Shown: positions 1-64,000 of the stretch, piece after piece | Layout of the letters: each line of letters begins with the position of its first letter | How positions within the stretch are numbered: position 1 is the stretch's first letter | Assembly (NCBI RefSeq): GCF_000024265.1 | Contig: NC_013204.1 | Coordinates: 2,546,501 to 2,610,500 of the forward strand | Length of the DNA: 64,000 nucleotides | Direction of reading: 5' to 3' | Origin: Eggerthella lenta DSM 2243 | GTDB taxonomy: Bacteria > Actinomycetota > Coriobacteriia > Coriobacteriales > Eggerthellaceae | Program-made: the position numbers and the translations under genes | The notes under the pieces: model-generated | The model's database searches: none | Told to the model about the DNA's origin: nothing | Seen by the model: the letters and a program-made list of their open reading frames with translations, nothing else

Positions 1-135
1 ATAGCCCTCTTCCTGCATGATGCGGGCTATCTCGACAAGTTTCTTGCTGGACGGCATGGACACCGTCGGCTTGCCGGCAGAGTTAGCGTTACGCACGCGC
101 GTAAGCATATCTGCAATGGGGTCGGTCATGGTCAT
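1..135 (-). CDS. rpsH: 30S ribosomal protein S8 (N-terminal part; gene runs off the window)
   Basis: The N-terminal 45 residues of S8 are visible, including the family-typical [14 protein letters not shown] stretch near the start. S8 binds the central domain of 16S rRNA during small-subunit assembly. The start is the first of two close ATGs, preceded by AAGGAG at 9-nt spacing. It is the last visible gene of the minus-strand operon, 106 bp after rpsN, which is the usual order in the spc part of ribosomal operons. The 3' end lies outside the window. Confidence 0.93.
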
Positions 136-241
136 AGTGATTTTCTCCTTTGGTCCGTGATGAGCCTGTCGATTCGGTTCGTCGGCGCCCGTAACGCCTC
201 CGCCTGAACCGTGGCACACCCGAGCGTAATCGTCGTGTGGC

Positions 242-427
242 TTACCACGAAGCTTTGGTCACGCCGGGCAGTTCGCCTTTGTTGGCCAACTCGCGCAAGC
301 AGACGCGGCACAGGCCGAACTTGCGGTAGTAGGCGCGGGGACGTCCGCAGCGCGTGCAGCGGTTGTGCTGACGCGTCGAGAACTTCGGCTCGCGCTTGGC
401 CTTGGCGACCATCGATTTCTTAGCCAT
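242..427 (-). CDS. rpsN: 30S ribosomal protein S14, zinc-binding type Z
   Basis: This 61-aa protein is the short, zinc-ribbon form of S14. It has CxxC pairs at about residues 24-27 and 40-43 (CTRC and CRVC) and the conserved [19 protein letters not shown] core. It assembles into the 30S head. It lies between rplE and rpsH as in most bacteria. The type Z form is usual in Gram-positive lineages; no zinc-free paralogue is seen in this window. Confidence 0.96.
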
Positions 428-533
428 GCAAATCCTTCTTTCTTATATCCAGCCCGTCCGATCGTCCGGACGGGCTCGAGTGCACGTTTCAGCGCAGGTT
501 GCCTTGGGGCAGCCTTGGGTGGGACAACGCGGG

Positions 534-1085
534 TTATTCCTTGTCCTTGAACGGGAAGCCCAGCGCGTCGAGCAGCGCGAAGGCGCTGTCGTCGTCCGGA
601 GCCGTCGTCACGAACGTGATGTCCATGCCGCGCGTGCGATCGATCTTGTCGTAATCGATCTCCGAGAAGATAAGCTGCTCGGTGACGCCCATGGTGTAGT
701 TGCCGCGGCCGTCGAAGCTGGTCGGCGAGATGCCGCGGAAGTCGCGCACGCGGGGAAGCGCCGTGGCCAGCAGACGGTCGAGGAACTCCCACATGCGGTC
801 GCCGCGCAGCGTGACCTTGCAGCCGATGGGCTGGCCTTCGCGCACGTGGAAACCAGCGATGGACTTCTTGGCGCGCGTCACGCAGGGCTGCTGACCCGTG
901 ATGATGCGCAGGTCGCCCATGGCGGCGTCCAGCAGCTTGTGGTCGGCAGCGGCGGCGCCCACGCCCATGTTCACGACGATCTTCTCAAGGCGCGGAACCT
1001 TGTTCACGTTGTCGAGGGCGAGATCCTTCTCGAGCTTGGCCACGATCTCGTTGGTGTACTTTTCCTTCAAGCGAGGAGCAGTCAT
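534..1085 (-). CDS. rplE: 50S ribosomal protein L5
   Basis: This 183-aa protein matches L5 over its length, with the KIVVNMGVG segment near residue 35 and the C-terminal [10 protein letters not shown] stretch. L5 contacts 5S rRNA and helps form the central protuberance and the B1b bridge. The 106-bp gap to rpsN is longer than most spacings in this operon but holds no gene. The start has a purine-rich SD-like stretch (AGGATACAGGAAAAC) upstream. Confidence 0.96.
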
Positions 1086-1210
1086 GTTTTCCTGTATCCT
1101 TTCGATGAATTAAACGCAGGATTTCCGACCCTGCGTCCCCAACCGGCCTGGCCGGAGGGGGTCATTGCTCAAAGGGGCGCGCCGCCGAAGCGCCGCGCCG
1201 CCTTCATGTG

Positions 1211-1531
1211 CTAGTCGATGTCCTTGCCGCACTTCTTGCAGACGCGGACCTTCTTGCCGTTCTCGTCGCGCTTGTTGCTGACGCGCGTGGGCTGCTTGCA
1301 GCTCGGGCACACCAGCATCACGTTCGACACGTGGATGGGAGCCTCCACCGAAGAGATACCGCCCTGCGGGTTCTGCTGCGTGGGGCGAAGAGCCTTCTTG
1401 ACGATGTTGACCTTCTCCACGACGACGCGCTGCTTCTGCGGCAGCGAGCGCAGGATCGTGCCCTCTTTGCCCTTGTCCTTGCCGGCCAGGACCTTCACCT
1501 TATCGCCCTTTTTGATGTTCATGCTGTTCAT
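1211..1531 (-). CDS. rplX: 50S ribosomal protein L24 with C-terminal zinc ribbon
   Basis: L24 initiates 50S assembly by binding 23S rRNA. The 106-aa protein has the KOW motif at the N-terminus ([17 protein letters not shown]). A four-cysteine ribbon follows in the C-terminal third (CPSC near residue 75 and CKKCG near residue 98), known from the C+ form of L24. It sits between rplN and rplE, as expected. The start ([10 protein letters not shown]) could also be the second Met, three residues later. Confidence 0.95.
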
Positions 1532-1545
1532 TTGCGCACACCTCC

Positions 1546-1914
1546 TTAGAGCGTTTCAGGTGCCAGGGACACGATCTTCATGTACTTCTTGTCGCGCAGC
1601 TCGCGGGCGACGGGCCCGAAGATGCGCGTGCCGCGCGGGGCGCCGTTCGTGTCGATCAGAACGGCTGCGTTCTGGTCGAACTTGATGTAGCTGCCGTCGA
1701 CACGACGAACTTCCTTCTTCACGCGAACGACCACGCAGCGGACGACGTCGCCCTTCTTCACGTTGGTGTTCGGCGCGGCTTCTTTAACGCTGCAGATGAT
1801 GACATCGCCCAGTCCCGCGTAACGGCGCTTGGAGCCGCCCAGGACCTTGATGCACTGCACCTTGCGAGCGCCGGAGTTATCGGCCACTGCGAGCATGGTT
1901 TGCATCTGAATCAT
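1546..1914 (-). CDS. rplN: 50S ribosomal protein L14
   Basis: This is full-length L14 at 122 aa. It starts [16 protein letters not shown] and has the conserved [12 protein letters not shown] and [13 protein letters not shown] segments. L14 lies at the subunit interface and contributes to bridges B5 and B8. The gene is 14 bp upstream of rplX on the same strand, so the two are clearly cotranscribed. Confidence 0.97.
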
Positions 1915-1965
1915 TGCTTCAACCTAACTTTCATCTCGATAGTCTTTCGCGACGAGCGCGCAAGA

Positions 1966-2226
1966 CTACTGGGCCTTCTCGACGATCTTCACGAGGCGCC
2001 AGCGCTTCATCTTCGACAGCGGACGCGTTTCCATGATCTGAACGGTGTCGCCGAGGCCGGCTTCGTTGTTCTCGTCATGGGCATGGAACTTCTTCGTCGT
2101 CGTCATCATCTTGCCGTACACGGGGTGCGGCTTGCGCTCCTTGACTTGCACGACGCAGGTCTTGTCGTTGACGGCGCTTACCACGACGCCCTGACGGACC
2201 TTGCGGGAGTTACGTTCTTCGCTCAT
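1966..2226 (-). CDS. rpsQ: 30S ribosomal protein S17
   Basis: This 86-aa S17 has the conserved [10 protein letters not shown] start and the [29 protein letters not shown] region. It is an OB-fold protein that binds 16S rRNA early in 30S assembly. It lies between rpmC and rplN in canonical order. The Met start follows a short gap of 27 bp after rpmC. Confidence 0.97.
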
Positions 2227-2253
2227 GTGTATCCAACCTTCCTAGCCGACGGG

Positions 2254-2448
2254 CTATGCGCTCAGCTCGCGGGCGCGCATCTCGGTCTGAATACGCGCGA
2301 TGTCCTTTTTGACCTGCTTCACGCGGGCGGTGTTGTCAAGCTGGCTCGTAGCCATCTGGAAGCGCAGGTTGAAAAGCTCCGCGCGCGCTTCCTTGAGTTT
2401 CGCCTGCAAATCGTCGGCAGACAGCTCACGGATCTCTGCTGCTTTCAT
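2254..2448 (-). CDS. rpmC: 50S ribosomal protein L29
   Basis: This 64-aa L29 is a helical hairpin protein near the polypeptide exit tunnel. [10 protein letters not shown] at the start and the [13 protein letters not shown] end are typical. Its start codon directly abuts the rplP stop codon, so translational coupling is likely. The SD must lie within the end of rplP. Confidence 0.96.
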
Positions 2449-2871
2449 TTATTCCTGCCCTTCCGTTTCACGAGAAACAATCTTGCACTTGATGGGCAAC
2501 TTGTTGATGGCGAGGCGGAGCGCTTCCTTGGCGACGGCCTCGTCGACGCCACCGATCTCGAACATGATGCGGCCGGGCTTGACGACCGCGACCCATGCCT
2601 CGGGGTTGCCCTTACCGGAACCCATGCGAGTCTCGGCAGGCTTCTTCGTGATGGGCTTGTCCGGGAAGATCGTGATCCACACCTTGCCGCCACGCTTCAT
2701 GTAGCGGGTCATGGCGATACGGGCTGCCTCGATCTGGCGGTTGGTGATCCAAGCGGCTTCGAGCGCCTGGATGCCGTATTCGCCGTGGTTCAACCGGGTG
2801 CCGCCTTTGGCCTTGCCCTTCATGGAACCACGCTGCACCTTGCGGTGCTTCACGCGCTTAGGTACGAGCAT
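2449..2871 (-). CDS. rplP: 50S ribosomal protein L16
   Basis: L16 is 140 aa here and helps organise the A-site region of the large subunit. The start [15 protein letters not shown] and the [19 protein letters not shown] segment are diagnostic. Its first base overlaps the last base of rpsC, so the two are tightly coupled. Confidence 0.97.
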
Positions 2872-3584
2872 TACTTTGCCCTCCTATCGTTACGATCGTT
2901 GCGACGGGGACGGCTGGGGCGAGAGCTGCCCTCGAGCGCCGGCTGGGGAGCCTTCTGGCCGGGGAGCACTTCGCCGTGGTACACCCACACCTGCACGCCG
3001 ATGGAGCCCATCGTCGTAGCAGCCGTGGCGAAACCGTAGTCGATCTTGGCACGCAGCGTGTGCAGCGGCACGCGACCTTCGCGATACCACTCGCGACGGC
3101 TCATCTCGGCACCGCCGAGACGGCCGGAGCACTGGATGCGGATGCCCTTGGCGCCGCTCTTGCGGGCGGACTGGACGGCCTTGCGCATCGCACGGCGGAA
3201 CGCAACGCGTCCCTCGAGCTGCTCGGCAACGGACTGCGCGATGAGCGCAGCATCGAGCTCGGGGCGCTTGACCTCGACGACCTCGATGGACACCGGACCG
3301 TTGGCGACCTTCTCGAGCTTCTTGCGCAGCGAGTCGATCTCAGCGCCCTTCTTGCCGATGACGACGCCCGGACGGGCGGTGGTCACGATGATCTTGATCT
3401 TGTCGCCGGCGCGCTCGATCTCGATCTTGGAGACGGCGGCACGGGCGAGCTGCTTGTCCAAAAACTTCCTGATGGCCAAGTCGTTTGCCAGGTTCTTGGC
3501 GTAATCCTTGTCGGCGTACCAGCGGCTACGCCATTCCTCGGTGATGCCGAGACGGAACCCGGTGGGGCTTACTTTCTGACCCAT
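2871..3584 (-). CDS. rpsC: 30S ribosomal protein S3
   Basis: This 237-aa S3 starts [14 protein letters not shown]. It has an N-terminal domain, the KH domain with [12 protein letters not shown] at about residues 75-86, and a C-terminal domain with [20 protein letters not shown]3 lies at the mRNA entry channel. The basic tail after residue 215 is rich in Arg, Asn and Asp and looks lineage-specific. Confidence 0.97.
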
Positions 3585-3589
3585 GCGGC

Positions 3590-3931
3590 TTATGCCTCCT
3601 CTCGCGGTGCAACGATGATGGTGATGTGGCTCGTGCGCTTGCGGATGCGCGAAGCGGAGCCCTTGGCGCGCGGACGGATGCGCTTGAGCGTGGGGCCTTC
3701 GTCGGCGAAGGCGGCCTTCACGATGAGCGTTTCCGGGCGCACGTGGTGCTGGTTCTCGGCGTTGGCCACAGCGGAGTTCAGCGTCTTGGCGACAACCTCG
3801 GCGATGGCGCGGTCGGAGAACTGCAGGATCTCGCGAGCGGCGGGCACGGACTTGCCACGAATCAGATCGATGACGATACGCGCCTTACGGGGCGAAACGC
3901 GGACATAGCGTGCAATTGCTTTAGCTTCCAT
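3590..3931 (-). CDS. rplV: 50S ribosomal protein L22
   Basis: L22 lines the exit tunnel. The protein has the [22 protein letters not shown]-terminus and the [15 protein letters not shown] loop region. I chose the ATG at 3931 ([10 protein letters not shown], 113 aa), because AAGGGG lies 8 nt upstream. An in-frame GTG at 3940 would add three residues but sits directly on that SD. It lies 5 bp from rpsC. Confidence 0.95.
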
Positions 3932-3946
3932 TGTTTTCACCCCTTC

Positions 3947-4222
3947 TTATCTCTTCTTGCCCTTGTCGGCGGAATGACCCTTAAAGGTGCGGGTCGGGGC
4001 GAATTCGCCCAGCTTGTGGCCGACCATGGATTCCGTAACGTATACCGGCACGTGCTTGCGGCCATCGTGCACGGCGATGGTGTGACCCACCATTTCCGGG
4101 AAGATGGTGCTCGAGCGCGACCAGGTCTTCACGACGTTCTTCTCGCCCGCCGCATTCATCTTCTCGATACGATCAAGAAGGCGCGGTTCAACGAAAGGAC
4201 CCTTCTTCAAACTTCTACTCAC
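3947..4222 (-). CDS. rpsS: 30S ribosomal protein S19
   Basis: This 91-aa S19 starts [19 protein letters not shown]. It contains the typical [28 protein letters not shown] block and ends in basic residues. S19 forms a complex with S13 in the 30S head. It is the second gene of the operon, 22 bp after rplB. Confidence 0.97.
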
Positions 4223-4244
4223 TATTACTCCTTAACGCTTTGCG

Positions 4245-5075
<831 letters not shown>

Positions 5076-5090
5076 TGCTTTCCTTTCTGC

Positions 5091-5129
5091 GGATTCTCGC
5101 TCGCACGCCTCTCCGTACACCGAGAATCC
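5091..5129 (-). promoter_or_regulatory. Inverted repeat in the rplB leader, next to the SD
   Basis: Two perfect 9-base arms (GGATTCTCG at 5091-5099 and its complement at 5121-5129) enclose about 21 nt in the rplB 5' leader, ending just upstream of the AGAAAGGA ribosome-binding site. The leader from the predicted start to the ATG is about 160 nt. This is the kind of structure used for autogenous control of ribosomal operons. That function is inference; I cannot match it to a named leader family. Confidence 0.5.
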
Positions 5130-5242
5130 TTCGTCTCTTCGTGGCTCCGATTGCCGCCGATGTGCCGCAGGGAGGCTGGGCACGTGCGACTCCGGTTGCC
5201 ACGCGTCCGGGTGTATCCATCTAAGTCCAGACGCAATCGAGA

Positions 5243-5271
5243 ATTATACGCAGAAAACGCTTTGTATTCAA
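5243..5271 (-). promoter_or_regulatory. Sigma-A type promoter of the rplB operon
   Basis: On the minus strand, TTGAAT (5266-5271) and a perfect TATAAT (5243-5248) are separated by exactly 17 bp. They lie about 170 bp before the rplB start and beyond the terminator of the preceding gene. This is the best consensus promoter in the window. Confidence 0.8.
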
Positions 5272-5344
5272 GAATCGATTTTTTAGACACAACCTGCGCA
5301 CAATCCGCAGAGCATTCCAGACCGCTGAGAGAGCGACGAAAAAC

Positions 5345-5376
5345 GCGAGCGACAAGGACAAAGCCTTGTCGCTCGC
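5345..5376 (-). terminator. Rho-independent terminator of tig
   Basis: A perfect 13-bp stem (GCGAGCGACAAGG and its complement) closes a 6-nt loop. Read on the minus strand it is followed by GTTTTTC, giving a classic intrinsic terminator 64 bp after the trigger factor stop. It insulates tig from the rplB promoter. Confidence 0.85.
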
Positions 5377-5439
5377 AAACGATTACGAAGGATGGCCAAC
5401 AGGGGCAGTTTCCTGCAGCATGAAGCCGACCAGAACGGA

Positions 5440-6738
5440 TTACTGCCGCTCCGCCAGCTGCTCCACGTTCACGATGGCATGATCGAGCAGCCACTGGTTC
5501 GCCTTCATGCGCTCGGCGGCCTCGCGCAGAGCGAAGCCGCGGCCGTTCTCCTGCATCTCGCGCTTCACGGCGTCCGGGTTCTGCGGGTTCATCGAACGGC
5601 AGGCGGCGTCGATGTCCTCGTCGGTGAGGGTCATCTTCTCGTGACGGAACAGCGCGTCCAGCGCGTAGCCCTGCACGAGCATCTCGCGGGTCTGCATCAT
5701 CATGATCATGCCGAACTGCTGCTCGCCGCCCTGGCTTTGCACGAACTGCTCGAAGGGGATGCCCTGCTGCTGCAGCTGGCCGCGCAGGTTGGACACGAGC
5801 GTCTGCTGCATGGCCTCGTACACCTCGTCCTGAATGCGGCCCTCGAAACGCTTGGCCAGCTCGGATGCCGCAACCTGCAGCTTGTACGCCTCGTACTGGG
5901 CGCGACGGTCGGCCGTCAGGCGATCGGTTATGCCGCCGCGCAGAGCGGCCGCATCGCGGTACATGGGCAGGTTCTTGGCCACCCATTCGTCATCGATGGC
6001 GGGGACGACCTTTTTCTGCATCTCCTTGACGGTGACGGTGCAGTCGACGGTGTCGCCCTTGTCGTCGGCGTTCATGCCGGGCAGGTCGAAGGAGAACGAC
6101 TTCGTTTCGCCCACGTTCATGCCGATGAGATGCTTCTCGAAGTCCTCGGGCATGAGGCCCATGCCGGTGAGGTACGTGCGGCCTTCGGTGGACAGGTTGT
6201 CCATCTTCTCGCCGTTCTGGAAGGCTTCGAGCGCCAGCAGGAAGCCGTCGCCTTTCTCCACCGGGTGCGGCTCGTCCGACACGAACTCCGCGTAGCTCTC
6301 GGCGATCTGCGCGATCTGCTCCTCGACCTCGGCCTGCTCGATCTCGAAAGGCGGCACGGTGATGGACACGGGCTCGTAGGACTTCAGCTCGTAGTCGGGC
6401 TTCGGCGTGACGCGAACCTCGAACGAGAAGGTCTGGCCGCGTTTGAGCGGACCGGCGGCCTTCGGAAGAGCCGGGAACGCCGGCGTGATGTTGCGCTTGT
6501 CGATGGCGAACGGCACAAGGTACTCCACGGCCTGCTGCTGCACGATGGCGTCGAGGTCCTTGATGCCCAGCTGCTTCTCGACGGCCTGCTCCACGGACAT
6601 GCCCGGCGTGGGCTGCACGCCCATCTGCTGGGCGAACCTGTACTGAGCCGCCGTGAGGGCATGGCTGACCTCGGCGGTGGAGGCTACGGCCTCCAGCAGG
6701 ATGCGTCCGTCGTCGAGCTTCTTTTCGGTTACCTTCAT
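5440..6738 (-). CDS. tig: Trigger factor (ribosome-associated chaperone / PPIase)
   Basis: The 432-aa protein has the three-part layout of trigger factor. The N-terminal domain (residues 1-150) has an acidic-basic ribosome-binding region. A central FKBP-like domain is marked by the VEKGDGFLLALEAFQNGEKMD strand region, with DFEKHLIGMNVGE near residue 220. The C-terminal helical arm has many Gln and Met residues. The ribosome-docking signature (GFRxGxxP in E. coli) is not obvious, so it is a divergent member. ATGAAG at 6738 is preceded by an AAGGGGAC-type SD. It is monocistronic, with its own terminator. Confidence 0.8.
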   Translation of the reverse strand: MKVTEKKLDDGRILLEAVASTAEVSHALTAAQYRFAQQMGVQPTPGMSVEQAVEKQLGIKDLDAIVQQQAVEYLVPFAIDKRNITPAFPALPKAAGPLKRGQTFSFEVRVTPKPDYELKSYEPVSITVPPFEIEQAEVEEQIAQIAESYAEFVSDEPHPVEKGDGFLLALEAFQNGEKMDNLSTEGRTYLTGMGLMPEDFEKHLIGMNVGETKSFSFDLPGMNADDKGDTVDCTVTVKEMQKKVVPAIDDEWVAKNLPMYRDAAALRGGITDRLTADRRAQYEAYKLQVAASELAKRFEGRIQDEVYEAMQQTLVSNLRGQLQQQGIPFEQFVQSQGGEQQFGMIMMMQTREMLVQGYALDALFRHEKMTLTDEDIDAACRSMNPQNPDAVKREMQENGRGFALREAAERMKANQWLLDHAIVNVEQLAERQ

Positions 6739-6784
6739 GAAGAGTCCCCTTCTGTTTCGATCGTCAAGCGCTCATTGTAGCGCA

Positions 6785-9700
6785 TTACTCGTTCGACTTG
6801 AGGCTTTCCACCATGTCGATGCGGCGCAACTTGCCGCGCATGGCCAGCATCACGAGCACGGTGAACAGCATGGTCAGCAGAAACGCCAACAGGAAGCTGG
6901 TCGGGTGTATGGCACGGCCGAACATGATCTGGTCCACCTCGGCCGTGACCACGACGAAGCCTTCCATCCACACGCCCAACACGAGACCGACCGCGCAGCC
7001 GATGGCCGCCAAGAGGAATATCTCGCGGAAGATGTAAGCGTTCATCTCGCGCGGCGTGAAGCCGAGCACCTTGAGGGTGGCGATCTCGCGCATGCGCTCG
7101 GTGATGTTGATGTTCGTGAGGTTGTACAGCACGATGAACGCGAGCGCCGCCGCCGCGGTGACCAGCACCACGACGATCATGTTCACGCTCGACATCATGT
7201 CGCGGTACGCGTCGATGGTCTCGTCGTTGTACGCCACGGTCTTCACGCCTCCTGCGGCCAGAAGGTCGTTCGAGAACTGCACGCGCAAGTCGGGGTCGGA
7301 CGTGGTGACGGCCAGCACGGTGCGGTAGTCGGGAGCCTTGCCCATAAGCTGCTCGTAGAGGGCAGGACCCATATAGGCGTAATGGTACACGTAGTTCTCG
7401 ACGATGCCCGTGACCGTGGCCTCGTATGACGTGCCGGTCGCGTTGCCGATGGCATCCTGCTCGGTCAGCGTGACGGCATCGCCTGCGCGCACGCCCAACT
7501 CCGCCGCCAGCTTCTCGGTGAGCACGAGGCCGTCGTCGTCCAGCTTCACCGGATGATGGCCGACGCGGGTGTTCAAGGCCACGAAGCGGTCGAACGATGC
7601 CGGATCCTCGGGCACGACCAGCTCCATGCGCTTGTCTTGCTCGTCCGGCCCGCCGGCCAGCATGTTCTGCCGCATGACCAGCGTATGCGCGGTGACGAGC
7701 GAGCCGTCGTCGAGCAGGTCGTCGATACGCCGCTGCTCTTCGCTTGATAGGTCGTCCGCCAGCGTAACGACGGCGTTGTACTTCGTGATCTCGCCGAACT
7801 GCTTGTCGATTATATCGTTGATGGCGTTGGACAACCCGAGACCCGTCAGCAAGAGCGCCGTGCAGCCCGCGATGCCGATGACCGTCATGACGAAGCGCTT
7901 CTTGTAGCGGAACAGGTTGCGGAACGTCACTTTCCACGAGAACGAGAGATGCCGCCACAGCGGACCGATGCGTTCGAGTACTATGCGCTTGCCCGCCTTC
8001 GGAGCGCGCGGCAGCATGAGCTGCGCCGGGCGCTCGCGCAAGGTGGCGGCGACGGCGGCCCAGGTGGCGAACAGCGTGACGCCGACGCCGAGCCCGGCTG
8101 CAAGCCCGGCGAACCCAGGATCGACGGGCAGCGGCAGCGGCAGCTCGGGCACGAAGTATATGATGCCGTAGGCCTTCATGATGACGGCGGGCAGCACTTG
8201 GGACAGCGCGAGGATGCCCAGAATGCTGCCGATCCCACTGGCCGCGGCTGCGTATGCGAGGTATTTGGAGGCGATGCGCGTGCGACGGTAGCCAAGCGCC
8301 TTGAACGTGCCGATGAGAGCACGCTCCTCCTCCACCATGCGCGTCATGGTAGTGAGGGCCACGAGAGCCGCCACGAGGAAGAAGATGAACGGGAACACCG
8401 CGGCGATGCTGTCCACGCGGTCGGCGTCCGCCTCGAAGCTGGCTGCACCGTAGTTCGCCGTGCGGTCCATGACCAGCCATTCGGGGCGCTCCAGATCGTC
8501 GATCTGCTTCTGGGCGTCGTCGAGACGACACTCGGCGTCCGCCAGCTGCGCATCGGCGTCGGATTTCTTCTGCTCGTATTCGGCGAGGCCGCTGTCGTAG
8601 TCGGCGCGACCTTGTTCGAGCTGGGCGCGGCCGTCCTGCAGCCGAGAGGCGGCGTCGTCGAGCTGCTGCTGAGCCGCGGCGATCTGCGCGTCGGCTTGCG
8701 AGCGCGATGAGGCGAGATCGGCGCGCGCCTGATCAAGCTTCCGGGCGCTCGCGTCGAACTGAGCCTTCCCCCCTTCATAGGCGGCCTGCTGCTGTTCGAG
8801 CTCGACCTTGGAAGAGTCCAGGGCGTCCTGCTTGCCCTGGAGCTCGGCACGCGCTGCCTCCAGCTTGGGCTTCTGCACGTTGACGAGATCGTCGAGGGTG
8901 GCCTGGACGAGAGCCATCTGCGCCCGGAGATCCTGCTGTTGCGCTTTGAGGGCATCTTGCTCGGCGCGCAGTTCGGCGATCTTCTGCGCGTCCTTGTCGG
9001 GATCGAGCTGCTTGATCTGCTCCTCCAGCGCGTCGATGCCCTTCTGGATCCGGTCGACGCCGGCCGCTGCGTCGGCGACGCCGGCCTGCGCCCGAGTTAT
9101 GCCCGCGTCAAGCTCGTCGGATCGCCGCTGCCAATCGCCCCACGCCGCCGCGAGGGCGTCGGCGCCCTGTTGCCACTGAGCCCGGGCCGCTTGGAGCTGC
9201 CCTGCGGCATCATCCAACTGCGGGCGCTGCGCGTCGAGCTGCGCCTGCCCGTCGGCTATCTGCCGTTCGGCATCGTCCAGCTGCGCCTGAGCACTCGCAC
9301 GCTGGCTCGCCAGCTCGGACGCGCCGCTGTCGTAGGCCGCCTGGCCGTCGGCCAGCTCCTGCTCGCTTGCGGCGATCGTCGCGGCGGCATCGTCGAGCTG
9401 GCGCTTCGCATCGTCCAGTTGCGACTGCGCGTCGGCCCTCTCGCCCTCGTAGTCGGCGCGCTTCTCGTCGAGCTCCTTCTGCGCATCGGACTTCAGCTGA
9501 TCGACACGTGCCTGCTCGCGCTCGGGCGCAAGCGCCTTGATGCGATCCGCCACTTCGTCTACGAGCCGCTGGTAGGCGTCGCTCGACGCGCGTTCGTTCG
9601 CCGCCCCGCGCACCGTGAGGTACGCCTCGGTATAGGGAAGATCGGCCGAGAAGTCGCTCTCGGGCACGTACATATACTGTTGGATGGAGCCCGAACCCAG

Positions 9701-10318
9701 CGTGGTCTCGCCCATGCTCGAAGACGTTGCGTAGTACGGAGCGTTCACAAAGCCCGTCACCGTGTACGTGCGCGTGACGAGGGTCTGGTCCACGTCCTGC
9801 ACGCCCTCGGTGATGGTCAGCGTGTCGCCGACGGCGATGGCGTCGTTCTCCACGAGGTTGGCCGACAGCACGCACTCCCCCGTCTTCTGCGGCCACGAAC
9901 CCCGGACGAGGAGGGGACGGTTCAGATAGTCGGGGTCGTCGGAACGCGCATGCACGCCGTCGGAGGTGTCGCTCGTGCGCGCCGCATCGGGCAGCGAATG
10001 CACGCGCGTGGCGTACTGTTCGCCGTCGATGGACGCCATGACGTCGGTCTCGCGCGCGGGCATCACGGCCTCGACTCCCTCGACGTGGCGCAGCACCGCG
10101 ATGTCGTCGTCGGTGAGGCCGAGGGTCGAAAGCACGCGGATGTCCATGAGCGACGTGCCGTCGAAGTACTCGTCGGCCGCCAGCTTCATATCGGGCGCGG
10201 TCATGCGCAGGCCGGCGTAGAAGCCCGTCCCCAGCGCGACGATGGCCGCGATGGCCAGGAAGCGCCCGAGCGAGTGGGTGATCGAACGCAGGGTCTCAGT
10301 GTTGAACGCGCTTTTCAC
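6785..10318 (-). CDS. FtsX-type ABC transporter permease with a long internal coiled coil
   Basis: This 1177-aa membrane protein has an N-terminal transmembrane helix at about 15-37 and an extracytoplasmic domain to about 250. A very long Ala/Gln/Asp/Leu-rich coiled coil follows at about 265-615, with dozens of AQLDDA-like heptads. Then comes a first FtsX domain (about 635-770, four-helix permease), a second extracytoplasmic domain and a second FtsX domain (about 1050-1165). Two FtsX cores in one chain resemble MacB/LolE-like mechanotransmission permeases. The ATPase gene ends 10 bp upstream, so the two form one transporter. The substrate is unknown; export or cell-envelope signalling is more likely than import. 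Confidence 0.85.
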   Translation of the reverse strand: MKSAFNTETLRSITHSLGRFLAIAAIVALGTGFYAGLRMTAPDMKLAADEYFDGTSLMDIRVLSTLGLTDDDIAVLRHVEGVEAVMPARETDVMASIDGEQYATRVHSLPDAARTSDTSDGVHARSDDPDYLNRPLLVRGSWPQKTGECVLSANLVENDAIAVGDTLTITEGVQDVDQTLVTRTYTVTGFVNAPYYATSSSMGETTLGSGSIQQYMYVPESDFSADLPYTEAYLTVRGAANERASSDAYQRLVDEVADRIKALAPEREQARVDQLKSDAQKELDEKRADYEGERADAQSQLDDAKRQLDDAAATIAASEQELADGQAAYDSGASELASQRASAQAQLDDAERQIADGQAQLDAQRPQLDDAAGQLQAARAQWQQGADALAAAWGDWQRRSDELDAGITRAQAGVADAAAGVDRIQKGIDALEEQIKQLDPDKDAQKIAELRAEQDALKAQQQDLRAQMALVQATLDDLVNVQKPKLEAARAELQGKQDALDSSKVELEQQQAAYEGGKAQFDASARKLDQARADLASSRSQADAQIAAAQQQLDDAASRLQDGRAQLEQGRADYDSGLAEYEQKKSDADAQLADAECRLDDAQKQIDDLERPEWLVMDRTANYGAASFEADADRVDSIAAVFPFIFFLVAALVALTTMTRMVEEERALIGTFKALGYRRTRIASKYLAYAAAASGIGSILGILALSQVLPAVIMKAYGIIYFVPELPLPLPVDPGFAGLAAGLGVGVTLFATWAAVAATLRERPAQLMLPRAPKAGKRIVLERIGPLWRHLSFSWKVTFRNLFRYKKRFVMTVIGIAGCTALLLTGLGLSNAINDIIDKQFGEITKYNAVVTLADDLSSEEQRRIDDLLDDGSLVTAHTLVMRQNMLAGGPDEQDKRMELVVPEDPASFDRFVALNTRVGHHPVKLDDDGLVLTEKLAAELGVRAGDAVTLTEQDAIGNATGTSYEATVTGIVENYVYHYAYMGPALYEQLMGKAPDYRTVLAVTTSDPDLRVQFSNDLLAAGGVKTVAYNDETIDAYRDMMSSVNMIVVVLVTAAAALAFIVLYNLTNINITERMREIATLKVLGFTPREMNAYIFREIFLLAAIGCAVGLVLGVWMEGFVVVTAEVDQIMFGRAIHPTSFLLAFLLTMLFTVLVMLAMRGKLRRIDMVESLKSNE

Positions 10319-10328
10319 GACGCGCCGG

Positions 10329-11030
10329 CTACCACTCGATCGCCTCGGCGGAAACAGGCGCTTCGTTCACTTCGACGCCCGCAACGCGTCCTTCGCGGAT
10401 GTGGATCACCCGGTCGGCGATGGCGGTGAACGCGGAGTTGTGCGTGATGAGCACCACCGTCTTGCCCGTGTCGAAGCACGTGTCCTGCAACAGCTTCAGG
10501 ATGGCCTTGCCCGTGCGGTAATCGAGCGCGCCGGTGGGCTCGTCGCACAGCAGGAGCTTAGGGTTCTTCGCCAGCGCACGGGCGATGGCCACGCGCTGCT
10601 GCTCGCCGCCGGAAAGCTGCGCCGGGAAGTTGTCCAGGCGATGGCCCAGGCCCACCTGCTTGAGCACGGTTCCCGCATCGAGCGGATCCTTGCAGATCTG
10701 GCTGGCAAGCTCCACGTTCTCAAGCGCCGTGAGGTTCTGCACGAGATTGTAGAACTGGAAGACGAACCCGATATCGTAGCGACGGTAGTACGTGAGCTCC
10801 TTCTCGGAGAATGCGCTGATCTCGCGACCGTCGAGCATGATGGTTCCCGACGAGCAGGCGTCCATCCCGCCCAACATGTTCAAAAGCGTCGTCTTGCCCG
10901 CGCCCGAGGGGCCCACGACCACGACGAGCTCGCCGCGCTCGATGTCGAAGGTCATGCCGTCGACGGCAGCCACCTCCACCTCGCCCATGCGGTACACCTT
11001 GCGCACGTCGCGAAACTCCACGAACGCCAT
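10329..11030 (-). CDS. ABC transporter ATPase, LolD/MacB class
   Basis: This 233-aa ATPase has Walker A GPSGAGKT (40-47), signature [15 protein letters not shown] and Walker [13 protein letters not shown], all intact. It belongs to the LolD/FtsE/MacB class that powers FtsX-type permeases. It lies directly upstream of the 1177-aa permease in the same operon. The start MAFVEFRDV has a GAAGGGC-type SD. Confidence 0.92.
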
Positions 11031-11359
11031 GTCGCCCTTCTTCCGTCAGCCCGAATACCGGTTTCCCTCACCATACACGAACCCACATCCCAACGCCAGC
11101 GACAACACGCCTGCCCTGCGAACAAATTCCACGGATCCGATCAACGGCTCGCAGCTTGCCGGATGCAATGCGCAGGTTATGGCAAAAGTGCGAGATTTCT
11201 TGTTCTTTCAATCCCCCTATGACCTCAAGGCCGCCAGTCATGGTATTTCTTTGCTCGAACGTTATCTTGATGGGCTGCGTCCTGGCAATACGAATCCAAG
11301 CCGCTCCCCCTCCCTGCAAGAGCAAAGCGTGATCTCGCTACTCTTTTGAAAGGCTCGTC
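11031..11359 (+). other. Divergent intergenic region between the ABC operon and the two-component system
   Basis: This 329-bp stretch must hold the promoters of both divergent units. I see no clear consensus promoter. A possible 56-aa reading frame (11179-11349, beginning MAKVRDFLFF) ends 11 bp before the response regulator, but it has only a weak CAGG upstream and no recognisable family, so I do not call it as a gene. Confidence 0.4.
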
Positions 11360-12064
11360 ATGAATGAGACGGTTCTCATAGTCGAAGACGATTCGGATAT
11401 TATCGAAATCCTGAGCCTCTATCTATGCGGTAGCGACTACCAAGTCGAAACCGCTGCGAACGGAAAGCTGGGACTCGAGCTGCTTGAGCGCAAGTCCCCT
11501 TCCGTCATACTCGTGGATTTGATGATGCCCGAAATGAACGGGTTTGACTTCATCAAGGAAGCTCGCTCAGTTTCGAACGCGCCCATCATCATCATTTCGG
11601 CGCGCAGTCAGCCCACCGACAAGATGCTCGGCTTGGATTTGGGTGCCGACGGGTACATCACGAAGCCGTTCGACCCGATCGAAGTGCTGGCCTACATTCG
11701 CGCGGTTCTCAGACGCTGCAATGCATTGTCCGCAAGCGGCCCAAGCAACATTTCACCAGACGGTTCGGTCGTGCGCATGGGCGCCATAGAATTCGACAAA
11801 GAGTCCTTGATCGTTCGGAAGAACAGCAACGTGGTTTCCTTTACGGCCTCAGAATTGAAGATATTCAGCAAACTGTTCTCCTCGCCCGGCCGCGTGTACA
11901 CGAAGGCGCAATTGTACGAACTGATCAGCGCTTCCTCGCATGGCGGAGGCGAGGACAGCATCATGGTTCACATATCCAACATCCGCTCTAAGATAGAAGA
12001 CGATCCCAACAATCCGGCGCATATCGTTACGGTTCGTGGATTGGGATATCGTTTTGAGGGCTGA
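11360..12064 (+). CDS. OmpR-family response regulator
   Basis: This 234-aa protein has a receiver domain (1-120) with acidic pocket EDD at 9-11, phospho-acceptor Asp53 in VDLMMPEMNG, and Lys in FDPIEV-preceding YITKPF. A winged-helix Trans_reg_C domain follows (130-234), ending GLGYRFEG. It overlaps the kinase gene and precedes the Dlt-like cluster on the same strand. A 13-bp motif shared by the two downstream promoters (13658 and 14653) is a candidate binding site. SD GAAAGG lies upstream of the ATG. Confidence 0.95.
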   Translation: MNETVLIVEDDSDIIEILSLYLCGSDYQVETAANGKLGLELLERKSPSVILVDLMMPEMNGFDFIKEARSVSNAPIIIISARSQPTDKMLGLDLGADGYITKPFDPIEVLAYIRAVLRRCNALSASGPSNISPDGSVVRMGAIEFDKESLIVRKNSNVVSFTASELKIFSKLFSSPGRVYTKAQLYELISASSHGGGEDSIMVHISNIRSKIEDDPNNPAHIVTVRGLGYRFEG

Positions 12065-13646
12065 TGCGACATCGGTGAAGCTGGGGGTGGAGTCGCTGCT
12101 TTCCAGCTTGGCGTTTCGGTGCATGTCGATCGTGCTTGTTTATGCGGTCTTGATCATGGGCCTGTTTTCGGCTGTCGGCTACCTCGCGGACTCGCGCCTC
12201 AACAGCGCGTTTCCTTCCATCGACGATCTGGAGGAAAACAGGGTCGCGCTGGAAAACGACTCTTTCAACGAATTGAGAAACTCAATACCGCCATCTGCTC
12301 AGATGGTGATATTCGATCAGAACGGGAACCGCCTCTATGCCAGCGATGACGATGTCGCCAAATCGATCGACGCCAACGACCTGGAAATCATCAACGGAAC
12401 CGAAGAAGATCAGGTGTTCTACGAGGTTTTGCAGCGCTTCGATGCCCGCTACGGCACCGTGTATGAAATAAACTTATGCGGAATGAGCGGGATCGGGAGT
12501 TCGAAGATAGTCTTATCCTCATGCGTTTGCAAGCTTGATGGAACGATCGTCGAAGGCGACCTGTTCGCCGGTCGAGAATCGCTGAGCAAGCGGGAGCTTT
12601 CCCTGATAAACGGGGAATTCAGCGCAAACAAATCTATCCAGAAGCTCGAATACGTTACCGTCGACAATCAGCCCCGCACCCTTGTTTTTATCTCCTCGAA
12701 TGTGAGCGAAGCAACATACGATGAGCTGATCAGCCAAAACGGGATGATTTGGCTTTCTTCTATCCCTGTCGCGGTTGCCTTCACGGCAATTGCCGCCGTG
12801 GTGCTCGTGAGAATGATACGCAGGGCGGCAAAGCCGCTCGACGCTGCCATTACCGCATGCAAGGAAGGCGGCGAAAGCCCCGACGGCATGCATCGCGTTC
12901 CAGCTGAGCTGGTGCCGACATACGATAATTTTCTCGAGCTGATGGAGGAGCTTAAGGCCGCGCAAAACGACAAGCAGCGCATCGTTTCGGATATTTCGCA
13001 TGATCTGAAAACGCCGTTGACGGTGATAAGGGGGTATGCGCAGGCATTTGAGGACGGATGCGTGCCGCCCGAAAAAGCCGGAGAGTATCTGAGGGCAATG
13101 AAGGAAAAAACGGACGAAGCCTCCCAGCTCATCGATTCGCTGTTTCTTTACGCCAAAACGAACCACCCCTCGTACATCCCTCAGCTTGTGCGGATGGACG
13201 TTTGCGAAGCGGTTCGTCGCATTGCGGTGGAAATGCTTCCGACTATCGAACAGCGCGCCTGCCGCCTTGACGCGGCAATCCCCGACGATCCCATTTGGGT
13301 GCGCGCCGACGGCTCGTTGCTGGCGCGCGTGCTTGGCAACCTGATCAACAATGCATGCGTGCATAATCCTGGCGGCGTTACCGTTCGATTGACCTGCAAA
13401 CGCACTGAAAGCGAGGCGGTGATCGCCGTAGCGGATGACGGCGCGGGAATTCCCGAATCCATACGCGACCATGTGTTCGAACCGTTTGTGACCAGCAATG
13501 ACGCACGCGAATCGGGCAAGGGCACCGGCTTGGGGCTTTCCATTGCCAAACGTTTCATAGACTTGCAGGGTGGAACGATTGCCGTTTCAGCTCAGCCCGA
13601 AGAAGACTTCGAAACCGAGATCGTCGTGACTCTTCCGCTGGCATAG
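12036..13646 (+). CDS. Membrane sensor histidine kinase
   Basis: This kinase is 536 aa if the GTG at 12036 is used. A transmembrane helix lies at about 28-50, then a roughly 190-residue extracytoplasmic sensor, a second helix near 243-265 and a HAMP-like linker. HisKA follows with SDISHDLKTPLTV and a HATPase_c domain with NLINNACVHNPGG, DDGAGIPE and GKGTGLGLSIAKRF. The start overlaps the regulator by 29 bp. In-frame GTGs at 12075 and 12087 are alternatives, and none has a convincing SD, so translation is probably coupled. The sensor domain was not recognised. Confidence 0.9.
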   Translation: MDWDIVLRADATSVKLGVESLLSSLAFRCMSIVLVYAVLIMGLFSAVGYLADSRLNSAFPSIDDLEENRVALENDSFNELRNSIPPSAQMVIFDQNGNRLYASDDDVAKSIDANDLEIINGTEEDQVFYEVLQRFDARYGTVYEINLCGMSGIGSSKIVLSSCVCKLDGTIVEGDLFAGRESLSKRELSLINGEFSANKSIQKLEYVTVDNQPRTLVFISSNVSEATYDELISQNGMIWLSSIPVAVAFTAIAAVVLVRMIRRAAKPLDAAITACKEGGESPDGMHRVPAELVPTYDNFLELMEELKAAQNDKQRIVSDISHDLKTPLTVIRGYAQAFEDGCVPPEKAGEYLRAMKEKTDEASQLIDSLFLYAKTNHPSYIPQLVRMDVCEAVRRIAVEMLPTIEQRACRLDAAIPDDPIWVRADGSLLARVLGNLINNACVHNPGGVTVRLTCKRTESEAVIAVADDGAGIPESIRDHVFEPFVTSNDARESGKGTGLGLSIAKRFIDLQGGTIAVSAQPEEDFETEIVVTLPLA

Positions 13647-13657
13647 CCCCTTTCGTT

Positions 13658-13670
13658 AAGAAACCTTAAG
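13658..13670 (+). promoter_or_regulatory. Candidate regulator site AAGAAACCTTAAG before the SGNH lipoprotein gene
   Basis: The 13-mer differs by one base from AAGAAACCTTTAG at 14653, before the Dlt-like operon. Within it TTAAG is repeated with a 10-bp period (13656-13660, 13666-13670), typical of OmpR-family sites. Binding by the adjacent response regulator is inference. Confidence 0.45.
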
Positions 13671-13684
13671 GCTGTCTTCAGCCT

Positions 13685-13730
13685 AAGCAAAGGATGGCTT
13701 TTCATAGTGAAAAGCGTATGTCCTTTGCTT
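13685..13730 (+). promoter_or_regulatory. Two-tier stem-loop in the SGNH gene leader
   Basis: Outer arms AAGCAAAGGA (13685-13694) and TCCTTTGCTT (13721-13730) pair perfectly. Inside them GCTTTTCA (13697-13704) and TGAAAAGC (13708-13715) pair around a 3-nt loop. The structure ends where the SD GAAGGAG begins. A smaller hairpin (GGCTG-TCTT-CAGCC, 13670-13683) precedes it. It may control translation or end the kinase transcript; there is no T-run, so a plain intrinsic terminator is less likely. Confidence 0.5.
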
Positions 13731-13741
13731 GAAGGAGAGCT

Positions 13742-14647
13742 ATGAAGAATCCTCTGATACGCTGCGTCGCGCTGCTTGCGCTGCTGCTTGGCCACATCGG
13801 ACTGGCGGGATGCGCCGCAACCCAGGAAAAGCATGCTGAAAACGATTCGATCGACAACGAATTGGCGGACGCGAGATACGATGAGCCCGAAGAGCGCGTT
13901 TTGGTCTCAGACGATCGGAGCAACGGAAAAGCGTCGAAGGAGATAGTTTGCTGGGGCGACAGCATGACCGAAGGAGCCGGTCGCGATCCAGCCGTGATCG
14001 CGACCGGCGACGGCGTCTTCGATGCCAGCTATCTGTCGTATCCTGACGTACTTCAAAAACTGACGGGTATGACCACCTGCAATTTCGGCGTGTCGGGCGC
14101 GACATCCGAAGAGATCGGCATTATGCAAGGAGCCATCGAGGCCGATGACGAGGACGAGCGCCTCTTCATCGATGAGGAAGTGGCCGAGCTGGCAAAACAG
14201 CATACGGGAACGATACTGGTGCTGGAAATGGGAAGCAACGGCGGCTGGGATGGCGATTACGCAACGCTCATAGAGCAGTACCATGCGATCATCGAAAACT
14301 CCGGATGCGAGAACTTCATCATCATCGGCGACACCGACGACCCCGGAACTTCGTTCGGCGATCCAAGTCAAGAGGCTTTCGAGCCGGGCGAGACCGGCCG
14401 TCAAACCGAGTGGGAGGCCACGCTGACCGCAGAATTCGGCGACCGCTTTATCAACATGCGCCAGTTTCTCATCGATAACGGGTTGGCGATCGCAGGGCTT
14501 ACGCCCACCCGAGAAGATGCAGAAGATGCTGCCGTAGGCTGCATATCCCTGCAGCTACGCTCAGACTGGACCCATTTGAATTCTTACGGATACTACGCAA
14601 AGGCGCAGGCGGTGTACCAGAGAGGCGTTCAATTGGGCTATTGGTAA
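13742..14647 (+). CDS. SGNH/GDSL-family esterase lipoprotein
   Basis: This 301-aa protein has a lipoprotein signal peptide (hydrophobic 8-22, lipobox LAGC with Cys23). An SGNH hydrolase domain follows, with the GDSMTEGAG block near residue 64 (catalytic Ser), an Asn/Gly-containing MGSNGG block and DWTHLN near the C-terminus supplying Asp and His. It should act on the outer face of the membrane, probably as an esterase or O-acyl transferase. It sits between the two-component genes and the Dlt-like operon, which suggests it trims or transfers the same envelope substituent. Substrate unknown. Confidence 0.85.
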   Translation: MKNPLIRCVALLALLLGHIGLAGCAATQEKHAENDSIDNELADARYDEPEERVLVSDDRSNGKASKEIVCWGDSMTEGAGRDPAVIATGDGVFDASYLSYPDVLQKLTGMTTCNFGVSGATSEEIGIMQGAIEADDEDERLFIDEEVAELAKQHTGTILVLEMGSNGGWDGDYATLIEQYHAIIENSGCENFIIIGDTDDPGTSFGDPSQEAFEPGETGRQTEWEATLTAEFGDRFINMRQFLIDNGLAIAGLTPTREDAEDAAVGCISLQLRSDWTHLNSYGYYAKAQAVYQRGVQLGYW

Positions 14648-14652
14648 ACCCA

Positions 14653-14665
14653 AAGAAACCTTTAG
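14653..14665 (+). promoter_or_regulatory. Candidate regulator site AAGAAACCTTTAG before the Dlt-like operon
   Basis: The site is one mismatch from the motif at 13658. TTTAG recurs 11 bp apart here (14661-14665 and 14672-14676), as expected of direct-repeat binding by an OmpR-type regulator. It lies 73 bp before the adenylation gene. Confidence 0.45.
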
Positions 14666-14691
14666 AAAGCGTTTAGGAAACGAAAAGGTTG

Positions 14692-14730
14692 CTCTCTTAC
14701 TGTGGAACACGAGGCAAATACGTAAGAGAG
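14692..14730 (+). promoter_or_regulatory. Hairpin overlapping the SD of the adenylation gene
   Basis: Perfect 9-base arms CTCTCTTAC (14692-14700) and GTAAGAGAG (14722-14730) enclose 21 nt. The 3' arm contains the AGAGAGG ribosome-binding site of the ATG at 14738, so the folded form would hide the SD. Translational control is inference. Confidence 0.5.
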
Positions 14731-14737
14731 GTTTCCC

Positions 14738-16279
14738 ATGAAATCCAAGAGCAATGTGCTGGAGTATCTGGCCGAGGCCGCGAAGCAGCGGCCCGGCGAT
14801 ACGGCCGTTGTCGACGAGTTCGGCAACTATACCTACAAGCAGTTGCAGGACGATAGCGCAGCGTACGGCGCAGCGCTATCCGAATACGACGTGGCAAATC
14901 GGGGCGTGGTCATCATGGTGGAAAAATGCTATGACACACTTGCCATCATGCTGGGCACGCTGTTCGCATCCGGATATTACGTGCCGGTCGATCCATCGGT
15001 TCCCCCCGTGCGACTTGCGCACATCGTCGCGACATTGGGAAGCCCGCTCTTGGTGGCCGACGAGGAAGCCCTGCGGGGCCTTCAACTCGAAGACGCGTGC
15101 AAGATCGTTTCCTTGGAGGAGCTGCATAGCCAGCGCGCCGGGATACAGCAGCGCGACGCGGTCGAGCCGGCATCGCTTTCGATCGATCCGGCATACGTTC
15201 TGTTCACCTCCGGATCAACGGGCGTCCCCAAAGGCGTAGTTGTCAGCCATGGAGCCATCATCAGCTTCATCGACGAATTCGTTTCGGAATTCGAATTCGA
15301 CCGCAGCGATCGGTTCGCAAACCAAGCGCCATTCGACTTCGACGTGTCCGTCAAAGATATTTTCGGAAGCTTGGCGGTGGGAGCGACGCTCGTCATCGTG
15401 CCGCGTCGCTTGTTCATGCAGCCGAAAGCCTTGGTTGAGTTTCTGGACGAGCAGCGCGTGACCGTGATGGTTTGAGCGGTCGCGGCTTTGTGCATGGTGA
15501 ACACATTTCGCGCAATTACAAGCGATTCGCTTACCACGGTTCGAAAAGTGCTGTTCAGCGGCGAGGTAATGCCACTTGCCCACTTGAAATCCCTGCTTGC
15601 GTCTTTGCCGGACGCCGAGTTCGTCAACCTGTACGGCCCAACCGAGATCACCTGCAACTGCCTGTACCATCGCGTCGACCGCGCAAAAGACGGCGCCGCC
15701 GAGCTTCCCCTGGGAAAAGCACTCGGGCACTGCGAAGTCCTAGCGGTCGACGAGGAGGGACGGCGCATCGTCGAGCCGGGCCAGAAAGGCGAGATCATCG
15801 TGCGAGGACCCTCGTTGGCGTTGGGTTATATCGGCAATCGAGAAGCGACGGAAAAGGCGTTTGCGCCCAATCCCCTCAATTCCCTTTACGGCGAGCGCGT
15901 GTACCGCACGGGAGACAGCGCGATGCTGACGGACGAAGGCGATCTGGTCTTTTGCGGTCGCAAAGACAATCAGATCAAGTACCGAGGGCACCGAATCGAG
16001 CTGGAAGAGATCGACAAGGCGTTCGAAGGGTTCTCCGACGTCGACAGGTGCCGATGCGCCTTCGATTCCAAAAAGAACCGGCTATGCGCGTTCTACGAAG
16101 GAACGGCTTGCGAGAAAGAGCTTCCCGGTCGGGCGGCATCATTGCTTCCCGCTTTCATGAGGCCGACGCGCATCGCGAAGGTGCCGAGCATGCCGCTGAA
16201 CAAGAACGGGAAGGTGGACCGTGCGATGCTCCTGGAATCGCACGGCGAACCGGCGAAGCGCGAGAGGGCTGATCGATGA
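14738..16279 (+). pseudogene. DltA-like amino-acid adenylating enzyme interrupted by one in-frame TGA
   Basis: Read through one stop, this is a 513-residue AMP-binding enzyme, near the roughly 505 aa of DltA. The first part (245 aa) has the P-loop LFTSGSTGVPKGVV. The second part has NLYGPTE, YRTGD, GRKDNQIKYRGHRIELEEID and NKNGKVDR, so all core motifs are present. The stop at 15473-15475 (codon 246) falls in VMV-stop-AVAAL, where relatives carry Trp, so one TGG-to-TGA change explains it and no frameshift is needed. It should adenylate an amino acid and load it on the carrier protein encoded downstream. The 3' end overlaps the decarboxylase start by 4 bp. It may be a recent null allele, a sequencing error, or read through. 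Confidence 0.8.
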
Positions 16280-17514
16280 TGATAGACGACGCAACGCTGC
16301 AAAACGCGCTGGATGCATGCCCGACGCCTTTGTACCTTTTCGACCATCAGGTTCTTAACGACCGAATCACCCGGTTGCGGGCATCGCTCCCCTCTCGCAT
16401 CAAGCTCTGCTATGCGATGAAGGCGAACCCCTTCATCGTGCTGGAGGCGTCGGCTCTGGCGGATTGCGTAGAAGCATGCTCGCCGGGCGAGGTGCTCATC
16501 TGCGCGAACGCAGGCGTGCCGTTCGAGAAGATCGTGCTTTCGGGCGTGTGGAAGGATCGCCGCTGCTTGGACGATCTGTTCCAAGCGGATCGCATCCCCC
16601 ATAGATTCACCATCGAGTCTTCCCAACAGTTGAAAGACCTGGTCGTACTCGCTAACGCGTATCGCAGGAGGGTGAACGTTCTTTTCAGACTGAGCAGCGA
16701 AAACCAATTCGGCGTAGACTCCGCCACGCTGAAAGAGCTGATTGCCGGCTGCAAAGACGACCCGTTCATCAGCATCCAGGGTATCCAGTACTACTCGGGC
16801 ACGCAGAAAACGTCGCTCAAGAAGCTTGATAGAGAGTTGAACAAGCTGCACCGCATCGTGGCCGAAGTGGAAGCCGCTTGCTCGGTGAAGCTGAACGAGA
16901 TCGAATACGGCCCCGGGCTTCCCGTCGAGTACTTCGACGAGGACGAGGAGCGGGCTCGCAGCGCGCAGGACGAACCCGTTGCCGAGCTTGCAACGCTGCT
17001 GGACGGTTTCCCTTTCGAGGGGGACGTCGTCCTCGAGCTGGGACGCAGCATCGCGGCTGATTGCGGAGCGTATCTGACCAGCGTCGTCGACGTCAAAACG
17101 ACGAGCGGGCAAAACTACGCGATCGTCGACGGCGGCATGCATCAGATTTCGTACTACGGGCATTCGATGGCCATGAAGTCCCCGGTTTTCAGGAAGGTCG
17201 GCGCAACGGCCGGCGCTGCGCAGCCTTGGAACATCTGCGGAGCGCTTTGCACGGTCAACGACATCCTGGCCAAGCAAGCGCCGATCGTCGATTTGTCCGT
17301 GGGAGACGTGCTTGCGTTCTCTCGGGCAGGCGCCTACTGCGCAACGGAGGGTCGGGCGCTGTTTTTAAGCCGGGATCTTCCGTCGGTGGTCGTGCGCGAC
17401 GTTTCGGGAAATATGCGCATTGCTCGGCATCGGCTGGAAACGGCCTCGTTCAATTCATCGAACGGGCCGCAGGATAGATCGACGGAACAGGACGAAAAGG
17501 AGAACGGACTATGA
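16276..17514 (+). CDS. Fold-type III PLP-dependent decarboxylase (DapDC/BtrK-like)
   Basis: This 412-aa enzyme has the alanine-racemase-like barrel with the PLP lysine in YAMKAN (Lys49) and QYYSGTQ near residue 170. Then come GPGLPVEYF, VDGGMHQ and the C-terminal CGALCTVNDIL and GAYC blocks. The VDGGMH and CxxLCT-x-x-D patterns recall BtrK, which decarboxylates glutamate while it is bound to a carrier protein, as well as diaminopimelate/ornithine decarboxylases. It lies between adenylation and carrier genes with 4-bp ATGA overlaps on both sides, so it most likely acts on the carrier-bound amino acid or supplies its precursor. The substrate is not known. Confidence 0.85.
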   Translation: MMIDDATLQNALDACPTPLYLFDHQVLNDRITRLRASLPSRIKLCYAMKANPFIVLEASALADCVEACSPGEVLICANAGVPFEKIVLSGVWKDRRCLDDLFQADRIPHRFTIESSQQLKDLVVLANAYRRRVNVLFRLSSENQFGVDSATLKELIAGCKDDPFISIQGIQYYSGTQKTSLKKLDRELNKLHRIVAEVEAACSVKLNEIEYGPGLPVEYFDEDEERARSAQDEPVAELATLLDGFPFEGDVVLELGRSIAADCGAYLTSVVDVKTTSGQNYAIVDGGMHQISYYGHSMAMKSPVFRKVGATAGAAQPWNICGALCTVNDILAKQAPIVDLSVGDVLAFSRAGAYCATEGRALFLSRDLPSVVVRDVSGNMRIARHRLETASFNSSNGPQDRSTEQDEKENGL

Positions 17515-17747
17515 AAAATCAAGTTATCGACATTCTCGAAGACATCAACCCGGGCGTGGATCATGAGGCGCGCGTCGACCTCGTCGATTCGCGCTGCATC
17601 GATTCGCTGACGATGATCGCCTTCGTGGCCGAACTCGAAGATGCATTCGACGTCGAGATACCCCCCGTCGAGATCGTGCCCGACAATTTCAACTCGGTTG
17701 AGGCCGTATGCTCCCTGATGGCGCGCCTGCAAGCAGAGCAGGCTTAG
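17511..17747 (+). CDS. Acyl/aminoacyl carrier protein (DltC-like)
   Basis: This 78-aa carrier protein has the phosphopantetheine attachment motif DSL with Ser32 (RCIDSLTMIAF). Its helices are acidic, and its size matches DltC (about 78 aa). It should hold the activated amino acid as a thioester for the MBOAT protein. It overlaps the decarboxylase by 4 bp. The holo-ACP synthase at 49192-49767 could add its cofactor. Confidence 0.9.
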   Translation: MKNQVIDILEDINPGVDHEARVDLVDSRCIDSLTMIAFVAELEDAFDVEIPPVEIVPDNFNSVEAVCSLMARLQAEQA

Positions 17748-17781
17748 CCTGCGCGAATCGCTCGAGTAGGGAATCATTTTA

Positions 17782-19371
17782 ATGACGTCGTACTATTCCG
17801 CCCTTTTCTTCACGGCCTTTTTGCCGATTACGGTCATGTTGTACGGCATGGCGCCAAGGCGCTTTAGGTGGGCGGTGCTCCTGCTGGCCAGCTACGGCTT
17901 CTTCTTCGCGCTCAGCGGCGCGCTTATCGCGTTCGTCGCCCTGTCGACGGCAGTCGTGTACGCGTGCGCCCGCATGATGGGCGCCAACCTTGCAGAGAAG
18001 AACCGGCAACTGGCGACAGCCAGCTCGGGCAAACGCGAGATACGCGAGGCCTGCAAGCGGAAGAACCGCCGTATCGTCTTCGCGGCCGTCGTCGCCAATA
18101 TCGGCATTCTGGCCGTCCTGAAATACTCGGGGTTCTTCGGGCTGTCGCTGGCTTCCACGCTGGCGGCGTTCGGCATTTCGATCGACCTTTCCATCCCCAG
18201 CTTCGCATTGCCCATCGGGATATCGTTTTACACGTTGATGGCCGTTTCATACGTTGTGGATGTGTATCGCGAACGCACGAAGGCCGACAAGAACCTTGGG
18301 CACGTGGCGCTGTTCCTGGCGTTTTTCCCAGGAATCATGGAAGGACCGCTCAGCAGATACAACGACGTTGCGCCCAGCCTTATCGCGGGCGAACCGCTTA
18401 ATCGAAAGAACCTGTACGCAGGAACCTTGCGCATTATGTGGGGCATGGCGAAGAAGATCATCGTCGCGGACCGGCTGAACGCGTTCGTGAAGCCGGTGTT
18501 CGACAATTACGGTTCGTACGACGGAGGCGTCATAGCCTTAGCTGCGATCCTGTACACCATTCAGCTGTACTGCGATTTCTCAGGAACGATGGACGTCGCC
18601 CTGGGCATGGGCCGCGTGTTCAACGTAACGCTGCCCGAAAACTTCAGGCAGCCGTTCTTCTCCCGCACCGCCTCCGAATTCTGGCAACGTTGGCATATCA
18701 CGCTGGGCCTGTGGTTCAAAGACTACGTGTACTACCCTATCTCGTTGTCCAAGCCATGCAAGATGCTGACGACCAAGGCGCGCAAGCGTTTCGGAAACAG
18801 ATACGGTCCGCTTCTGGCAAGCTCCGTTGCGCTGTTCTGCGTGTGGATCGGCAACGGCTTGTGGCATGGCGCCGGCAGCCAGTACCTCTTCTTCGGTTTG
18901 TACTACTTCGTCCTGATCATGGCGGGCGGCTTGATCGAGCCTCCATGCGCGCGTGCGGCGCAGCACTTCGGCATCGACCGCAATAGCTGGCCTTATCGAA
19001 CGTTCCAGACCGTCCGGACGCTGGCGATCATCTTCGTCGGCGAGCTGTTCTTTCGCTCCAACTCGCTTGAGGCGGGGCTTGCCATGATGGGACGGATTGC
19101 GGGCGATTTCACTATCGAAGCCTTTACGACGGGATCGGCGTTGCAAATCGGATTCGGCGTTGGCGACGGCCTCATCGTAACCTTGTTCATGATGCTGGTT
19201 CTCGCAGTAGGCGTAGCGAAGGAGCGGGGCTGCAATTTGTGGGAGTGGGCGACTGCGCAAAGCGCGCTCCTGAGATGGAGCCTCGTGATTCTTCTGTTCG
19301 TGGGAACCGTGACGTTCGGAGCTTACGGCCTTGGCTACACGCCGGTCGACCCGATGTACGCGCAGTTTTAG
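17782..19371 (+). CDS. MBOAT-family membrane acyltransferase (DltB/AlgI-like)
   Basis: This 529-aa polytopic protein has about ten hydrophobic segments and the MBOAT core. The active-site His lies in GNGLWHGAG near residue 365, and RFWQRWHIT-like FWQRWHITLGLWFKDYVYYP is upstream. The length is closer to AlgI than to DltB (about 400 aa). It should move the aminoacyl group from the carrier protein across the membrane to an envelope acceptor. The SD AGGGA lies before the ATG, with a 34-bp gap after the carrier gene. Confidence 0.92.
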   Translation: MTSYYSALFFTAFLPITVMLYGMAPRRFRWAVLLLASYGFFFALSGALIAFVALSTAVVYACARMMGANLAEKNRQLATASSGKREIREACKRKNRRIVFAAVVANIGILAVLKYSGFFGLSLASTLAAFGISIDLSIPSFALPIGISFYTLMAVSYVVDVYRERTKADKNLGHVALFLAFFPGIMEGPLSRYNDVAPSLIAGEPLNRKNLYAGTLRIMWGMAKKIIVADRLNAFVKPVFDNYGSYDGGVIALAAILYTIQLYCDFSGTMDVALGMGRVFNVTLPENFRQPFFSRTASEFWQRWHITLGLWFKDYVYYPISLSKPCKMLTTKARKRFGNRYGPLLASSVALFCVWIGNGLWHGAGSQYLFFGLYYFVLIMAGGLIEPPCARAAQHFGIDRNSWPYRTFQTVRTLAIIFVGELFFRSNSLEAGLAMMGRIAGDFTIEAFTTGSALQIGFGVGDGLIVTLFMMLVLAVGVAKERGCNLWEWATAQSALLRWSLVILLFVGTVTFGAYGLGYTPVDPMYAQF

Positions 19372-19379
19372 GAGCATGC

Positions 19380-20348
19380 ATGAGAGCAGTGAAACTACGC
19401 AGCGCCTTCAAGGTGCTTGCGACCGCGGTTTTCGTGGCGGCTGCAACGCTCGGCCTTCTTTGGGCGGTATCGAGCGTCGTCCAGCCGAAAAACAACCAGA
19501 AGGAATTCGGCCAGGTTTCAGAAGCCGCCAACGGGATCTTCGGCGAGCCGGGCCGCTCCCTCGATGCGATATTCATCGGCGACAGCGAGGCGTACAGCTC
19601 GTTCTCCCCGTTGCAGATGTGGGAAGAGCATGGCTTCACCTCGTACGTGAGCGCTACGTCGGGTCAGCGATTGACGTACGGGTACCGATTGCTGGAAAAA
19701 GCGCTTCGTTCCCAAAAGCCCAAGGTCGTCGTATTCGAAACGAACTCCATCTACTCGCCGATCAAGCCGGATGACGCAGTTCTGAGCCTTTTCCAGAACA
19801 AGCTGCCCGTCTTCGAATACCACGATCGATGGAAGAGCCTGGATGCGCAAGACTTCTTAGGGAAGCCTTCGGCCACATGGAGCGACCCGCTGAAGGGGTT
19901 CGTCGTCAACCGCGGGGTGAATCCGGCCGACGCCGTCAATCACATGACGCCGAGCAGCGAGGCGCTGCCGGTAGACGTTGCGAACCGCCAGTACATAACC
20001 GCCATGGTCGAAGCTTGCAGAGCGAACGGCGCTACTCCCGTGTTCGTCAGCACGCCGAGCACGGTCAATTGGAACACGGCCAAACACAACGGCATGAGCG
20101 AGCTGGCCCGGGAACTCGGCGTCGACTATTACGACCTGAACGAGGGGCCCGACAAGGTTCCGATCGACTGGAGCACCGATACGCACGACAAAGGAGACCA
20201 TCTGAACTTCGACGGAGCAACCAAAGTTTCGGCTTATATGGGAAAGCTCTTATCGGAAAAGTACGGACTTCCCGACCATCGTTCGGACAGCGCCTTTGAC
20301 CGATGGAACGCATCGCTTGAAAGATACAAGCAGCAGATTGCCTCCTAG
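19380..20348 (+). CDS. Membrane-anchored SGNH protein (DltD-like role)
   Basis: This 322-aa protein has one N-terminal transmembrane helix (about 10-32) and an extracytoplasmic SGNH domain. The catalytic Ser is in IGDSEAYSSFSP near residue 72, and DHLNFDG near 278 supplies Asp/His. I chose ATG 19380 because AGGAG lies 6 nt upstream, overlapping the MBOAT stop; the frame is open further up but out of context. In alginate and teichoic-acid systems MBOAT proteins pair with SGNH partners that complete transfer, so it is the likely final transferase or editing enzyme. Confidence 0.85.
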   Translation: MRAVKLRSAFKVLATAVFVAAATLGLLWAVSSVVQPKNNQKEFGQVSEAANGIFGEPGRSLDAIFIGDSEAYSSFSPLQMWEEHGFTSYVSATSGQRLTYGYRLLEKALRSQKPKVVVFETNSIYSPIKPDDAVLSLFQNKLPVFEYHDRWKSLDAQDFLGKPSATWSDPLKGFVVNRGVNPADAVNHMTPSSEALPVDVANRQYITAMVEACRANGATPVFVSTPSTVNWNTAKHNGMSELARELGVDYYDLNEGPDKVPIDWSTDTHDKGDHLNFDGATKVSAYMGKLLSEKYGLPDHRSDSAFDRWNASLERYKQQIAS

Positions 20349-20556
20349 GCAAACCATCTTCAAGGAGGCCAGCCCCCTTTGCGCCCCTCGCGAACAGCTC
20401 GACCGCGGATCCGCGCATCTTCCCGTCATGCTCCGGCGACGTAAAGGAGCCTCCCGCCTCTCGAACTTTGCTTCCTTGTCCAAGAAACGGGAGGCGGTTC
20501 ATAGCGATGCCCTCGTATCATATTGCGCGAAGCCCTATCGTGGAGCGCACGTTTTC

Positions 20557-21474
20557 TCAGAAGGGCACGAGCACGTTCAGCGCGGCGGGCTCCACGGCGA
20601 TGTCGAACGAGGTGCCCTCGATGAGCTCGCCGTCCATCTGGGCGGGAGGGGCCTCGTCGAACTCGAGGTGCAGCGTACGGCATCGGCGCAGCTCGATCTG
20701 CTTGAAACGAACGTGCTTGCCGCCTTTGGCACGCAGGAAGATGTAGAGGGCGCGCGCTGCGCCGACGGGCGGATGGGCGACGCACACGTCCAAGAGGCCG
20801 TCGTCGATGCGCGCGTCGGGGCAGATCTTGAACCCACCGCCGTAATAGGGCCCGATCTGCACGGCGAACGTGACGGATTCCGCCTCCACCGTCTCGCCCC
20901 CGTCGAACGACACACGGTAGCGCCGCAAGTCGAGATGATGCAGCAGCTGATCGATGCCGCTCTCCATGTACAGCACGGTTCCCGTGCGGCCCGTGCGCAC
21001 GCGCCGCTCCATCGTGTCGAGCGCGATGGCGGCGTCCAGACCGAACGAGAGCGTCTCCACGAACCAATGGCCGTTCACGCGCCCTACGTCCGCAAGACGC
21101 GCCTCGGCCCCCAACAGCTGGGCGCACGCTTCGTCCACTTTGGTCGAAACGCCGAGCGTGCGCGCGTAGTCGTTGCCCGATCCTACGGGTATCACGCCGA
21201 GCGCCGGCCGCCGCGCAGCCGGGCGCCTCATGAGCCCGCCCGCCACCTCGTGGATGACGCCGTCGCCGCCCAGCGCGATCACCGTCGAGCAGCCTTCGGC
21301 GCGCTCGGCGATCTCGGAGGCGTGCCGCGGCCCCGCCGTGCGAGCGAGCACGACCGCGTCCTCCCCCAGCTGGGCACGCAGCAACCCGACGGCGCGCTGC
21401 GCCGCAGCCGCCCCGTTGCCGTTCTGAGCGGCAGGGTTCGCGATGAGCAGGATGGATCCCTCGGATGACAGCAT
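20557..21474 (-). CDS. Diacylglycerol/lipid kinase family protein
   Basis: This 305-aa protein has the DAGK catalytic signature ALGGDGVIHEV near residue 69 and VIPVGSGNDYAR near 97, with the C-terminal beta domain of the YegS/DgkB family. It phosphorylates diacylglycerol or a related lipid, using ATP, on the inner membrane face. It is convergent with the Dlt-like operon. The 208-bp gap between them holds a GCCTCCCG/CGGGAGGC inverted repeat near 20453-20494 that could act as a shared terminator. Confidence 0.9.
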   Translation of the reverse strand: MLSSEGSILLIANPAAQNGNGAAAAQRAVGLLRAQLGEDAVVLARTAGPRHASEIAERAEGCSTVIALGGDGVIHEVAGGLMRRPAARRPALGVIPVGSGNDYARTLGVSTKVDEACAQLLGAEARLADVGRVNGHWFVETLSFGLDAAIALDTMERRVRTGRTGTVLYMESGIDQLLHHLDLRRYRVSFDGGETVEAESVTFAVQIGPYYGGGFKICPDARIDDGLLDVCVAHPPVGAARALYIFLRAKGGKHVRFKQIELRRCRTLHLEFDEAPPAQMDGELIEGTSFDIAVEPAALNVLVPF

Positions 21475-21650
21475 GGGCGCCCTTTCGTCGTTGAAGCGAC
21501 GAAGCGCGCCGGGCGCTTCGCGACGCGTCTATTATAGGCGAAGGAAACCGGCTGAAAAACCTCCGGCAACGCCTGACGACCGCCCGGAGGCGAACGAGGC
21601 CGCTGCGGCTACGATGCGGTCGAAGCAACCGATCCGAAAGGAGCACTTCG

Positions 21651-22529
21651 ATGTCGGAACTCGTAGCATTGGAAACCCAAGCCCCGAAAGCGGGCTATGC
21701 CATGGATGACACGCGCGCGAACGTCGATCCCAAGCCGCAGTTGGAAAGCGACCTCTACCGGGCAGCAGGCAAGCTGGACGGCAAGGCGGCCCTCGTCACC
21801 GGCGGCGACAGCGGCATCGGCGCGGCCGTGGCCATCGCGTTCGCCAAAGAGGGCGCCGACGTGGCGATCGCCTACTACTCGTCCGACGACGACGCGCAGG
21901 CGGTGGCCGAGCGCATCCGCGAACTGGGACGGCGCGCGCTCGTGTTCAAGGGCGACGTAGGCGACGAGGCGTTCTGCCGCGATATGGTCGAGGGGATCGC
22001 GGCCGAATGGGGTCGCCTCGACGTGCTCGTGAACAACGCCGGAGAGCAGACACCGGCCGAGAGCATCCTCGACTTGACCCAAGAGCAGCTGGTCCGCACG
22101 TTCCAGACCAACATCTTCAGCATGTTCTACCTGGTGAAAGCCGCACTCCCCCACCTGCCCGAGGGAGGCGCCATCGTGAACACCACGTCGGTGACCGCCT
22201 ATCAGGGCTCGCCGAACCTGCTGGACTACTCGGCCACGAAGGGGGCCATCACCGCGTTCACCCGCTCGCTCTCCGAGAACGAAGACCTCGTGAGCCGCCG
22301 CATCCGCGTGAACGGCGTGGCGCCCGGGCCTATCTGGACGCCGCTGAACCCCGCCTCGTACGGGCTCGACAGCGACAAGGTGAAGCACTTCGGCGAGTCG
22401 ACGCCCATGGGGCGCCCCGGCCAGCCCTACGAGCTGGCGCCCGCCTACGTCTTTCTGGCCAGCGACGATTCCAGCTACGTCTCCGGCCAGGTGATCCACG
22501 TGAACGGCGGCACCGTGGTGAACGGGTAG
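21651..22529 (+). CDS. Short-chain dehydrogenase/reductase
   Basis: This 292-aa SDR has the cofactor motif TGGDSGIG near residue 50, NNAG, and the catalytic Ser-Tyr-Lys set (SVTAYQGSPNLLDYSATKG). The N-terminal extension of about 40 residues and the C-terminal ASDDSSYVSGQVIHVNGG place it with the YhdF/YghA/GSP39 group of uncharacterised SDRs. The substrate is unknown. SD AAAGGAG lies 8 nt before the ATG. It appears monocistronic. Confidence 0.88.
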   Translation: MSELVALETQAPKAGYAMDDTRANVDPKPQLESDLYRAAGKLDGKAALVTGGDSGIGAAVAIAFAKEGADVAIAYYSSDDDAQAVAERIRELGRRALVFKGDVGDEAFCRDMVEGIAAEWGRLDVLVNNAGEQTPAESILDLTQEQLVRTFQTNIFSMFYLVKAALPHLPEGGAIVNTTSVTAYQGSPNLLDYSATKGAITAFTRSLSENEDLVSRRIRVNGVAPGPIWTPLNPASYGLDSDKVKHFGESTPMGRPGQPYELAPAYVFLASDDSSYVSGQVIHVNGGTVVNG

Positions 22530-22694
22530 ACCTTTTTCAGCGCGGCGGGGCGCGTGGTTCGCGCGGTTCGCCGCGCCTCGAAGGCTTCGCGAAATTCTTA
22601 CCAGATCCTTTCCCTCGCACGACGTGCTTCTTGCGCGGGTCTTACGTGGCTCGCCTACGATTGAGCGCGTCATACCGTCGATCGAAAGGAAACC

Positions 22695-25466
22695 ATGGAT
22701 CCCCAACAGCTCGCGTCAGCCTACGACCGCGGCACATTCGGCGTGTCGCGACGCGCGTTCCTCAAGTTGGCCGCCGTCGCCGGCGTGTCAGCCGCCGCAG
22801 GGATGCTCGTCTTTCCGGAGCAGCAGGCCGCAGCCGCGTTCACGCAGCCCGCAGCCCCGAACTGGCCGCCTTTGTCCGGCGACAAGATCCGCTTCACCGT
22901 GCACAGCGACACCCATGTCGGCGCAAGCCCGAACAACAACTACCGCGACAAGATCCCTGAAGCGTTCTCGGCCATCTACGCCATGGCACCCGACGTGGAC
23001 GCGCATTTCTTCGTGGGCGACTCGGCCGACACTGGCCACCCGGACCAGTACGTCGAGCTCGCGCAACTGCTGAACGCTAACGCGCGCAAGCCGGTCGGCA
23101 TCGTCATGGGCAACCACGAGTACTACAACTGGAGCGGCAGCAAGCAGAACGCCCAGGACGCGTTCAAGACGTTCCTCGCCTCGGAGCTGAACGTGCCCGG
23201 TTCGTTCCAAATGCCAGGCGGTGCGAACGAAGGCCAGGTGGATGCCGACTTCGCCGTAGGAGGCTACCACGTGCTGGCGGTCGCGCCCGAACCGGGCGGC
23301 TACGACAACAGCTGGTACGGAGCGAAGCGCGATTGGATCCTCGAACGCTGCGCGGCCGCGGCGGCGGAGGATCCGGCCAAGCCCATATTCCTGCTCACGC
23401 ATCACCCTTTCCCGAACACCGTATGGTACTCGGGTTCGAACAGCTGGAACGGCCAGTTCGACGAGAATGCCAACACGGCGCAGTCCGGCGCGTTCTACCA
23501 GGAGCTGTGCGAGAAGTATCCGCAGATCATCCACTTCTCCGGCCACACCCACATCCCTATGGCGGACCCGCGCTCCATTTATCAGGACGACGGGTTCACG
23601 CTCATCCAAACCGCCACGTTCGCCAATAACTTCTGGATGGAAAACGACGGGCACGACGAAACCGGCAGCGCAGGCGGCCACCCGAACGCCGGCTGGGACG
23701 CGAATCAATGCGAACTCGTGGAAATCGACCCGGCGACCAACTCCGTGTCCGTATACCGACTCGACTTCCGCAGCGGATGCGCCCTCGGCGCACCGTGGGT
23801 CATCGAGCCGTCGAAGGGAACGACCGCCTTTCGCTACACGCACGCAGGCATGGCCGCGCGCAGCAAGCCGCCCCTCGTGCTGGACGGCGCCGAAGTAGCG
23901 GTGATCGAGGAGTCCGTCACGGCGAACGGTGCCTCGTTCAGCGTAAAGGCCGCCCGGGTGGCGCCCGACGCAAGCGGGCTCGAAGACGACATCGTCATTT
24001 CGTATCGCGCGGTAGTCGCCTTGGCCGAAGCGCCTGACGCGGCGGTGTACGATGCGCGCTTCATGTCCGACTACTACAAGGCCGAGGCGAACCGCGCCGA
24101 GGTGTTCGAGCGTCCGCTGTTCGGCGCGGGGCTTGCCGAGGACACGTCGTACGTGCTGCGCGTGTTCGCCGCGAACCCGTTCGGGAAGGAGACGCTCGTC
24201 GGGGAGGCGGCGTTCCGCACGGCGGCCCGGGTCACGCCGGCTCTGGGCAACCCGCTGCTGTCCGTGGACTTCTCCACAGGAAGCCACGCAGATGCCGCGT
24301 TGGCGCCGCACAACGCCGTGCCCACCGGCACGCTGACCTACGAGAGCGATTCGTTCGGCGTGCCCGTAGCCGTGTTCGACGGCTCATCTGCCGTAGGATA
24401 CGATTTCACCGCCGACGATTACGCGGCCATCGCGCAAGCCGAAACGATCGAAGTGCTGTTCCAATTCACGGCGAACCCGACGAGCGGCTACTTCGACTTG
24501 TTCTCCAGCGCGCAAGGCGCCGGCCAGGACCTCAGCTACTATGCGCCCCAGCTGCAGCACTACGTCAACACGGGATCGGGCTACCGCTGCACCGAAGCCA
24601 CTGTGCCGCTGAACGCCTGGACGCACGTGCTAGCCACCTACGATGGCGTCATCATGAGCTACTACCTGAACGGGGAGCTCGTATCGACGCTGGACAATCC
24701 GGGATCGATCCCTGCGCCCACCGCTTCGGCGACCCGTTGGTTCGTAGGAGCCGACGTCAATTCGAACGGCGAGATGGAGAAGCCCATGACGGGCAAGGTA
24801 GCGTTCGCGAAGCTGACGCCCGGCGTGGCGACGGCAGCGCAGGCAGCCGAACTCTACGTGGCGGCTGCGCCCGTTGCGGCGGCGGTCGCACCCCCGAGCG
24901 CCGACGCCATCGGGACGGCGACCGCAGGCGAGGTCTACGCCATCCCCCCGCTGCCGTTCGCCGACGCGAACGGACGGGAGCTGCAGGGCATCCCGTCGGT
25001 CGTCGGTCCCAACGGGGCGGCGGTGGACGTCGTCAGGACGGAGGCCGAGGGGGTCGCCGCCTACCGCTTCACGCCCGCCGTCGAAGGCGCGCACACGGTG
25101 ACGTACGCCGCCGGCTACGCGCAGCGGCCCACGTTCGAGCTGGCCGTGGCCGCCGCCGTCGCGAAGCCCGATCCCGACCCGGAACCCGATCCCTCGCCCG
25201 ACCCGGAGCCGACGCCCGACCCGGAGCCGGAACCCGATCCCGAACCCGAGCCGACGCCCGATCCTGCGCCGGAGCCCTCCCCCGCTCCCGACGCCTTCGC
25301 GCCCGAAGTCGTCACGTCTACGCCAACGCCGCAAGCGAAGAAGCTGGCCCGGACGGGCGACCCCGTCGCCATCGGTGGCATCGTCGTCGGCGTCGCCGCC
25401 ACCGCCGGAGCCGCCATCTGCGTGGCCCGCAGCCTCATGAAAGGAGAGTTGAGCGAGGAGGAGTAG
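22695..25466 (+). CDS. Secreted, sortase-anchored calcineurin-type metallophosphoesterase
   Basis: This 923-aa protein has a Tat signal (SRRAFLKLAAVAGVSAAAG at about 18-36) and a metallophosphoesterase domain (about 60-350). Its metal-binding blocks are all intact: SDTHVGA, GDSADTG, GNHEYY, THHPF and SGHTHIP. A LamG/concanavalin-like domain lies near 540-700 and a bacterial immunoglobulin-like segment to about 815. A Pro-Asp-Glu repeat linker (about 828-870) leads to LARTGD, a hydrophobic helix and an acidic tail. LARTG fits a non-canonical LPxTG sortase motif, so it is probably wall-anchored. Substrate unknown. Confidence 0.88.
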   Translation: MDPQQLASAYDRGTFGVSRRAFLKLAAVAGVSAAAGMLVFPEQQAAAAFTQPAAPNWPPLSGDKIRFTVHSDTHVGASPNNNYRDKIPEAFSAIYAMAPDVDAHFFVGDSADTGHPDQYVELAQLLNANARKPVGIVMGNHEYYNWSGSKQNAQDAFKTFLASELNVPGSFQMPGGANEGQVDADFAVGGYHVLAVAPEPGGYDNSWYGAKRDWILERCAAAAAEDPAKPIFLLTHHPFPNTVWYSGSNSWNGQFDENANTAQSGAFYQELCEKYPQIIHFSGHTHIPMADPRSIYQDDGFTLIQTATFANNFWMENDGHDETGSAGGHPNAGWDANQCELVEIDPATNSVSVYRLDFRSGCALGAPWVIEPSKGTTAFRYTHAGMAARSKPPLVLDGAEVAVIEESVTANGASFSVKAARVAPDASGLEDDIVISYRAVVALAEAPDAAVYDARFMSDYYKAEANRAEVFERPLFGAGLAEDTSYVLRVFAANPFGKETLVGEAAFRTAARVTPALGNPLLSVDFSTGSHADAALAPHNAVPTGTLTYESDSFGVPVAVFDGSSAVGYDFTADDYAAIAQAETIEVLFQFTANPTSGYFDLFSSAQGAGQDLSYYAPQLQHYVNTGSGYRCTEATVPLNAWTHVLATYDGVIMSYYLNGELVSTLDNPGSIPAPTASATRWFVGADVNSNGEMEKPMTGKVAFAKLTPGVATAAQAAELYVAAAPVAAAVAPPSADAIGTATAGEVYAIPPLPFADANGRELQGIPSVVGPNGAAVDVVRTEAEGVAAYRFTPAVEGAHTVTYAAGYAQRPTFELAVAAAVAKPDPDPEPDPSPDPEPTPDPEPEPDPEPEPTPDPAPEPSPAPDAFAPEVVTSTPTPQAKKLARTGDPVAIGGIVVGVAATAGAAICVARSLMKGELSEEE

Positions 25467-25489
25467 GCGGCACCGCCGCCGCCCGCCAT

Positions 25490-25532
25490 GGCGCGGCGAG
25501 AGCGCACGGGCTCGTGCGTCTCTCGCCGCGCC
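25490..25532 (+). terminator. Long GC-rich hairpin after the phosphoesterase gene
   Basis: Arms at 25490-25508 and 25513-25532 pair over about 19 bp with one bulge around a GGCT loop, 23 bp after the stop. There is no clear T-run on either strand. It lies between convergent genes, so a bidirectional terminator is likely but not certain. Confidence 0.55.
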
Positions 25533-25624
25533 AGTCGTGCGTGGATCGCGCGCCGGTCGCTTCGCGCATCGGCGAGGAAGCCTCTCGCGAACTGCACGCC
25601 GGGCCCCACGTCATGGGAGGGTTG

Positions 25625-27118
25625 CTACCCGCGCTCGAATTCCAAGTCATGCTCGGCCACTTCCTCCAGCCTCGCTTCCACTGCCGGGCCGAGGGAGCCG
25701 TGCGCCGCGTCCCACTCCTCGGGGTCGCCGTCGAGGGCCATGCCGCGGTACTCCTCCGTGCGCTTGCACGCCGACACCACGCGCACGATCTCGCCGATCA
25801 CCGCGAACGCCAGCACGCCGACCAGCATGGGAATCTTCGACAGCTCCTCCTCCGAGCCGTTAAGAGACACGATGGTGGCGATCATCGACAGGATGAGCAG
25901 CACGACGGGCACCCAGCACGCCACCGTCGCGGCGGCCTTGCCGCCGGGCATGCGGAAGATGCGCATGCGATCGGGATCCACCGAGCGCAGCTTGAGGAAC
26001 GCCGGGAACATCGGCATGTAGCAGATCAGCAGGAACACGATGTTCATCGAGAAGAATATCCAGAAGAACCCGTCCAGCCCGACGGCCGACATAATGGGCG
26101 ACACGAGCACGAGCGCGCTTGCGATGACGCCGTTTACGAGCGCCGCACCGGTGGGCACGCCCTTCTTGTTGAGCCGCGCGAACACGCCGGGCATGTTCTT
26201 CTTGTCGGCCGCGTGGGCCGCCACGTAGTTCACGCCGAACGACCAACTGATCATATTGCCGAACAGCGTGATCAGGAAGACGACGCCGATGGCGATGAAC
26301 AGCAGGCTGCCGTTGCCGGCCATGATGGCCACGGCGTCCATGATGCCCGAGTCGAGCGACACCTCGTTGGACGGGATGGCCGCGCCGATACCGAACGAGC
26401 TGAACAGGTAGATGGCCGCGATGGCGATGCCGCCGGCGATGATGGCCGTGGGAATCTGCTTCTTCGGGTTCTCCATGTCGTTGGCGAACACGGCGATGGC
26501 CTCGAAGCCCATGAAGTTGAACAGAATGATGGACAAATACGTCAGGCTGCTCGCGTCCATCGACGGCAGGAACGTGGCCGGCGACATGTCGCTGGCGAAG
26601 CCGTTCGTCACGGCGTAGTAGATGCCGAGGCCGCCCACCGACACCGCGATGAGAACCTTCAGCACGGCGGACAGGTTGAGGATCCAGCCGGAATCGGACA
26701 CCTTCGAGAAGCTCATGAACACGACGATCCACACGAAGGCCAGCTCGATGGCGAGCGTCGGGATTAGATCGAGCTCGAAACCGGTCATCAGCGCGATGGT
26801 CTCGGGGAACAGGAAGGCCAGCGACGCCATCCACAGCGGGAAGTTGATCCAGTAGTACCAGCTCACGCGGCTGCCCCACTTGTCGCCGAACGCGCGGCGT
26901 ACCCAGTCGGCGATGCCGCCTTCGTCGTCGGCGTACGTGGTTCCCAGCTCGCACACGATGAGGCCGTACGGCATGAGGAACGCGATGATGAGGAAGATCC
27001 ACCAGGAGAACTGGGAGTTGCCGATGGCGGCGGCAGGCGCGGCCGCTTCGGCGACGAACACGACGCAGATCACCGTGAGGATCGCGTCGATCATGCGGAA
27101 TTTCTTTTTCTTGGCCAT
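25625..27118 (-). CDS. APC-family transporter, probable agmatine/putrescine antiporter
   Basis: This 497-aa transporter has twelve predicted membrane segments and a cytoplasmic C-terminal tail rich in Glu. It resembles the amino acid-polyamine antiporters (GadC/AguD group), with the GNSQFSWW start of helix 1 and GGIADWVRRAFG after helix 2. It is the third gene of the agmatine operon, which suggests exchange of external agmatine for internal putrescine. The substrate is inferred from context only. Confidence 0.75.
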   Translation of the reverse strand: MAKKKKFRMIDAILTVICVVFVAEAAAPAAAIGNSQFSWWIFLIIAFLMPYGLIVCELGTTYADDEGGIADWVRRAFGDKWGSRVSWYYWINFPLWMASLAFLFPETIALMTGFELDLIPTLAIELAFVWIVVFMSFSKVSDSGWILNLSAVLKVLIAVSVGGLGIYYAVTNGFASDMSPATFLPSMDASSLTYLSIILFNFMGFEAIAVFANDMENPKKQIPTAIIAGGIAIAAIYLFSSFGIGAAIPSNEVSLDSGIMDAVAIMAGNGSLLFIAIGVVFLITLFGNMISWSFGVNYVAAHAADKKNMPGVFARLNKKGVPTGAALVNGVIASALVLVSPIMSAVGLDGFFWIFFSMNIVFLLICYMPMFPAFLKLRSVDPDRMRIFRMPGGKAAATVACWVPVVLLILSMIATIVSLNGSEEELSKIPMLVGVLAFAVIGEIVRVVSACKRTEEYRGMALDGDPEEWDAAHGSLGPAVEARLEEVAEHDLEFERG

Positions 27119-27161
27119 CAGATTATCCCCTTTTCAGAGTGGGTTCCATATTGGCGTTGCA

Positions 27162-27198
27162 GATGCCCCCCCAGGGGAGCCGCACCCTGGGGGGCATC
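27162..27198 (-). promoter_or_regulatory. Hairpin between ptcA and the antiporter gene
   Basis: GATGCCCCCC..AGGG pairs with CCCTGGGGGGCATC over about 14 bp with one extra C. It sits just after the ptcA stop. No T-run follows on the minus strand, so it may stabilise the 3' end of the upstream message or partly terminate, setting lower antiporter expression. Confidence 0.5.
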
Positions 27199-27204
27199 CG
27201 GAAC

Positions 27205-28248
27205 CTACTTCCCGATCTTCCCCAGCACCGCGTTCATGCGGGCCTCGGCGGCGTCGGCGACGGCGGCGTCCTCCTTCGTCTTCGGGCAGAGGTAGGCCAG
27301 GATGGCGCGGATGGAGTGCTTGCGGTTCTCGGCCTCGACCCAGCAGAGGCTCCGCTCGGGATGGTCCATGACCTCGTCGGTCACTTCCTCGCCGCGGGTG
27401 GCCGGCAGGCAGTGCATGAACTTGGAGTTCGGGCCGGCGAAGTCCATCATCTCCATGGTCACCTGGTACTTGGGATAGAAGACGTCCATGTAGCTCTCGC
27501 CGCCCTCTTCCTCGTCGTACAGGCCGTACCACACGTCGGTGTAGACGAAGTCGGCGCCCTTGATGCACTCGATGTCGTCGGACACGGTGACGGTGCCGCC
27601 GGACACCTTGCAGTTCTCCTCGGCGATGGCCATGATGTCCACGTCGGAGTCGACCACGAGGCCGCCGTCGGTCACCTGCTTGCCCTTGGGGCCGAAGTGC
27701 ACGAAGTCCATGCCCATCTTCGAGGCGATGAACATGAGGGAGACGCACACCTGCGTGGCGTCGCCGATGAAGGCGAGCTTGCAGTCCTCGATCTTCTTGC
27801 CCTCGGGCAGGTTCTCGATCATGGTCAAGAGGTCGCCCAGCTCCTGCGTGGGGTGGTTGAAGTCGGACATGCCGTTGATGACCGGCGCGGCGGAGTGCTT
27901 CGCCAGGTTCACCACGTCGGGGTGGCGGTTCACGCGGGCCATGAGGATGTCGACGAGCGAGCCCATGACGCGGGCGGTGTCCTCGAGGGACTCGTGGCCG
28001 CCCAGCTGGATGGTGCCCGGGCCGAAGAACTGCGCATGGCCGCCCAGGTCGGTCATGGCCGTCTCGAAGGAGATGCGGGTGCGGGTGGACACCTGCTGGA
28101 AGATCGTGCCGAGCGTCTGGTTCTTGAGGATCAGCGGGTAGCGGCCGCCCTCCTTGATCATAGCCTTCATGGACTGCGCCAGCTCGATCATGTCGAGCAG
28201 CTCTTCCTTGGTGAAGTCGTTGGTGTCGATGTAGTCCTTCACTGCCAT
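27205..28248 (-). CDS. ptcA: Putrescine carbamoyltransferase
   Basis: This 347-aa member of the aspartate/ornithine carbamoyltransferase family has the carbamoyl-phosphate loop STRTR (in [11 protein letters not shown]) and [11 protein letters not shown]. The latter, with the extended C-terminal helix region, fits putrescine rather than ornithine carbamoyltransferase. It converts N-carbamoylputrescine and phosphate to putrescine and carbamoyl phosphate. Start ATG 28248 follows GAAGGAGG. It lies 74 bp after aguA. Confidence 0.9.
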
Positions 28249-28322
28249 GGTTCCTCCTTCATGAGAGCGTGCGGGTCGCTCGGGGCGGCCCGCACATGGA
28301 TGCAAACGGTTCGCGGATCTGC

Positions 28323-29444
28323 CTAGCCCAGCTTCGCGGCGATGGCGGCCGGGTCGGGCTGCTGCAGGGCCATGCAGTGGATGTTGCCGCCGCACAGCGA
28401 CCACTCGCGGGTGTAGATCTTGATGATCTCGCGGTCGGGCATGAGCTCGGCGAACATATCGCACGCCACCTGGTCCATCGGATCGCCGTACTGGGGAACC
28501 AGCAGGCCGCCGTTCACGAAGTAGCTGTTGATGTACGTGATGGCCAACGGCAGGTCGGCCTCGCGGGACGCGGCGTCCTTGCAGAGATCCACGCCGGCGC
28601 TCTCCTCCTCGGAGATACGGATGATGCCGGGGATCGGGATCTTGTGGATCTCGAACGTGCGGCCCTTCGCGTCGGTCGCCTCGGACAGCACGTCGTAGGC
28701 GGCCTTGAGGTTCGGGTACTGCGGGTTGTCCTCGTCGTCGGTCCACGAAAGCGCCAGCACGCCGGGACGGACGAAGAAGCACACGTCGTCGATGTGGCCG
28801 TCAGTCTCGTCGAAGGCCATGCCGTCCTTCAGCCAGATGACCTTCTCCAAGCCCATGTACTCCTTGAAGTACCACTCCGCCTCTTCCTTGGTGAGGTGCG
28901 GGTTGCGGTTGTGGTTCAGCACGCTGTTCTCCGTCACGATAAGCGTCCCCTCGCCGTCGATCTGCATGGCGCCGCCCTCGAACACCATCTTCGTGGCGTC
29001 GTACGCGTCGTAGTTCTCGAGGTCCAAGAGCTTCGTGGCGAATTCCTGGTCGCGCTTCCACGGGAAGTACAGGCCGCCCTCGAGCCCGCCGTACGCGTTC
29101 CATCCCCAGGTCACGCCGCGCATGTCGCCCTTGTCGTTCACCACGTAGAACGGGCCTTTGTCCTGCGCCCACGCGTCGTCGATGGTCATCTCAACCACGC
29201 GCACGCCCTCGGGCAGGCGGGTGCGGGCGTTCTCGTACTGGTCGGCCGAGCAGAACACCGTCAGCGGCTCGTGCTTGATGATCTCCTTCGCCACCTCCAC
29301 GAGGACGGCCTGGGCGGGCTTGCCGCCGTTGCGCCACGTGTCCTGACGCTCGGGCCAGATGAGGAAGTCCTGCTTGCGCGGCTCGAACTCTCCGGGCATG
29401 CGGTATCCGTCTTGCTTCGGCGTGCTGTCGGTGATGATCTTCAT
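28323..29444 (-). CDS. aguA: Agmatine deiminase
   Basis: This 373-aa enzyme hydrolyses agmatine to N-carbamoylputrescine and ammonia. It shows the guanidino-modifying fold: [12 protein letters not shown] near residue 30, [11 protein letters not shown] near 90, DETDGHIDD with the catalytic His near 215, and CGGNIHC with nucleophile Cys357, the same position as in the Enterococcus enzyme. It is the first gene of the operon, divergent from a LuxR-type regulator. With ptcA it gives carbamoyl phosphate for ATP synthesis, but a carbamate kinase gene is not in the window. Confidence 0.95.
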
Positions 29445-29562
29445 GATGCGCTCCTTCGCTGATCGTCGTGGCGTTCCCGCCTGATGACCCCATCCTACCG
29501 ACGCGCCGCGCGCGCCGTCAGTACCTGCGAGGAGGGCGTTTCAACAGTACCCCTCCCCGCGA

Positions 29563-29582
29563 GGGTACCCGGACGGGTACCC
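29563..29582. promoter_or_regulatory. Tandem GGGTACCC palindromes between aguA and its divergent regulator
   Basis: The 8-bp palindrome GGGTACCC occurs at 29563-29570 and again at 29575-29582, with a related GTACCCC at 29547-29553. The 12-bp centre spacing is close to one helical turn. The sites lie in the shared promoter region, just upstream of a TACGAT -10-like box for the regulator. They are candidate operators for the LuxR-type protein. Confidence 0.45.
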
Positions 29583-29659
29583 TGACGCGAGCGGGCGCGG
29601 ATATGGTACGATTACCTTCAATGCGAAAGAGCGGTGCGACAGAGAAGACGGGTGAGCGC

Positions 29660-30436
29660 ATGGTGGAGCTGAGCGACACGCGATGGCGGGCGATCGACGA
29701 CTTGCTGCTCGCGCTCTACGGCGCGTCCGACCTCGCCGACCTGCGGCGACGCGTCATGCGCGGCTTCAAAGATCTGGTGCCCTACGACAAGGGGTTCTTC
29801 GATCTGTGCGATTGCAGCGAGAGCGGGCGCTTCGTGTTCTTCGACCCCGTGTCGGTGGACATGACCGACGAGGAGCTGCTGTCGTACTACCAGAAGTACG
29901 AGCCGAGCGACTACACCACCTGGCTGTTCTCGGTCAACGACCCCGTGGTGTACCGCGATTCCACCTTCGTCACCGACGAGATGCGCAAGCGCTCGGAGCT
30001 GTACCGCGAATGGATGATCCCCATGGACACCCATTTCAGCATGGGCAGCACGCAGGTGGGAAACGGGATGATCTACGGCTCCATCACCCTGTTCCGCAAC
30101 CGCGCGTCGGGCGACTTCACCGAGGAGGAGGAAGAGTGCCTCGCCGTGTTGAACCGGCACCTCTCGACCTGCCTGGCCGTCGCCCACCCCCGGGGCCTGC
30201 GGCGCGACGAAGGCAAGCCCGTGGTGGGGCGCACGAGCCTGACCGCGCGCGAGCAGGAGATCGCCGCGCTCATCGCCGAGGGATTGAGCAACCAGCAGAT
30301 CGGCCTGCGCTTGTTCATCTCGGAGAACACCGTGAAGAAGCACGTGAAGGGCATCTTCCAAAAGATGGGCGTATCGAACCGCCATCAGCTGATGGCCGAA
30401 CTCTACCGAACCGCCGCCATCGTGGTGGACGCGTAG
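29660..30436 (+). CDS. LuxR-family transcriptional regulator
   Basis: This regulator is 258 aa from the ATG at 29660 (MVELSDTRW), preceded by a GGGTGAG stretch. An ATG at 29621 is possible but has no SD. The N-terminal 170 residues look like a GAF-type sensing domain. The C-terminal 65 residues are a LuxR helix-turn-helix (SLTAREQEIAALIAEGLSNQQIG, SENTVKKHVKGIFQKMGV). Its divergence from the agmatine operon suggests control of agmatine use. LuxR expansions are common in Eggerthellaceae. Confidence 0.88.
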   Translation: MVELSDTRWRAIDDLLLALYGASDLADLRRRVMRGFKDLVPYDKGFFDLCDCSESGRFVFFDPVSVDMTDEELLSYYQKYEPSDYTTWLFSVNDPVVYRDSTFVTDEMRKRSELYREWMIPMDTHFSMGSTQVGNGMIYGSITLFRNRASGDFTEEEEECLAVLNRHLSTCLAVAHPRGLRRDEGKPVVGRTSLTAREQEIAALIAEGLSNQQIGLRLFISENTVKKHVKGIFQKMGVSNRHQLMAELYRTAAIVVDA

Positions 30437-30612
30437 AGCACGCCGGACCAGCTCGCTTTTACGGAGCAGCTAGCGAGCGAGGTTCGCGGTTCCTTGGATC
30501 TCGAACGGGATCGTGCGGAGCGGCGCGGCCGACTTTGAAAGCGCGGCCTTCGCCTGTGCTCGTCTCGCCCCCCCGAACGCGCATCGACGAAAGCCGATCG
30601 GCCCGTGACGCA

Positions 30613-30806
30613 GAAAACCGCCCCGCATGGCAGAAATGAAGCGGTTTGGTAATCCCATAGGCTCCGATCCCGCCCGGTCGGAGCCATGGTTCGCCCTTCT
30701 CAGGTAAAAACGACCCGAAAACGCCTGGTCGGCGAAAACCTATAAACTTGATCTGTTTGTTCATGTTTACCAAACCGGCTTTTTTCTGCCATGCGGGGCG
30801 GTTTTC
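30613..30806. repeat. Inverted-repeat element with 40-bp arms
   Basis: Arms at 30613-30652 and 30767-30806 match at 36 of 40 positions as inverted repeats and enclose 114 bp without a gene. A diverged relative lies at 58033-58200. It fills much of the 436-bp gap between the LuxR gene and moaC (30437-30872), in which I see no coding sequence. The architecture is MITE-like or that of a long structured RNA; no target-site duplication is evident. Confidence 0.7.
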
Positions 30807-30872
30807 AGCTTCACGGACGAGAGGGGAGCCGCACCGTCCCAGCCGATGCTGGGCACGCAGCGCCAGAGAGAA

Positions 30873-31376
30873 TCAGAAAGCGTGTTCCCAGAGACCGGAC
30901 TTGCCGCCTTCTTTCTTGAGCAGGCGCACGTCCATGATCTCCATGCCGCGGTCGACGGCTTTGCACATGTCGTACACGGTGAGGCACGCCACGCTCGCGG
31001 CGGTGAGCGCTTCCATCTCGATACCGGTTTTGCCCGTGACGCCGCAGGTGGTGGTCACATGGATGCCCACGAGGCCGTCGGGGCGCTCGCCTTCGGCCAC
31101 GGGCGCGCACTCCACCTTCGCCTTCGTGATGTTGAGCGGATGGCACATGGGGATGAGGGAGCTCGTCTGCTTGGCAGCCATCACGCCGGCCACGCGCGCG
31201 CACGCCAGCACGTCGCCTTTCGCCGCCTTGCCCTCCACGATAAGCGCGAGCGTCTCGGGATGCATGGCGATGAAGCCCTCGGCCACGGCGACTCGCTCCG
31301 TGTCGGCTTTCTGCGACACGTCCACCATGCGCACGGCGCCCTGCTCGTCGATATGGGTAAGCTGCTGATCGGTCAT
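30873..31376 (-). CDS. moaC: Cyclic pyranopterin monophosphate synthase
   Basis: This 167-aa MoaC forms cyclic pyranopterin monophosphate with MoaA, the first step of molybdenum cofactor synthesis. [25 protein letters not shown] and [11 protein letters not shown] with its catalytic Lys and Asp are present. ATG 31376 is chosen because AAGGAG is 6 nt upstream. It follows moaA on the same strand after a palindrome-rich gap. Confidence 0.95.
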
Positions 31377-31441
31377 GGGTATCTCCTTGGTTCGGTATCT
31401 CGCAGGTTGAAAGATCGCAGGTTGGCGCAGCGAGTCAGCGA

Positions 31442-31584
31442 GAAGGGCCGAGGTGCGTCGAATTCGGGGGATTCCGAGGATGAAGCGTACTTCGGTACGC
31501 GATTCCTCGGAATCGCGCGAAGGCGGCGTGCCTCGACCCTTCGCAGCGTCGGCAGGTTCCGCTTGCCGTAGGCAAGCGGAACCT
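31442..31584. repeat. Cluster of hairpins between moaA and moaC
   Basis: Outer arms at 31442-31460 and 31524-31542 pair imperfectly (about 15 of 19). Nested arms at 31470-31490 and 31495-31514 pair around TTCG. A separate perfect 14-bp stem (31554-31567 with 31571-31584, loop GTA) sits one base after the moaA stop. The last may terminate or protect the moaA message. Confidence 0.6.
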
Positions 31585-31585
31585 C

Positions 31586-32587
31586 TTAGCCGCCGATTTG
31601 CGACATGCCGCGCTCGGTGCCTACTTTGTCGTGATGCTCGTCGGGCTTCGCGCCCAGGGCCTCGGCGAACACGGCGCGCACCGCCTGGTCGTCTCCGGCG
31701 CGCAACGCGGTGCGCACGTCGTACTCGTCGTCCGAGAACAGGCACGGGCGCAGCTTGCCGTCGGCCGTCAGCCGCAGGCGGTTGCATTCGCTGCAGAAGT
31801 GACGCGACAGCGGGCTGATGAAGCCCACCGTGCCCTGCGCGTTCGGGAACTCGAAGTAGCGCGCGGGCCCCCACCCGAGCGGGCGGTCGTTGCCGGCCGG
31901 CACCAGCTCGTCCATCCCTGCGGCGCGGGCGCGCTCGTTGATGATCTCGAACAGCTCCTCGCTGGGCACGACGTCGTCCTTGCCCCAGCCGCAGCCATGG
32001 CTGCCGGAGCTCTCGCCCACGGGCATGTACTCGATGAACCGCACGTGCAGCGGGCGATCGATGGACAGCTTCGCGAACGCGAGGTAGTCCTGGTCGAGGC
32101 TGCGCACGGCCACCGCGTTGATCTTCACGGGGTTGAACCCGGCCGCAAGCGCCGCATCGATGCCGTCGAGCGTCTGCTGCAGCTCGCCGCGGCGCGTGAT
32201 CTGCCTGAACTGCGCGGGATCGAGCGTGTCGAGCGAGATGTTCACGCGCGACAAGCCCGCTTCCTTGAGGTCGACCGCCATCTTCGGCAACAGCACGCCG
32301 TTCGTGGTCATCGACACGTTCTCGATGCCGGGCGTATGCGCGATAGCGCGCACGAGATCCACCACGCCGAGGCGCACGAGAGGCTCGCCGCCCGTCAGGC
32401 GGATGCTGCGGATGCCCATGCCCGCCGCCACGCGCACCGCCTCCTCGATCTCCTCGATGCGCAGGATATCCTCGTGCGCGAGCGATTGCACGCCTTCCTC
32501 GGGCATGCAGTAGATGCAGCGGAAATTGCAGCGGTCGGTGAGCGATATGCGTAAATAGTCGATGGTACGACCATGGCTGTCTTTCAC
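31586..32587 (-). CDS. moaA: GTP 3',8-cyclase (radical SAM)
   Basis: This 333-aa MoaA has the radical-SAM cluster CNFRCIYC near residue 20 and the C-terminal Fe-S ligands CSECNRLRL with CL near residue 270. It cyclises GTP in Moco synthesis. I chose the GTG at 32587 ([15 protein letters not shown]), because AAGGGAG lies 8 nt upstream and homologues start there. An ATG at 32629 would add 14 residues without a usable SD. A TATACT box at 32618-32623 may be the -10. Confidence 0.93.
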
Positions 32588-32687
32588 AGGACGCACTCCC
32601 TTCTCGTCTGAGGATACAGTATAGGGCATCCTCGGATCACCGCATGGCGCAATATCGCGAAAGGATCGGCGCGCGCTGAATACACGG

Positions 32688-32969
32688 ATGCGGCGTGCTG
32701 GATTCGCATACCGCACAGCGAAAGGCACGTTGCTCACCGACGAGCTGCTTGACGAATGAGCCGAAGCATGCGAGCGCGGCGAATACCCCGGCACTGCCGG
32801 CGAAATCGTGGTCGGGCGGCCGCGCGTCTCGGCCGAGGATCTTGCAACCGTCACGTTCAAGCTGCTGAATTCCCAGGTCGCCGCCCTCGACGAAACCGCA
32901 AAACGCGCAGACGAGACGCGCTCGCAGTTCTTGCGCTCGCTCGTAGGCGAGGCTCTCGCGCGAGGATGA
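32688..32969 (+). pseudogene. Ribbon-helix-helix antitoxin-like gene with an in-frame TGA
   Basis: The frame reads LTDELLDE-stop-AEACERGEYPGTAGEIVVGRPR and ends KRADETRSQFLRSLVGEALARG. It resembles the small antitoxin-like proteins (DUF-type, GEVVVGRPR and a ribbon-helix-helix tail) common in Coriobacteriia. The stop at 32757-32759 stands where these proteins have Trp. No toxin gene follows. The 5' end is uncertain. It is best read as a decayed remnant. Confidence 0.5.
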
Positions 32970-33050
32970 CGCCCCGCCCCATCATGCAGGAGGCGGGCAA
33001 GCGAGTCGGACGCACCTGCACGCGAGGGCGCACTGCGCCCGGGACCGTCT

Positions 33051-34163
33051 TTAGCGCGATACCAGGTACACCTTGTCGGGAGGAATGCGGATCCACAGCT
33101 CCTCGCCCTCGTGCGGCAGCTCGTCGACGGGCACGGCCAGCTTGTCGACGCGCCAGAACAGGTGCTGGTGCAGATACTTCATCTCGTCGTCCGTGCGCGA
33201 CACCGTGGGAGCCTCGCTCTCGTCGCGGTCGAGAAAGCCCAGCAGCACCGTGCGCTCGAAGCGCGAGTCGCTGACGCGGTCCACGCGCACGCGGTAGCAG
33301 TTCTCGCCAGGGCCGTCGACGCGTTGCAGGAAGAACGCGCGCACGCCGAGCGCCTTCACGTCCTCGGGCACCGCCGCGCTCGTCGCGGCCTCGATGCCCC
33401 ACTTCGGCAGGCGCACGCGATGCTCGCCCGTCCGCACGGCAGCCGTGGCATTCTTGCAGCCCGACAGCTTCACGCCCGCCAGCGACTGCGGACGGTTCAC
33501 CAGGTCGTCGCCCGTGCCCGTCTCGGTGATACGCCCCGCCTCCACCACGGCGATACGATCGCAGAATCGCAGCGCCTCGTCGATGTCGTGGCTGACATAC
33601 AGCACCGTGCCGTGGAACGCGTCGAACAGGCTGACGAGGTTCTGCTCCAGCACGCTCTTCAAGTGCGCGTCGAGAGCCGAGAACGGCTCGTCCAGCATGA
33701 GGATGCCCGGACGCGCCGCCAGCATGCGGGCCAGCGCCACGCGCTGCTGCTGGCCGCCCGACAGCTGAGCCGGATAGCGCCGGTCGAACCCTTCCAGCCC
33801 GAAACGCTTGAGCTCTGCGGCCACCAGCGCGTCGCGGTCGGCCTTCGACGCCTCGCGCCCGATGCCCGCGGCCACGTTCTCGGCCACCGTCAGATTCGGG
33901 AACAGCATGTAGCTCTGGAACAGCAGCGCCGTCTTGCGCTGCTGCGGCGTGAGGTTGATCTTCCGCTCGGAATCGAAGAACACCCGATCGTTCACCACGA
34001 TGCGTCCCTCGTCAGGCGTCTCGATGCCGGCGATGCATCGCATGGTAAGGCTCTTCCCGCATCCCGATGCGCCCAAAAACCCCAGCGTCTCGTCCCCTGC
34101 CTCGAACGCCACGTCCAACGTGAACGACGAGAACGACTTGCGTATGTTGACTTCGAGACTCAT
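33051..34163 (-). CDS. modC: Molybdate ABC transporter ATPase
   Basis: This 370-aa ATPase has Walker A GASGCGKS near residue 38, LSGGQQQRVALARML and ILMLDEPFSALD. An extra C-terminal region (about 235-370) may be a regulatory TOBE/Mop-like domain. It energises molybdate import with ModB and is the last gene of modABC. ATG 34163 (MSLEVNIRKSF) is preceded by GGAATTGCC; the frame is open upstream through a repeat, which is not part of the protein. Confidence 0.93.
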   Translation of the reverse strand: MSLEVNIRKSFSSFTLDVAFEAGDETLGFLGASGCGKSLTMRCIAGIETPDEGRIVVNDRVFFDSERKINLTPQQRKTALLFQSYMLFPNLTVAENVAAGIGREASKADRDALVAAELKRFGLEGFDRRYPAQLSGGQQQRVALARMLAARPGILMLDEPFSALDAHLKSVLEQNLVSLFDAFHGTVLYVSHDIDEALRFCDRIAVVEAGRITETGTGDDLVNRPQSLAGVKLSGCKNATAAVRTGEHRVRLPKWGIEAATSAAVPEDVKALGVRAFFLQRVDGPGENCYRVRVDRVSDSRFERTVLLGFLDRDESEAPTVSRTDDEMKYLHQHLFWRVDKLAVPVDELPHEGEELWIRIPPDKVYLVSR

Positions 34164-34205
34164 TTCGGCAATTCCTTCCCAAAGACACTCGGCTTGCGCC
34201 GCGCG

Positions 34206-34245
34206 GGATCCCTCGACTCCGCGCTGCGCGCTGCGCTCAGGATGA
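34206..34245. repeat. REP-like repeat between modB and modC
   Basis: GGATCCCTCGACTCCGCGC followed by GCGCTCAGGATGAC is the well-known kind of dispersed extragenic repeat whose translation reads CHPERSAQRGVEGS. It fills the modB-modC gap and could form a hairpin through its GCGC runs. Only this copy was noticed in the window. Confidence 0.5.
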
Positions 34246-34254
34246 CAGGGCCCA

Positions 34255-35712
34255 TTACGCTTCCATCCCCCTGCGATAGCTCGTGGTGCGCCTGCTCCAC
34301 AGGTTGATGAACAGGATGACCACGAAGCTGAACGCCATGATGACAACCGTCCAGAAAATGGCCACGTCGGTGTTGCCGTTCATCCACTCGAAGTAGATGG
34401 CGATGGGGATGGTACGCGTGATTCCCAGGTAGTTGCCGGCCAGAAACAGCGTCGCACCGAACTCGCCGAGGGCGCGCGCGAACGACAGCACGGTGCCCGC
34501 CGCGATGGACGACCACGACAGCGGCAGCATCAGCTTGAAGAATATCTTCGCGTTGCTCCAGCCCAACGTGCGGGCCGCGTCCAGCATGTTCGGATCGAGG
34601 TTCTCGAACGCGCCGCGCGCGCTGCGGTACATCAGCGGGAACGCCACCACCACGGCCGCCAGCACGGTGGCCTGCCAGCTGAATATCAGCGGGAAGCCGA
34701 TGTCGATGAACCACTGCCCCACCGCGGTGTTCTTGCCGAACGCCAGCAGCAGCAGAAAGCCGCACACCGTGGGCGGCAGCACCATGGGGATGGTGAAGAT
34801 GGAATCGGCGATATCCTGCGCCCGCGCGGGGATGCGCAGGCTGAAGTACGCGGCCAAAAGCCCCAGGACGAAGATGAACACGATAGCCGTGAGCGTCGTC
34901 TTCAGCGTCACCCACAACGGACTGTAGTCGATGCCCTTCAAGAACGACGCCAACGCCTCGAAGCCCTCGGGGGCCCCGATCACGCTCACCTGGTCGGCAG
35001 ACGCGAGCGTGGCGAAGTCGGCATGAGTGAGCCGCACATAGGACGGATTCGACGCTTGCGTCACGTCGGAGCCGTCTGCACCGACGACGCAGACGTAGAA
35101 CTCGCCGGGCTTGAGCTCCTGGTCGAACTTGTAGACCACGCCGTCCCGCTCGAACTCAGGCTCTCCGGTGAACGCCCACTCTCCCTCGGCGGACAACGTC
35201 GCGCCGCCCTTCGAATTCTGCGCGTCGAGAGCCACGAGCAACTGCTTGAGGAAACCTCGGCTCTCGGACGATTCGGCGTCGAATCCCACAGCCTGCGCAG
35301 TCTCGGGCGGCACGTGGACCACGGTGAGCTCGTCGGCGGCGACAACCGCGAGACTACCCGACTCGTCCGAGACGAAATAGCGGTAACCTGCATAGACGCC
35401 GTTCACGTCGCTGTTGCTGCCCACCTGGGAACGCGAGAAATCCTCGAGCGCGAAGGGGCTGCCTTCGACCGAAGCCGATTTCCCGTCGGCGGCGATGTTC
35501 ACGGCATCGTCGATCGCCGTGTCCTCCTGCGCCGATTGCGCCGATGTGCCACCCGCTGCCGCATTCGGCGCGTCGAGATCGCCTTCGTCATCGGCGCCAG
35601 CAAGGGCGGTGCCGGGGATGAAAGCGATCGCCATTGCCAAAGCGCATGAGACGATCGGCATCGCAGCGCGAGAGAAGACGCCAACGATGCGGTCGATTAG
35701 AGTGTTGTCCAT
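34255..35712 (-). CDS. modB: Molybdate ABC permease with a large N-terminal extracytoplasmic domain
   Basis: The C-terminal 225 residues of this 485-aa protein are a typical ModB permease. They include TIPMVLPPTVCGFLLLL and the EAA loop DAARTLGWSNAKIFFKLMLPLS. The first 260 residues are unusual: a signal-type hydrophobic stretch (about 12-38), an acidic Ala-rich linker, then a soluble region with strand-rich sequence and no recognised family. ModB is usually about 225 aa. ATG 35712 follows AAGGAC. It lies 81 bp after modA. Confidence 0.88.
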   Translation of the reverse strand: MDNTLIDRIVGVFSRAAMPIVSCALAMAIAFIPGTALAGADDEGDLDAPNAAAGGTSAQSAQEDTAIDDAVNIAADGKSASVEGSPFALEDFSRSQVGSNSDVNGVYAGYRYFVSDESGSLAVVAADELTVVHVPPETAQAVGFDAESSESRGFLKQLLVALDAQNSKGGATLSAEGEWAFTGEPEFERDGVVYKFDQELKPGEFYVCVVGADGSDVTQASNPSYVRLTHADFATLASADQVSVIGAPEGFEALASFLKGIDYSPLWVTLKTTLTAIVFIFVLGLLAAYFSLRIPARAQDIADSIFTIPMVLPPTVCGFLLLLAFGKNTAVGQWFIDIGFPLIFSWQATVLAAVVVAFPLMYRSARGAFENLDPNMLDAARTLGWSNAKIFFKLMLPLSWSSIAAGTVLSFARALGEFGATLFLAGNYLGITRTIPIAIYFEWMNGNTDVAIFWTVVIMAFSFVVILFINLWSRRTTSYRRGMEA

Positions 35713-35793
35713 AAGATCGTCCTTGTCGCACGGAAAGGATGGGCGTGTACGATCCCATCCTTTCCTTGTCACTATACCGTATGTGCGCCTAGT

Positions 35794-36720
35794 CTAGGAA
35801 ACCAGCTCGAAGCCCCACTCCTGCCAAAGCTTCTTGGCATCGGCGTTGGTGGTAGCCCACTCGATGAACTCGTTTGCAGCCTCGGCCTGCGTGGAGTCCT
35901 TGCAGATGGCAGCCGGGTAGATGATGTTCTTGTGCGTGTCGTCCGGGACGACGCCGATAACCTTCACGCCGCCGAAGCGGTACACGTCGGAGCTGTACAC
36001 GAACGCCACGTCCACGGCTCCGGACTGCGCCTGCTTGCACACGTTGCCCACGGAACTCTGCAAGTTCACCTTGCCCTCGAGCGGCGTTCCATCGTAGGAG
36101 CCGTCGGTGCCGGCGCTGTCCTTGCCGGTCTTGCCGTCGGCGTCGATGAAGCAACCGACGGTGGAAAGCGCCTGATTGGTGTAGTTGCCGGCCGGCACAG
36201 AGGCATCGCCCACAGCCACTGTGTAATCGCCGGTGGCAAGGTCGTCCAGCGTGAAGCTCTGATCAGCGTACTTGGCGGCAAGCTCGGAATCCTCACCGGC
36301 AACCATCACGAGGTCGTTCTTGAACATGTCGAAGCGAGTCGCCTCGTCGACATAGCCCTTCTCCACGGCATCGTCCATCTTGCCCTTGGAGGCGGAGATC
36401 AGCACGTCGGCGTACGCGCCGCCGGCAAGCTGCTCGTTCAGCTCGCCCGAAGACAGATACTGCGTGTCCTTGAACGTCACCCAGGTATGATCCTGCGTGT
36501 ACAGCTCCTGTACAGCGTCCATGGCCTTCGACAGCGAGTTCGCGGCGAACAGCTGCAGCTCCACGGCCTCATGGCTCTCCGACTTGGCCTGCTCTTCGGC
36601 GGGCTTCTGCGTCTCGCCGGCTTGTTGCTCGGTATTCGACGAGCAGCCTGCCAGCGCGAATGCGCCCACCAGGGCGAACGCGCACACAGACGCCAACACG
36701 ACGCGGATACGTTTCCTCAT
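35794..36720 (-). CDS. modA: Molybdate-binding lipoprotein
   Basis: This 308-aa protein has a lipoprotein signal (lipobox ALAGC, Cys near 25), a charged linker and a periplasmic-binding domain of the ModA type (LQLFAANSLSKAMDAV, GDASVPAGNYTNQAL, VAFVYSSDV). It captures molybdate or tungstate. It starts the modABC operon behind a good promoter. ATG 36720 follows GGAAGG. Confidence 0.93.
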   Translation of the reverse strand: MRKRIRVVLASVCAFALVGAFALAGCSSNTEQQAGETQKPAEEQAKSESHEAVELQLFAANSLSKAMDAVQELYTQDHTWVTFKDTQYLSSGELNEQLAGGAYADVLISASKGKMDDAVEKGYVDEATRFDMFKNDLVMVAGEDSELAAKYADQSFTLDDLATGDYTVAVGDASVPAGNYTNQALSTVGCFIDADGKTGKDSAGTDGSYDGTPLEGKVNLQSSVGNVCKQAQSGAVDVAFVYSSDVYRFGGVKVIGVVPDDTHKNIIYPAAICKDSTQAEAANEFIEWATTNADAKKLWQEWGFELVS

Positions 36721-36810
36721 AATGACCTTCCCTCGCTCTCTTTTCGATGGAGCCCGAACCGGCGACGAAGGCCGGCCCCGCGAGGGCCGCATCGCTCCCG
36801 GGCTTCGTCC

Positions 36811-36839
36811 ATACTATTCCTATCAAAGATTATAGTCAA
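36811..36839 (-). promoter_or_regulatory. Promoter of modABC
   Basis: TTGACT (36834-36839) and TAGTAT (36811-36816) on the minus strand are 17 bp apart, about 90 bp before modA. A TATATA run lies further upstream, but a full ModE box is not seen. Confidence 0.7.
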
Positions 36840-36885
36840 ACACGAATATATACCGGAAGCGTATTTTTCCGAGAGCGCTCGCGGC

Positions 36886-37488
36886 CTACCTCATCGCCAA
36901 ATCCACCACGCGGGTGGCGATGCGCTCGGTGAGCGCGTGCGAATGGGACACGAACACGAGGCCGATGCCGCGAGCCTGCGTTTCCTCCACGAGAAAACGC
37001 CAGATCTGCGCCTGAGTGACAGCGTCCAGCATGGTGGACACCTCGTCAGCCACAAGGTAGCGCGGGTTCGCCGCCAGCGCGCGGGCGATGCAGAAGCGCT
37101 GCAGCTCGCCGCCCGACAGCTCGTGCGGGAAACGCGCGAGCCACCGTTTCTGGATGCCCAGGTCGTCCAGCAAGCGCTGAGGCACCTCTCCTGCTTCGGC
37201 CAGCGTTTGACTCATGCGCATGCGCGGGTCGACGGCGGTTTCGGGATGCTGCAGGATCAGCTGCACGGGACACGTGCCGCGCTTCGGCAGCGGGGCGCCG
37301 TCCACGAGGATCTCGCCTTTCTGCGGACGATCGTATCCGGCCAGCATACGGCACAGCGTGGTCTTGCCGAAGCCGGACGGCGCGCTGAGGGCGACGCGCT
37401 CGTCAGGGCCGACGGCCAAGTCGAAGTCGCGGTACAGCGGCGTGCGCGCGCCGGGGTACGCATAGGTTATGCCGCGCGCCTCAAGCAT
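36886..37488 (-). CDS. nikE: Nickel/peptide-type ABC ATPase, second subunit
   Basis: This short, 200-aa ATPase has Walker A SAPSGFGKTT, LSGGELQRFCIARAL and YLVADEVSTMLD intact. It lacks the C-terminal oligopeptide extension. ATG 37488 has SD AAGGGGG and overlaps the upstream ATPase gene by 8 bp. Together with the other four genes and the NikR-type operators, nickel is the most likely substrate. Confidence 0.85.
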   Translation of the reverse strand: MLEARGITYAYPGARTPLYRDFDLAVGPDERVALSAPSGFGKTTLCRMLAGYDRPQKGEILVDGAPLPKRGTCPVQLILQHPETAVDPRMRMSQTLAEAGEVPQRLLDDLGIQKRWLARFPHELSGGELQRFCIARALAANPRYLVADEVSTMLDAVTQAQIWRFLVEETQARGIGLVFVSHSHALTERIATRVVDLAMR

Positions 37489-38602
37489 GGGAACCCCCTT
37501 CCGTCGACCCGCCCGGCGCCTCGAAGCCGTGCTCGGGAAGCGCATGCCACAACTCGCGGCTGAACGGGTGCTGCAGCAGGTCGGGAGACGCGAAGTTCGC
37601 AACTGCCGTCTCCTCCACCACCGTGCCGTCGCGGAACACCGCCACGCGGTCGGCCACGCGCAGGGCCAGCTCGATGTCGTGCGTGATGAGCATCACGCCG
37701 CCGCCCGCGTCGGCGAAGGCGCGGAAGTCGTCGAGCGCGCGCACGGCCAGATCCAGGTCGAGGCCGGGCGTGGGCTCGTCGGCCACGATGACGCGCGGGT
37801 CGTCCATGAGCGCGCAGCACAAAAGAACGCGGCGCGCCATGCCGCCCGACAGCTCGTGCGGATACTTCCCCGCCGTGTCCTCGGGCAGTCCGTAGCGCTC
37901 GAACAGTTGCGCGCGCCGACGACGACGCTCGGCGCGCGACTCGTGTGCGCGCGCGAAGCCCTCCACCTGACGGCCCACCTTCATGAGCGGGTCGAGGTTG
38001 TTCACGCTCTGCGGCACCAGCGAGATGCCGTGGCCGCGCAGCGCGGAAAGCGACGCCGCATCCTGCTGCGCGCCGTCGAACCAGACGCGGCCGCGCACCG
38101 TGGCGTTCGGCTCGAACAGCCCCAACACGGCATCGGCCAAAAGCGTCTTGCCGGAACCCGACGCGCCTACCACGGCCACGATCTCGCCCGCATGTACGGA
38201 GATGCTTAAAGAATGGATGACCTCGACCTCGCGCTGCTTCGCGCGAAAGAAGGGGGCGTCCTCGTCGTACATGCGGAACCCCACGCTGAGGTCCTCCACC
38301 TGCAGCAGGTGGTGGCCGTGCTCGTGGCGGGAAACGGGCGCGTGCGTATGATGGTGGTGCACCTGCGCGTCTTTGTGCGAAAGAGCCTCGTGCGGCACGA
38401 CGTCGGGCGCGAGGCCGTCGATCGGATCCTCGGACGCTATCGCGCAGTCGCGGCCGGCGCCTTCCGCACCGAACAGCTGGTCGGTCAGGCGCTCCAGCTC
38501 GGCAGCGGCCTCGTACAGCGCCCGCTCGCGAGCGGCCAGATGCTCCGGCAGCGGGTTCCTGCCGTCCGTTTCAAGCGGGTTCTTGCGGTTCGCTTCGTCC
38601 AT
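37481..38602 (-). CDS. nikD: Nickel-type ABC ATPase with His-rich N-terminal extension
   Basis: This 373-aa protein has an N-terminal extension of about 95 residues with a His cluster at about 82-98 (HHHHTHAPVSRHEHGHH). A standard ATPase follows: GASGSGKT near 145, LSGGMARRVLLCCAL and VIVADEPTPGLD. His clusters of this kind bind nickel, cobalt or zinc in other metal-handling proteins and may store or sense metal at the cytoplasmic side. It lies 9 bp from nikC. Confidence 0.87.
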   Translation of the reverse strand: MDEANRKNPLETDGRNPLPEHLAARERALYEAAAELERLTDQLFGAEGAGRDCAIASEDPIDGLAPDVVPHEALSHKDAQVHHHHTHAPVSRHEHGHHLLQVEDLSVGFRMYDEDAPFFRAKQREVEVIHSLSISVHAGEIVAVVGASGSGKTLLADAVLGLFEPNATVRGRVWFDGAQQDAASLSALRGHGISLVPQSVNNLDPLMKVGRQVEGFARAHESRAERRRRRAQLFERYGLPEDTAGKYPHELSGGMARRVLLCCALMDDPRVIVADEPTPGLDLDLAVRALDDFRAFADAGGGVMLITHDIELALRVADRVAVFRDGTVVEETAVANFASPDLLQHPFSRELWHALPEHGFEAPGGSTEGGSHA

Positions 38603-38611
38603 GACGGCCTC

Positions 38612-39673
38612 CTATTCCTGCGCGCTGTGCGGGTCGACGAGCTTGCGCAGGCTGGATCCCGCCAGGTCGAACAGCAGCACGGTCGCGATGAGCGCGAGAC
38701 CCGGGAACACGGCGAGCCACCACATGCCGGCCGACAGGTACGCCATCGACTCGCTGAGGATCACGCCGATGGCGGGTTGCTCGGGCGGCAGACCGAAGCC
38801 GAGGAACGTCACGGCGGCCTCGTGCAGGATGGCGTGCGGGAACAGCAGAATCAACCCCACGATGAACTGGGGCAGCACGTAAGGAACCATGTGCTTCGCC
38901 GCGATGCGCAGAGGAGTCTGCCCCAGCCGCCGCGCCGCAGCCACGAACGTCGACTGCTTACACTGCAGGATCTCGGCGCGCACGACGCGCGCGAGGCTGG
39001 GCCAGTGCGTCACGGCCACGCCGATGGTGACGCCCCAGAAGCCCTTCCCCAACGCGAACGAGATGAGGATGAGCAGCACGATATGGGGGATGCCCAGCAT
39101 GAGGTCGATGAGCCAGGTGACCGCGGCATCGGCCTTCTTCCCGCCCAGCGCCGCCACCGCGCCCATGACCAGCGCGATGATGGACGACACGCCCGCGGCC
39201 AGAAGACCCACCAGCACGCTGGTGGACAGCCCCGCCAGCGTGCGCAGCAGCATGTCGCGCCCCATCCAGTCGGTGCCGAAAGGATGGGCGAAGCTGGGAG
39301 CGAGGTTCTTCATCGAGAAGTCGGTTGCCGTAGCCGCATCCGCGACGACGAGCCCCGCGACCACCACAGCCGCCAGCGCCGCCAAAGCACCCAAAAACGC
39401 CGCCAGCGTCAACCTCCTATTCCCCACCCGAGCCGCGCGAGGAGCATGCAGAAGGGGCGGCGCGGCATCCTTGGAGCCGTTGGGCTCGGCAGTTCCCACC
39501 AAGCGAGTTTCCCCTTCGGGGACTTGCTGCGCTTCGCTCCGCGGCGCCGCACCCATCGAGCCGAAACGCCCTGTGGGCGTTTCGTGCGAGCCAGGACTGC
39601 CGAGCGACTGGGAACTGCCGAACCCGACGGCGGACTCGCAGGTTAAGCAGGTTTCAACGCGCTCGTCAGCCAT
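38612..39673 (-). CDS. nikC: Nickel-type ABC permease C, with a palindromic element in its N-terminal coding part
   Basis: This 353-aa permease of the DppC/NikC family has six helices from about residue 78 onward and the EAA loop AARRLGQTPLRIAAKHMVPY. Residues about 16-65 are encoded by a palindromic repeat (39479-39628) that keeps the frame, giving a Ser/Gly/Pro/Glu-rich cytoplasmic tail. The ATG overlaps the nikB stop (ATGGCTGA), so coupling supports this start despite the repeat. Confidence 0.85.
   Translation of the reverse strand: MADERVETCLTCESAVGFGSSQSLGSPGSHETPTGRFGSMGAAPRSEAQQVPEGETRLVGTAEPNGSKDAAPPLLHAPRAARVGNRRLTLAAFLGALAALAAVVVAGLVVADAATATDFSMKNLAPSFAHPFGTDWMGRDMLLRTLAGLSTSVLVGLLAAGVSSIIALVMGAVAALGGKKADAAVTWLIDLMLGIPHIVLLILISFALGKGFWGVTIGVAVTHWPSLARVVRAEILQCKQSTFVAAARRLGQTPLRIAAKHMVPYVLPQFIVGLILLFPHAILHEAAVTFLGFGLPPEQPAIGVILSESMAYLSAGMWWLAVFPGLALIATVLLFDLAGSSLRKLVDPHSAQE
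39479..39628. repeat. Palindromic element, long-loop copy inside nikC
   Basis: Arms at 39479-39498 and 39609-39628 match at 18 of 20 positions. The 110-nt interior begins CCAAGCGAG and ends GAGCGAC like the two short copies at 40751 and 49849. It is expanded by nested hairpins such as CGAAACGCC-CTGT-GGGCGTTTCG. Confidence 0.7.
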
Positions 39674-40649
39674 GAGCAGCCCCCTTGCGCATGCGGGGAT
39701 CCACCACGCCGTACAGCGTGCTGGCTATCAGGTTGCCGGTGAACACGAAGGCGGCGGAGAATAGCGCGATGCCCACCAACAGCGCCGCGTCGCCGCCGAG
39801 GCCGGCCGTGACGGCCGCCTGCCCCAGACCCGGATACGAGAATACCTGCTCCACCAGCACCGATCCGCCGAATATCTCGGATATGGACGCGAATTGCAAC
39901 GTGAGCGCGGGCAGCGCGAGGTTGCGCAGGCCGTGGTGGCGCAGGGCGCCCCAGGTGCTCAACCCGCGCGCACGGGCGAACCGCACGTAATCGCTTTCCA
40001 GCACGTCGATAGTCTTCTCGCGCGTGTGCAGCGCGATGTTCGCCACGCCGATCACCGACAGCGTGAGCGCTGGCAGCGCCAGATGATGCAGCGCGTCGGC
40101 AAAGGTCACATCGGCCGCCGACACCCCGATGGGCACCGAGAAGCCGAACGGGAACCACCCCAGCTGCACCGAGAACACGATGAGAAACAGCAGCCCCAGC
40201 CAGAACGTGGGCACCGAAGCCAACAGGAAGCAGTACCCCTTCACGATGCGGTCGATCAGACGGCCGCGGTTCGCGCCCGCGAGGATGCCCAACGCGAAGC
40301 CCAGCACGCCGCTGACCGCCCAAGCCGTGGCCATGAGCGCCAGCGAGTTCACCGCCCGCGTGGCGATGACGTCGATCACCGGCGCATTGAAGCGCAGCGA
40401 TGTCCCCAGATCGCCGTGCAGAAGGTCGACGAACCAGTTGGCGTAGCGCTCCCACAAAGGCGTGTTCACACCCCAGTATTCGGCCAGTTGCGCCCGCTTC
40501 GCCTCGCTCATGTTGATATAGGCCGTCTGCCCCACGTTCGCCTGCACCGGATCGATAGGAGAAACGCTGACCAGCACAAACGTAACCAAACTCACCGCAA
40601 GCATGAGCAAGATAAACTTCGCTATGTTCCGAGCCAAAAATCGAGCCAT
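39666..40649 (-). CDS. nikB: Nickel-type ABC permease B
   Basis: This 327-aa DppB/NikB-family permease has an N-terminal helix, the NVGQTAYINMSEAKRAQLAEYWG segment typical of the first loop, five more helices and the loop DVLESDYVRFARARGLSTW. It pairs with NikC to form the pore. The upstream gap to nikA holds a strong palindrome, which may lower its expression relative to the binding protein. Confidence 0.9.
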   Translation of the reverse strand: MARFLARNIAKFILLMLAVSLVTFVLVSVSPIDPVQANVGQTAYINMSEAKRAQLAEYWGVNTPLWERYANWFVDLLHGDLGTSLRFNAPVIDVIATRAVNSLALMATAWAVSGVLGFALGILAGANRGRLIDRIVKGYCFLLASVPTFWLGLLFLIVFSVQLGWFPFGFSVPIGVSAADVTFADALHHLALPALTLSVIGVANIALHTREKTIDVLESDYVRFARARGLSTWGALRHHGLRNLALPALTLQFASISEIFGGSVLVEQVFSYPGLGQAAVTAGLGGDAALLVGIALFSAAFVFTGNLIASTLYGVVDPRMRKGAAHG

Positions 40650-40750
40650 GAAACCACTATACCCTCACTAGTAGAAAAACCCCACAGCAACACCCCTCCA
40701 ACAAGCGCAAACGGCGCCCAGTCCCCCAACGCGCAAGCTCGTTACGGTCA

Positions 40751-40839
40751 GCGGGAGGGGCGCCGCGGTGCCCACCAAGCGAGTTCCGCAGCGAAGCGAG
40801 GACTGTTTGAGCGACTGGGCACCGCGGCGCCCCTCCCGC
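40751..40839. repeat. Palindromic element with perfect 24-bp stem (nikA-nikB gap)
   Basis: Arms at 40751-40774 and 40816-40839 are perfect inverted repeats of 24 bp. The 41-nt loop (starts CCAAGCGAG, ends GAGCGAC) matches that of the element at 49849 at 39 of 41 positions, although the stems have unrelated sequences. In the nik transcript it would form a very stable hairpin after nikA. Confidence 0.85.
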
Positions 40840-40855
40840 GTCGAGCACAATAAAC

Positions 40856-42505
40856 TTACGCCCAGGACCACTGGTCGACGTTATTCACCAGCGACCAGCC
40901 GTGTCCGTGCGGATGAGGCTTCTGCTTCGCGATCTTGAGGTTGTCCTTCGCAAAGTACAAGTGGTCGATGTTCGCGAACCACACCCACGGCGCGTCCCCC
41001 TGCGGCGCGATGCCGGACTGGCCGTCCCACTGAGCCTTCTTCCACAGATCGAACGACTCTTCCACAGTAGGCTGGGCCAGCGCCTCGTCGAGGTACTTGT
41101 CGGTGGTTTCGCTCGTGTAGCAGGCGTAGTTGCCCGTGCCCTTGGAGTAGAACAGGTTGTAAATCTCGGTGGGCGCGTTCGTGCCCCAGCCCCACACCAC
41201 CGGATCGGTAAACTGATGCGGGTACAGATCGTCCCAGCTGGCGCCCTTGATGGATACTTCGATGCCCAGCTCTTTCATCTGGTTGGTGAACTCCTCGGCG
41301 ATACCTTGGCGCACGGTGTCGCCGGCCGAGTAGTACAGGTTGAACGCAGCGCGCGTGCCGTCCTTCTCGCGGATGCCGTCCGCACCGGCCGTCCAGCCGC
41401 CGTCGTCGAGCAGCTTCTTCGCCTTCTCGACATCGGTGGAGCACTTCATGTCGGGCGAGGACCACGGCATGCCGTCACCCACGCTGTAGGCCACGGTGCC
41501 GTAGCCGTTCAGCACGTTGTCGATCATCTTGTCGCGGTCGACGCCGTAGTTGATGGCTTGGCGAATGGCCAGGTCGCACGTGACATCGTTGCCGGCCGCC
41601 GCTTCGCCCTTCTCGTCGGTTTTCATGGCGCCCGCCGGAATCACCGGCAGCGAGATGCCGCGAGAGTCGACCGACGCGCAGTTCAGCAAGTCGTAGCCGC
41701 TCGGCTGCTGAGCCGCGAACGTCGCCGAGGTGTATGCAACGTCGACCTGTCCGGACTTCGCCGCCGCAAGCGAGGCGTCCTCTTCCATGAACACTACCAC
41801 GACGCGCTGGATGTTCGGCGCCTCGCCGTAGTAGTCGGGGTTCGCCTTGAGGATGACCTGCTGGCCTTTGTCCCACTGCTCCAGCATGTAGCGCCCCGAG
41901 CCGATGGGGTTGTCGCCGTACGTGTCGCCGTAGGCGTGCTCGGGCACGATGCCCACCACGGCCAGCGTGTACAGCAGCGCGTTGAACGGCTTCTCCATGT
42001 GCACGACGACGGTGGCGTCGTCGGTGGCCACGGCCTCTTTCACCATGGACATGTCGCACTCGGATGCTTCCGAGTTCAAGATGCCGTTGATGGTGAAGGC
42101 CACGTCGCGCGCTGTGAGCGGGGTGCCGTCGGTGAACTTCACGTCGTCGCGGACGGTGAACGTCCAGGTCATGCCGTCTTCGGACGCTTCGTAGGACGTG
42201 GCGAGGTCGTTCTTGAAGTTGAGGTCCGCATCGGTGGTGATCAGCGTGGACTGGATCAGCGGCTCGTGAACGTGCTCGCCGCAGCCCCACGACACCATCG
42301 GGTCGAAGCCGGCGGCCGGCTCGGATCCGGTGGTCATCGAGACGATAACCTGCGAAGAGGCCTTGTCGGCCGCACCTTCCGTCGCGCCTTCGGCCGGCTT
42401 CTCGGCCTCGCCGCTCGCGCAGCTTGCCAGCAGCCCGCCCAACGACAGCGTCGCCGCCGTCGCACCCGTCAGTTTCGCGAAATCGCGTCGCGTGAGTGTT
42501 GCCAT
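40856..42505 (-). CDS. nikA: Nickel-binding lipoprotein of the ABC transporter (SBP family 5)
   Basis: This 549-aa solute-binding protein has both a Tat motif (TRRDFAKLTG) and a lipobox (LLASC, Cys near 29). The mature part is an SBP_bac_5 domain (FDPMVSWGCGEHVHEPLIQS, FTDGTPLTARDVAFTINGI). The His residues in GCGEHVHEP could bind metal. ATG 42505 follows GAAGGGAACGG. Two NikR-type operators upstream support nickel over peptides. Confidence 0.88.
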   Translation of the reverse strand: MATLTRRDFAKLTGATAATLSLGGLLASCASGEAEKPAEGATEGAADKASSQVIVSMTTGSEPAAGFDPMVSWGCGEHVHEPLIQSTLITTDADLNFKNDLATSYEASEDGMTWTFTVRDDVKFTDGTPLTARDVAFTINGILNSEASECDMSMVKEAVATDDATVVVHMEKPFNALLYTLAVVGIVPEHAYGDTYGDNPIGSGRYMLEQWDKGQQVILKANPDYYGEAPNIQRVVVVFMEEDASLAAAKSGQVDVAYTSATFAAQQPSGYDLLNCASVDSRGISLPVIPAGAMKTDEKGEAAAGNDVTCDLAIRQAINYGVDRDKMIDNVLNGYGTVAYSVGDGMPWSSPDMKCSTDVEKAKKLLDDGGWTAGADGIREKDGTRAAFNLYYSAGDTVRQGIAEEFTNQMKELGIEVSIKGASWDDLYPHQFTDPVVWGWGTNAPTEIYNLFYSKGTGNYACYTSETTDKYLDEALAQPTVEESFDLWKKAQWDGQSGIAPQGDAPWVWFANIDHLYFAKDNLKIAKQKPHPHGHGWSLVNNVDQWSWA

Positions 42506-42553
42506 GCTTCCGTTCCCTTCCCTCAACGCCTCGGCGCCTTGAATCCGCCATAG

Positions 42554-42580
42554 GTGTTACGTATTCGAATTGCGTAACAC
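42554..42580. promoter_or_regulatory. NikR-type operator 1
   Basis: GTGTTAC-N13-GTAACAC is a perfect 7-bp dyad, with TTCGAA at the centre. This is the NikR box form reported for some bacteria outside the enterics. It lies next to a TATAGT -10-like box (42581-42586), about 50 bp before nikA. Confidence 0.75.
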
Positions 42581-42606
42581 ACTATACCAGAGGGGGCTCC
42601 TTTCGA

Positions 42607-42633
42607 ATGTTACGAATTTCATTTCCGTAACTC
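42607..42633. promoter_or_regulatory. NikR-type operator 2
   Basis: ATGTTAC-N13-GTAACTC has the same GTTACG-N11-CGTAAC core and spacing as operator 1, 53 bp away. Two matching sites make chance unlikely. No nikR gene is in the window. Confidence 0.65.
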
Positions 42634-42684
42634 CCCCGGGCGAACGGCAGACGAAGAAGGGCGAACGCAAGCCAAACGTACGAA

Positions 42685-42700
42685 TGCTTCACGTGAAACA
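42685..42700. promoter_or_regulatory. parS-like sequence (15 of 16 match)
   Basis: TGCTTCACGTGAAACA differs at one base from the ParB-binding consensus TGTTTCACGTGAAACA. It lies in the 541-bp gene-free region between nikA and ligA (42506-43046), in which I see no convincing gene. A weaker copy lies at 43005. Confidence 0.5.
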
Positions 42701-42741
42701 TCGACGGATTCCTTCTGCCGACATCCGACAAGGGAGCCGAT

Positions 42742-42901
42742 GGCAAGAAAGCATCGAATTCGGAAGACGGGGCGCAGCCCGCTATCACGACGCGAAACGA
42801 TTTTCCTCATAATGCCTGGTCGCAACAACGCCTCCTCCTGCCAGAACGATCCGAGACCTTGCGGTAAACGTTCTTTCTTCCGAATTCGATGACTTTTTGC
42901 C
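42742..42901. repeat. Inverted repeat, 26-bp arms around about 108 bp
   Basis: The core CATCGAATTCGGAAGA (42752-42767) pairs perfectly with 42876-42891. Flanks extend the arms imperfectly to GGCAA at 42742 and TTGCC at 42897-42901. The interior has no gene. Size and design resemble the element at 30613, but the sequence is unrelated. Confidence 0.6.
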
Positions 42902-43004
42902 TTTTCGAAAGCAAAAGGATGCATGGGGGTCATCCGCAGGACATCGGATCCGTCGGAGACGGATCCTCGTCGAGCCTCATGTATCAAGCGGAGCATCCGA
43001 GCAA

Positions 43005-43020
43005 TGCTCCCCGTGAAACA
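43005..43020. promoter_or_regulatory. Weak parS-like sequence (13 of 16 match)
   Basis: TGCTCCCCGTGAAACA keeps the GTGAAACA half of the ParB site but has three mismatches in the other half. It lies 27 bp before the ligA 3' end. Alone it would not be reported; it is noted because of the better copy at 42685. Confidence 0.25.
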
Positions 43021-43046
43021 TCGGGGCGCGACGGAGCCCGGGCGTC

Positions 43047-45917
<2,871 letters not shown>

Positions 45918-46090
45918 TTACCGCCATTCTAGCGCAGCGGCACGTCCGAACCCCCAGTTCGCGCAACCGTTTACGTACGGTTACGGGCGAATTCGACGCG
46001 TTGTCGCCGATTCGACCCGCAGTCGCGCTCAGGCGCGATACGCGGTAGAATGCGAGCACGCGGTTCCTCGGAAGACAGGGCGGTACGACC

Positions 46091-46969
46091 ATGCAGAACG
46101 TTCGAGAATACAGCAACGACGAGCTGGTGGCCCTCGTGCCGCTGCCGGCCGACGACGCGAACAAGTACTCGCGCGGCACGCTGGCCGCCATCGTGGGCAG
46201 CGAGCGCTATCCGGGCGCAGCGTGCCTGGCGGCCTACGCCGGCCAGCGCATGGGCGCCGGCTACACCGAGGTGTTCACCAGTCCGTCGGCCGTCCCGCTC
46301 GTGCAAGGCTTTCGGCCCTCGCTCGTGGTGCGCCCGCGCGCGGCTCTCAAGGCGAACCTTCCGGCCGCGAAGCCCGGCAAACCGCGCGCCTACCTCGTCG
46401 GCTGCGGCTTCGACGCAGAAGACGTCGAAGCCGAGAAGCTCGTTCACTTCGTGCTGAAGCACGCCGACGCGCCCGTGCTGGTGGACGGCACCGGCCTGGA
46501 CGCGCTCGTCTCCGCAAAAGGGCGACGCTTGCTGAGGCGGCGCTTCCTCAACGGGAACCCCACCGTGGTCACGCCGCACGCCGGAGAGGCGGCGCGCCTC
46601 GCACGCCCCTTCGACCTGCCTGTCGACGATCCCTGCGCGCTCGCCGAGGCGCTGTCGCTCGCCTATGGCGTGATCGCCGTGGTGAAAGGGCCCGTCACGT
46701 ACCTCTCCGACGGCGAGCAGACGGTGCGCATGGCGCACGGCACTCCGGCGTTGGCGAAGGCGGGCACGGGAGATGTGCTGGCCGGCATGACGGCCGCGCT
46801 GCTGGCGCAGGGGCTCGACCCCTTCGAGGCGTCCGTGCTGGGCGCCGAGCTGCACGCCCGCGCCGGGTTGGCCGCCGCGGCGCGCTGGTCGACCATCGCT
46901 GCGACGGCGGAAGACGTCGTCGCCTGCATCCCCGACGCCATCGCCGAGCTCGTGAGCGCGTCGTCCTGA
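46091..46969 (+). CDS. nnrD: ADP-dependent NAD(P)H-hydrate dehydratase
   Basis: This 292-aa protein of the YjeF C-terminal/ribokinase fold repairs damaged NAD(P)HX. VLVDGTGLDAL, VVTPHAGEAARL, VVKGPVTYL and AKAGTGDVLAGM (ADP/Mg site) are present. The N-terminal epimerase domain found in fused versions is missing. The segment MGAGYTEVF near residue 55 fits the family. It is convergent with the transpeptidase gene. Confidence 0.9.
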   Translation: MQNVREYSNDELVALVPLPADDANKYSRGTLAAIVGSERYPGAACLAAYAGQRMGAGYTEVFTSPSAVPLVQGFRPSLVVRPRAALKANLPAAKPGKPRAYLVGCGFDAEDVEAEKLVHFVLKHADAPVLVDGTGLDALVSAKGRRLLRRRFLNGNPTVVTPHAGEAARLARPFDLPVDDPCALAEALSLAYGVIAVVKGPVTYLSDGEQTVRMAHGTPALAKAGTGDVLAGMTAALLAQGLDPFEASVLGAELHARAGLAAAARWSTIAATAEDVVACIPDAIAELVSASS

Positions 46970-46982
46970 GCGAGCAGGAAGC

Positions 46983-47046
46983 GTGCCAAATCCCCCGTCC
47001 CTTCGACACGGTCCTGAGTGTGTCAAAGGGACGGGGGATTTGGCAC
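46983..47046. terminator. 27-bp stem palindrome between nnrD and the transpeptidase gene
   Basis: Arms 46983-47009 and 47020-47046 match at 26 of 27 positions around a 10-nt loop. The stem contains CCAAATCCCCCGTCCC and its complement. It lies 13 bp after the nnrD stop and 35 bp from the converging stop, so it probably serves both genes as a terminator. The near-perfect long stem is also typical of a dispersed palindromic repeat. Confidence 0.7.
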
Positions 47047-47081
47047 GGTCAGGATCACGGCGAGATCCGCGGCGGCCGATC

Positions 47082-48740
47082 CTACCAGTGGCTGACCACG
47101 ACGTCGCCCACTTTGATAAGGTCGTACAGCTCCACCGCCTTCTCCGGCGGCAGGTTCACGCAGCCGTGGCTGCCGTAGCCCGACTTGTACCGCGAGTCGC
47201 CGAACGCGGGCTGCCAATCGGCATCATGAAACCCGATGTAGTTGTCTACGAACGGCATCCAGGCCTTCACCTCGGTCTGGTATTCCGGCTCGCCCGTCTC
47301 GGGCTTCATCTGGCCGATCAGCTTCGACGGGCTCTCCTTGCCGTTGATTACGTAGACGCCCTCGGGGGTGTCGTGCTCGCCGTCCGGCGTGCCGGTGACC
47401 ACGTCGGACTCCCACGCGAGCGAGCCTTCGTCGTCGTAGAAGCGCGCGTGCTGCTCCGTCAGATCGACGTCGACGTAGCGCTTGCCCCAATCGCGTCCGT
47501 GCAGCCCGTCGTAGGCGCCCGCCTCCTGTTCGCAAGGGATGGCCATGTCGCCGGTCTGCGCGGAACCCACGCCGTTCGTCACCGCCTCTTGCAGCTTGCC
47601 CTTGTCGATGATCCAGCCGTATACGCCGCCTGACACGGTCACCTCCTTGCCGTCGGCGCGCGTGAACGTGCGACGCGCCTGGTAGGTGTTGCACGCCGAA
47701 GCCAGATCCTGCACCCAGGCTGCCACCAGCGCCTCGTCGACGCCCACCGTCACGTCGTCGTGCAAGCGCACCCAACCGGCGATGGCATCGGCATTCACCT
47801 GCGCCACGGGCGTATCGCCCAGCTTCAGCGAGAAATCGGCTTTCAACAGGTTGTTCGCCTCATCGGCCGCCTTCGCCAGACGCTCATCGTCGGACAGCAG
47901 CGTGGGCTGCTGCAACGCATCCTCGGACAGCGTCGCGCTCGACCCCATCGCAGCGACGGCCGCGTTCACCGTCTCGGCCACCTTATCGGCATCGAGCGCA
48001 GTGCCGACGGTCTCGGCGCGCACGACGAACCGAGAGCCGCCGCTGTCGTAGTCGAGCCCGGCGTTGCGCGGCGCTTCGGCCTGCTCGTTGAACGCCTCGA
48101 CGGCCTTCCGCACGGCTTCGTCCAGCTTGCCGTTCGAAGTGACCAGCTTGTCGGTTTCGTCGTGCACGGTGAATACCTCGACCGGCCAGGCCCACGGGCT
48201 GGCATCGGCGTGCATGGCATCCGTCACGCTGCTGCTGTTGACGGCCGTGCCCATGTCGGACGAGGCGAGCGTCAGCGAGAACCCCTCGCCCGACACGCTC
48301 AGCTGGTAGCTTTTCGCCACGTCGGTCAACAGATCCTGAACCTCGGCGGTGGTTTTCAACGACACGTCCTTGCCCATGATCGTGGTGTTGGGCATGAAGC
48401 GGTCCATGAACACGAGCGCGCCCGCCAGGTAGACGATCGCGATCACGGCGACGAGCGCGCCGCCCGCAATGAGCCCGGTCTTCTTCGCGAACGGAGGCTT
48501 CCGGTTCGACGACCCTTGTCGGCCGCCGTCCGCCGACTCCGGGCGCCCGCCGCGAACCGGCCCCGGTCGGCCGCCCCGCGACGCGGGCACGAACGACACG
48601 TAGCTTTCCGGCGCGCCGTCGGCCAAGGGAGGGTCGATCGAGTCGATGCGCCGCGTTCGCTGCGGTGCCGGGCGCGGCGCTGGCTGCGGCGCCGGTTGCT
48701 GCGCTTCGTGCTTGCCGCGCGTTTCGTGTTCTGGCGTCAA
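47082..48740 (-). CDS. L,D-transpeptidase with YkuD domain
   Basis: This 552-aa protein starts at TTG 48740, preceded by AGGAGG at 6-nt spacing, the best SD in the region; an ATG further upstream has none. A Pro/Gln/Arg-rich cytoplasmic tail (1-110) precedes one transmembrane helix (about 112-135). Two PG_binding_4-type repeats follow (about 150-390), then a YkuD catalytic domain ending with YGSHGCVNLP (nucleophile Cys near 525). It cross-links peptidoglycan stems (3-3 bonds) outside the cell. Confidence 0.92.
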   Translation of the reverse strand: MTPEHETRGKHEAQQPAPQPAPRPAPQRTRRIDSIDPPLADGAPESYVSFVPASRGGRPGPVRGGRPESADGGRQGSSNRKPPFAKKTGLIAGGALVAVIAIVYLAGALVFMDRFMPNTTIMGKDVSLKTTAEVQDLLTDVAKSYQLSVSGEGFSLTLASSDMGTAVNSSSVTDAMHADASPWAWPVEVFTVHDETDKLVTSNGKLDEAVRKAVEAFNEQAEAPRNAGLDYDSGGSRFVVRAETVGTALDADKVAETVNAAVAAMGSSATLSEDALQQPTLLSDDERLAKAADEANNLLKADFSLKLGDTPVAQVNADAIAGWVRLHDDVTVGVDEALVAAWVQDLASACNTYQARRTFTRADGKEVTVSGGVYGWIIDKGKLQEAVTNGVGSAQTGDMAIPCEQEAGAYDGLHGRDWGKRYVDVDLTEQHARFYDDEGSLAWESDVVTGTPDGEHDTPEGVYVINGKESPSKLIGQMKPETGEPEYQTEVKAWMPFVDNYIGFHDADWQPAFGDSRYKSGYGSHGCVNLPPEKAVELYDLIKVGDVVVSHW

Positions 48741-49191
48741 CGTGCGCCTCCTCGCTTGCCAATGGCTCGTTCGAACCAAACTAGAAGGTTCGCCGATGGA
48801 ATTCAATCCTTTCACTCAACAAAATAAAGAATCGGTTCAGACGCTCGACGAAGGGAGCGGCGAGACGAGACCGAGAGCGACATGTGCGCTTTTTCACCTA
48901 GCGTCGGCCGCCGTGCGGCTGGACGAGCTTGTCCGTATGCTCTAGCAGCGAACGCGAGGCGGGATGGCAGAGATCGCGCGCTATGCACGATTCTAGAAGC
49001 TTGTTGTCAGAGACAAAAAAGGGAAAGCCCAGGTCGAAGTACATGGCGCTGACGAAAAATCATGCATAGCGTTGAATCTCTTCCATGCAGGGGAAGGACG
49101 AGGCACCTCGACGAGGAGGGCTCACCCGTGCGACCCGCGAATGCAGGCGCGCCGCGCGAACTCTCGAAACGGCGCGCCTCGCGCGGGACGA
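48741..49191. other. Gene-free stretch between acpS and the L,D-transpeptidase
   Basis: The 451 bp hold no recognisable gene or tRNA. The part nearest 48740 must carry the transpeptidase promoter (minus strand), but no consensus -35/-10 pair is clear. AT content is higher near 48790-49060 than in the flanks. Confidence 0.5.
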
Positions 49192-49767
49192 TCAGTTTGC
49201 CGGATCCTCGGAGGCCTTCTTCGGCGCGTCCATCTCGTCCAGCAGGCTACGAGCTTCCTTGAACTGCTTCGCCAGCTCCTCCATAGGGTTCACGCGCTCC
49301 TCTTGGGCGCGGACCGACTCCTCCGTGATGGCGAGCGCGCAGGCCACGGCGTCGGTGTGCGTGTACGAAAGCGACAGCGGCAGCTCGCGCACGCTCTGCT
49401 CGTCGGCTACCTCCTTAGCGCGCCCATGCAGCACCACGAAGGGGCGACCCTTCGCGTTGCGGCGCACTTCCACGTCGTGGTTGGCGATGCCGCGCGAGAA
49501 CCCGGTGCCCAGCGCCTTCAGCACGGCCTCCTTCGCGGCGAAGCGCGTAGCGTAATGCACCTCGGGGTTCGCCGTGGACTCGCAGTAGGAGCGTTCCTCC
49601 TCGGAGAACACCTTCTCGCGAAAGCTGGGCGTGCGCTCCAAGATGCGGCGCATGCGGGCAATTTCCACGATGTCCACGCCAAGTCCCACCGCGCCCTCGA
49701 CGCCCTCGAACGCCGCCGAAGCCGCCTCGGTCACGCTCTTCTCGTTCTCACTCACAACAATCCCCAA
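49192..49767 (-). CDS. acpS: Holo-[acyl-carrier-protein] synthase
   Basis: This 191-aa protein has the AcpS core GLGVDIVEIARM (Mg ligand Asp), RFAAKEAVLKALG and LSLSYTHTDAVACALA. AcpS is usually about 125 aa; here a 25-residue N-terminal and a 45-residue charged C-terminal extension are added. It transfers phosphopantetheine to carrier proteins, including possibly the DltC-like protein at 17511. It precedes the palindrome next to glmS. Confidence 0.9.
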   Translation of the reverse strand: MGIVVSENEKSVTEAASAAFEGVEGAVGLGVDIVEIARMRRILERTPSFREKVFSEEERSYCESTANPEVHYATRFAAKEAVLKALGTGFSRGIANHDVEVRRNAKGRPFVVLHGRAKEVADEQSVRELPLSLSYTHTDAVACALAITEESVRAQEERVNPMEELAKQFKEARSLLDEMDAPKKASEDPAN

Positions 49768-49848
49768 TCACACATGTTCCAAAAAAAGGGTTTTAAAGAC
49801 TCAGCATCCAACCTGGCGATTCGCCGTTAGAAGACCGGCGACTGCGGA

Positions 49849-49935
49849 GCGAATCCGCACGGTGGCGCTCACCAAGCGAGTTCCGCAGCGCAGCGAGGAC
49901 TGTCTGAGCGACTGAGCGCCGCCGTGCGGATTCGC
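49849..49935. repeat. Palindromic element with 23-bp stem (downstream of glmS)
   Basis: Arms 49849-49871 and 49913-49935 match at 22 of 23 positions. The 41-nt loop is nearly identical to that at 40775-40815 but the stem sequence differs entirely. It lies 15 bp after the glmS stop and could end or protect its transcript. Confidence 0.85.
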
Positions 49936-49950
49936 GGTCCCACAGGTTCG

Positions 49951-51780
<1,830 letters not shown>

Positions 51781-51890
51781 GATTAGCTCCTTTGTGCTCG
51801 GGTTCGCCGATAGTGTAGCGCACCGATTCCGCATGCGCGAATGCATGTCGGCCGAAGTCGCGCATCCGCTCAATAAACGCATCTTTCTCG

Positions 51891-52550
51891 TCAACGACGG
51901 AATCGGCGGCGCATGTTCGACAAGCCGGCCTCCGCGTCCTTCGACCCCTTGGCCAGTTTCGCAAGGACGAGCAGGAGATTGAGCGGGTACATCAGAACGA
52001 GGATTTTCCAAACAAGCCCCGTCCCAACCGTGCAGACCAGCCCGAACGTCGTCGATGATACGATCAAAGCCGAAAGCGCCGCCATAGCCTCCGAACCCGG
52101 CGACGCGGCCGATTTCGATCGGAAACGAGCCGTCGCATACCAGAACAGGCACGCGAGCATGCCGGCGCCCACGAACGTGCGCCCAGCCGTCGACACCGTT
52201 TCCATGCGAGACGAATCCGTCAGACACGCCGCGCACAGCAGCCCGAACGCCCCAGCGACGATCGTTGCCGTCTCCATGCGCCCGCTGGCCGCCATCCGCT
52301 CGCGATCGACAGGCAGAGCCGCCAGGAAGTAAGCGTTCAGCAGTGCGCAAACGAAAGGGTAAGCCGCCAGGGACGCCAAGATCCATGTAGCGAAGAACAG
52401 GTCGAAAGACCACTCGGCAAGCCAGCTTCCCTGGATGGCGCACAGGGGCACGGCGGCCAAGAAGCTCGCCGCCACCGAGAAGGACACGACCCCTTCGTCG
52501 ACCATGCGAAAAAACAGTGAGAGACGAGCCGTGATTCCTCCTTCATTCAA
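51891..52550 (-). CDS. Predicted polytopic membrane protein of unknown function
   Basis: This protein of up to 219 aa has five or six hydrophobic segments (near 20-45, 48-75, 92-112, 125-140, 158-190) and a basic C-terminus. No family was recognised. The start is unclear: TTG at 52550 lies directly on the GAAGGAGG stretch, while the in-frame ATG (MVDEGVVSF, about residue 16) lacks an SD. It shares the strand with glmS, 110 bp upstream of it. Confidence 0.6.
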   Translation of the reverse strand: MNEGGITARLSLFFRMVDEGVVSFSVAASFLAAVPLCAIQGSWLAEWSFDLFFATWILASLAAYPFVCALLNAYFLAALPVDRERMAASGRMETATIVAGAFGLLCAACLTDSSRMETVSTAGRTFVGAGMLACLFWYATARFRSKSAASPGSEAMAALSALIVSSTTFGLVCTVGTGLVWKILVLMYPLNLLLVLAKLAKGSKDAEAGLSNMRRRFRR

Positions 52551-52626
52551 GAATGACAGCCTGGAATGGTATCAGTATTTTTATCGTTTGATGATAAGAA
52601 GCCGGCACTTCCGGCGAACGGAACCC

Positions 52627-52959
52627 TTACTCTCCCCCGAGATCCAAATCAATCTCGTACACGCGCTCGGGGGCGGTCCGCCTCAAGCCCGCCTTGACGC
52701 GGGCCTCCCCCGTTTTACGACGCTCTTCGACTAGACGATCGAACTCCTCATCGGTGACGATCTTCAGGATATCGCCCGGCTGGCAATCCAGCTCGAGACA
52801 GATTTCCATGAGGGTGTCCATCCTGATGCCGCGCATCTTCGCCTGGCGTATCCTGGACACGTTCACGGTCGTGTGCCCGGTGGCGCGCACGAGGTCCTTG
52901 CTGCTTTTGCCCTTCTCGAGCAGCACCGCTTCCAATTCGACTATCAGGTGCTTCGCCAT
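52627..52959 (-). CDS. XRE-family transcriptional regulator
   Basis: This 110-aa protein has a Cro/C1 helix-turn-helix in residues 5-68 (KGKSSKDLVRATGHTTVNVSRI, CLELDCQPGDIL) like the YozG group, then a charged tail. It follows the DUF2975-type gene with 10 bp between them, a pairing seen widely in Gram-positive bacteria. ATG 52959 follows AGGGG. Confidence 0.85.
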   Translation of the reverse strand: MAKHLIVELEAVLLEKGKSSKDLVRATGHTTVNVSRIRQAKMRGIRMDTLMEICLELDCQPGDILKIVTDEEFDRLVEERRKTGEARVKAGLRRTAPERVYEIDLDLGGE

Positions 52960-52969
52960 ATTCAAGCCC

Positions 52970-53512
52970 CTACAGGTAATCATCCGAATCGGCCTGCAGC
53001 AAAGCCCCGTACTTCCAAACGGAAGAGAGCGAGAAGCAAACGACAGCCCCAACGACGGATTTGACGTCGAGATGGATCGTTGGATATCGCCTAACTTGAT
53101 CGGAAACAAGACCGATGTCGGCATTTCCAACGTGAATCATTTCAATAAAGTCCGGCGAAATGAAAAGATTCAGGGCAAACGACACGACGAACATCCAAGC
53201 GATGATTTTGATGTGCCTAGCATGCGAAAAAGTGAAAGGGGATCGCCCTCGAGAAACATCTTTGGCAACGCCTCTCATGACCAAAAGCATGACGCCGTAA
53301 ACGACGCTCATAAGCATAGATGATACAAATTGGAACACTACATACGGATCAGGCGCTGTCGCTGTGGAAATATAGCTTAAGACCTCAAGGATGATAAGCA
53401 CCGCTGATGAAGCGCACAACGCAACGAACAGAACTAAGAACAGTACGCTCAACCTCGAACCGAGCGCCCGCATCTTCGAAAGCGAGTCTTCAATTCTACG
53501 CATTGGCTTCAT
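52970..53512 (-). CDS. DUF2975-type membrane protein
   Basis: This 180-aa protein from ATG 53512 (MKPMRRIEDS) has four transmembrane segments: SVLFLVLFVALCASSAVLII, VVFQFVSSMLMSVVYGVMLLV, IIAWMFVVSFALNLF and a last one near the C-terminus. The GRSPFTFSHARHIK segment between helices 2 and 3 is typical of DUF2975. It is paired with the XRE regulator; the role is unknown. Confidence 0.75.
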   Translation of the reverse strand: MKPMRRIEDSLSKMRALGSRLSVLFLVLFVALCASSAVLIILEVLSYISTATAPDPYVVFQFVSSMLMSVVYGVMLLVMRGVAKDVSRGRSPFTFSHARHIKIIAWMFVVSFALNLFISPDFIEMIHVGNADIGLVSDQVRRYPTIHLDVKSVVGAVVCFSLSSVWKYGALLQADSDDYL

Positions 53513-53532
53513 CACGCAACCGCACCAACTCT

Positions 53533-53652
53533 CTACATAGCAGGCTTCTTCACAGGCAAAGACTGCATTCCGATATCGAAGCAAATAAAACCTATCCCTA
53601 TGCTATGGCAAATACCCAACGTAGACCCTTCGCTGTAGAACAACATATTCAT
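53533..53652 (-). CDS. Possible 39-aa small protein upstream of the DUF2975 gene
   Basis: MNMLFYSEGSTLG starts after GAAAGGAG, which fits the second Met (53646) at 8-nt spacing. A hydrophobic centre (ICHSIGIGFICFDIG) and a basic end (PVKKPAM) follow. The stop is 20 bp before the DUF2975 start, so it would be the first gene of that operon. It could be a small membrane peptide or a leader. There is no homology evidence. Confidence 0.35.
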   Translation of the reverse strand: MNMLFYSEGSTLGICHSIGIGFICFDIGMQSLPVKKPAM

Positions 53653-53732
53653 TTCTCCTTTCAAATGTTGACTATTCCGATCCATATTCACATTCTACGA
53701 TATGAATCGACACGAAGTACAGGGCAACAAAA

Positions 53733-53760
53733 AATTCGGCATCGCGAACGATGCCGAATT
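53733..53760 (-). terminator. Rho-independent terminator of the TetR gene
   Basis: A perfect 12-bp stem AATTCGGCATCG with loop TTCG (minus strand) is followed by TTTTTTG. It lies 27 bp after the TetR stop and ends the ATPase-permease-TetR operon. Confidence 0.85.
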
Positions 53761-53786
53761 CCGAACCGCTTATGCTCTCGCTACGC

Positions 53787-54446
53787 CTACTCCAACACCC
53801 CTGGGGAGGCGTTGGCGTGTCGGACGAAATCGACGATACGCGCGATGAAACCGTCTTTGCCTCCGATCGCCTGTGCCCCTGCGCGCTGGTGAGACGGCGC
53901 GCCCAGCAACGGGCTCTCGTCGCCGATGTAGTACAGCGTGGTGGTCAGCACCATGCCGATCAGCGCCACGGCCTCGAACGCTGGATCGATCTCGGACCGG
54001 ATGAAGCCCTCCCTCTGACCGCGCGCCAGCTGACCCTCCAACACGTCCAACAAGCGCCCCTCGTAGTCGCGCATGGACCTCGACCACACGCGACCCTCGC
54101 GCCACAGCTCGGACACGAAGAAGCGCCCGAACGCCTTGTTCTCGAAAATGCTCGTGGCGAACAGCTCCACCATGCCGGTAAGCGCCTCGGGCGCGGTGGG
54201 AGCCTCCGCAGCGATGCGCTCGAAGCCCTCGATGAGCCCGCCGATCCCCTCTTCCAGGATGCTCTCGGCCATGACGGCCTTGCTTTTGAAGTGATAATAC
54301 GCCACGCCCTTCGATACGCCGGCCGCATCGACTATCTCGTCGACCGTGGCCGCCGAGTACCCCTTCTCGCCGATCACCGCCAACGCCGCTTCGAGCAGCT
54401 GCTTGCGCGTCGCGCACGCTTTCTCGGTTCGCTTCGTTCCCATCAT
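53787..54446 (-). CDS. TetR-family transcriptional regulator
   Basis: This 219-aa protein has the TetR helix-turn-helix in residues 10-57 (AALAVIGEKGYSAATVDEIV, GVSKGVAYYHFKSKAVM). The ligand domain has the YegE-like C-terminal pattern of TetR_C (SEIDPAFEAVALIGMVLTTTL). It is the third gene of the operon and probably represses it through the palindrome at 57908. Start is at one of two adjacent ATGs behind GGGGGTGATGCG. Confidence 0.88.
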   Translation of the reverse strand: MMGTKRTEKACATRKQLLEAALAVIGEKGYSAATVDEIVDAAGVSKGVAYYHFKSKAVMAESILEEGIGGLIEGFERIAAEAPTAPEALTGMVELFATSIFENKAFGRFFVSELWREGRVWSRSMRDYEGRLLDVLEGQLARGQREGFIRSEIDPAFEAVALIGMVLTTTLYYIGDESPLLGAPSHQRAGAQAIGGKDGFIARIVDFVRHANASPGVLE

Positions 54447-54519
54447 CGCATCACCCCCGCGGCCCGGCGTCCGTCGCCGGGCCGTTCGTCTGTCATTCCC
54501 CAGTGTAGCAGGTCGGAAA

Positions 54520-57093
54520 CTAGCCGAGCTGCAGCACCGGATGCAAGTCCTCCATACGCACCGTGCGCTTGCGATACGCCACAAGACACGTCAGCGCGAA
54601 GCACGCAGCCCCGATTGCGAACAACACGAAGCAGTCGAAGCCCACGATGCCGTAATCCAATCCCGTCATGATCTGGCGCATGCCCTGCACCACGTACGTC
54701 ATGGGCATGTACGGGTTGATAACCTGGAAGAAGTCGGGCGTCGTCTGGATGGGGAACGTGCCCGCGCAAGCCGTCAGCTGCAGCATAAGCAGGATGATGG
54801 CGACGAACTTACCGGGGAACCCGAACGCCGCCATGAGCATCTGCATGATGGCCGCGAACACGAGAGCCGTGAGGTAGCCCATAGCGTAGAACGCGGGAAC
54901 GTTGTCGATTTGCAGCTGCAGGCCGAATTGAAGCACCACCATGAGCAGCGTGGCCTGGATGAGCGAGAAGAACGCCACCGGCAGGTAGTTCGAGAACGCC
55001 ACCGTGACCGGATTCGCGCCCGACATGATGAGGCGGCTGTTGAGCGGCTTGAACACGAACCCTGCCACAAGACCGCCTACCCACAGACCCAACGCCATGA
55101 AGTACGGGGCGAATCCGGTTCCGTAGTTCTTCACGGTGGTGTAGTACTCGTTCGCAAGCTCGACGGGATCGCTCATCACCTCGGACTTGCCGTCGATGTT
55201 CGTCGTCTGCTCGGCGGCGGTCTTCGCGCCGTCTGCGAGGGCGGTGGACAACTCGCCGGAGCCGTCCACTGCGTCGGTCAGACCCGAAGCGAGCGTACCG
55301 CCGCCCTCCTCCAACTGCACGGCGCCGGAAGCGATCTGCGCAGAACCGTCCTTGGCGCTTTGCGTGCCGGAAACCAGCTGACCCGCACCGTTCTTGGCTG
55401 CTTGGACGCCATCGACAAGCTGCGCCGCTCCGTCGTCGAGCTGGTTCGCACCCGACACCGCCGAGGACGCGCCGTCGTTCACCTGCGAGGCGCCGGACGC
55501 CACCTTCGAGGAGCCGGCTACAAGCGAGGACATGTTGGCGTTCACCTCGTTGGCGCCGGCGTCGATGCGACCGATGCCGGCGACGAGCTCGGGAGCCGCC
55601 TGGGCGAGCTGGCTCGCGCCGGCGGAAAGATCCTGGAGGTCGGAGGATTTCGACACGAGGGAATCGCGCATCTGCACGAGACCGCCGTTGACGGCTTGCG
55701 CTCCCGCCAGAAGCGTCGGCGCGTTGTCGGCGATCTTCTGTGCGCCGGGTGCAAGCAGGGTGTCGGTCGAGTACTTCGCCTGCCCCAGTCCTTCGACGAC
55801 ACCCGTTTGCCCCCCGGCTCCGTCCAGGTACGCCCGCGCCGTCCCGATAGCTTTGAGAAGCGCTTCCTTATCGACGGGGCTCATATCGCTTGCCATGATC
55901 GCTGCTTTATCCACGCCCGCCAGAGACGAGCTTGCCGCGGAAGCTCCCGCCTGCAAGTTGCCGAGGGAGCCCGACAGTGTTTCTATGCCGGCCGCCAATG
56001 CGGGCGCGCCCGTCTGCTCGTTCGCCAAGCTTTCCAGTCCGCCGACGAGGGCGGTCGATCCCCCTACGAGCGTTTTGGAGTCGCTTTCCGACCCGAGCGA
56101 AGAAACCAGATCGCCCATGCTGCCCACTAAGGATTGCACGCCGTCGTTCAGCTTCCCCGCCTGGACATCGAGTCCTGCAGTCTCGTTTGCCAGCTCGCTT
56201 GCGCCGGCGGCGACCTTGCTGGTGCCGTCGGACTGCAGCCTGCCGGCGCCGTCTGCGACGCCGCTCGCGCCGGAGGCGACCTGGCCGGCACCGTCCTTCA
56301 GCTGGTTCGCACCCGCTACGAGGGATTGCGTTCCGTTTTTCAGCGCGAACGTGCCGCCGGACAAGGTGCCCAAGCCGCCGTCGAGCGACGATGCGCCGGA
56401 GACGAGGCTGCCCAGGCCGGTGTCCAGCGTCAGCGCGCCGTCCTTGAGCGTGCCGAGATTCGACGTGATGGCAACGCTTCCGTCATGTGCGGTGATCAGG
56501 CCGTTCTTCAAATCGTCCGCACCGTCGGCGGCCTTCTGGATGTCCTTGCCCGAATCGGCCACGCGCCCGAGCACGGTCGTCCAGTACTCGGCGGCCACCG
56601 TGTCGCTCACCCGCGTGCGCACTTCCTTCCACACCGTCTCGCCGATCTGGGACGCCAACATGTTCTCGCTCTGGTTGTAGTCGATCTTCAACTGAGCCTT
56701 CTCGGGTGCGGAACCGTCGACCGAGGCGATGCTCTCGGAGAAGTCGGCCGGAATCGTGCACGTCATGAAGTACTCGCCGTCCTCGAGGCCCTTCCGCGCC
56801 TCGTCGGCAGACACGAAGTGCCAGCCCAGGCCGTCGTCGGTATCCTTGAGCTGCTGCACCACATCGTCGCCGAGGTTGCGCTGCTCGGCGGCGATCACCG
56901 CGCCCCTGTCCTCGTTCACCACGGCCACGGGCACCGTGTTCAGGCGCGCGTACGGATCCTGGAACGCCGCCAGATACAGCGCGCCGTACAGAAGCGGCAT
57001 GATGGCGATGGCGGCGATGACCACCCACATGATCTTCGATGCCGTGATGTTCTTCCATTCGAGGCCGGCGAACCTGAGTCCCTTGAACGCCAT
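54520..57093 (-). CDS. YhgE/Pip-type ABC-2 permease with long repeat region
   Basis: This 857-aa membrane protein has a first helix at about 20-42 and an extracytoplasmic YhgE/Pip domain to about 170. A long region (about 190-620) of roughly 7- to 11-residue repeats follows, of the SGAxQLxDGA type, predicted helical. Five helices form the C-terminal ABC-2 core (about 665-850). Such proteins act in export or secretion, and phage infection protein is a relative. The ATPase stop is 3 bp upstream. Confidence 0.85.
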   Translation of the reverse strand: MAFKGLRFAGLEWKNITASKIMWVVIAAIAIMPLLYGALYLAAFQDPYARLNTVPVAVVNEDRGAVIAAEQRNLGDDVVQQLKDTDDGLGWHFVSADEARKGLEDGEYFMTCTIPADFSESIASVDGSAPEKAQLKIDYNQSENMLASQIGETVWKEVRTRVSDTVAAEYWTTVLGRVADSGKDIQKAADGADDLKNGLITAHDGSVAITSNLGTLKDGALTLDTGLGSLVSGASSLDGGLGTLSGGTFALKNGTQSLVAGANQLKDGAGQVASGASGVADGAGRLQSDGTSKVAAGASELANETAGLDVQAGKLNDGVQSLVGSMGDLVSSLGSESDSKTLVGGSTALVGGLESLANEQTGAPALAAGIETLSGSLGNLQAGASAASSSLAGVDKAAIMASDMSPVDKEALLKAIGTARAYLDGAGGQTGVVEGLGQAKYSTDTLLAPGAQKIADNAPTLLAGAQAVNGGLVQMRDSLVSKSSDLQDLSAGASQLAQAAPELVAGIGRIDAGANEVNANMSSLVAGSSKVASGASQVNDGASSAVSGANQLDDGAAQLVDGVQAAKNGAGQLVSGTQSAKDGSAQIASGAVQLEEGGGTLASGLTDAVDGSGELSTALADGAKTAAEQTTNIDGKSEVMSDPVELANEYYTTVKNYGTGFAPYFMALGLWVGGLVAGFVFKPLNSRLIMSGANPVTVAFSNYLPVAFFSLIQATLLMVVLQFGLQLQIDNVPAFYAMGYLTALVFAAIMQMLMAAFGFPGKFVAIILLMLQLTACAGTFPIQTTPDFFQVINPYMPMTYVVQGMRQIMTGLDYGIVGFDCFVLFAIGAACFALTCLVAYRKRTVRMEDLHPVLQLG

Positions 57094-57096
57094 GAG

Positions 57097-57870
57097 CTAC
57101 TCACCATCCTTCGACAGATACACCGTCGCGTCGGCCATGGCGGCCAGATCGCGCTCCACCACGCCCACGACGACGGCGACGTTTCGCGTGCGCGCCGCGT
57201 CCAGCAGCAGATCGACGAGAGCCTCCGACTGCGACATGGTCAGCTGGCTCTCCACGTCGTCCACCACCACGGCATCGGGCTCGCCCACGAACGCCAGCGC
57301 GATGCCCAGCTGCGCCAGCTTCTGCGACGTGAGGTCCTTCACGCGCACGTTCGCCACGTCGCCCAGCTGCCACTGCCGCAGGTAGTCCGTAACCGCCTCG
57401 CGGCGCGGCTTACGACCGTACAGCTCGAACTCGGCTCCCAGCGCATATGCCGCCGTCAAGCTGTCCTGAAGGTCGTTCAACCCGCTGAACAACCCCAGGC
57501 CCACGTGCCGCTCCGCCTTCGAGCGCTGGCGCGGCAGCTCGAATTCGCCCACGTTCAACGTTCCCTCCGTCTGCTTCATGCGGCCCGCCAGCGTGAGCAG
57601 AAGCGCCGTCTTTCCGCTGCCGTTGCGCCCGCGCACGGCAACCAGCTCCCCTTTGTGCACGTCAACGTCCACTTCGCGGTACGCGTATCCTGCGTACGTC
57701 TTCAACCCCAACCCGCGTGCGCTGATGTACGGTGCGCCGGCGAATGTGGCGCCCTCGCGCACGAACGTGCCCGATTCCGGACGCATCTGAAGCGCGTCCG
57801 CCCCCTTCGACGGCGGCTTCGCTCCATCCACCCACGGCTCGATGGTAGCCGGCTTCTCCTGCATGCCCAT
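57097..57870 (-). CDS. ABC ATPase with degenerate signature and Walker B
   Basis: This 257-aa protein has a clear Walker A GRNGSGKT near residue 83. The expected LSGGQ is replaced by LTSQKLAQLGIALAF, and Walker B reads AVVVDDVES, with Asp in place of the catalytic Glu. ATPase activity may be slow or need a partner. It belongs with the YhgE-type permease. ATG 57870 is chosen (SD GAAGGA); a GTG at 57873 and an ATG at 57864 are alternatives. Confidence 0.78.
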   Translation of the reverse strand: MGMQEKPATIEPWVDGAKPPSKGADALQMRPESGTFVREGATFAGAPYISARGLGLKTYAGYAYREVDVDVHKGELVAVRGRNGSGKTALLLTLAGRMKQTEGTLNVGEFELPRQRSKAERHVGLGLFSGLNDLQDSLTAAYALGAEFELYGRKPRREAVTDYLRQWQLGDVANVRVKDLTSQKLAQLGIALAFVGEPDAVVVDDVESQLTMSQSEALVDLLLDAARTRNVAVVVGVVERDLAAMADATVYLSKDGE

Positions 57871-57907
57871 CACGTCCTTCGCGTCGTTCGTCAGCCTTCA
57901 TTTTTTG

Positions 57908-57960
57908 ACTGACTAGTTAGTTTTTCAAACGGAGTATAGCACCGTCGCGGACAGGTGCAA
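57908..57960 (-). promoter_or_regulatory. Promoter and TetR-type operator of the ATPase/permease operon
   Basis: TTGCAC (57955-57960) and TATACT (57933-57938) are 16 bp apart on the minus strand. The near-palindrome ACTGACTAGTTAGT (57908-57921, one symmetric mismatch pair) lies just after the predicted start site, where a TetR repressor would block transcription. Confidence 0.65.
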
Positions 57961-58032
57961 GGTCTCGCACCGCAAATGCGCAAATGTCCAGGGCTCGCGC
58001 AAGGTCGACCTTCCGCAGCGCGCCATGACGCC

Positions 58033-58200
58033 GAAAACGTCCCCGCATGGAGCGAACAAGGCGGTTTGGCAATCATATCGAAAAGGTAGGATACAGAGAG
58101 AAGCTGCCCCATCTGGTAAAACGTCAAGCAAACTGTTCCCACGCCCGCAGACGGACGCGATGGGATGTTTCCGAAATTACCAAACCGAGCCGTTTTTACC
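58033..58200. repeat. Degenerate relative of the 30.6-kb inverted-repeat element
   Basis: The left part (58033-58072, GAAAACGTCCCCGCATGG then GCGGTTTGGCAA) matches the left arm at 30613 at roughly 30 of 40 positions. The right part keeps TTACCAAACCG (58177-58187). The outer right arm has decayed. It occupies part of the 558-bp gap between the ATPase and glyoxalase genes (57871-58428). The rest holds only a TATACT box at 58364 and no gene. Confidence 0.6.
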
Positions 58201-58428
58201 TACAGCTCTCGATTTCGCCGTCCCCCTCCCGACAGGTGCGTTCGCAGCACTCCCGCAATCGATCCTCGCTAACGCTTCGCGTAAAGTATTCTGGCATCGC
58301 CAAGCCTTCTCCTCGTTCTCCTTTAGCGGTTCCGTCGCAAAGCCGTCACGATGCCGTTATCTCGGGTATACTTCCAGCGAACGAACCGCGCGCGGATGCG
58401 CGCAATTTCGCGCAGAAACGGAGCTGCC

Positions 58429-58806
58429 ATGAAAGCGAAGATGATCCATCGCTGCATCCACGTCCTCGACCTGGACGCGTCGCTCGCGTTCTACGAACGC
58501 GCGCTGGGCCTGGCCGTTCAGAGGCGCATGGGGCCCGACGACGGATCGTGGGAAAACGTGTTCCTCGGCAACGAAAAGACCGATTTCCAGGTGGAGCTCA
58601 CGTGGAACCGCGGCCGCACCGAGCCTTACGACAACGGCGGACGCGACACGCACCTGGCCTTCGAGGTGGACGACATGGACGCCGCGCGCGCCTTGCACGA
58701 GGAGATGGGCTGCGTGTGCTTCGTGAACGAGCGCATGGGCATCTACTTCATCGAGGATCCCGACGGCTGCTGGCTGGAAATCCTCCCGGCAGATCGCGCG
58801 GAGTAG
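58429..58806 (+). CDS. Glyoxalase/VOC-superfamily protein
   Basis: This 125-aa protein has two VOC modules: HRCIHVLDLDASLAFYERALGL near the start and THLAFEVDDMDAARALHEEMG. FIEDPDGCWLEIL supplies the last metal Glu. The ligand pattern His-Glu-His-Glu fits a lactoylglutathione-lyase-like enzyme, though the thiol cofactor in this lineage is unclear. ATG 58429 follows ACGGAG. Confidence 0.85.
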   Translation: MKAKMIHRCIHVLDLDASLAFYERALGLAVQRRMGPDDGSWENVFLGNEKTDFQVELTWNRGRTEPYDNGGRDTHLAFEVDDMDAARALHEEMGCVCFVNERMGIYFIEDPDGCWLEILPADRAE

Positions 58807-59086
58807 CCTCCCGCACCCTTCTCGCAACATCGAGGCATCCAGCCTCCCCATTCCCCACAATCCTCATGACAACGGGCGGCATCCGCGCAAGGCGGGTGCC
58901 GCCCGCGCGTTTGAAACTCGCTGGAATCTTCGGCAACGCACGGGTAAACCGCGTTGGAAACGGTTGCACGAAACGTGGAAACCGCGCTGGAAACGCGTGG
59001 CAGTTGCGCTGGATTCGAAGGTGCTCCGCGCTGGACGCACGCCATCGAAACGTAAGACCGGGTCGTTATCATGGAAGCACGGGAAA

Positions 59087-59144
59087 TTGCAGCGGCGCCG
59101 CCATCGGCGAGACAGGGAACGGCCATGGTTCGGCGCCGCTGCAA
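59087..59144. repeat. Perfect 14-bp inverted repeat
   Basis: TTGCAGCGGCGCCG (59087-59100) and its complement (59131-59144) enclose 30 nt. There is no T-run and the role is unknown. Confidence 0.6.
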
Positions 59145-59156
59145 ACCGTACGAAAC

Positions 59157-59194
59157 GCGACGGGCGGAAAGCATCCAACTCGGCCGCCCGTCGC
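59157..59194. repeat. Perfect 11-bp inverted repeat
   Basis: GCGACGGGCGG (59157-59167) pairs with 59184-59194 around 16 nt, about 75 bp before hicA. It could end transcripts entering from the glyoxalase gene. Confidence 0.55.
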
Positions 59195-59267
59195 ATGAAA
59201 CCCTTACGCACCGCACGAGCTTGCTAAAATATAAATAGTATTGACAATAAAAGGGATCGGGGATAGG

Positions 59268-59444
59268 ATGGTCAAGCGAAGAGAGGTCGTCAGATTTTTC
59301 CAGCACAACGGCTTCAAGAACGAAGGCGGCACGAATCACGACAAGTTCAGGCATCCCGACGGCAGAAGAACCGTTATCGAGCGACATAGCGAGATTTCAA
59401 ACCAGCAATTTGAAGTCATGAAAAAACAGGCCGGACTCAAATAG
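59268..59444 (+). CDS. hicA: HicA-type mRNA interferase toxin
   Basis: This 58-aa double-stranded-RNA-binding-fold protein has VKRREVVRFFQHNGF and GTNHDKFRHPDGRRTVIERHSE, where the His after GTN matches the catalytic His of HicA. It cleaves mRNA when free of antitoxin. ATG 59268 has a short SD-like AGG; a TTG at 59241 would add nine residues. It is followed by hicB after 25 bp. Confidence 0.85.
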   Translation: MVKRREVVRFFQHNGFKNEGGTNHDKFRHPDGRRTVIERHSEISNQQFEVMKKQAGLK

Positions 59445-59469
59445 CCCACCCCCTCCGAAGGAGACGAAC

Positions 59470-59949
59470 ATGAAGCACGTGTACGAGTTTGAAGTGTTCC
59501 TCGATGAGGGCCGCTACACCGTCTGGCCCTTCGATTTCGAGTGCGGCGGCACGTCGGGCGCCACGTTTCGCGAAGCGTGCGAGATGGCGGTCGATTGGCT
59601 GAAAACCGTCGTTGAGGATTACGCGATGCACGACGAGGCAACTCCCGAGCCCACCTTCGACAACGAGCCGCGCTACGGCGGACGGATCATCACCGTCGCC
59701 ATCGACGCCGGCCTGGAAACCATCCCCCGCATGACGGCTGCCGAAGCCGCGCGCGCCTTGGGCGTGTCCCCCTCGCGCGTCAGCCACATGATCCGCGACG
59801 GCCTCCTCGAGTCGTTCAAGTACGGGCACAACACCTGGGTGACGGGCTACAGCGTGGAGGCCCGCCTGCGCGAGCGCCCTCGCGCAGGCCGTCCGAAGCG
59901 CAAGCCCGCCGCCAGCGCGGAAGACCGGCCGCAGGCGCTCGAAGCCTAG
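59470..59949 (+). CDS. hicB: HicB-type antitoxin with C-terminal DNA-binding domain
   Basis: This 159-aa protein has an N-terminal HicB fold (YTVWPFDFECGGTSGATFREACEMAVDWL). A helix-turn-helix of the excisionase/MerR type follows (MTAAEAARALGVSPSRVSHMIRDGLLESFKYGHNTWVTGYSV, about 95-137), then a basic tail. It binds HicA and probably represses the pair. SD AAGGAG precedes the ATG. Confidence 0.85.
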   Translation: MKHVYEFEVFLDEGRYTVWPFDFECGGTSGATFREACEMAVDWLKTVVEDYAMHDEATPEPTFDNEPRYGGRIITVAIDAGLETIPRMTAAEAARALGVSPSRVSHMIRDGLLESFKYGHNTWVTGYSVEARLRERPRAGRPKRKPAASAEDRPQALEA

Positions 59950-60050
59950 CCGGCCCGTCCCTCGCACCCCACCCCCGAAACCGAGGAGGGAGCCGCACCG
60001 CGGCTCCCTCCTCCACTCTCAAACCCTCGACGGATCATGTCGCAAGCGCG

Positions 60051-62123
60051 CTAGTTCCCCGCAGCGCGCGCAGCCTGGTAGGCTTCCACCAGCTTCTTCG
60101 TCACGTCGGCCGGTGCCGGCTCGTAGCCTTCCAGCTCGATGGAGTACGACCCCGAGCCGCGCGTGATGGCCCGCAGGTCCTTCGTGTACGTGACCACCTC
60201 GGCGTAAGGCACGCGCACCATGATGACCGTCTCGCCCGCGTCGTTCGAGTCGGTGCCCACGATGCGGCCGCGGCGCGTGGAGATGTCGCCCATCACCGCG
60301 CCGGCGTACTCCTCGCCCACCGTCACGTCGAGGTTCGCCATGGGCTCCAGCAAAATGGGGTCGGCCTTCTCGCACGCGGCACGGAAGCCGATGCGCGCGG
60401 CTGTCTTGAACGCCATCTCGTTGGAGTCGACGGAGTGGTACGAGCCGTCGTACACCGCACACTTGATGTCTTCCATAGGATATCCGGCCAAGAAACCCTC
60501 GCGCATGGCATCCTGCACGCCCTTGTCGATGGCCGGCAGGTAGCCGCGGGGAATCTTGCCGCCCACTATCTCGTCGACGAACTCGTAGCCCGCTCCCGGA
60601 TTCGGCTCGATGCGCAGCCAGCAATCGCCGAACTGCCCCGCGCCGCCCGTCTGCTTCTTGTGACGACCCTGCGCCTCGGCCGTCTTGCGGATGGTCTCGC
60701 GATACGGAATGCGCACGGGGATGAGCTTCGCCTCCACGCCCGTCTGCTCCTTGAGTCGGGCGATCAGCGTCTCGATCTGCGCCTCGCCCATGGCCGTGAT
60801 CACCGTCTGGTGCGTCTCTTCGCTACGGTTGATGATCAGCGTGGGGTCGTTCTCGGCCGCGCGAGCCAGAAACGTTCCCAGCTTGTCCTCGTCCTTCTTG
60901 TTCGCCGCCTCGATGGCCACCGGGTACTGAGGGACGGGCAGCGGCAAGGGGTCGATGGCCACGTCGCCCGACTTCGACATCGTGTCGCCGGCACGCGTAT
61001 CGGTGAGCTTCGGCACCACGATGATGTCGCCGGCCTTCGCGCTCTTCACGTCGGTGGCCTCCTTGCCCATCATCACGTAGAGGTGGCCCAGCCGGTCCTT
61101 CTTGCCTGTGCGCGCGTTGATCAGCTCCATGCCCGGTTCCAGCACGCCCGAGATGACCTTGAGGAAGCTCAAGCGGCCTACGAACGGGTCGGACACCGTC
61201 TTGAAGATGAACGCGGCGGGCTCGCCCGTCTCGTCGACGAACGTCTCCTCGCCGTTGGCCAGACGGAAGCGCCCGTGATGGCGAGGATGCGGGAAGTAGG
61301 TGGCGATGTCCTCCATGACGCCCTGGATGCCCTGCTCGATGATCGTGGAGCCCACGAACACGGGAATGAACAGCTCCTGCGCGATGGCCTTGTCCAACAG
61401 CTGCTCGAGCTCGTCTTGGGTGAGCTGCTCCTCGCCGTCCAGGTACTTCATCATGAGATCGTCGTCGGCCTCGACCACGAGGTCGCACAGCTTGTCGCGC
61501 GCGGCTTGGGCGGCATCGGCGTACTCGGGCGGAATCTCCTCGATGCGCTCCTTCTCGCTGCCGGCATCGAAATAGCGCGCCTTCATGCGGATGATGTCGA
61601 TGACGCCCTCGAAGTCCTTGTCGACGCCGATAGGAATGGTCACCGGCCCCAGACGCGAACCGAAGCGCGCATGCAGCAGCGCCATGGCCGTGTCGAAGTC
61701 GGCGTTCTCGCGGTCGATATGGTTGATGAACACGGCGCGCGACAGACGCATGTCCTCCGCCTCGCGCCACAGCTTGGTGGTCATGACCTGCGGGCCTGCC
61801 ACGGCGTCCACCACGAACAGTGCCATCTCGGCCGCTTGCATGGTGGCCAGCGTGTCGCCGATGAAGTCGGGGTGTCCGGACGTATCAAGCAGGTTGATCT
61901 TGTAGTCCTTGTACGGAATGGGGGCAATGGAGGTGCCGATGGTGAATTTGCGCCGGATCTCCTCATCGTCGTAGTCGAGGTAGGATTTCCCGTCGTGCGT
62001 CGTGCCCATGCGGGGCGTACGGCCGGAGACGTGCAGCATCGCTTCGGCGAGCGATGTCTTGCCGGCGCCGTCTTGGCCCACCAGCACAATGTTTCGCACG
62101 TGTTCGGTAGCAGGAGCTGCCAT
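60051..62123 (-). CDS. Elongation factor G-like GTPase (divergent paralogue)
   Basis: This 690-aa protein has the EF-G domain order. G1 is GQDGAGKTS (not AHIDAGKTT), G3 DTSGHPDF and G4 NHID (not NKMD). Domain II, domain III, domain IV (QTGGAGQFGDCWLRIEP) and a C-terminal domain V follow. It belongs with the FusA2/EF-G-like GTPases of actinobacteria rather than the main translocase, which lies elsewhere. Its role may be ribosome recycling or stress. ATG 62123 is chosen; an upstream GTG is possible. The 348 bp upstream to 62471 show no other gene or clear promoter. Confidence 0.85.
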   Translation of the reverse strand: MAAPATEHVRNIVLVGQDGAGKTSLAEAMLHVSGRTPRMGTTHDGKSYLDYDDEEIRRKFTIGTSIAPIPYKDYKINLLDTSGHPDFIGDTLATMQAAEMALFVVDAVAGPQVMTTKLWREAEDMRLSRAVFINHIDRENADFDTAMALLHARFGSRLGPVTIPIGVDKDFEGVIDIIRMKARYFDAGSEKERIEEIPPEYADAAQAARDKLCDLVVEADDDLMMKYLDGEEQLTQDELEQLLDKAIAQELFIPVFVGSTIIEQGIQGVMEDIATYFPHPRHHGRFRLANGEETFVDETGEPAAFIFKTVSDPFVGRLSFLKVISGVLEPGMELINARTGKKDRLGHLYVMMGKEATDVKSAKAGDIIVVPKLTDTRAGDTMSKSGDVAIDPLPLPVPQYPVAIEAANKKDEDKLGTFLARAAENDPTLIINRSEETHQTVITAMGEAQIETLIARLKEQTGVEAKLIPVRIPYRETIRKTAEAQGRHKKQTGGAGQFGDCWLRIEPNPGAGYEFVDEIVGGKIPRGYLPAIDKGVQDAMREGFLAGYPMEDIKCAVYDGSYHSVDSNEMAFKTAARIGFRAACEKADPILLEPMANLDVTVGEEYAGAVMGDISTRRGRIVGTDSNDAGETVIMVRVPYAEVVTYTKDLRAITRGSGSYSIELEGYEPAPADVTKKLVEAYQAARAAGN

Positions 62124-62471
62124 GTTGACCACCAACTTTCCTGTTGCGTGGCCCACGCCGTTGTCGTTTCTGCCAAGGCGCGAACCACAGTCGAGCCTAA
62201 CCTACGAACTTCAAACGCGATCTTGAAACCTTGACCCATAGTGTATCGCAAAACAGCCGCTTTCGGCGTCCACAACGACGGAATTAGGCGGGCTCGGATC
62301 ACGCTCCCGATGCCCCTCGCATCCATCTTTGAAGAAGCCGCGAGCAACACGTTACCGAACGGTGACGAACTCGTAGCCGCGGGCGCGCCGCACGACATGC
62401 GGTTCGCGCAGCCCGTATAATCGAAGCAGACACGCGGCACGAAACCGCACCCCACCGTAAGCGAGGAGACC

Positions 62472-62804
62472 ATGAGCGACCCAAGCCCCATCATCGACGT
62501 CAACCCCGTCGCAAGCACCAGCGACGCCGCGAAAAGCGCAAGCCCGTCGGGCAGCGACACGTTCCGCGCGCCATCGTACGGGAAGGACGCCGCGCAGGCC
62601 GCCGTTAACGCCACTATCATCGACGAAGGGCGCGTCTCGAAGAAGAAGCCCAACCGCATCGGCGGCGCCGTGCAGACGGCCATCGGCGGCGCCATCATGC
62701 TGGTAGGCGTGCCCATGCTCATCCTGCCCGGTCCCGGCTTGCTGGCCATCGGCGGCGGCGCCGTCATAGCGGGCAACGGCATCAAGAAGGTGCTGGGGAA
62801 GTAA
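62472..62804 (+). CDS. Small membrane protein with PGPG motif
   Basis: This 110-aa protein has a Ser/Ala-rich soluble half and a C-terminal hydrophobic hairpin (about 62-103, VQTAIGGAIMLVGVPMLILPGPGLLAIGGGAVIAG) with the LPGPGL turn known from small actinobacterial PGPGW-type proteins. The function is unknown. SD GAGGAG precedes the ATG. Confidence 0.75.
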   Translation: MSDPSPIIDVNPVASTSDAAKSASPSGSDTFRAPSYGKDAAQAAVNATIIDEGRVSKKKPNRIGGAVQTAIGGAIMLVGVPMLILPGPGLLAIGGGAVIAGNGIKKVLGK

Positions 62805-62822
62805 ACCGGCCGCAGCAGAAAC

Positions 62823-62855
62823 GAAGCGGGCCCATCATCGCGATGGGCCCGCTTC
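62823..62855. terminator. Bidirectional hairpin terminator
   Basis: A perfect 14-bp stem GAAGCGGGCCCATC with a 5-nt loop lies between two converging genes, 18 bp from each stop codon. The T-content after it is modest on the plus strand (TTCATTTC). Confidence 0.8.
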
Positions 62856-62871
62856 TTCATTTCGGAACAGC

Positions 62872-64000
62872 TTAGAACGAGAGCGTCTGCGCCGCGTCTG
62901 GCTCTTCCCGATACTCACCGAACGCAGAGCGGTAACTGTAGTTCGTGAGCCCGCGCAGCTCATCATCGTCTGCGGCGTAGTACGACACCATCTGGACGAA
63001 CTCGCCGGTCATATAGTCGTGCTTGCGATACATGATGCCCGAATGGTAGCCGGTTCCCGTCTCGCCCGTCTCGGGATCCGTCCATGTGCTCTCCAAGAGC
63101 GTCACATCGTCTTCGGAAATGAGCTCCATGTACGGTCCCATAGCCTGCCATCCGTAGGGCTTGAGCGATATGCTCACCGTTCCATCGGTCACGTCCCAGC
63201 CGGTCAGCTCGTAGCCGCCGAACTCGCTCGTCTCCAATGTGGTGCCGATTCGAGAGACGTCCACATGTTGTACGTTTTCCTCATTCCTCGCTTTACGCTC
63301 CTCGACCGTCATCGAGTCCCAGTCGAGCGCGTTCAACATCGGCGTGAACGTGACGCTATGCGCTTCGGGCGAGAGATTGGAGAACTCGATAATCTGCGAA
63401 CCCTCCGGATTGACGCCCGAACCATCGCCAGCTTCGACCGGAGTCAAAACGTTGCCCTGGTCATCGGTTACCTTAAGCAAATGAGGACTCAGCACGTTCT
63501 CGGGCGGGCCGTAGGAAGAACCGTATTCGCCTTGCTCTCCCGTCCACTCGTTGTCGTTGCGCACGACCATCACGGTGCCCAGCTCGGATGCCGTGAAACG
63601 CTGGATGCCCATCGTCTTGTCGCCGTCGCTCGTGTTGAACACGAGGTCGTGCGCGCCCAGCTCGCGCGGACTGGCCACCGTGCTCAGGTCGAGGCCGACA
63701 TCGAACGTGAAGGGCTCGTCTCCTTCTTCGAACTGCTTCCACATCGCATAGCCTTCCAGCGCGATGTCCACCTGGTCGGGAAGCGTCGCTTCCGGCACGA
63801 TGCGCTCCATGATCTTCACCTTGCCGTCTTTTTGGTACGCATCGAGCACGTAGACGGAATCTTTGCCGATCGCCTCGCCGTTGCTCGAAAGACTGTACGA
63901 GAAGCGCGGAGCAAGCCGCTGCAAGCGCGCCCATTCGTTTTCCTGGGAGCCCTCGTAGTTCGACTGCTCGGTCAGGTCGAAGCCGCCCTCCTTCTCCAAC
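62872..64000 (-). CDS. DUF4179-like protein, C-terminal part (gene enters from outside the window)
   Basis: The last 375 residues are visible. They show strand-rich, acidic sequence in two or three beta-sandwich-like domains and no membrane helix. GKDSVYVLDAYQKDGKVKIMERI and FTFDVGLDLSTVA recall DUF4179/DUF5643 proteins, which are often membrane-anchored partners of ECF sigma factors. That assignment is tentative. The N-terminus lies beyond 64000. Confidence 0.5.
   Translation of the reverse strand, partial: LEKEGGFDLTEQSNYEGSQENEWARLQRLAPRFSYSLSSNGEAIGKDSVYVLDAYQKDGKVKIMERIVPEATLPDQVDIALEGYAMWKQFEEGDEPFTFDVGLDLSTVASPRELGAHDLVFNTSDGDKTMGIQRFTASELGTVMVVRNDNEWTGEQGEYGSSYGPPENVLSPHLLKVTDDQGNVLTPVEAGDGSGVNPEGSQIIEFSNLSPEAHSVTFTPMLNALDWDSMTVEERKARNEENVQHVDVSRIGTTLETSEFGGYELTGWDVTDGTVSISLKPYGWQAMGPYMELISEDDVTLLESTWTDPETGETGTGYHSGIMYRKHDYMTGEFVQMVSYYAADDDELRGLTNYSYRSAFGEYREEPDAAQTLSF

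Follow-up and report, generated by a model that had tools for sequence, protein, structure and literature searches.

A five-gene operon of Eggerthella lenta DSM 2243 probably encodes a Dlt-like surface acylation system, in which an amino diacid would be loaded onto a carrier protein, decarboxylated there and exported as a surface ester. On sequence grounds, on-carrier decarboxylation followed by export is the best-supported mechanism. In the window (the whole 64,000-nucleotide stretch that was analyzed), genes for a ligase, a fold-type III PLP decarboxylase, a carrier protein, an MBOAT and a membrane SGNH protein follow one another on the plus strand at 14738-20348, in the order an earlier note on this DNA had described. 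Of the mostly four-base overlaps reported there, those at the ligase/decarboxylase and decarboxylase/carrier junctions are present, while 34 and 8 bp separate the genes at the other two core junctions. The SGNH lipoprotein that the note had included in the operon falls outside the conserved set: BLAST matched it at just two of 80 loci, and the protein is limited to the closest relatives (loci L024/L044 and L045).

Table 1 Features of the operon and its upstream region (positions within the window).
Feature	Position	Strand	Basis
Response regulator, OmpR type	11360..12064	+	Pfam Response_reg/Trans_reg_C
Sensor histidine kinase, partner of the response regulator	12036..13646	+	Pfam HisKA/HATPase_c
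SGNH/GDSL lipoprotein, accessory	13742..14647	+	Pfam Lipase_GDSL_2
Adenylation ligase, DltA-like scaffold, TGA-interrupted	14738..16279	+	Match to TIGR01733 above cut-off, to DltA models below it
Ligase pocket segment D200-F-D202-V203-S-V-K206 (A4 motif)	15335..15355	+	DFDVS[VT]KD in 96/96 other ligases
In-frame TGA, ligase residue 246	15473..15475	+	Trp in 96/96 other ligases compared
Fold-type III PLP decarboxylase	16276..17514	+	Pfam Orn_DAP_Arg_deC, trees, motif table, AF2 model
Carrier protein, 78 aa	17511..17747	+	Pfam PP-binding; DltC model match below cut-off
DltB-like MBOAT, WHG catalytic His motif	17782..19371	+	Pfam MBOAT; TIGR04091 below cut-off
C-terminal acyl-shuttle motif PMYAQF (Tyr526) of the MBOAT	19351..19368	+	94/94 homologues end in xxYAx[FY]
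Membrane-anchored SGNH protein, DltD position	19380..20348	+	Alignment; AF2 model; without PF04914 match

Conservation was assessed at loci chosen with the decarboxylase sequence alone, which retrieved at least 570 relatives, the best 80 of which were examined. All five core genes are present at 78 of these 80 loci (77 with the core alone, one with the core plus the lipoprotein), the two incomplete loci, L045 and L060, both ending at a contig edge; a ligase and a carrier are found near the decarboxylase at every one of the best 80. Since the loci were selected by the decarboxylase only, this recurrence is not due to chance. Among Eggerthellaceae loci, ligase, decarboxylase and carrier occur together in 19 of 20, the contig of L042 ending inside the decarboxylase gene, and BLAST found no SGNH partner in a more distant Eggerthellaceae variant (L034-L043). 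Pairwise distance matrices of the five proteins from 72 loci correlate with r of 0.71-0.87 (permutation maxima 0.16-0.22), values that also contain species relatedness and thus show joint inheritance rather than function. The earlier note had held that a set not conserved as a cluster elsewhere would speak against its reading, and the 78 complete loci and the distance correlations contradict that case. The gene set is spread across many bacteria of the gut, both Firmicutes and Coriobacteriia. Viral contigs yielded no relative of the decarboxylase, and a plasmid search returned distant relatives only (below 60% identity), which served for comparison.

The operon resembles DltABCD(X) in uniting a ligase, a carrier, an MBOAT and an SGNH protein, the first three of which are DltA-, DltC- and DltB-like. 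All parts nevertheless score below the Dlt cut-offs: the ligase reaches 287 bits against TIGR01734 (DltA, cut-off 559.85), the MBOAT 136.8 bits against TIGR04091 (DltB, 375) and the carrier 21.4 against TIGR01688 (DltC, 52.35), while the SGNH protein lies outside the DltD family and is unmatched by PF04914, whose sole match in this genome belongs to a separate dlt locus. Further differences are the additional decarboxylase, the recoded ligase pocket and a Tyr motif fused to the MBOAT, where Dlt systems possess the separate microprotein DltX. The D-Ala pocket (FCGE Cys, SFDLSxM) is absent, and FSGE and DFDVSVK are invariant in the operon ligases, which also carry GPTEITCNC. In the A4 segment, DltA has NQAPFSFDLSVMD and the operon ligase NQAPFDFDVSVKD, with an Asp and a Lys gained and invariant; the DltA counterpart of DFDVS[VT]KD is SFDLSVMD. 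A plain D-alanylation copy was ruled out by the Dlt cut-offs, the pocket residues and the separate dlt operon. Despite the overall similarity to DltA and DltB, it is thus extremely improbable that the operon is a mere second D-alanylation copy enclosing an unrelated PLP gene, as the decarboxylase moreover adjoins the same genes across two phyla. Because E. lenta has its separate dlt operon, and an S. suis-like genome with the gene set has full DltA and DltD, the system is not the D-alanylation system of these organisms.

From these alignments, the ligase is a DltA scaffold with an altered pocket, and the recoding is as would be expected for an amino-dicarboxylic acid substrate. The enzyme would activate the side-chain carboxyl, most likely the beta-carboxyl of Asp and less likely that of Glu, and the pocket residues suggest that the activated amino acid would pass to the 4'-phosphopantetheine of the carrier, whose predicted attachment site lies within C-I-DSL. 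Conversion of Asp to beta-alanine appears to fit at least as well as that of Glu to GABA. Surfactin Glu domains are alpha-activating, with a pocket Lys binding the gamma-carboxyl, and an analogous role for K206, which could hold the gamma-carboxyl while the alpha-carboxyl is activated, counts against side-chain activation; little weight is given to a comparison of Lys206 with omega-carboxyl-activating adenylation domains (Aad, iso-Glu).

The ligase frame, which the earlier note had read through as uninterrupted, contains an in-frame TGA at an otherwise invariant Trp, and the E. lenta copy may therefore be inactive. Chances are about even that the E. lenta operon is dead, with the ligase terminated after residue 245 and no loading taking place, a reading compatible with the proposed function at the level of the family. 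Parvibacter (L075) and a metagenome-assembled genome (L081) likewise have broken ligase frames, so that ligase loss may recur; on the other side, the remaining four core genes of E. lenta are intact, its decarboxylase branch is not excessively long, and the TGA may be a sequencing error or a strain-level variant.

The decarboxylase retains the Schiff-base Lys (K49), an aromatic residue at Y173 and C325-T326..D329, and contains both the VDGGMH and the LCTxxD patterns noted earlier. With the larger row set, the operon decarboxylases formed one clade (100/100), placed with the BtrK side, and LysA stood apart (96/94). With long branches removed, the LysA clade (100/100) excluded the operon enzyme, contradicting the firm grouping with lysine or DAP decarboxylases that the note had weighed against itself; the LysA of the E. 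lenta genome sits within that clade. The operon enzymes have F/Y at the PLP-stacking His position of LysA and of siderophore enzymes, LCTxxD replaces CESGD, and in the motif table the DAP-type RP motif, CESGD and the PLP-stacking His are all absent from them. The trees and these missing motifs ruled out an identity as LysA, DAP or lysine decarboxylase.

BtrK of butirosin biosynthesis, which decarboxylates Glu on BtrI, was among the top sequence matches and was the top PDB fold match (7ru7) of the AF2 model. The two enzymes have VDGGMH, the aromatic/GTQ feature at the His position and LCTxxD in common, and in the alignments the aromatic and LCT features are indicative of relatedness, not of substrate. 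Identity in the fold alignment is about 23%, and the operon decarboxylases differ from BtrK in having no loop after RL[TNS] and mostly GPG for GGG. The stem of their clade is long (2.1-2.5). An AU test did not reject a position of the operon decarboxylases between LysA and the remaining carrier enzymes (p 0.34), which leaves an origin from a carrier-acting enzyme unproven. Other BtrK-side decarboxylases adjoin ligases, often together with a carrier, in unrelated clusters, and ligases and carriers likewise adjoin the closest relatives.

Fold-type III decarboxylases that act on free amino acids exist, and the operon enzyme might likewise work on a free substrate and supply its product to the ligase (Asp to beta-alanine, DAP to lysine, or another amino acid to an amine). 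The room left by the AU test on exact placement is in keeping with this, as is the precedent of the PLP decarboxylase IdnL3, which in a different pathway makes free 3-aminobutyrate prior to loading (PMC11284099). We consider such a role unlikely, however, given the position outside the LysA clade, the missing DAP/amine-recognizing CESGD and RP motifs and the ligases and carriers beside the nearest relatives; moreover, the invariant pocket Lys of the ligase disfavors Lys or Orn, and neither beta-alanine nor GABA would offer it an evident partner. Under on-carrier decarboxylation, the PLP enzyme would instead take off the free alpha-carboxyl of the carrier-bound amino acid, yielding a beta-alanyl (or GABA) thioester, a step suggested by the homology to BtrK, the gene adjacency and the VinN/VinL/VinO precedent.

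In the Vin (vicenistatin) system, a PLP enzyme has been shown to decarboxylate a carrier-bound substrate, VinO requiring the thioester-bound form (PMC11284099), and for BolO/BolC/BolN (bolagladin) on-carrier Asp decarboxylation has been proposed with support from gene deletion (PMC7756342). In VinN/VinL/VinO, FlvN (fluvirucin B2) and BolO/BolC/BolN, an adenylation enzyme charges a stand-alone carrier with Asp or 3-methyl-Asp, much like the loading proposed here. These systems feed assembly lines, Vin after the addition of a second amino acid, whereas the operon possesses an MBOAT/SGNH pair, and no second amino acid ligase was seen in it. The pocket residues of VinN (Asp230, Ser299, Arg331) are unlike those of the operon ligase. 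A ligase also adjoins a BtrK-side decarboxylase in the exosortase A-associated pair TIGR03098/TIGR03099, but at 171 bits the operon decarboxylase stays below the cut-off (478), and no MBOAT match was found at the loci examined.

Export is addressed by the MBOAT, whose WHG catalytic His motif and C-terminal xYAx[FY] are both present in 94 of 94 homologues. A C-terminal Tyr motif of the FXYXXF type is the acyl shuttle in DltX and PatA (PMC12148441); its Tyr and final aromatic residue are matched here and its initial Phe mostly is not (F in 6 homologues, P or L in 88). By this alignment, the MBOAT C-terminus corresponds to the DltX/PatA shuttle motif, which adds support for the on-carrier decarboxylation and export suggested by the earlier note from other features. 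Fusion of the shuttle Tyr to the MBOAT C-terminus is shared with PatA/PatB and other MBOAT-SGNH O-acetylation pairs, but PatA/PatB use an acyl-CoA donor and no carrier protein (PMC12148441), whereas carrier and fused motif occur together here, the first shuttle residue being mostly Pro or Leu instead of Phe. Judged by the invariance of this motif and by how PatA and DltX work, the MBOAT would carry the acyl group across the membrane to Tyr526.

The SGNH protein was modeled by AF2 (pLDDT 95) as an N-terminal TM helix and an SGNH fold, and Ser69 of GDS and D270-x-GDH274 are conserved in the alignment. A DUF362 match occurs in 8 of 32 homologues and was taken as a side match. The Ser would accept the acyl group and then esterify a surface polymer, presumably adding positive charge. 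Loading and decarboxylation could proceed as proposed with an acceptor other than a wall polymer, such as a glycolipid of the membrane, a protein or a small molecule that is secreted, in line with the lack of any recognized glycan or teichoic acid gene among the recurrent neighbors at the 80 loci. The probability of this is low, as an MBOAT with shuttle motif and a membrane SGNH protein constitute the architecture of envelope polymer acylation (PMC12148441).

Open-licence literature on Dlt operons with a decarboxylase, on GABA or beta-alanine on teichoic acids and on E. lenta wall polymers yielded no description of such a system. At somewhat below even probability, the operon represents a new class of envelope modification in which esters of beta-alanine (or GABA) are formed via on-carrier decarboxylation. 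Such a system would be widespread in gut Firmicutes and Coriobacteriia, able to coexist with D-alanylation within one cell and intermediate in architecture between Dlt and PatA (carrier-fed donor, MBOAT-fused shuttle Tyr). D-alanylation of teichoic acids is one of the main means by which Gram-positive bacteria reduce the negative charge of their surface and withstand cationic peptides. If a second, as yet unnamed system supplied another amine group in hundreds of species, frequently beside a two-component sensor, then the surface charge of commensals and their recognition by the host would be tuned by a chemistry for which no one assays. As alkaline preparation strips ester groups, such a modification could have escaped notice. 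Assembly-line starter-unit chemistry (loading, then decarboxylation on the carrier) would have been redeployed at the cell surface, and the compact five-gene set would offer a means to probe MBOAT export specificity.

A two-component system and various transporters make up the recurrent neighbors at the 80 loci. Histidine kinases homologous to that of E. lenta lie close to the operon at 43 loci, for the most part directly upstream, and homologues of the OmpR-type response regulator occur 5' of the operon in L024 and L030 and also at many of the 80 loci; this response regulator is probably the regulator of the operon.

Judged from its gene content and conservation, the set of ligase, PLP decarboxylase, carrier, MBOAT and membrane SGNH protein would form a coherent and widespread surface acylation system, which apparently has no name so far. 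The window spans positions 2546501-2610500 of a single 3,632,260-base contig, and the junctions between these five core genes are, in gene order, -4, -4, +34 and +8 bp.

Genes of the operon and its upstream neighbors (window positions)
Feature	Position	Strand	Remark
ABC transporter	6785-11030		ATPase and 1177-aa FtsX-like permease with coiled-coil insert; divergent
Response regulator and histidine kinase	11360-13646		immediately 5' of the six-gene run
SGNH lipoprotein	13742-14647	+	
Ligase	14738-16279	+	interrupted by in-frame TGA
Decarboxylase	16276-17514	+	
Carrier	17511-17747	+	
MBOAT	17782-19371	+	
Membrane SGNH protein	19380-20348	+	

The ABC transporter, upstream of the two-component system, resembles antimicrobial-peptide detoxification modules. 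The SGNH lipoprotein, present only in the closest relatives, shows likeness to SGNH domains of phage tail fibre families and may act as an esterase on the surface group.

Using the decarboxylase alone as query, close relatives were identified in 21 of 138 Eggerthellaceae genomes and, across the class Coriobacteriia, in 37 of 298; within the family, Slackia and Parvibacter have loci with the same operon. A scan of the collection gave at least 570 relatives, the best 80 of which belong to Coriobacteriia, Oscillospiraceae, Lachnospiraceae, Agathobaculum, Acetobacterium and one genome labelled Streptococcus suis. Conservation as a cluster, which the earlier note had set as a check, was borne out: the five genes occur together in 78 of these best 80 loci (77 with the five genes, one with the lipoprotein in addition), and the other two stop at contig edges. 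Since the best 80 share eight loci with the 20 family loci, about 92 distinct genomes were examined. Pairwise distances among the five core proteins correlate at 0.71-0.87 (72 loci). The SGNH gene precedes the carrier in three loci (L068, L088, L096), and two tandem SGNH copies lie 3' of the MBOAT in L070 (12241-14404) and L062 (8126-10083). The S. suis-labelled genome is the sole bearer among 147 of its genus, and within the window's genus the decarboxylase search detected no relative in the other three genomes, which points to spread by horizontal transfer.

A reading of the operon as a D-alanylation system was rejected; the same genome has a separate, canonical-like dlt operon at 2098-2104 kb (L166, 996-5363, about 2099-2103 kb) encoding DltA (505.9 bits, just under cut-off), DltB, a carrier and DltD (above cut-off). 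The C-terminus of that DltB lacks the shuttle motif. DltA and DltD both exceed cut-off in the S. suis-like genome, and PF04914 (DltD) was absent from most other genomes carrying the five-gene system.

The window ligase scores above cut-off with the amino acid adenylation model and below it with both DltA models. Its frame contains a TGA at 15473-15475, where all 96 other ligases have Trp, and the read-through translation (P0001) was used for comparisons. The surrounding core genes are all intact. Ligase frames are also broken in Parvibacter caecicola (L075 7241-8877, frameshift) and a Candidatus Paralachnospira MAG (L081 7493-9004, TAG at the A3 lysine), so that ligase loss or assembly error recurs; the operon copy in the window's genome may be inactive. 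Direct alignment with solved DltA (3fcc) pairs NQAPFSFDLSVMD in DltA with NQAPFDFDVSVKD in the window ligase. Invariant in 96 ligases are a new Asp and Lys, a Ser replacing the D-Ala Cys, and the TCNC that follows GPTEx. VinN and BolO meet the same substrate problem with Asp230, Ser299 and Arg331 (PMC7756342). The pocket with its added Asp and Lys would suit a substrate with both an amino and a carboxyl group at its buried end, as Asp or Glu activated at the side chain would, and we infer one of these as the substrate. GABA thioesters are prone to cyclise. Together with the possible protective-group chemistry in butirosin biosynthesis, as named in the title of Li 2005 (cited in PMC7857480), and with no protecting ligase seen at the window operon, this argues with moderate weight for Asp rather than Glu.

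The decarboxylases of the set form one clade (100/100). A tree against LysA, likewise proposed in the earlier note, placed the enzyme outside the LysA clade, which includes the genome's own LysA (96/94 with 49 rows; 100/100 with long rows left out). BtrK, exosortase-associated enzymes, and decarboxylases encoded next to ligases and carriers in Streptomyces, Rahnella and Paenibacillus fall on the same side as the dlt-linked group; branching of that group between LysA and the remaining enzymes was not rejected (AU test, p 0.34). In a published phylogeny BtrK, MccE, FigC and SbnH, whose substrates are amino acid conjugates, share a clade with DAPDC and D-ODC (PMC7857480). All 99 dlt-linked decarboxylases have Phe or Tyr at the PLP-stacking His position, with His kept in LysA and siderophore enzymes, and LC[TS]xxD in place of LysA CESGD; motif comparison found no LysA RP motif in them. 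These residues agree with the BtrK side. An AF2 model (pLDDT 86) best matches BtrK (7ru7), with nearly equal scores for SbnH and LysA. Streptomyces plasmid clusters combining a BtrK-side decarboxylase, adenylation enzyme and carrier (L155 4920-9034, L156 3965-7910) adjoin ectoine genes, namely ectA together with ectB or ectoine synthase.

VinN loads 3-methyl-Asp on VinL, where VinO decarboxylates it once the thioester has formed, and FlvN recognises Asp (PMC11284099); for starter units, first loading Asp on a free carrier and then decarboxylating it is described as well established (PMC7756342). The load-then-decarboxylate chemistry is thus already known; no link between it and a Dlt-like exporter turned up in the literature searched. 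Loading, on-carrier decarboxylation and export is the probable route here, with beta-alanyl a tentative candidate for the transferred group and GABA a less likely one.

For the export step, catalytic WHG is present in the MBOAT, and 94 of 94 homologues end in xYAx[FY]. In DltX and PatA, the acyl group travels to the SGNH enzyme on the Tyr of a C-terminal FXYXXF motif, and other MBOAT systems with the motif fused work without a carrier (PMC12148441), whereas the five-gene set combines carrier and fused C-terminal motif. The membrane SGNH protein combines an N-terminal membrane helix with a predicted SGNH fold (pLDDT 95) closer to TesA-like enzymes than to DltD; all 32 homologues compared keep Ser69, Asp270 and His274. 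A distant Eggerthellaceae variant (L034-L043), in which BLAST found no SGNH partner, places the MBOAT 5' of the ligase, and this MBOAT ends in a true FxYANF-type motif (FMYANF/FIYANF).
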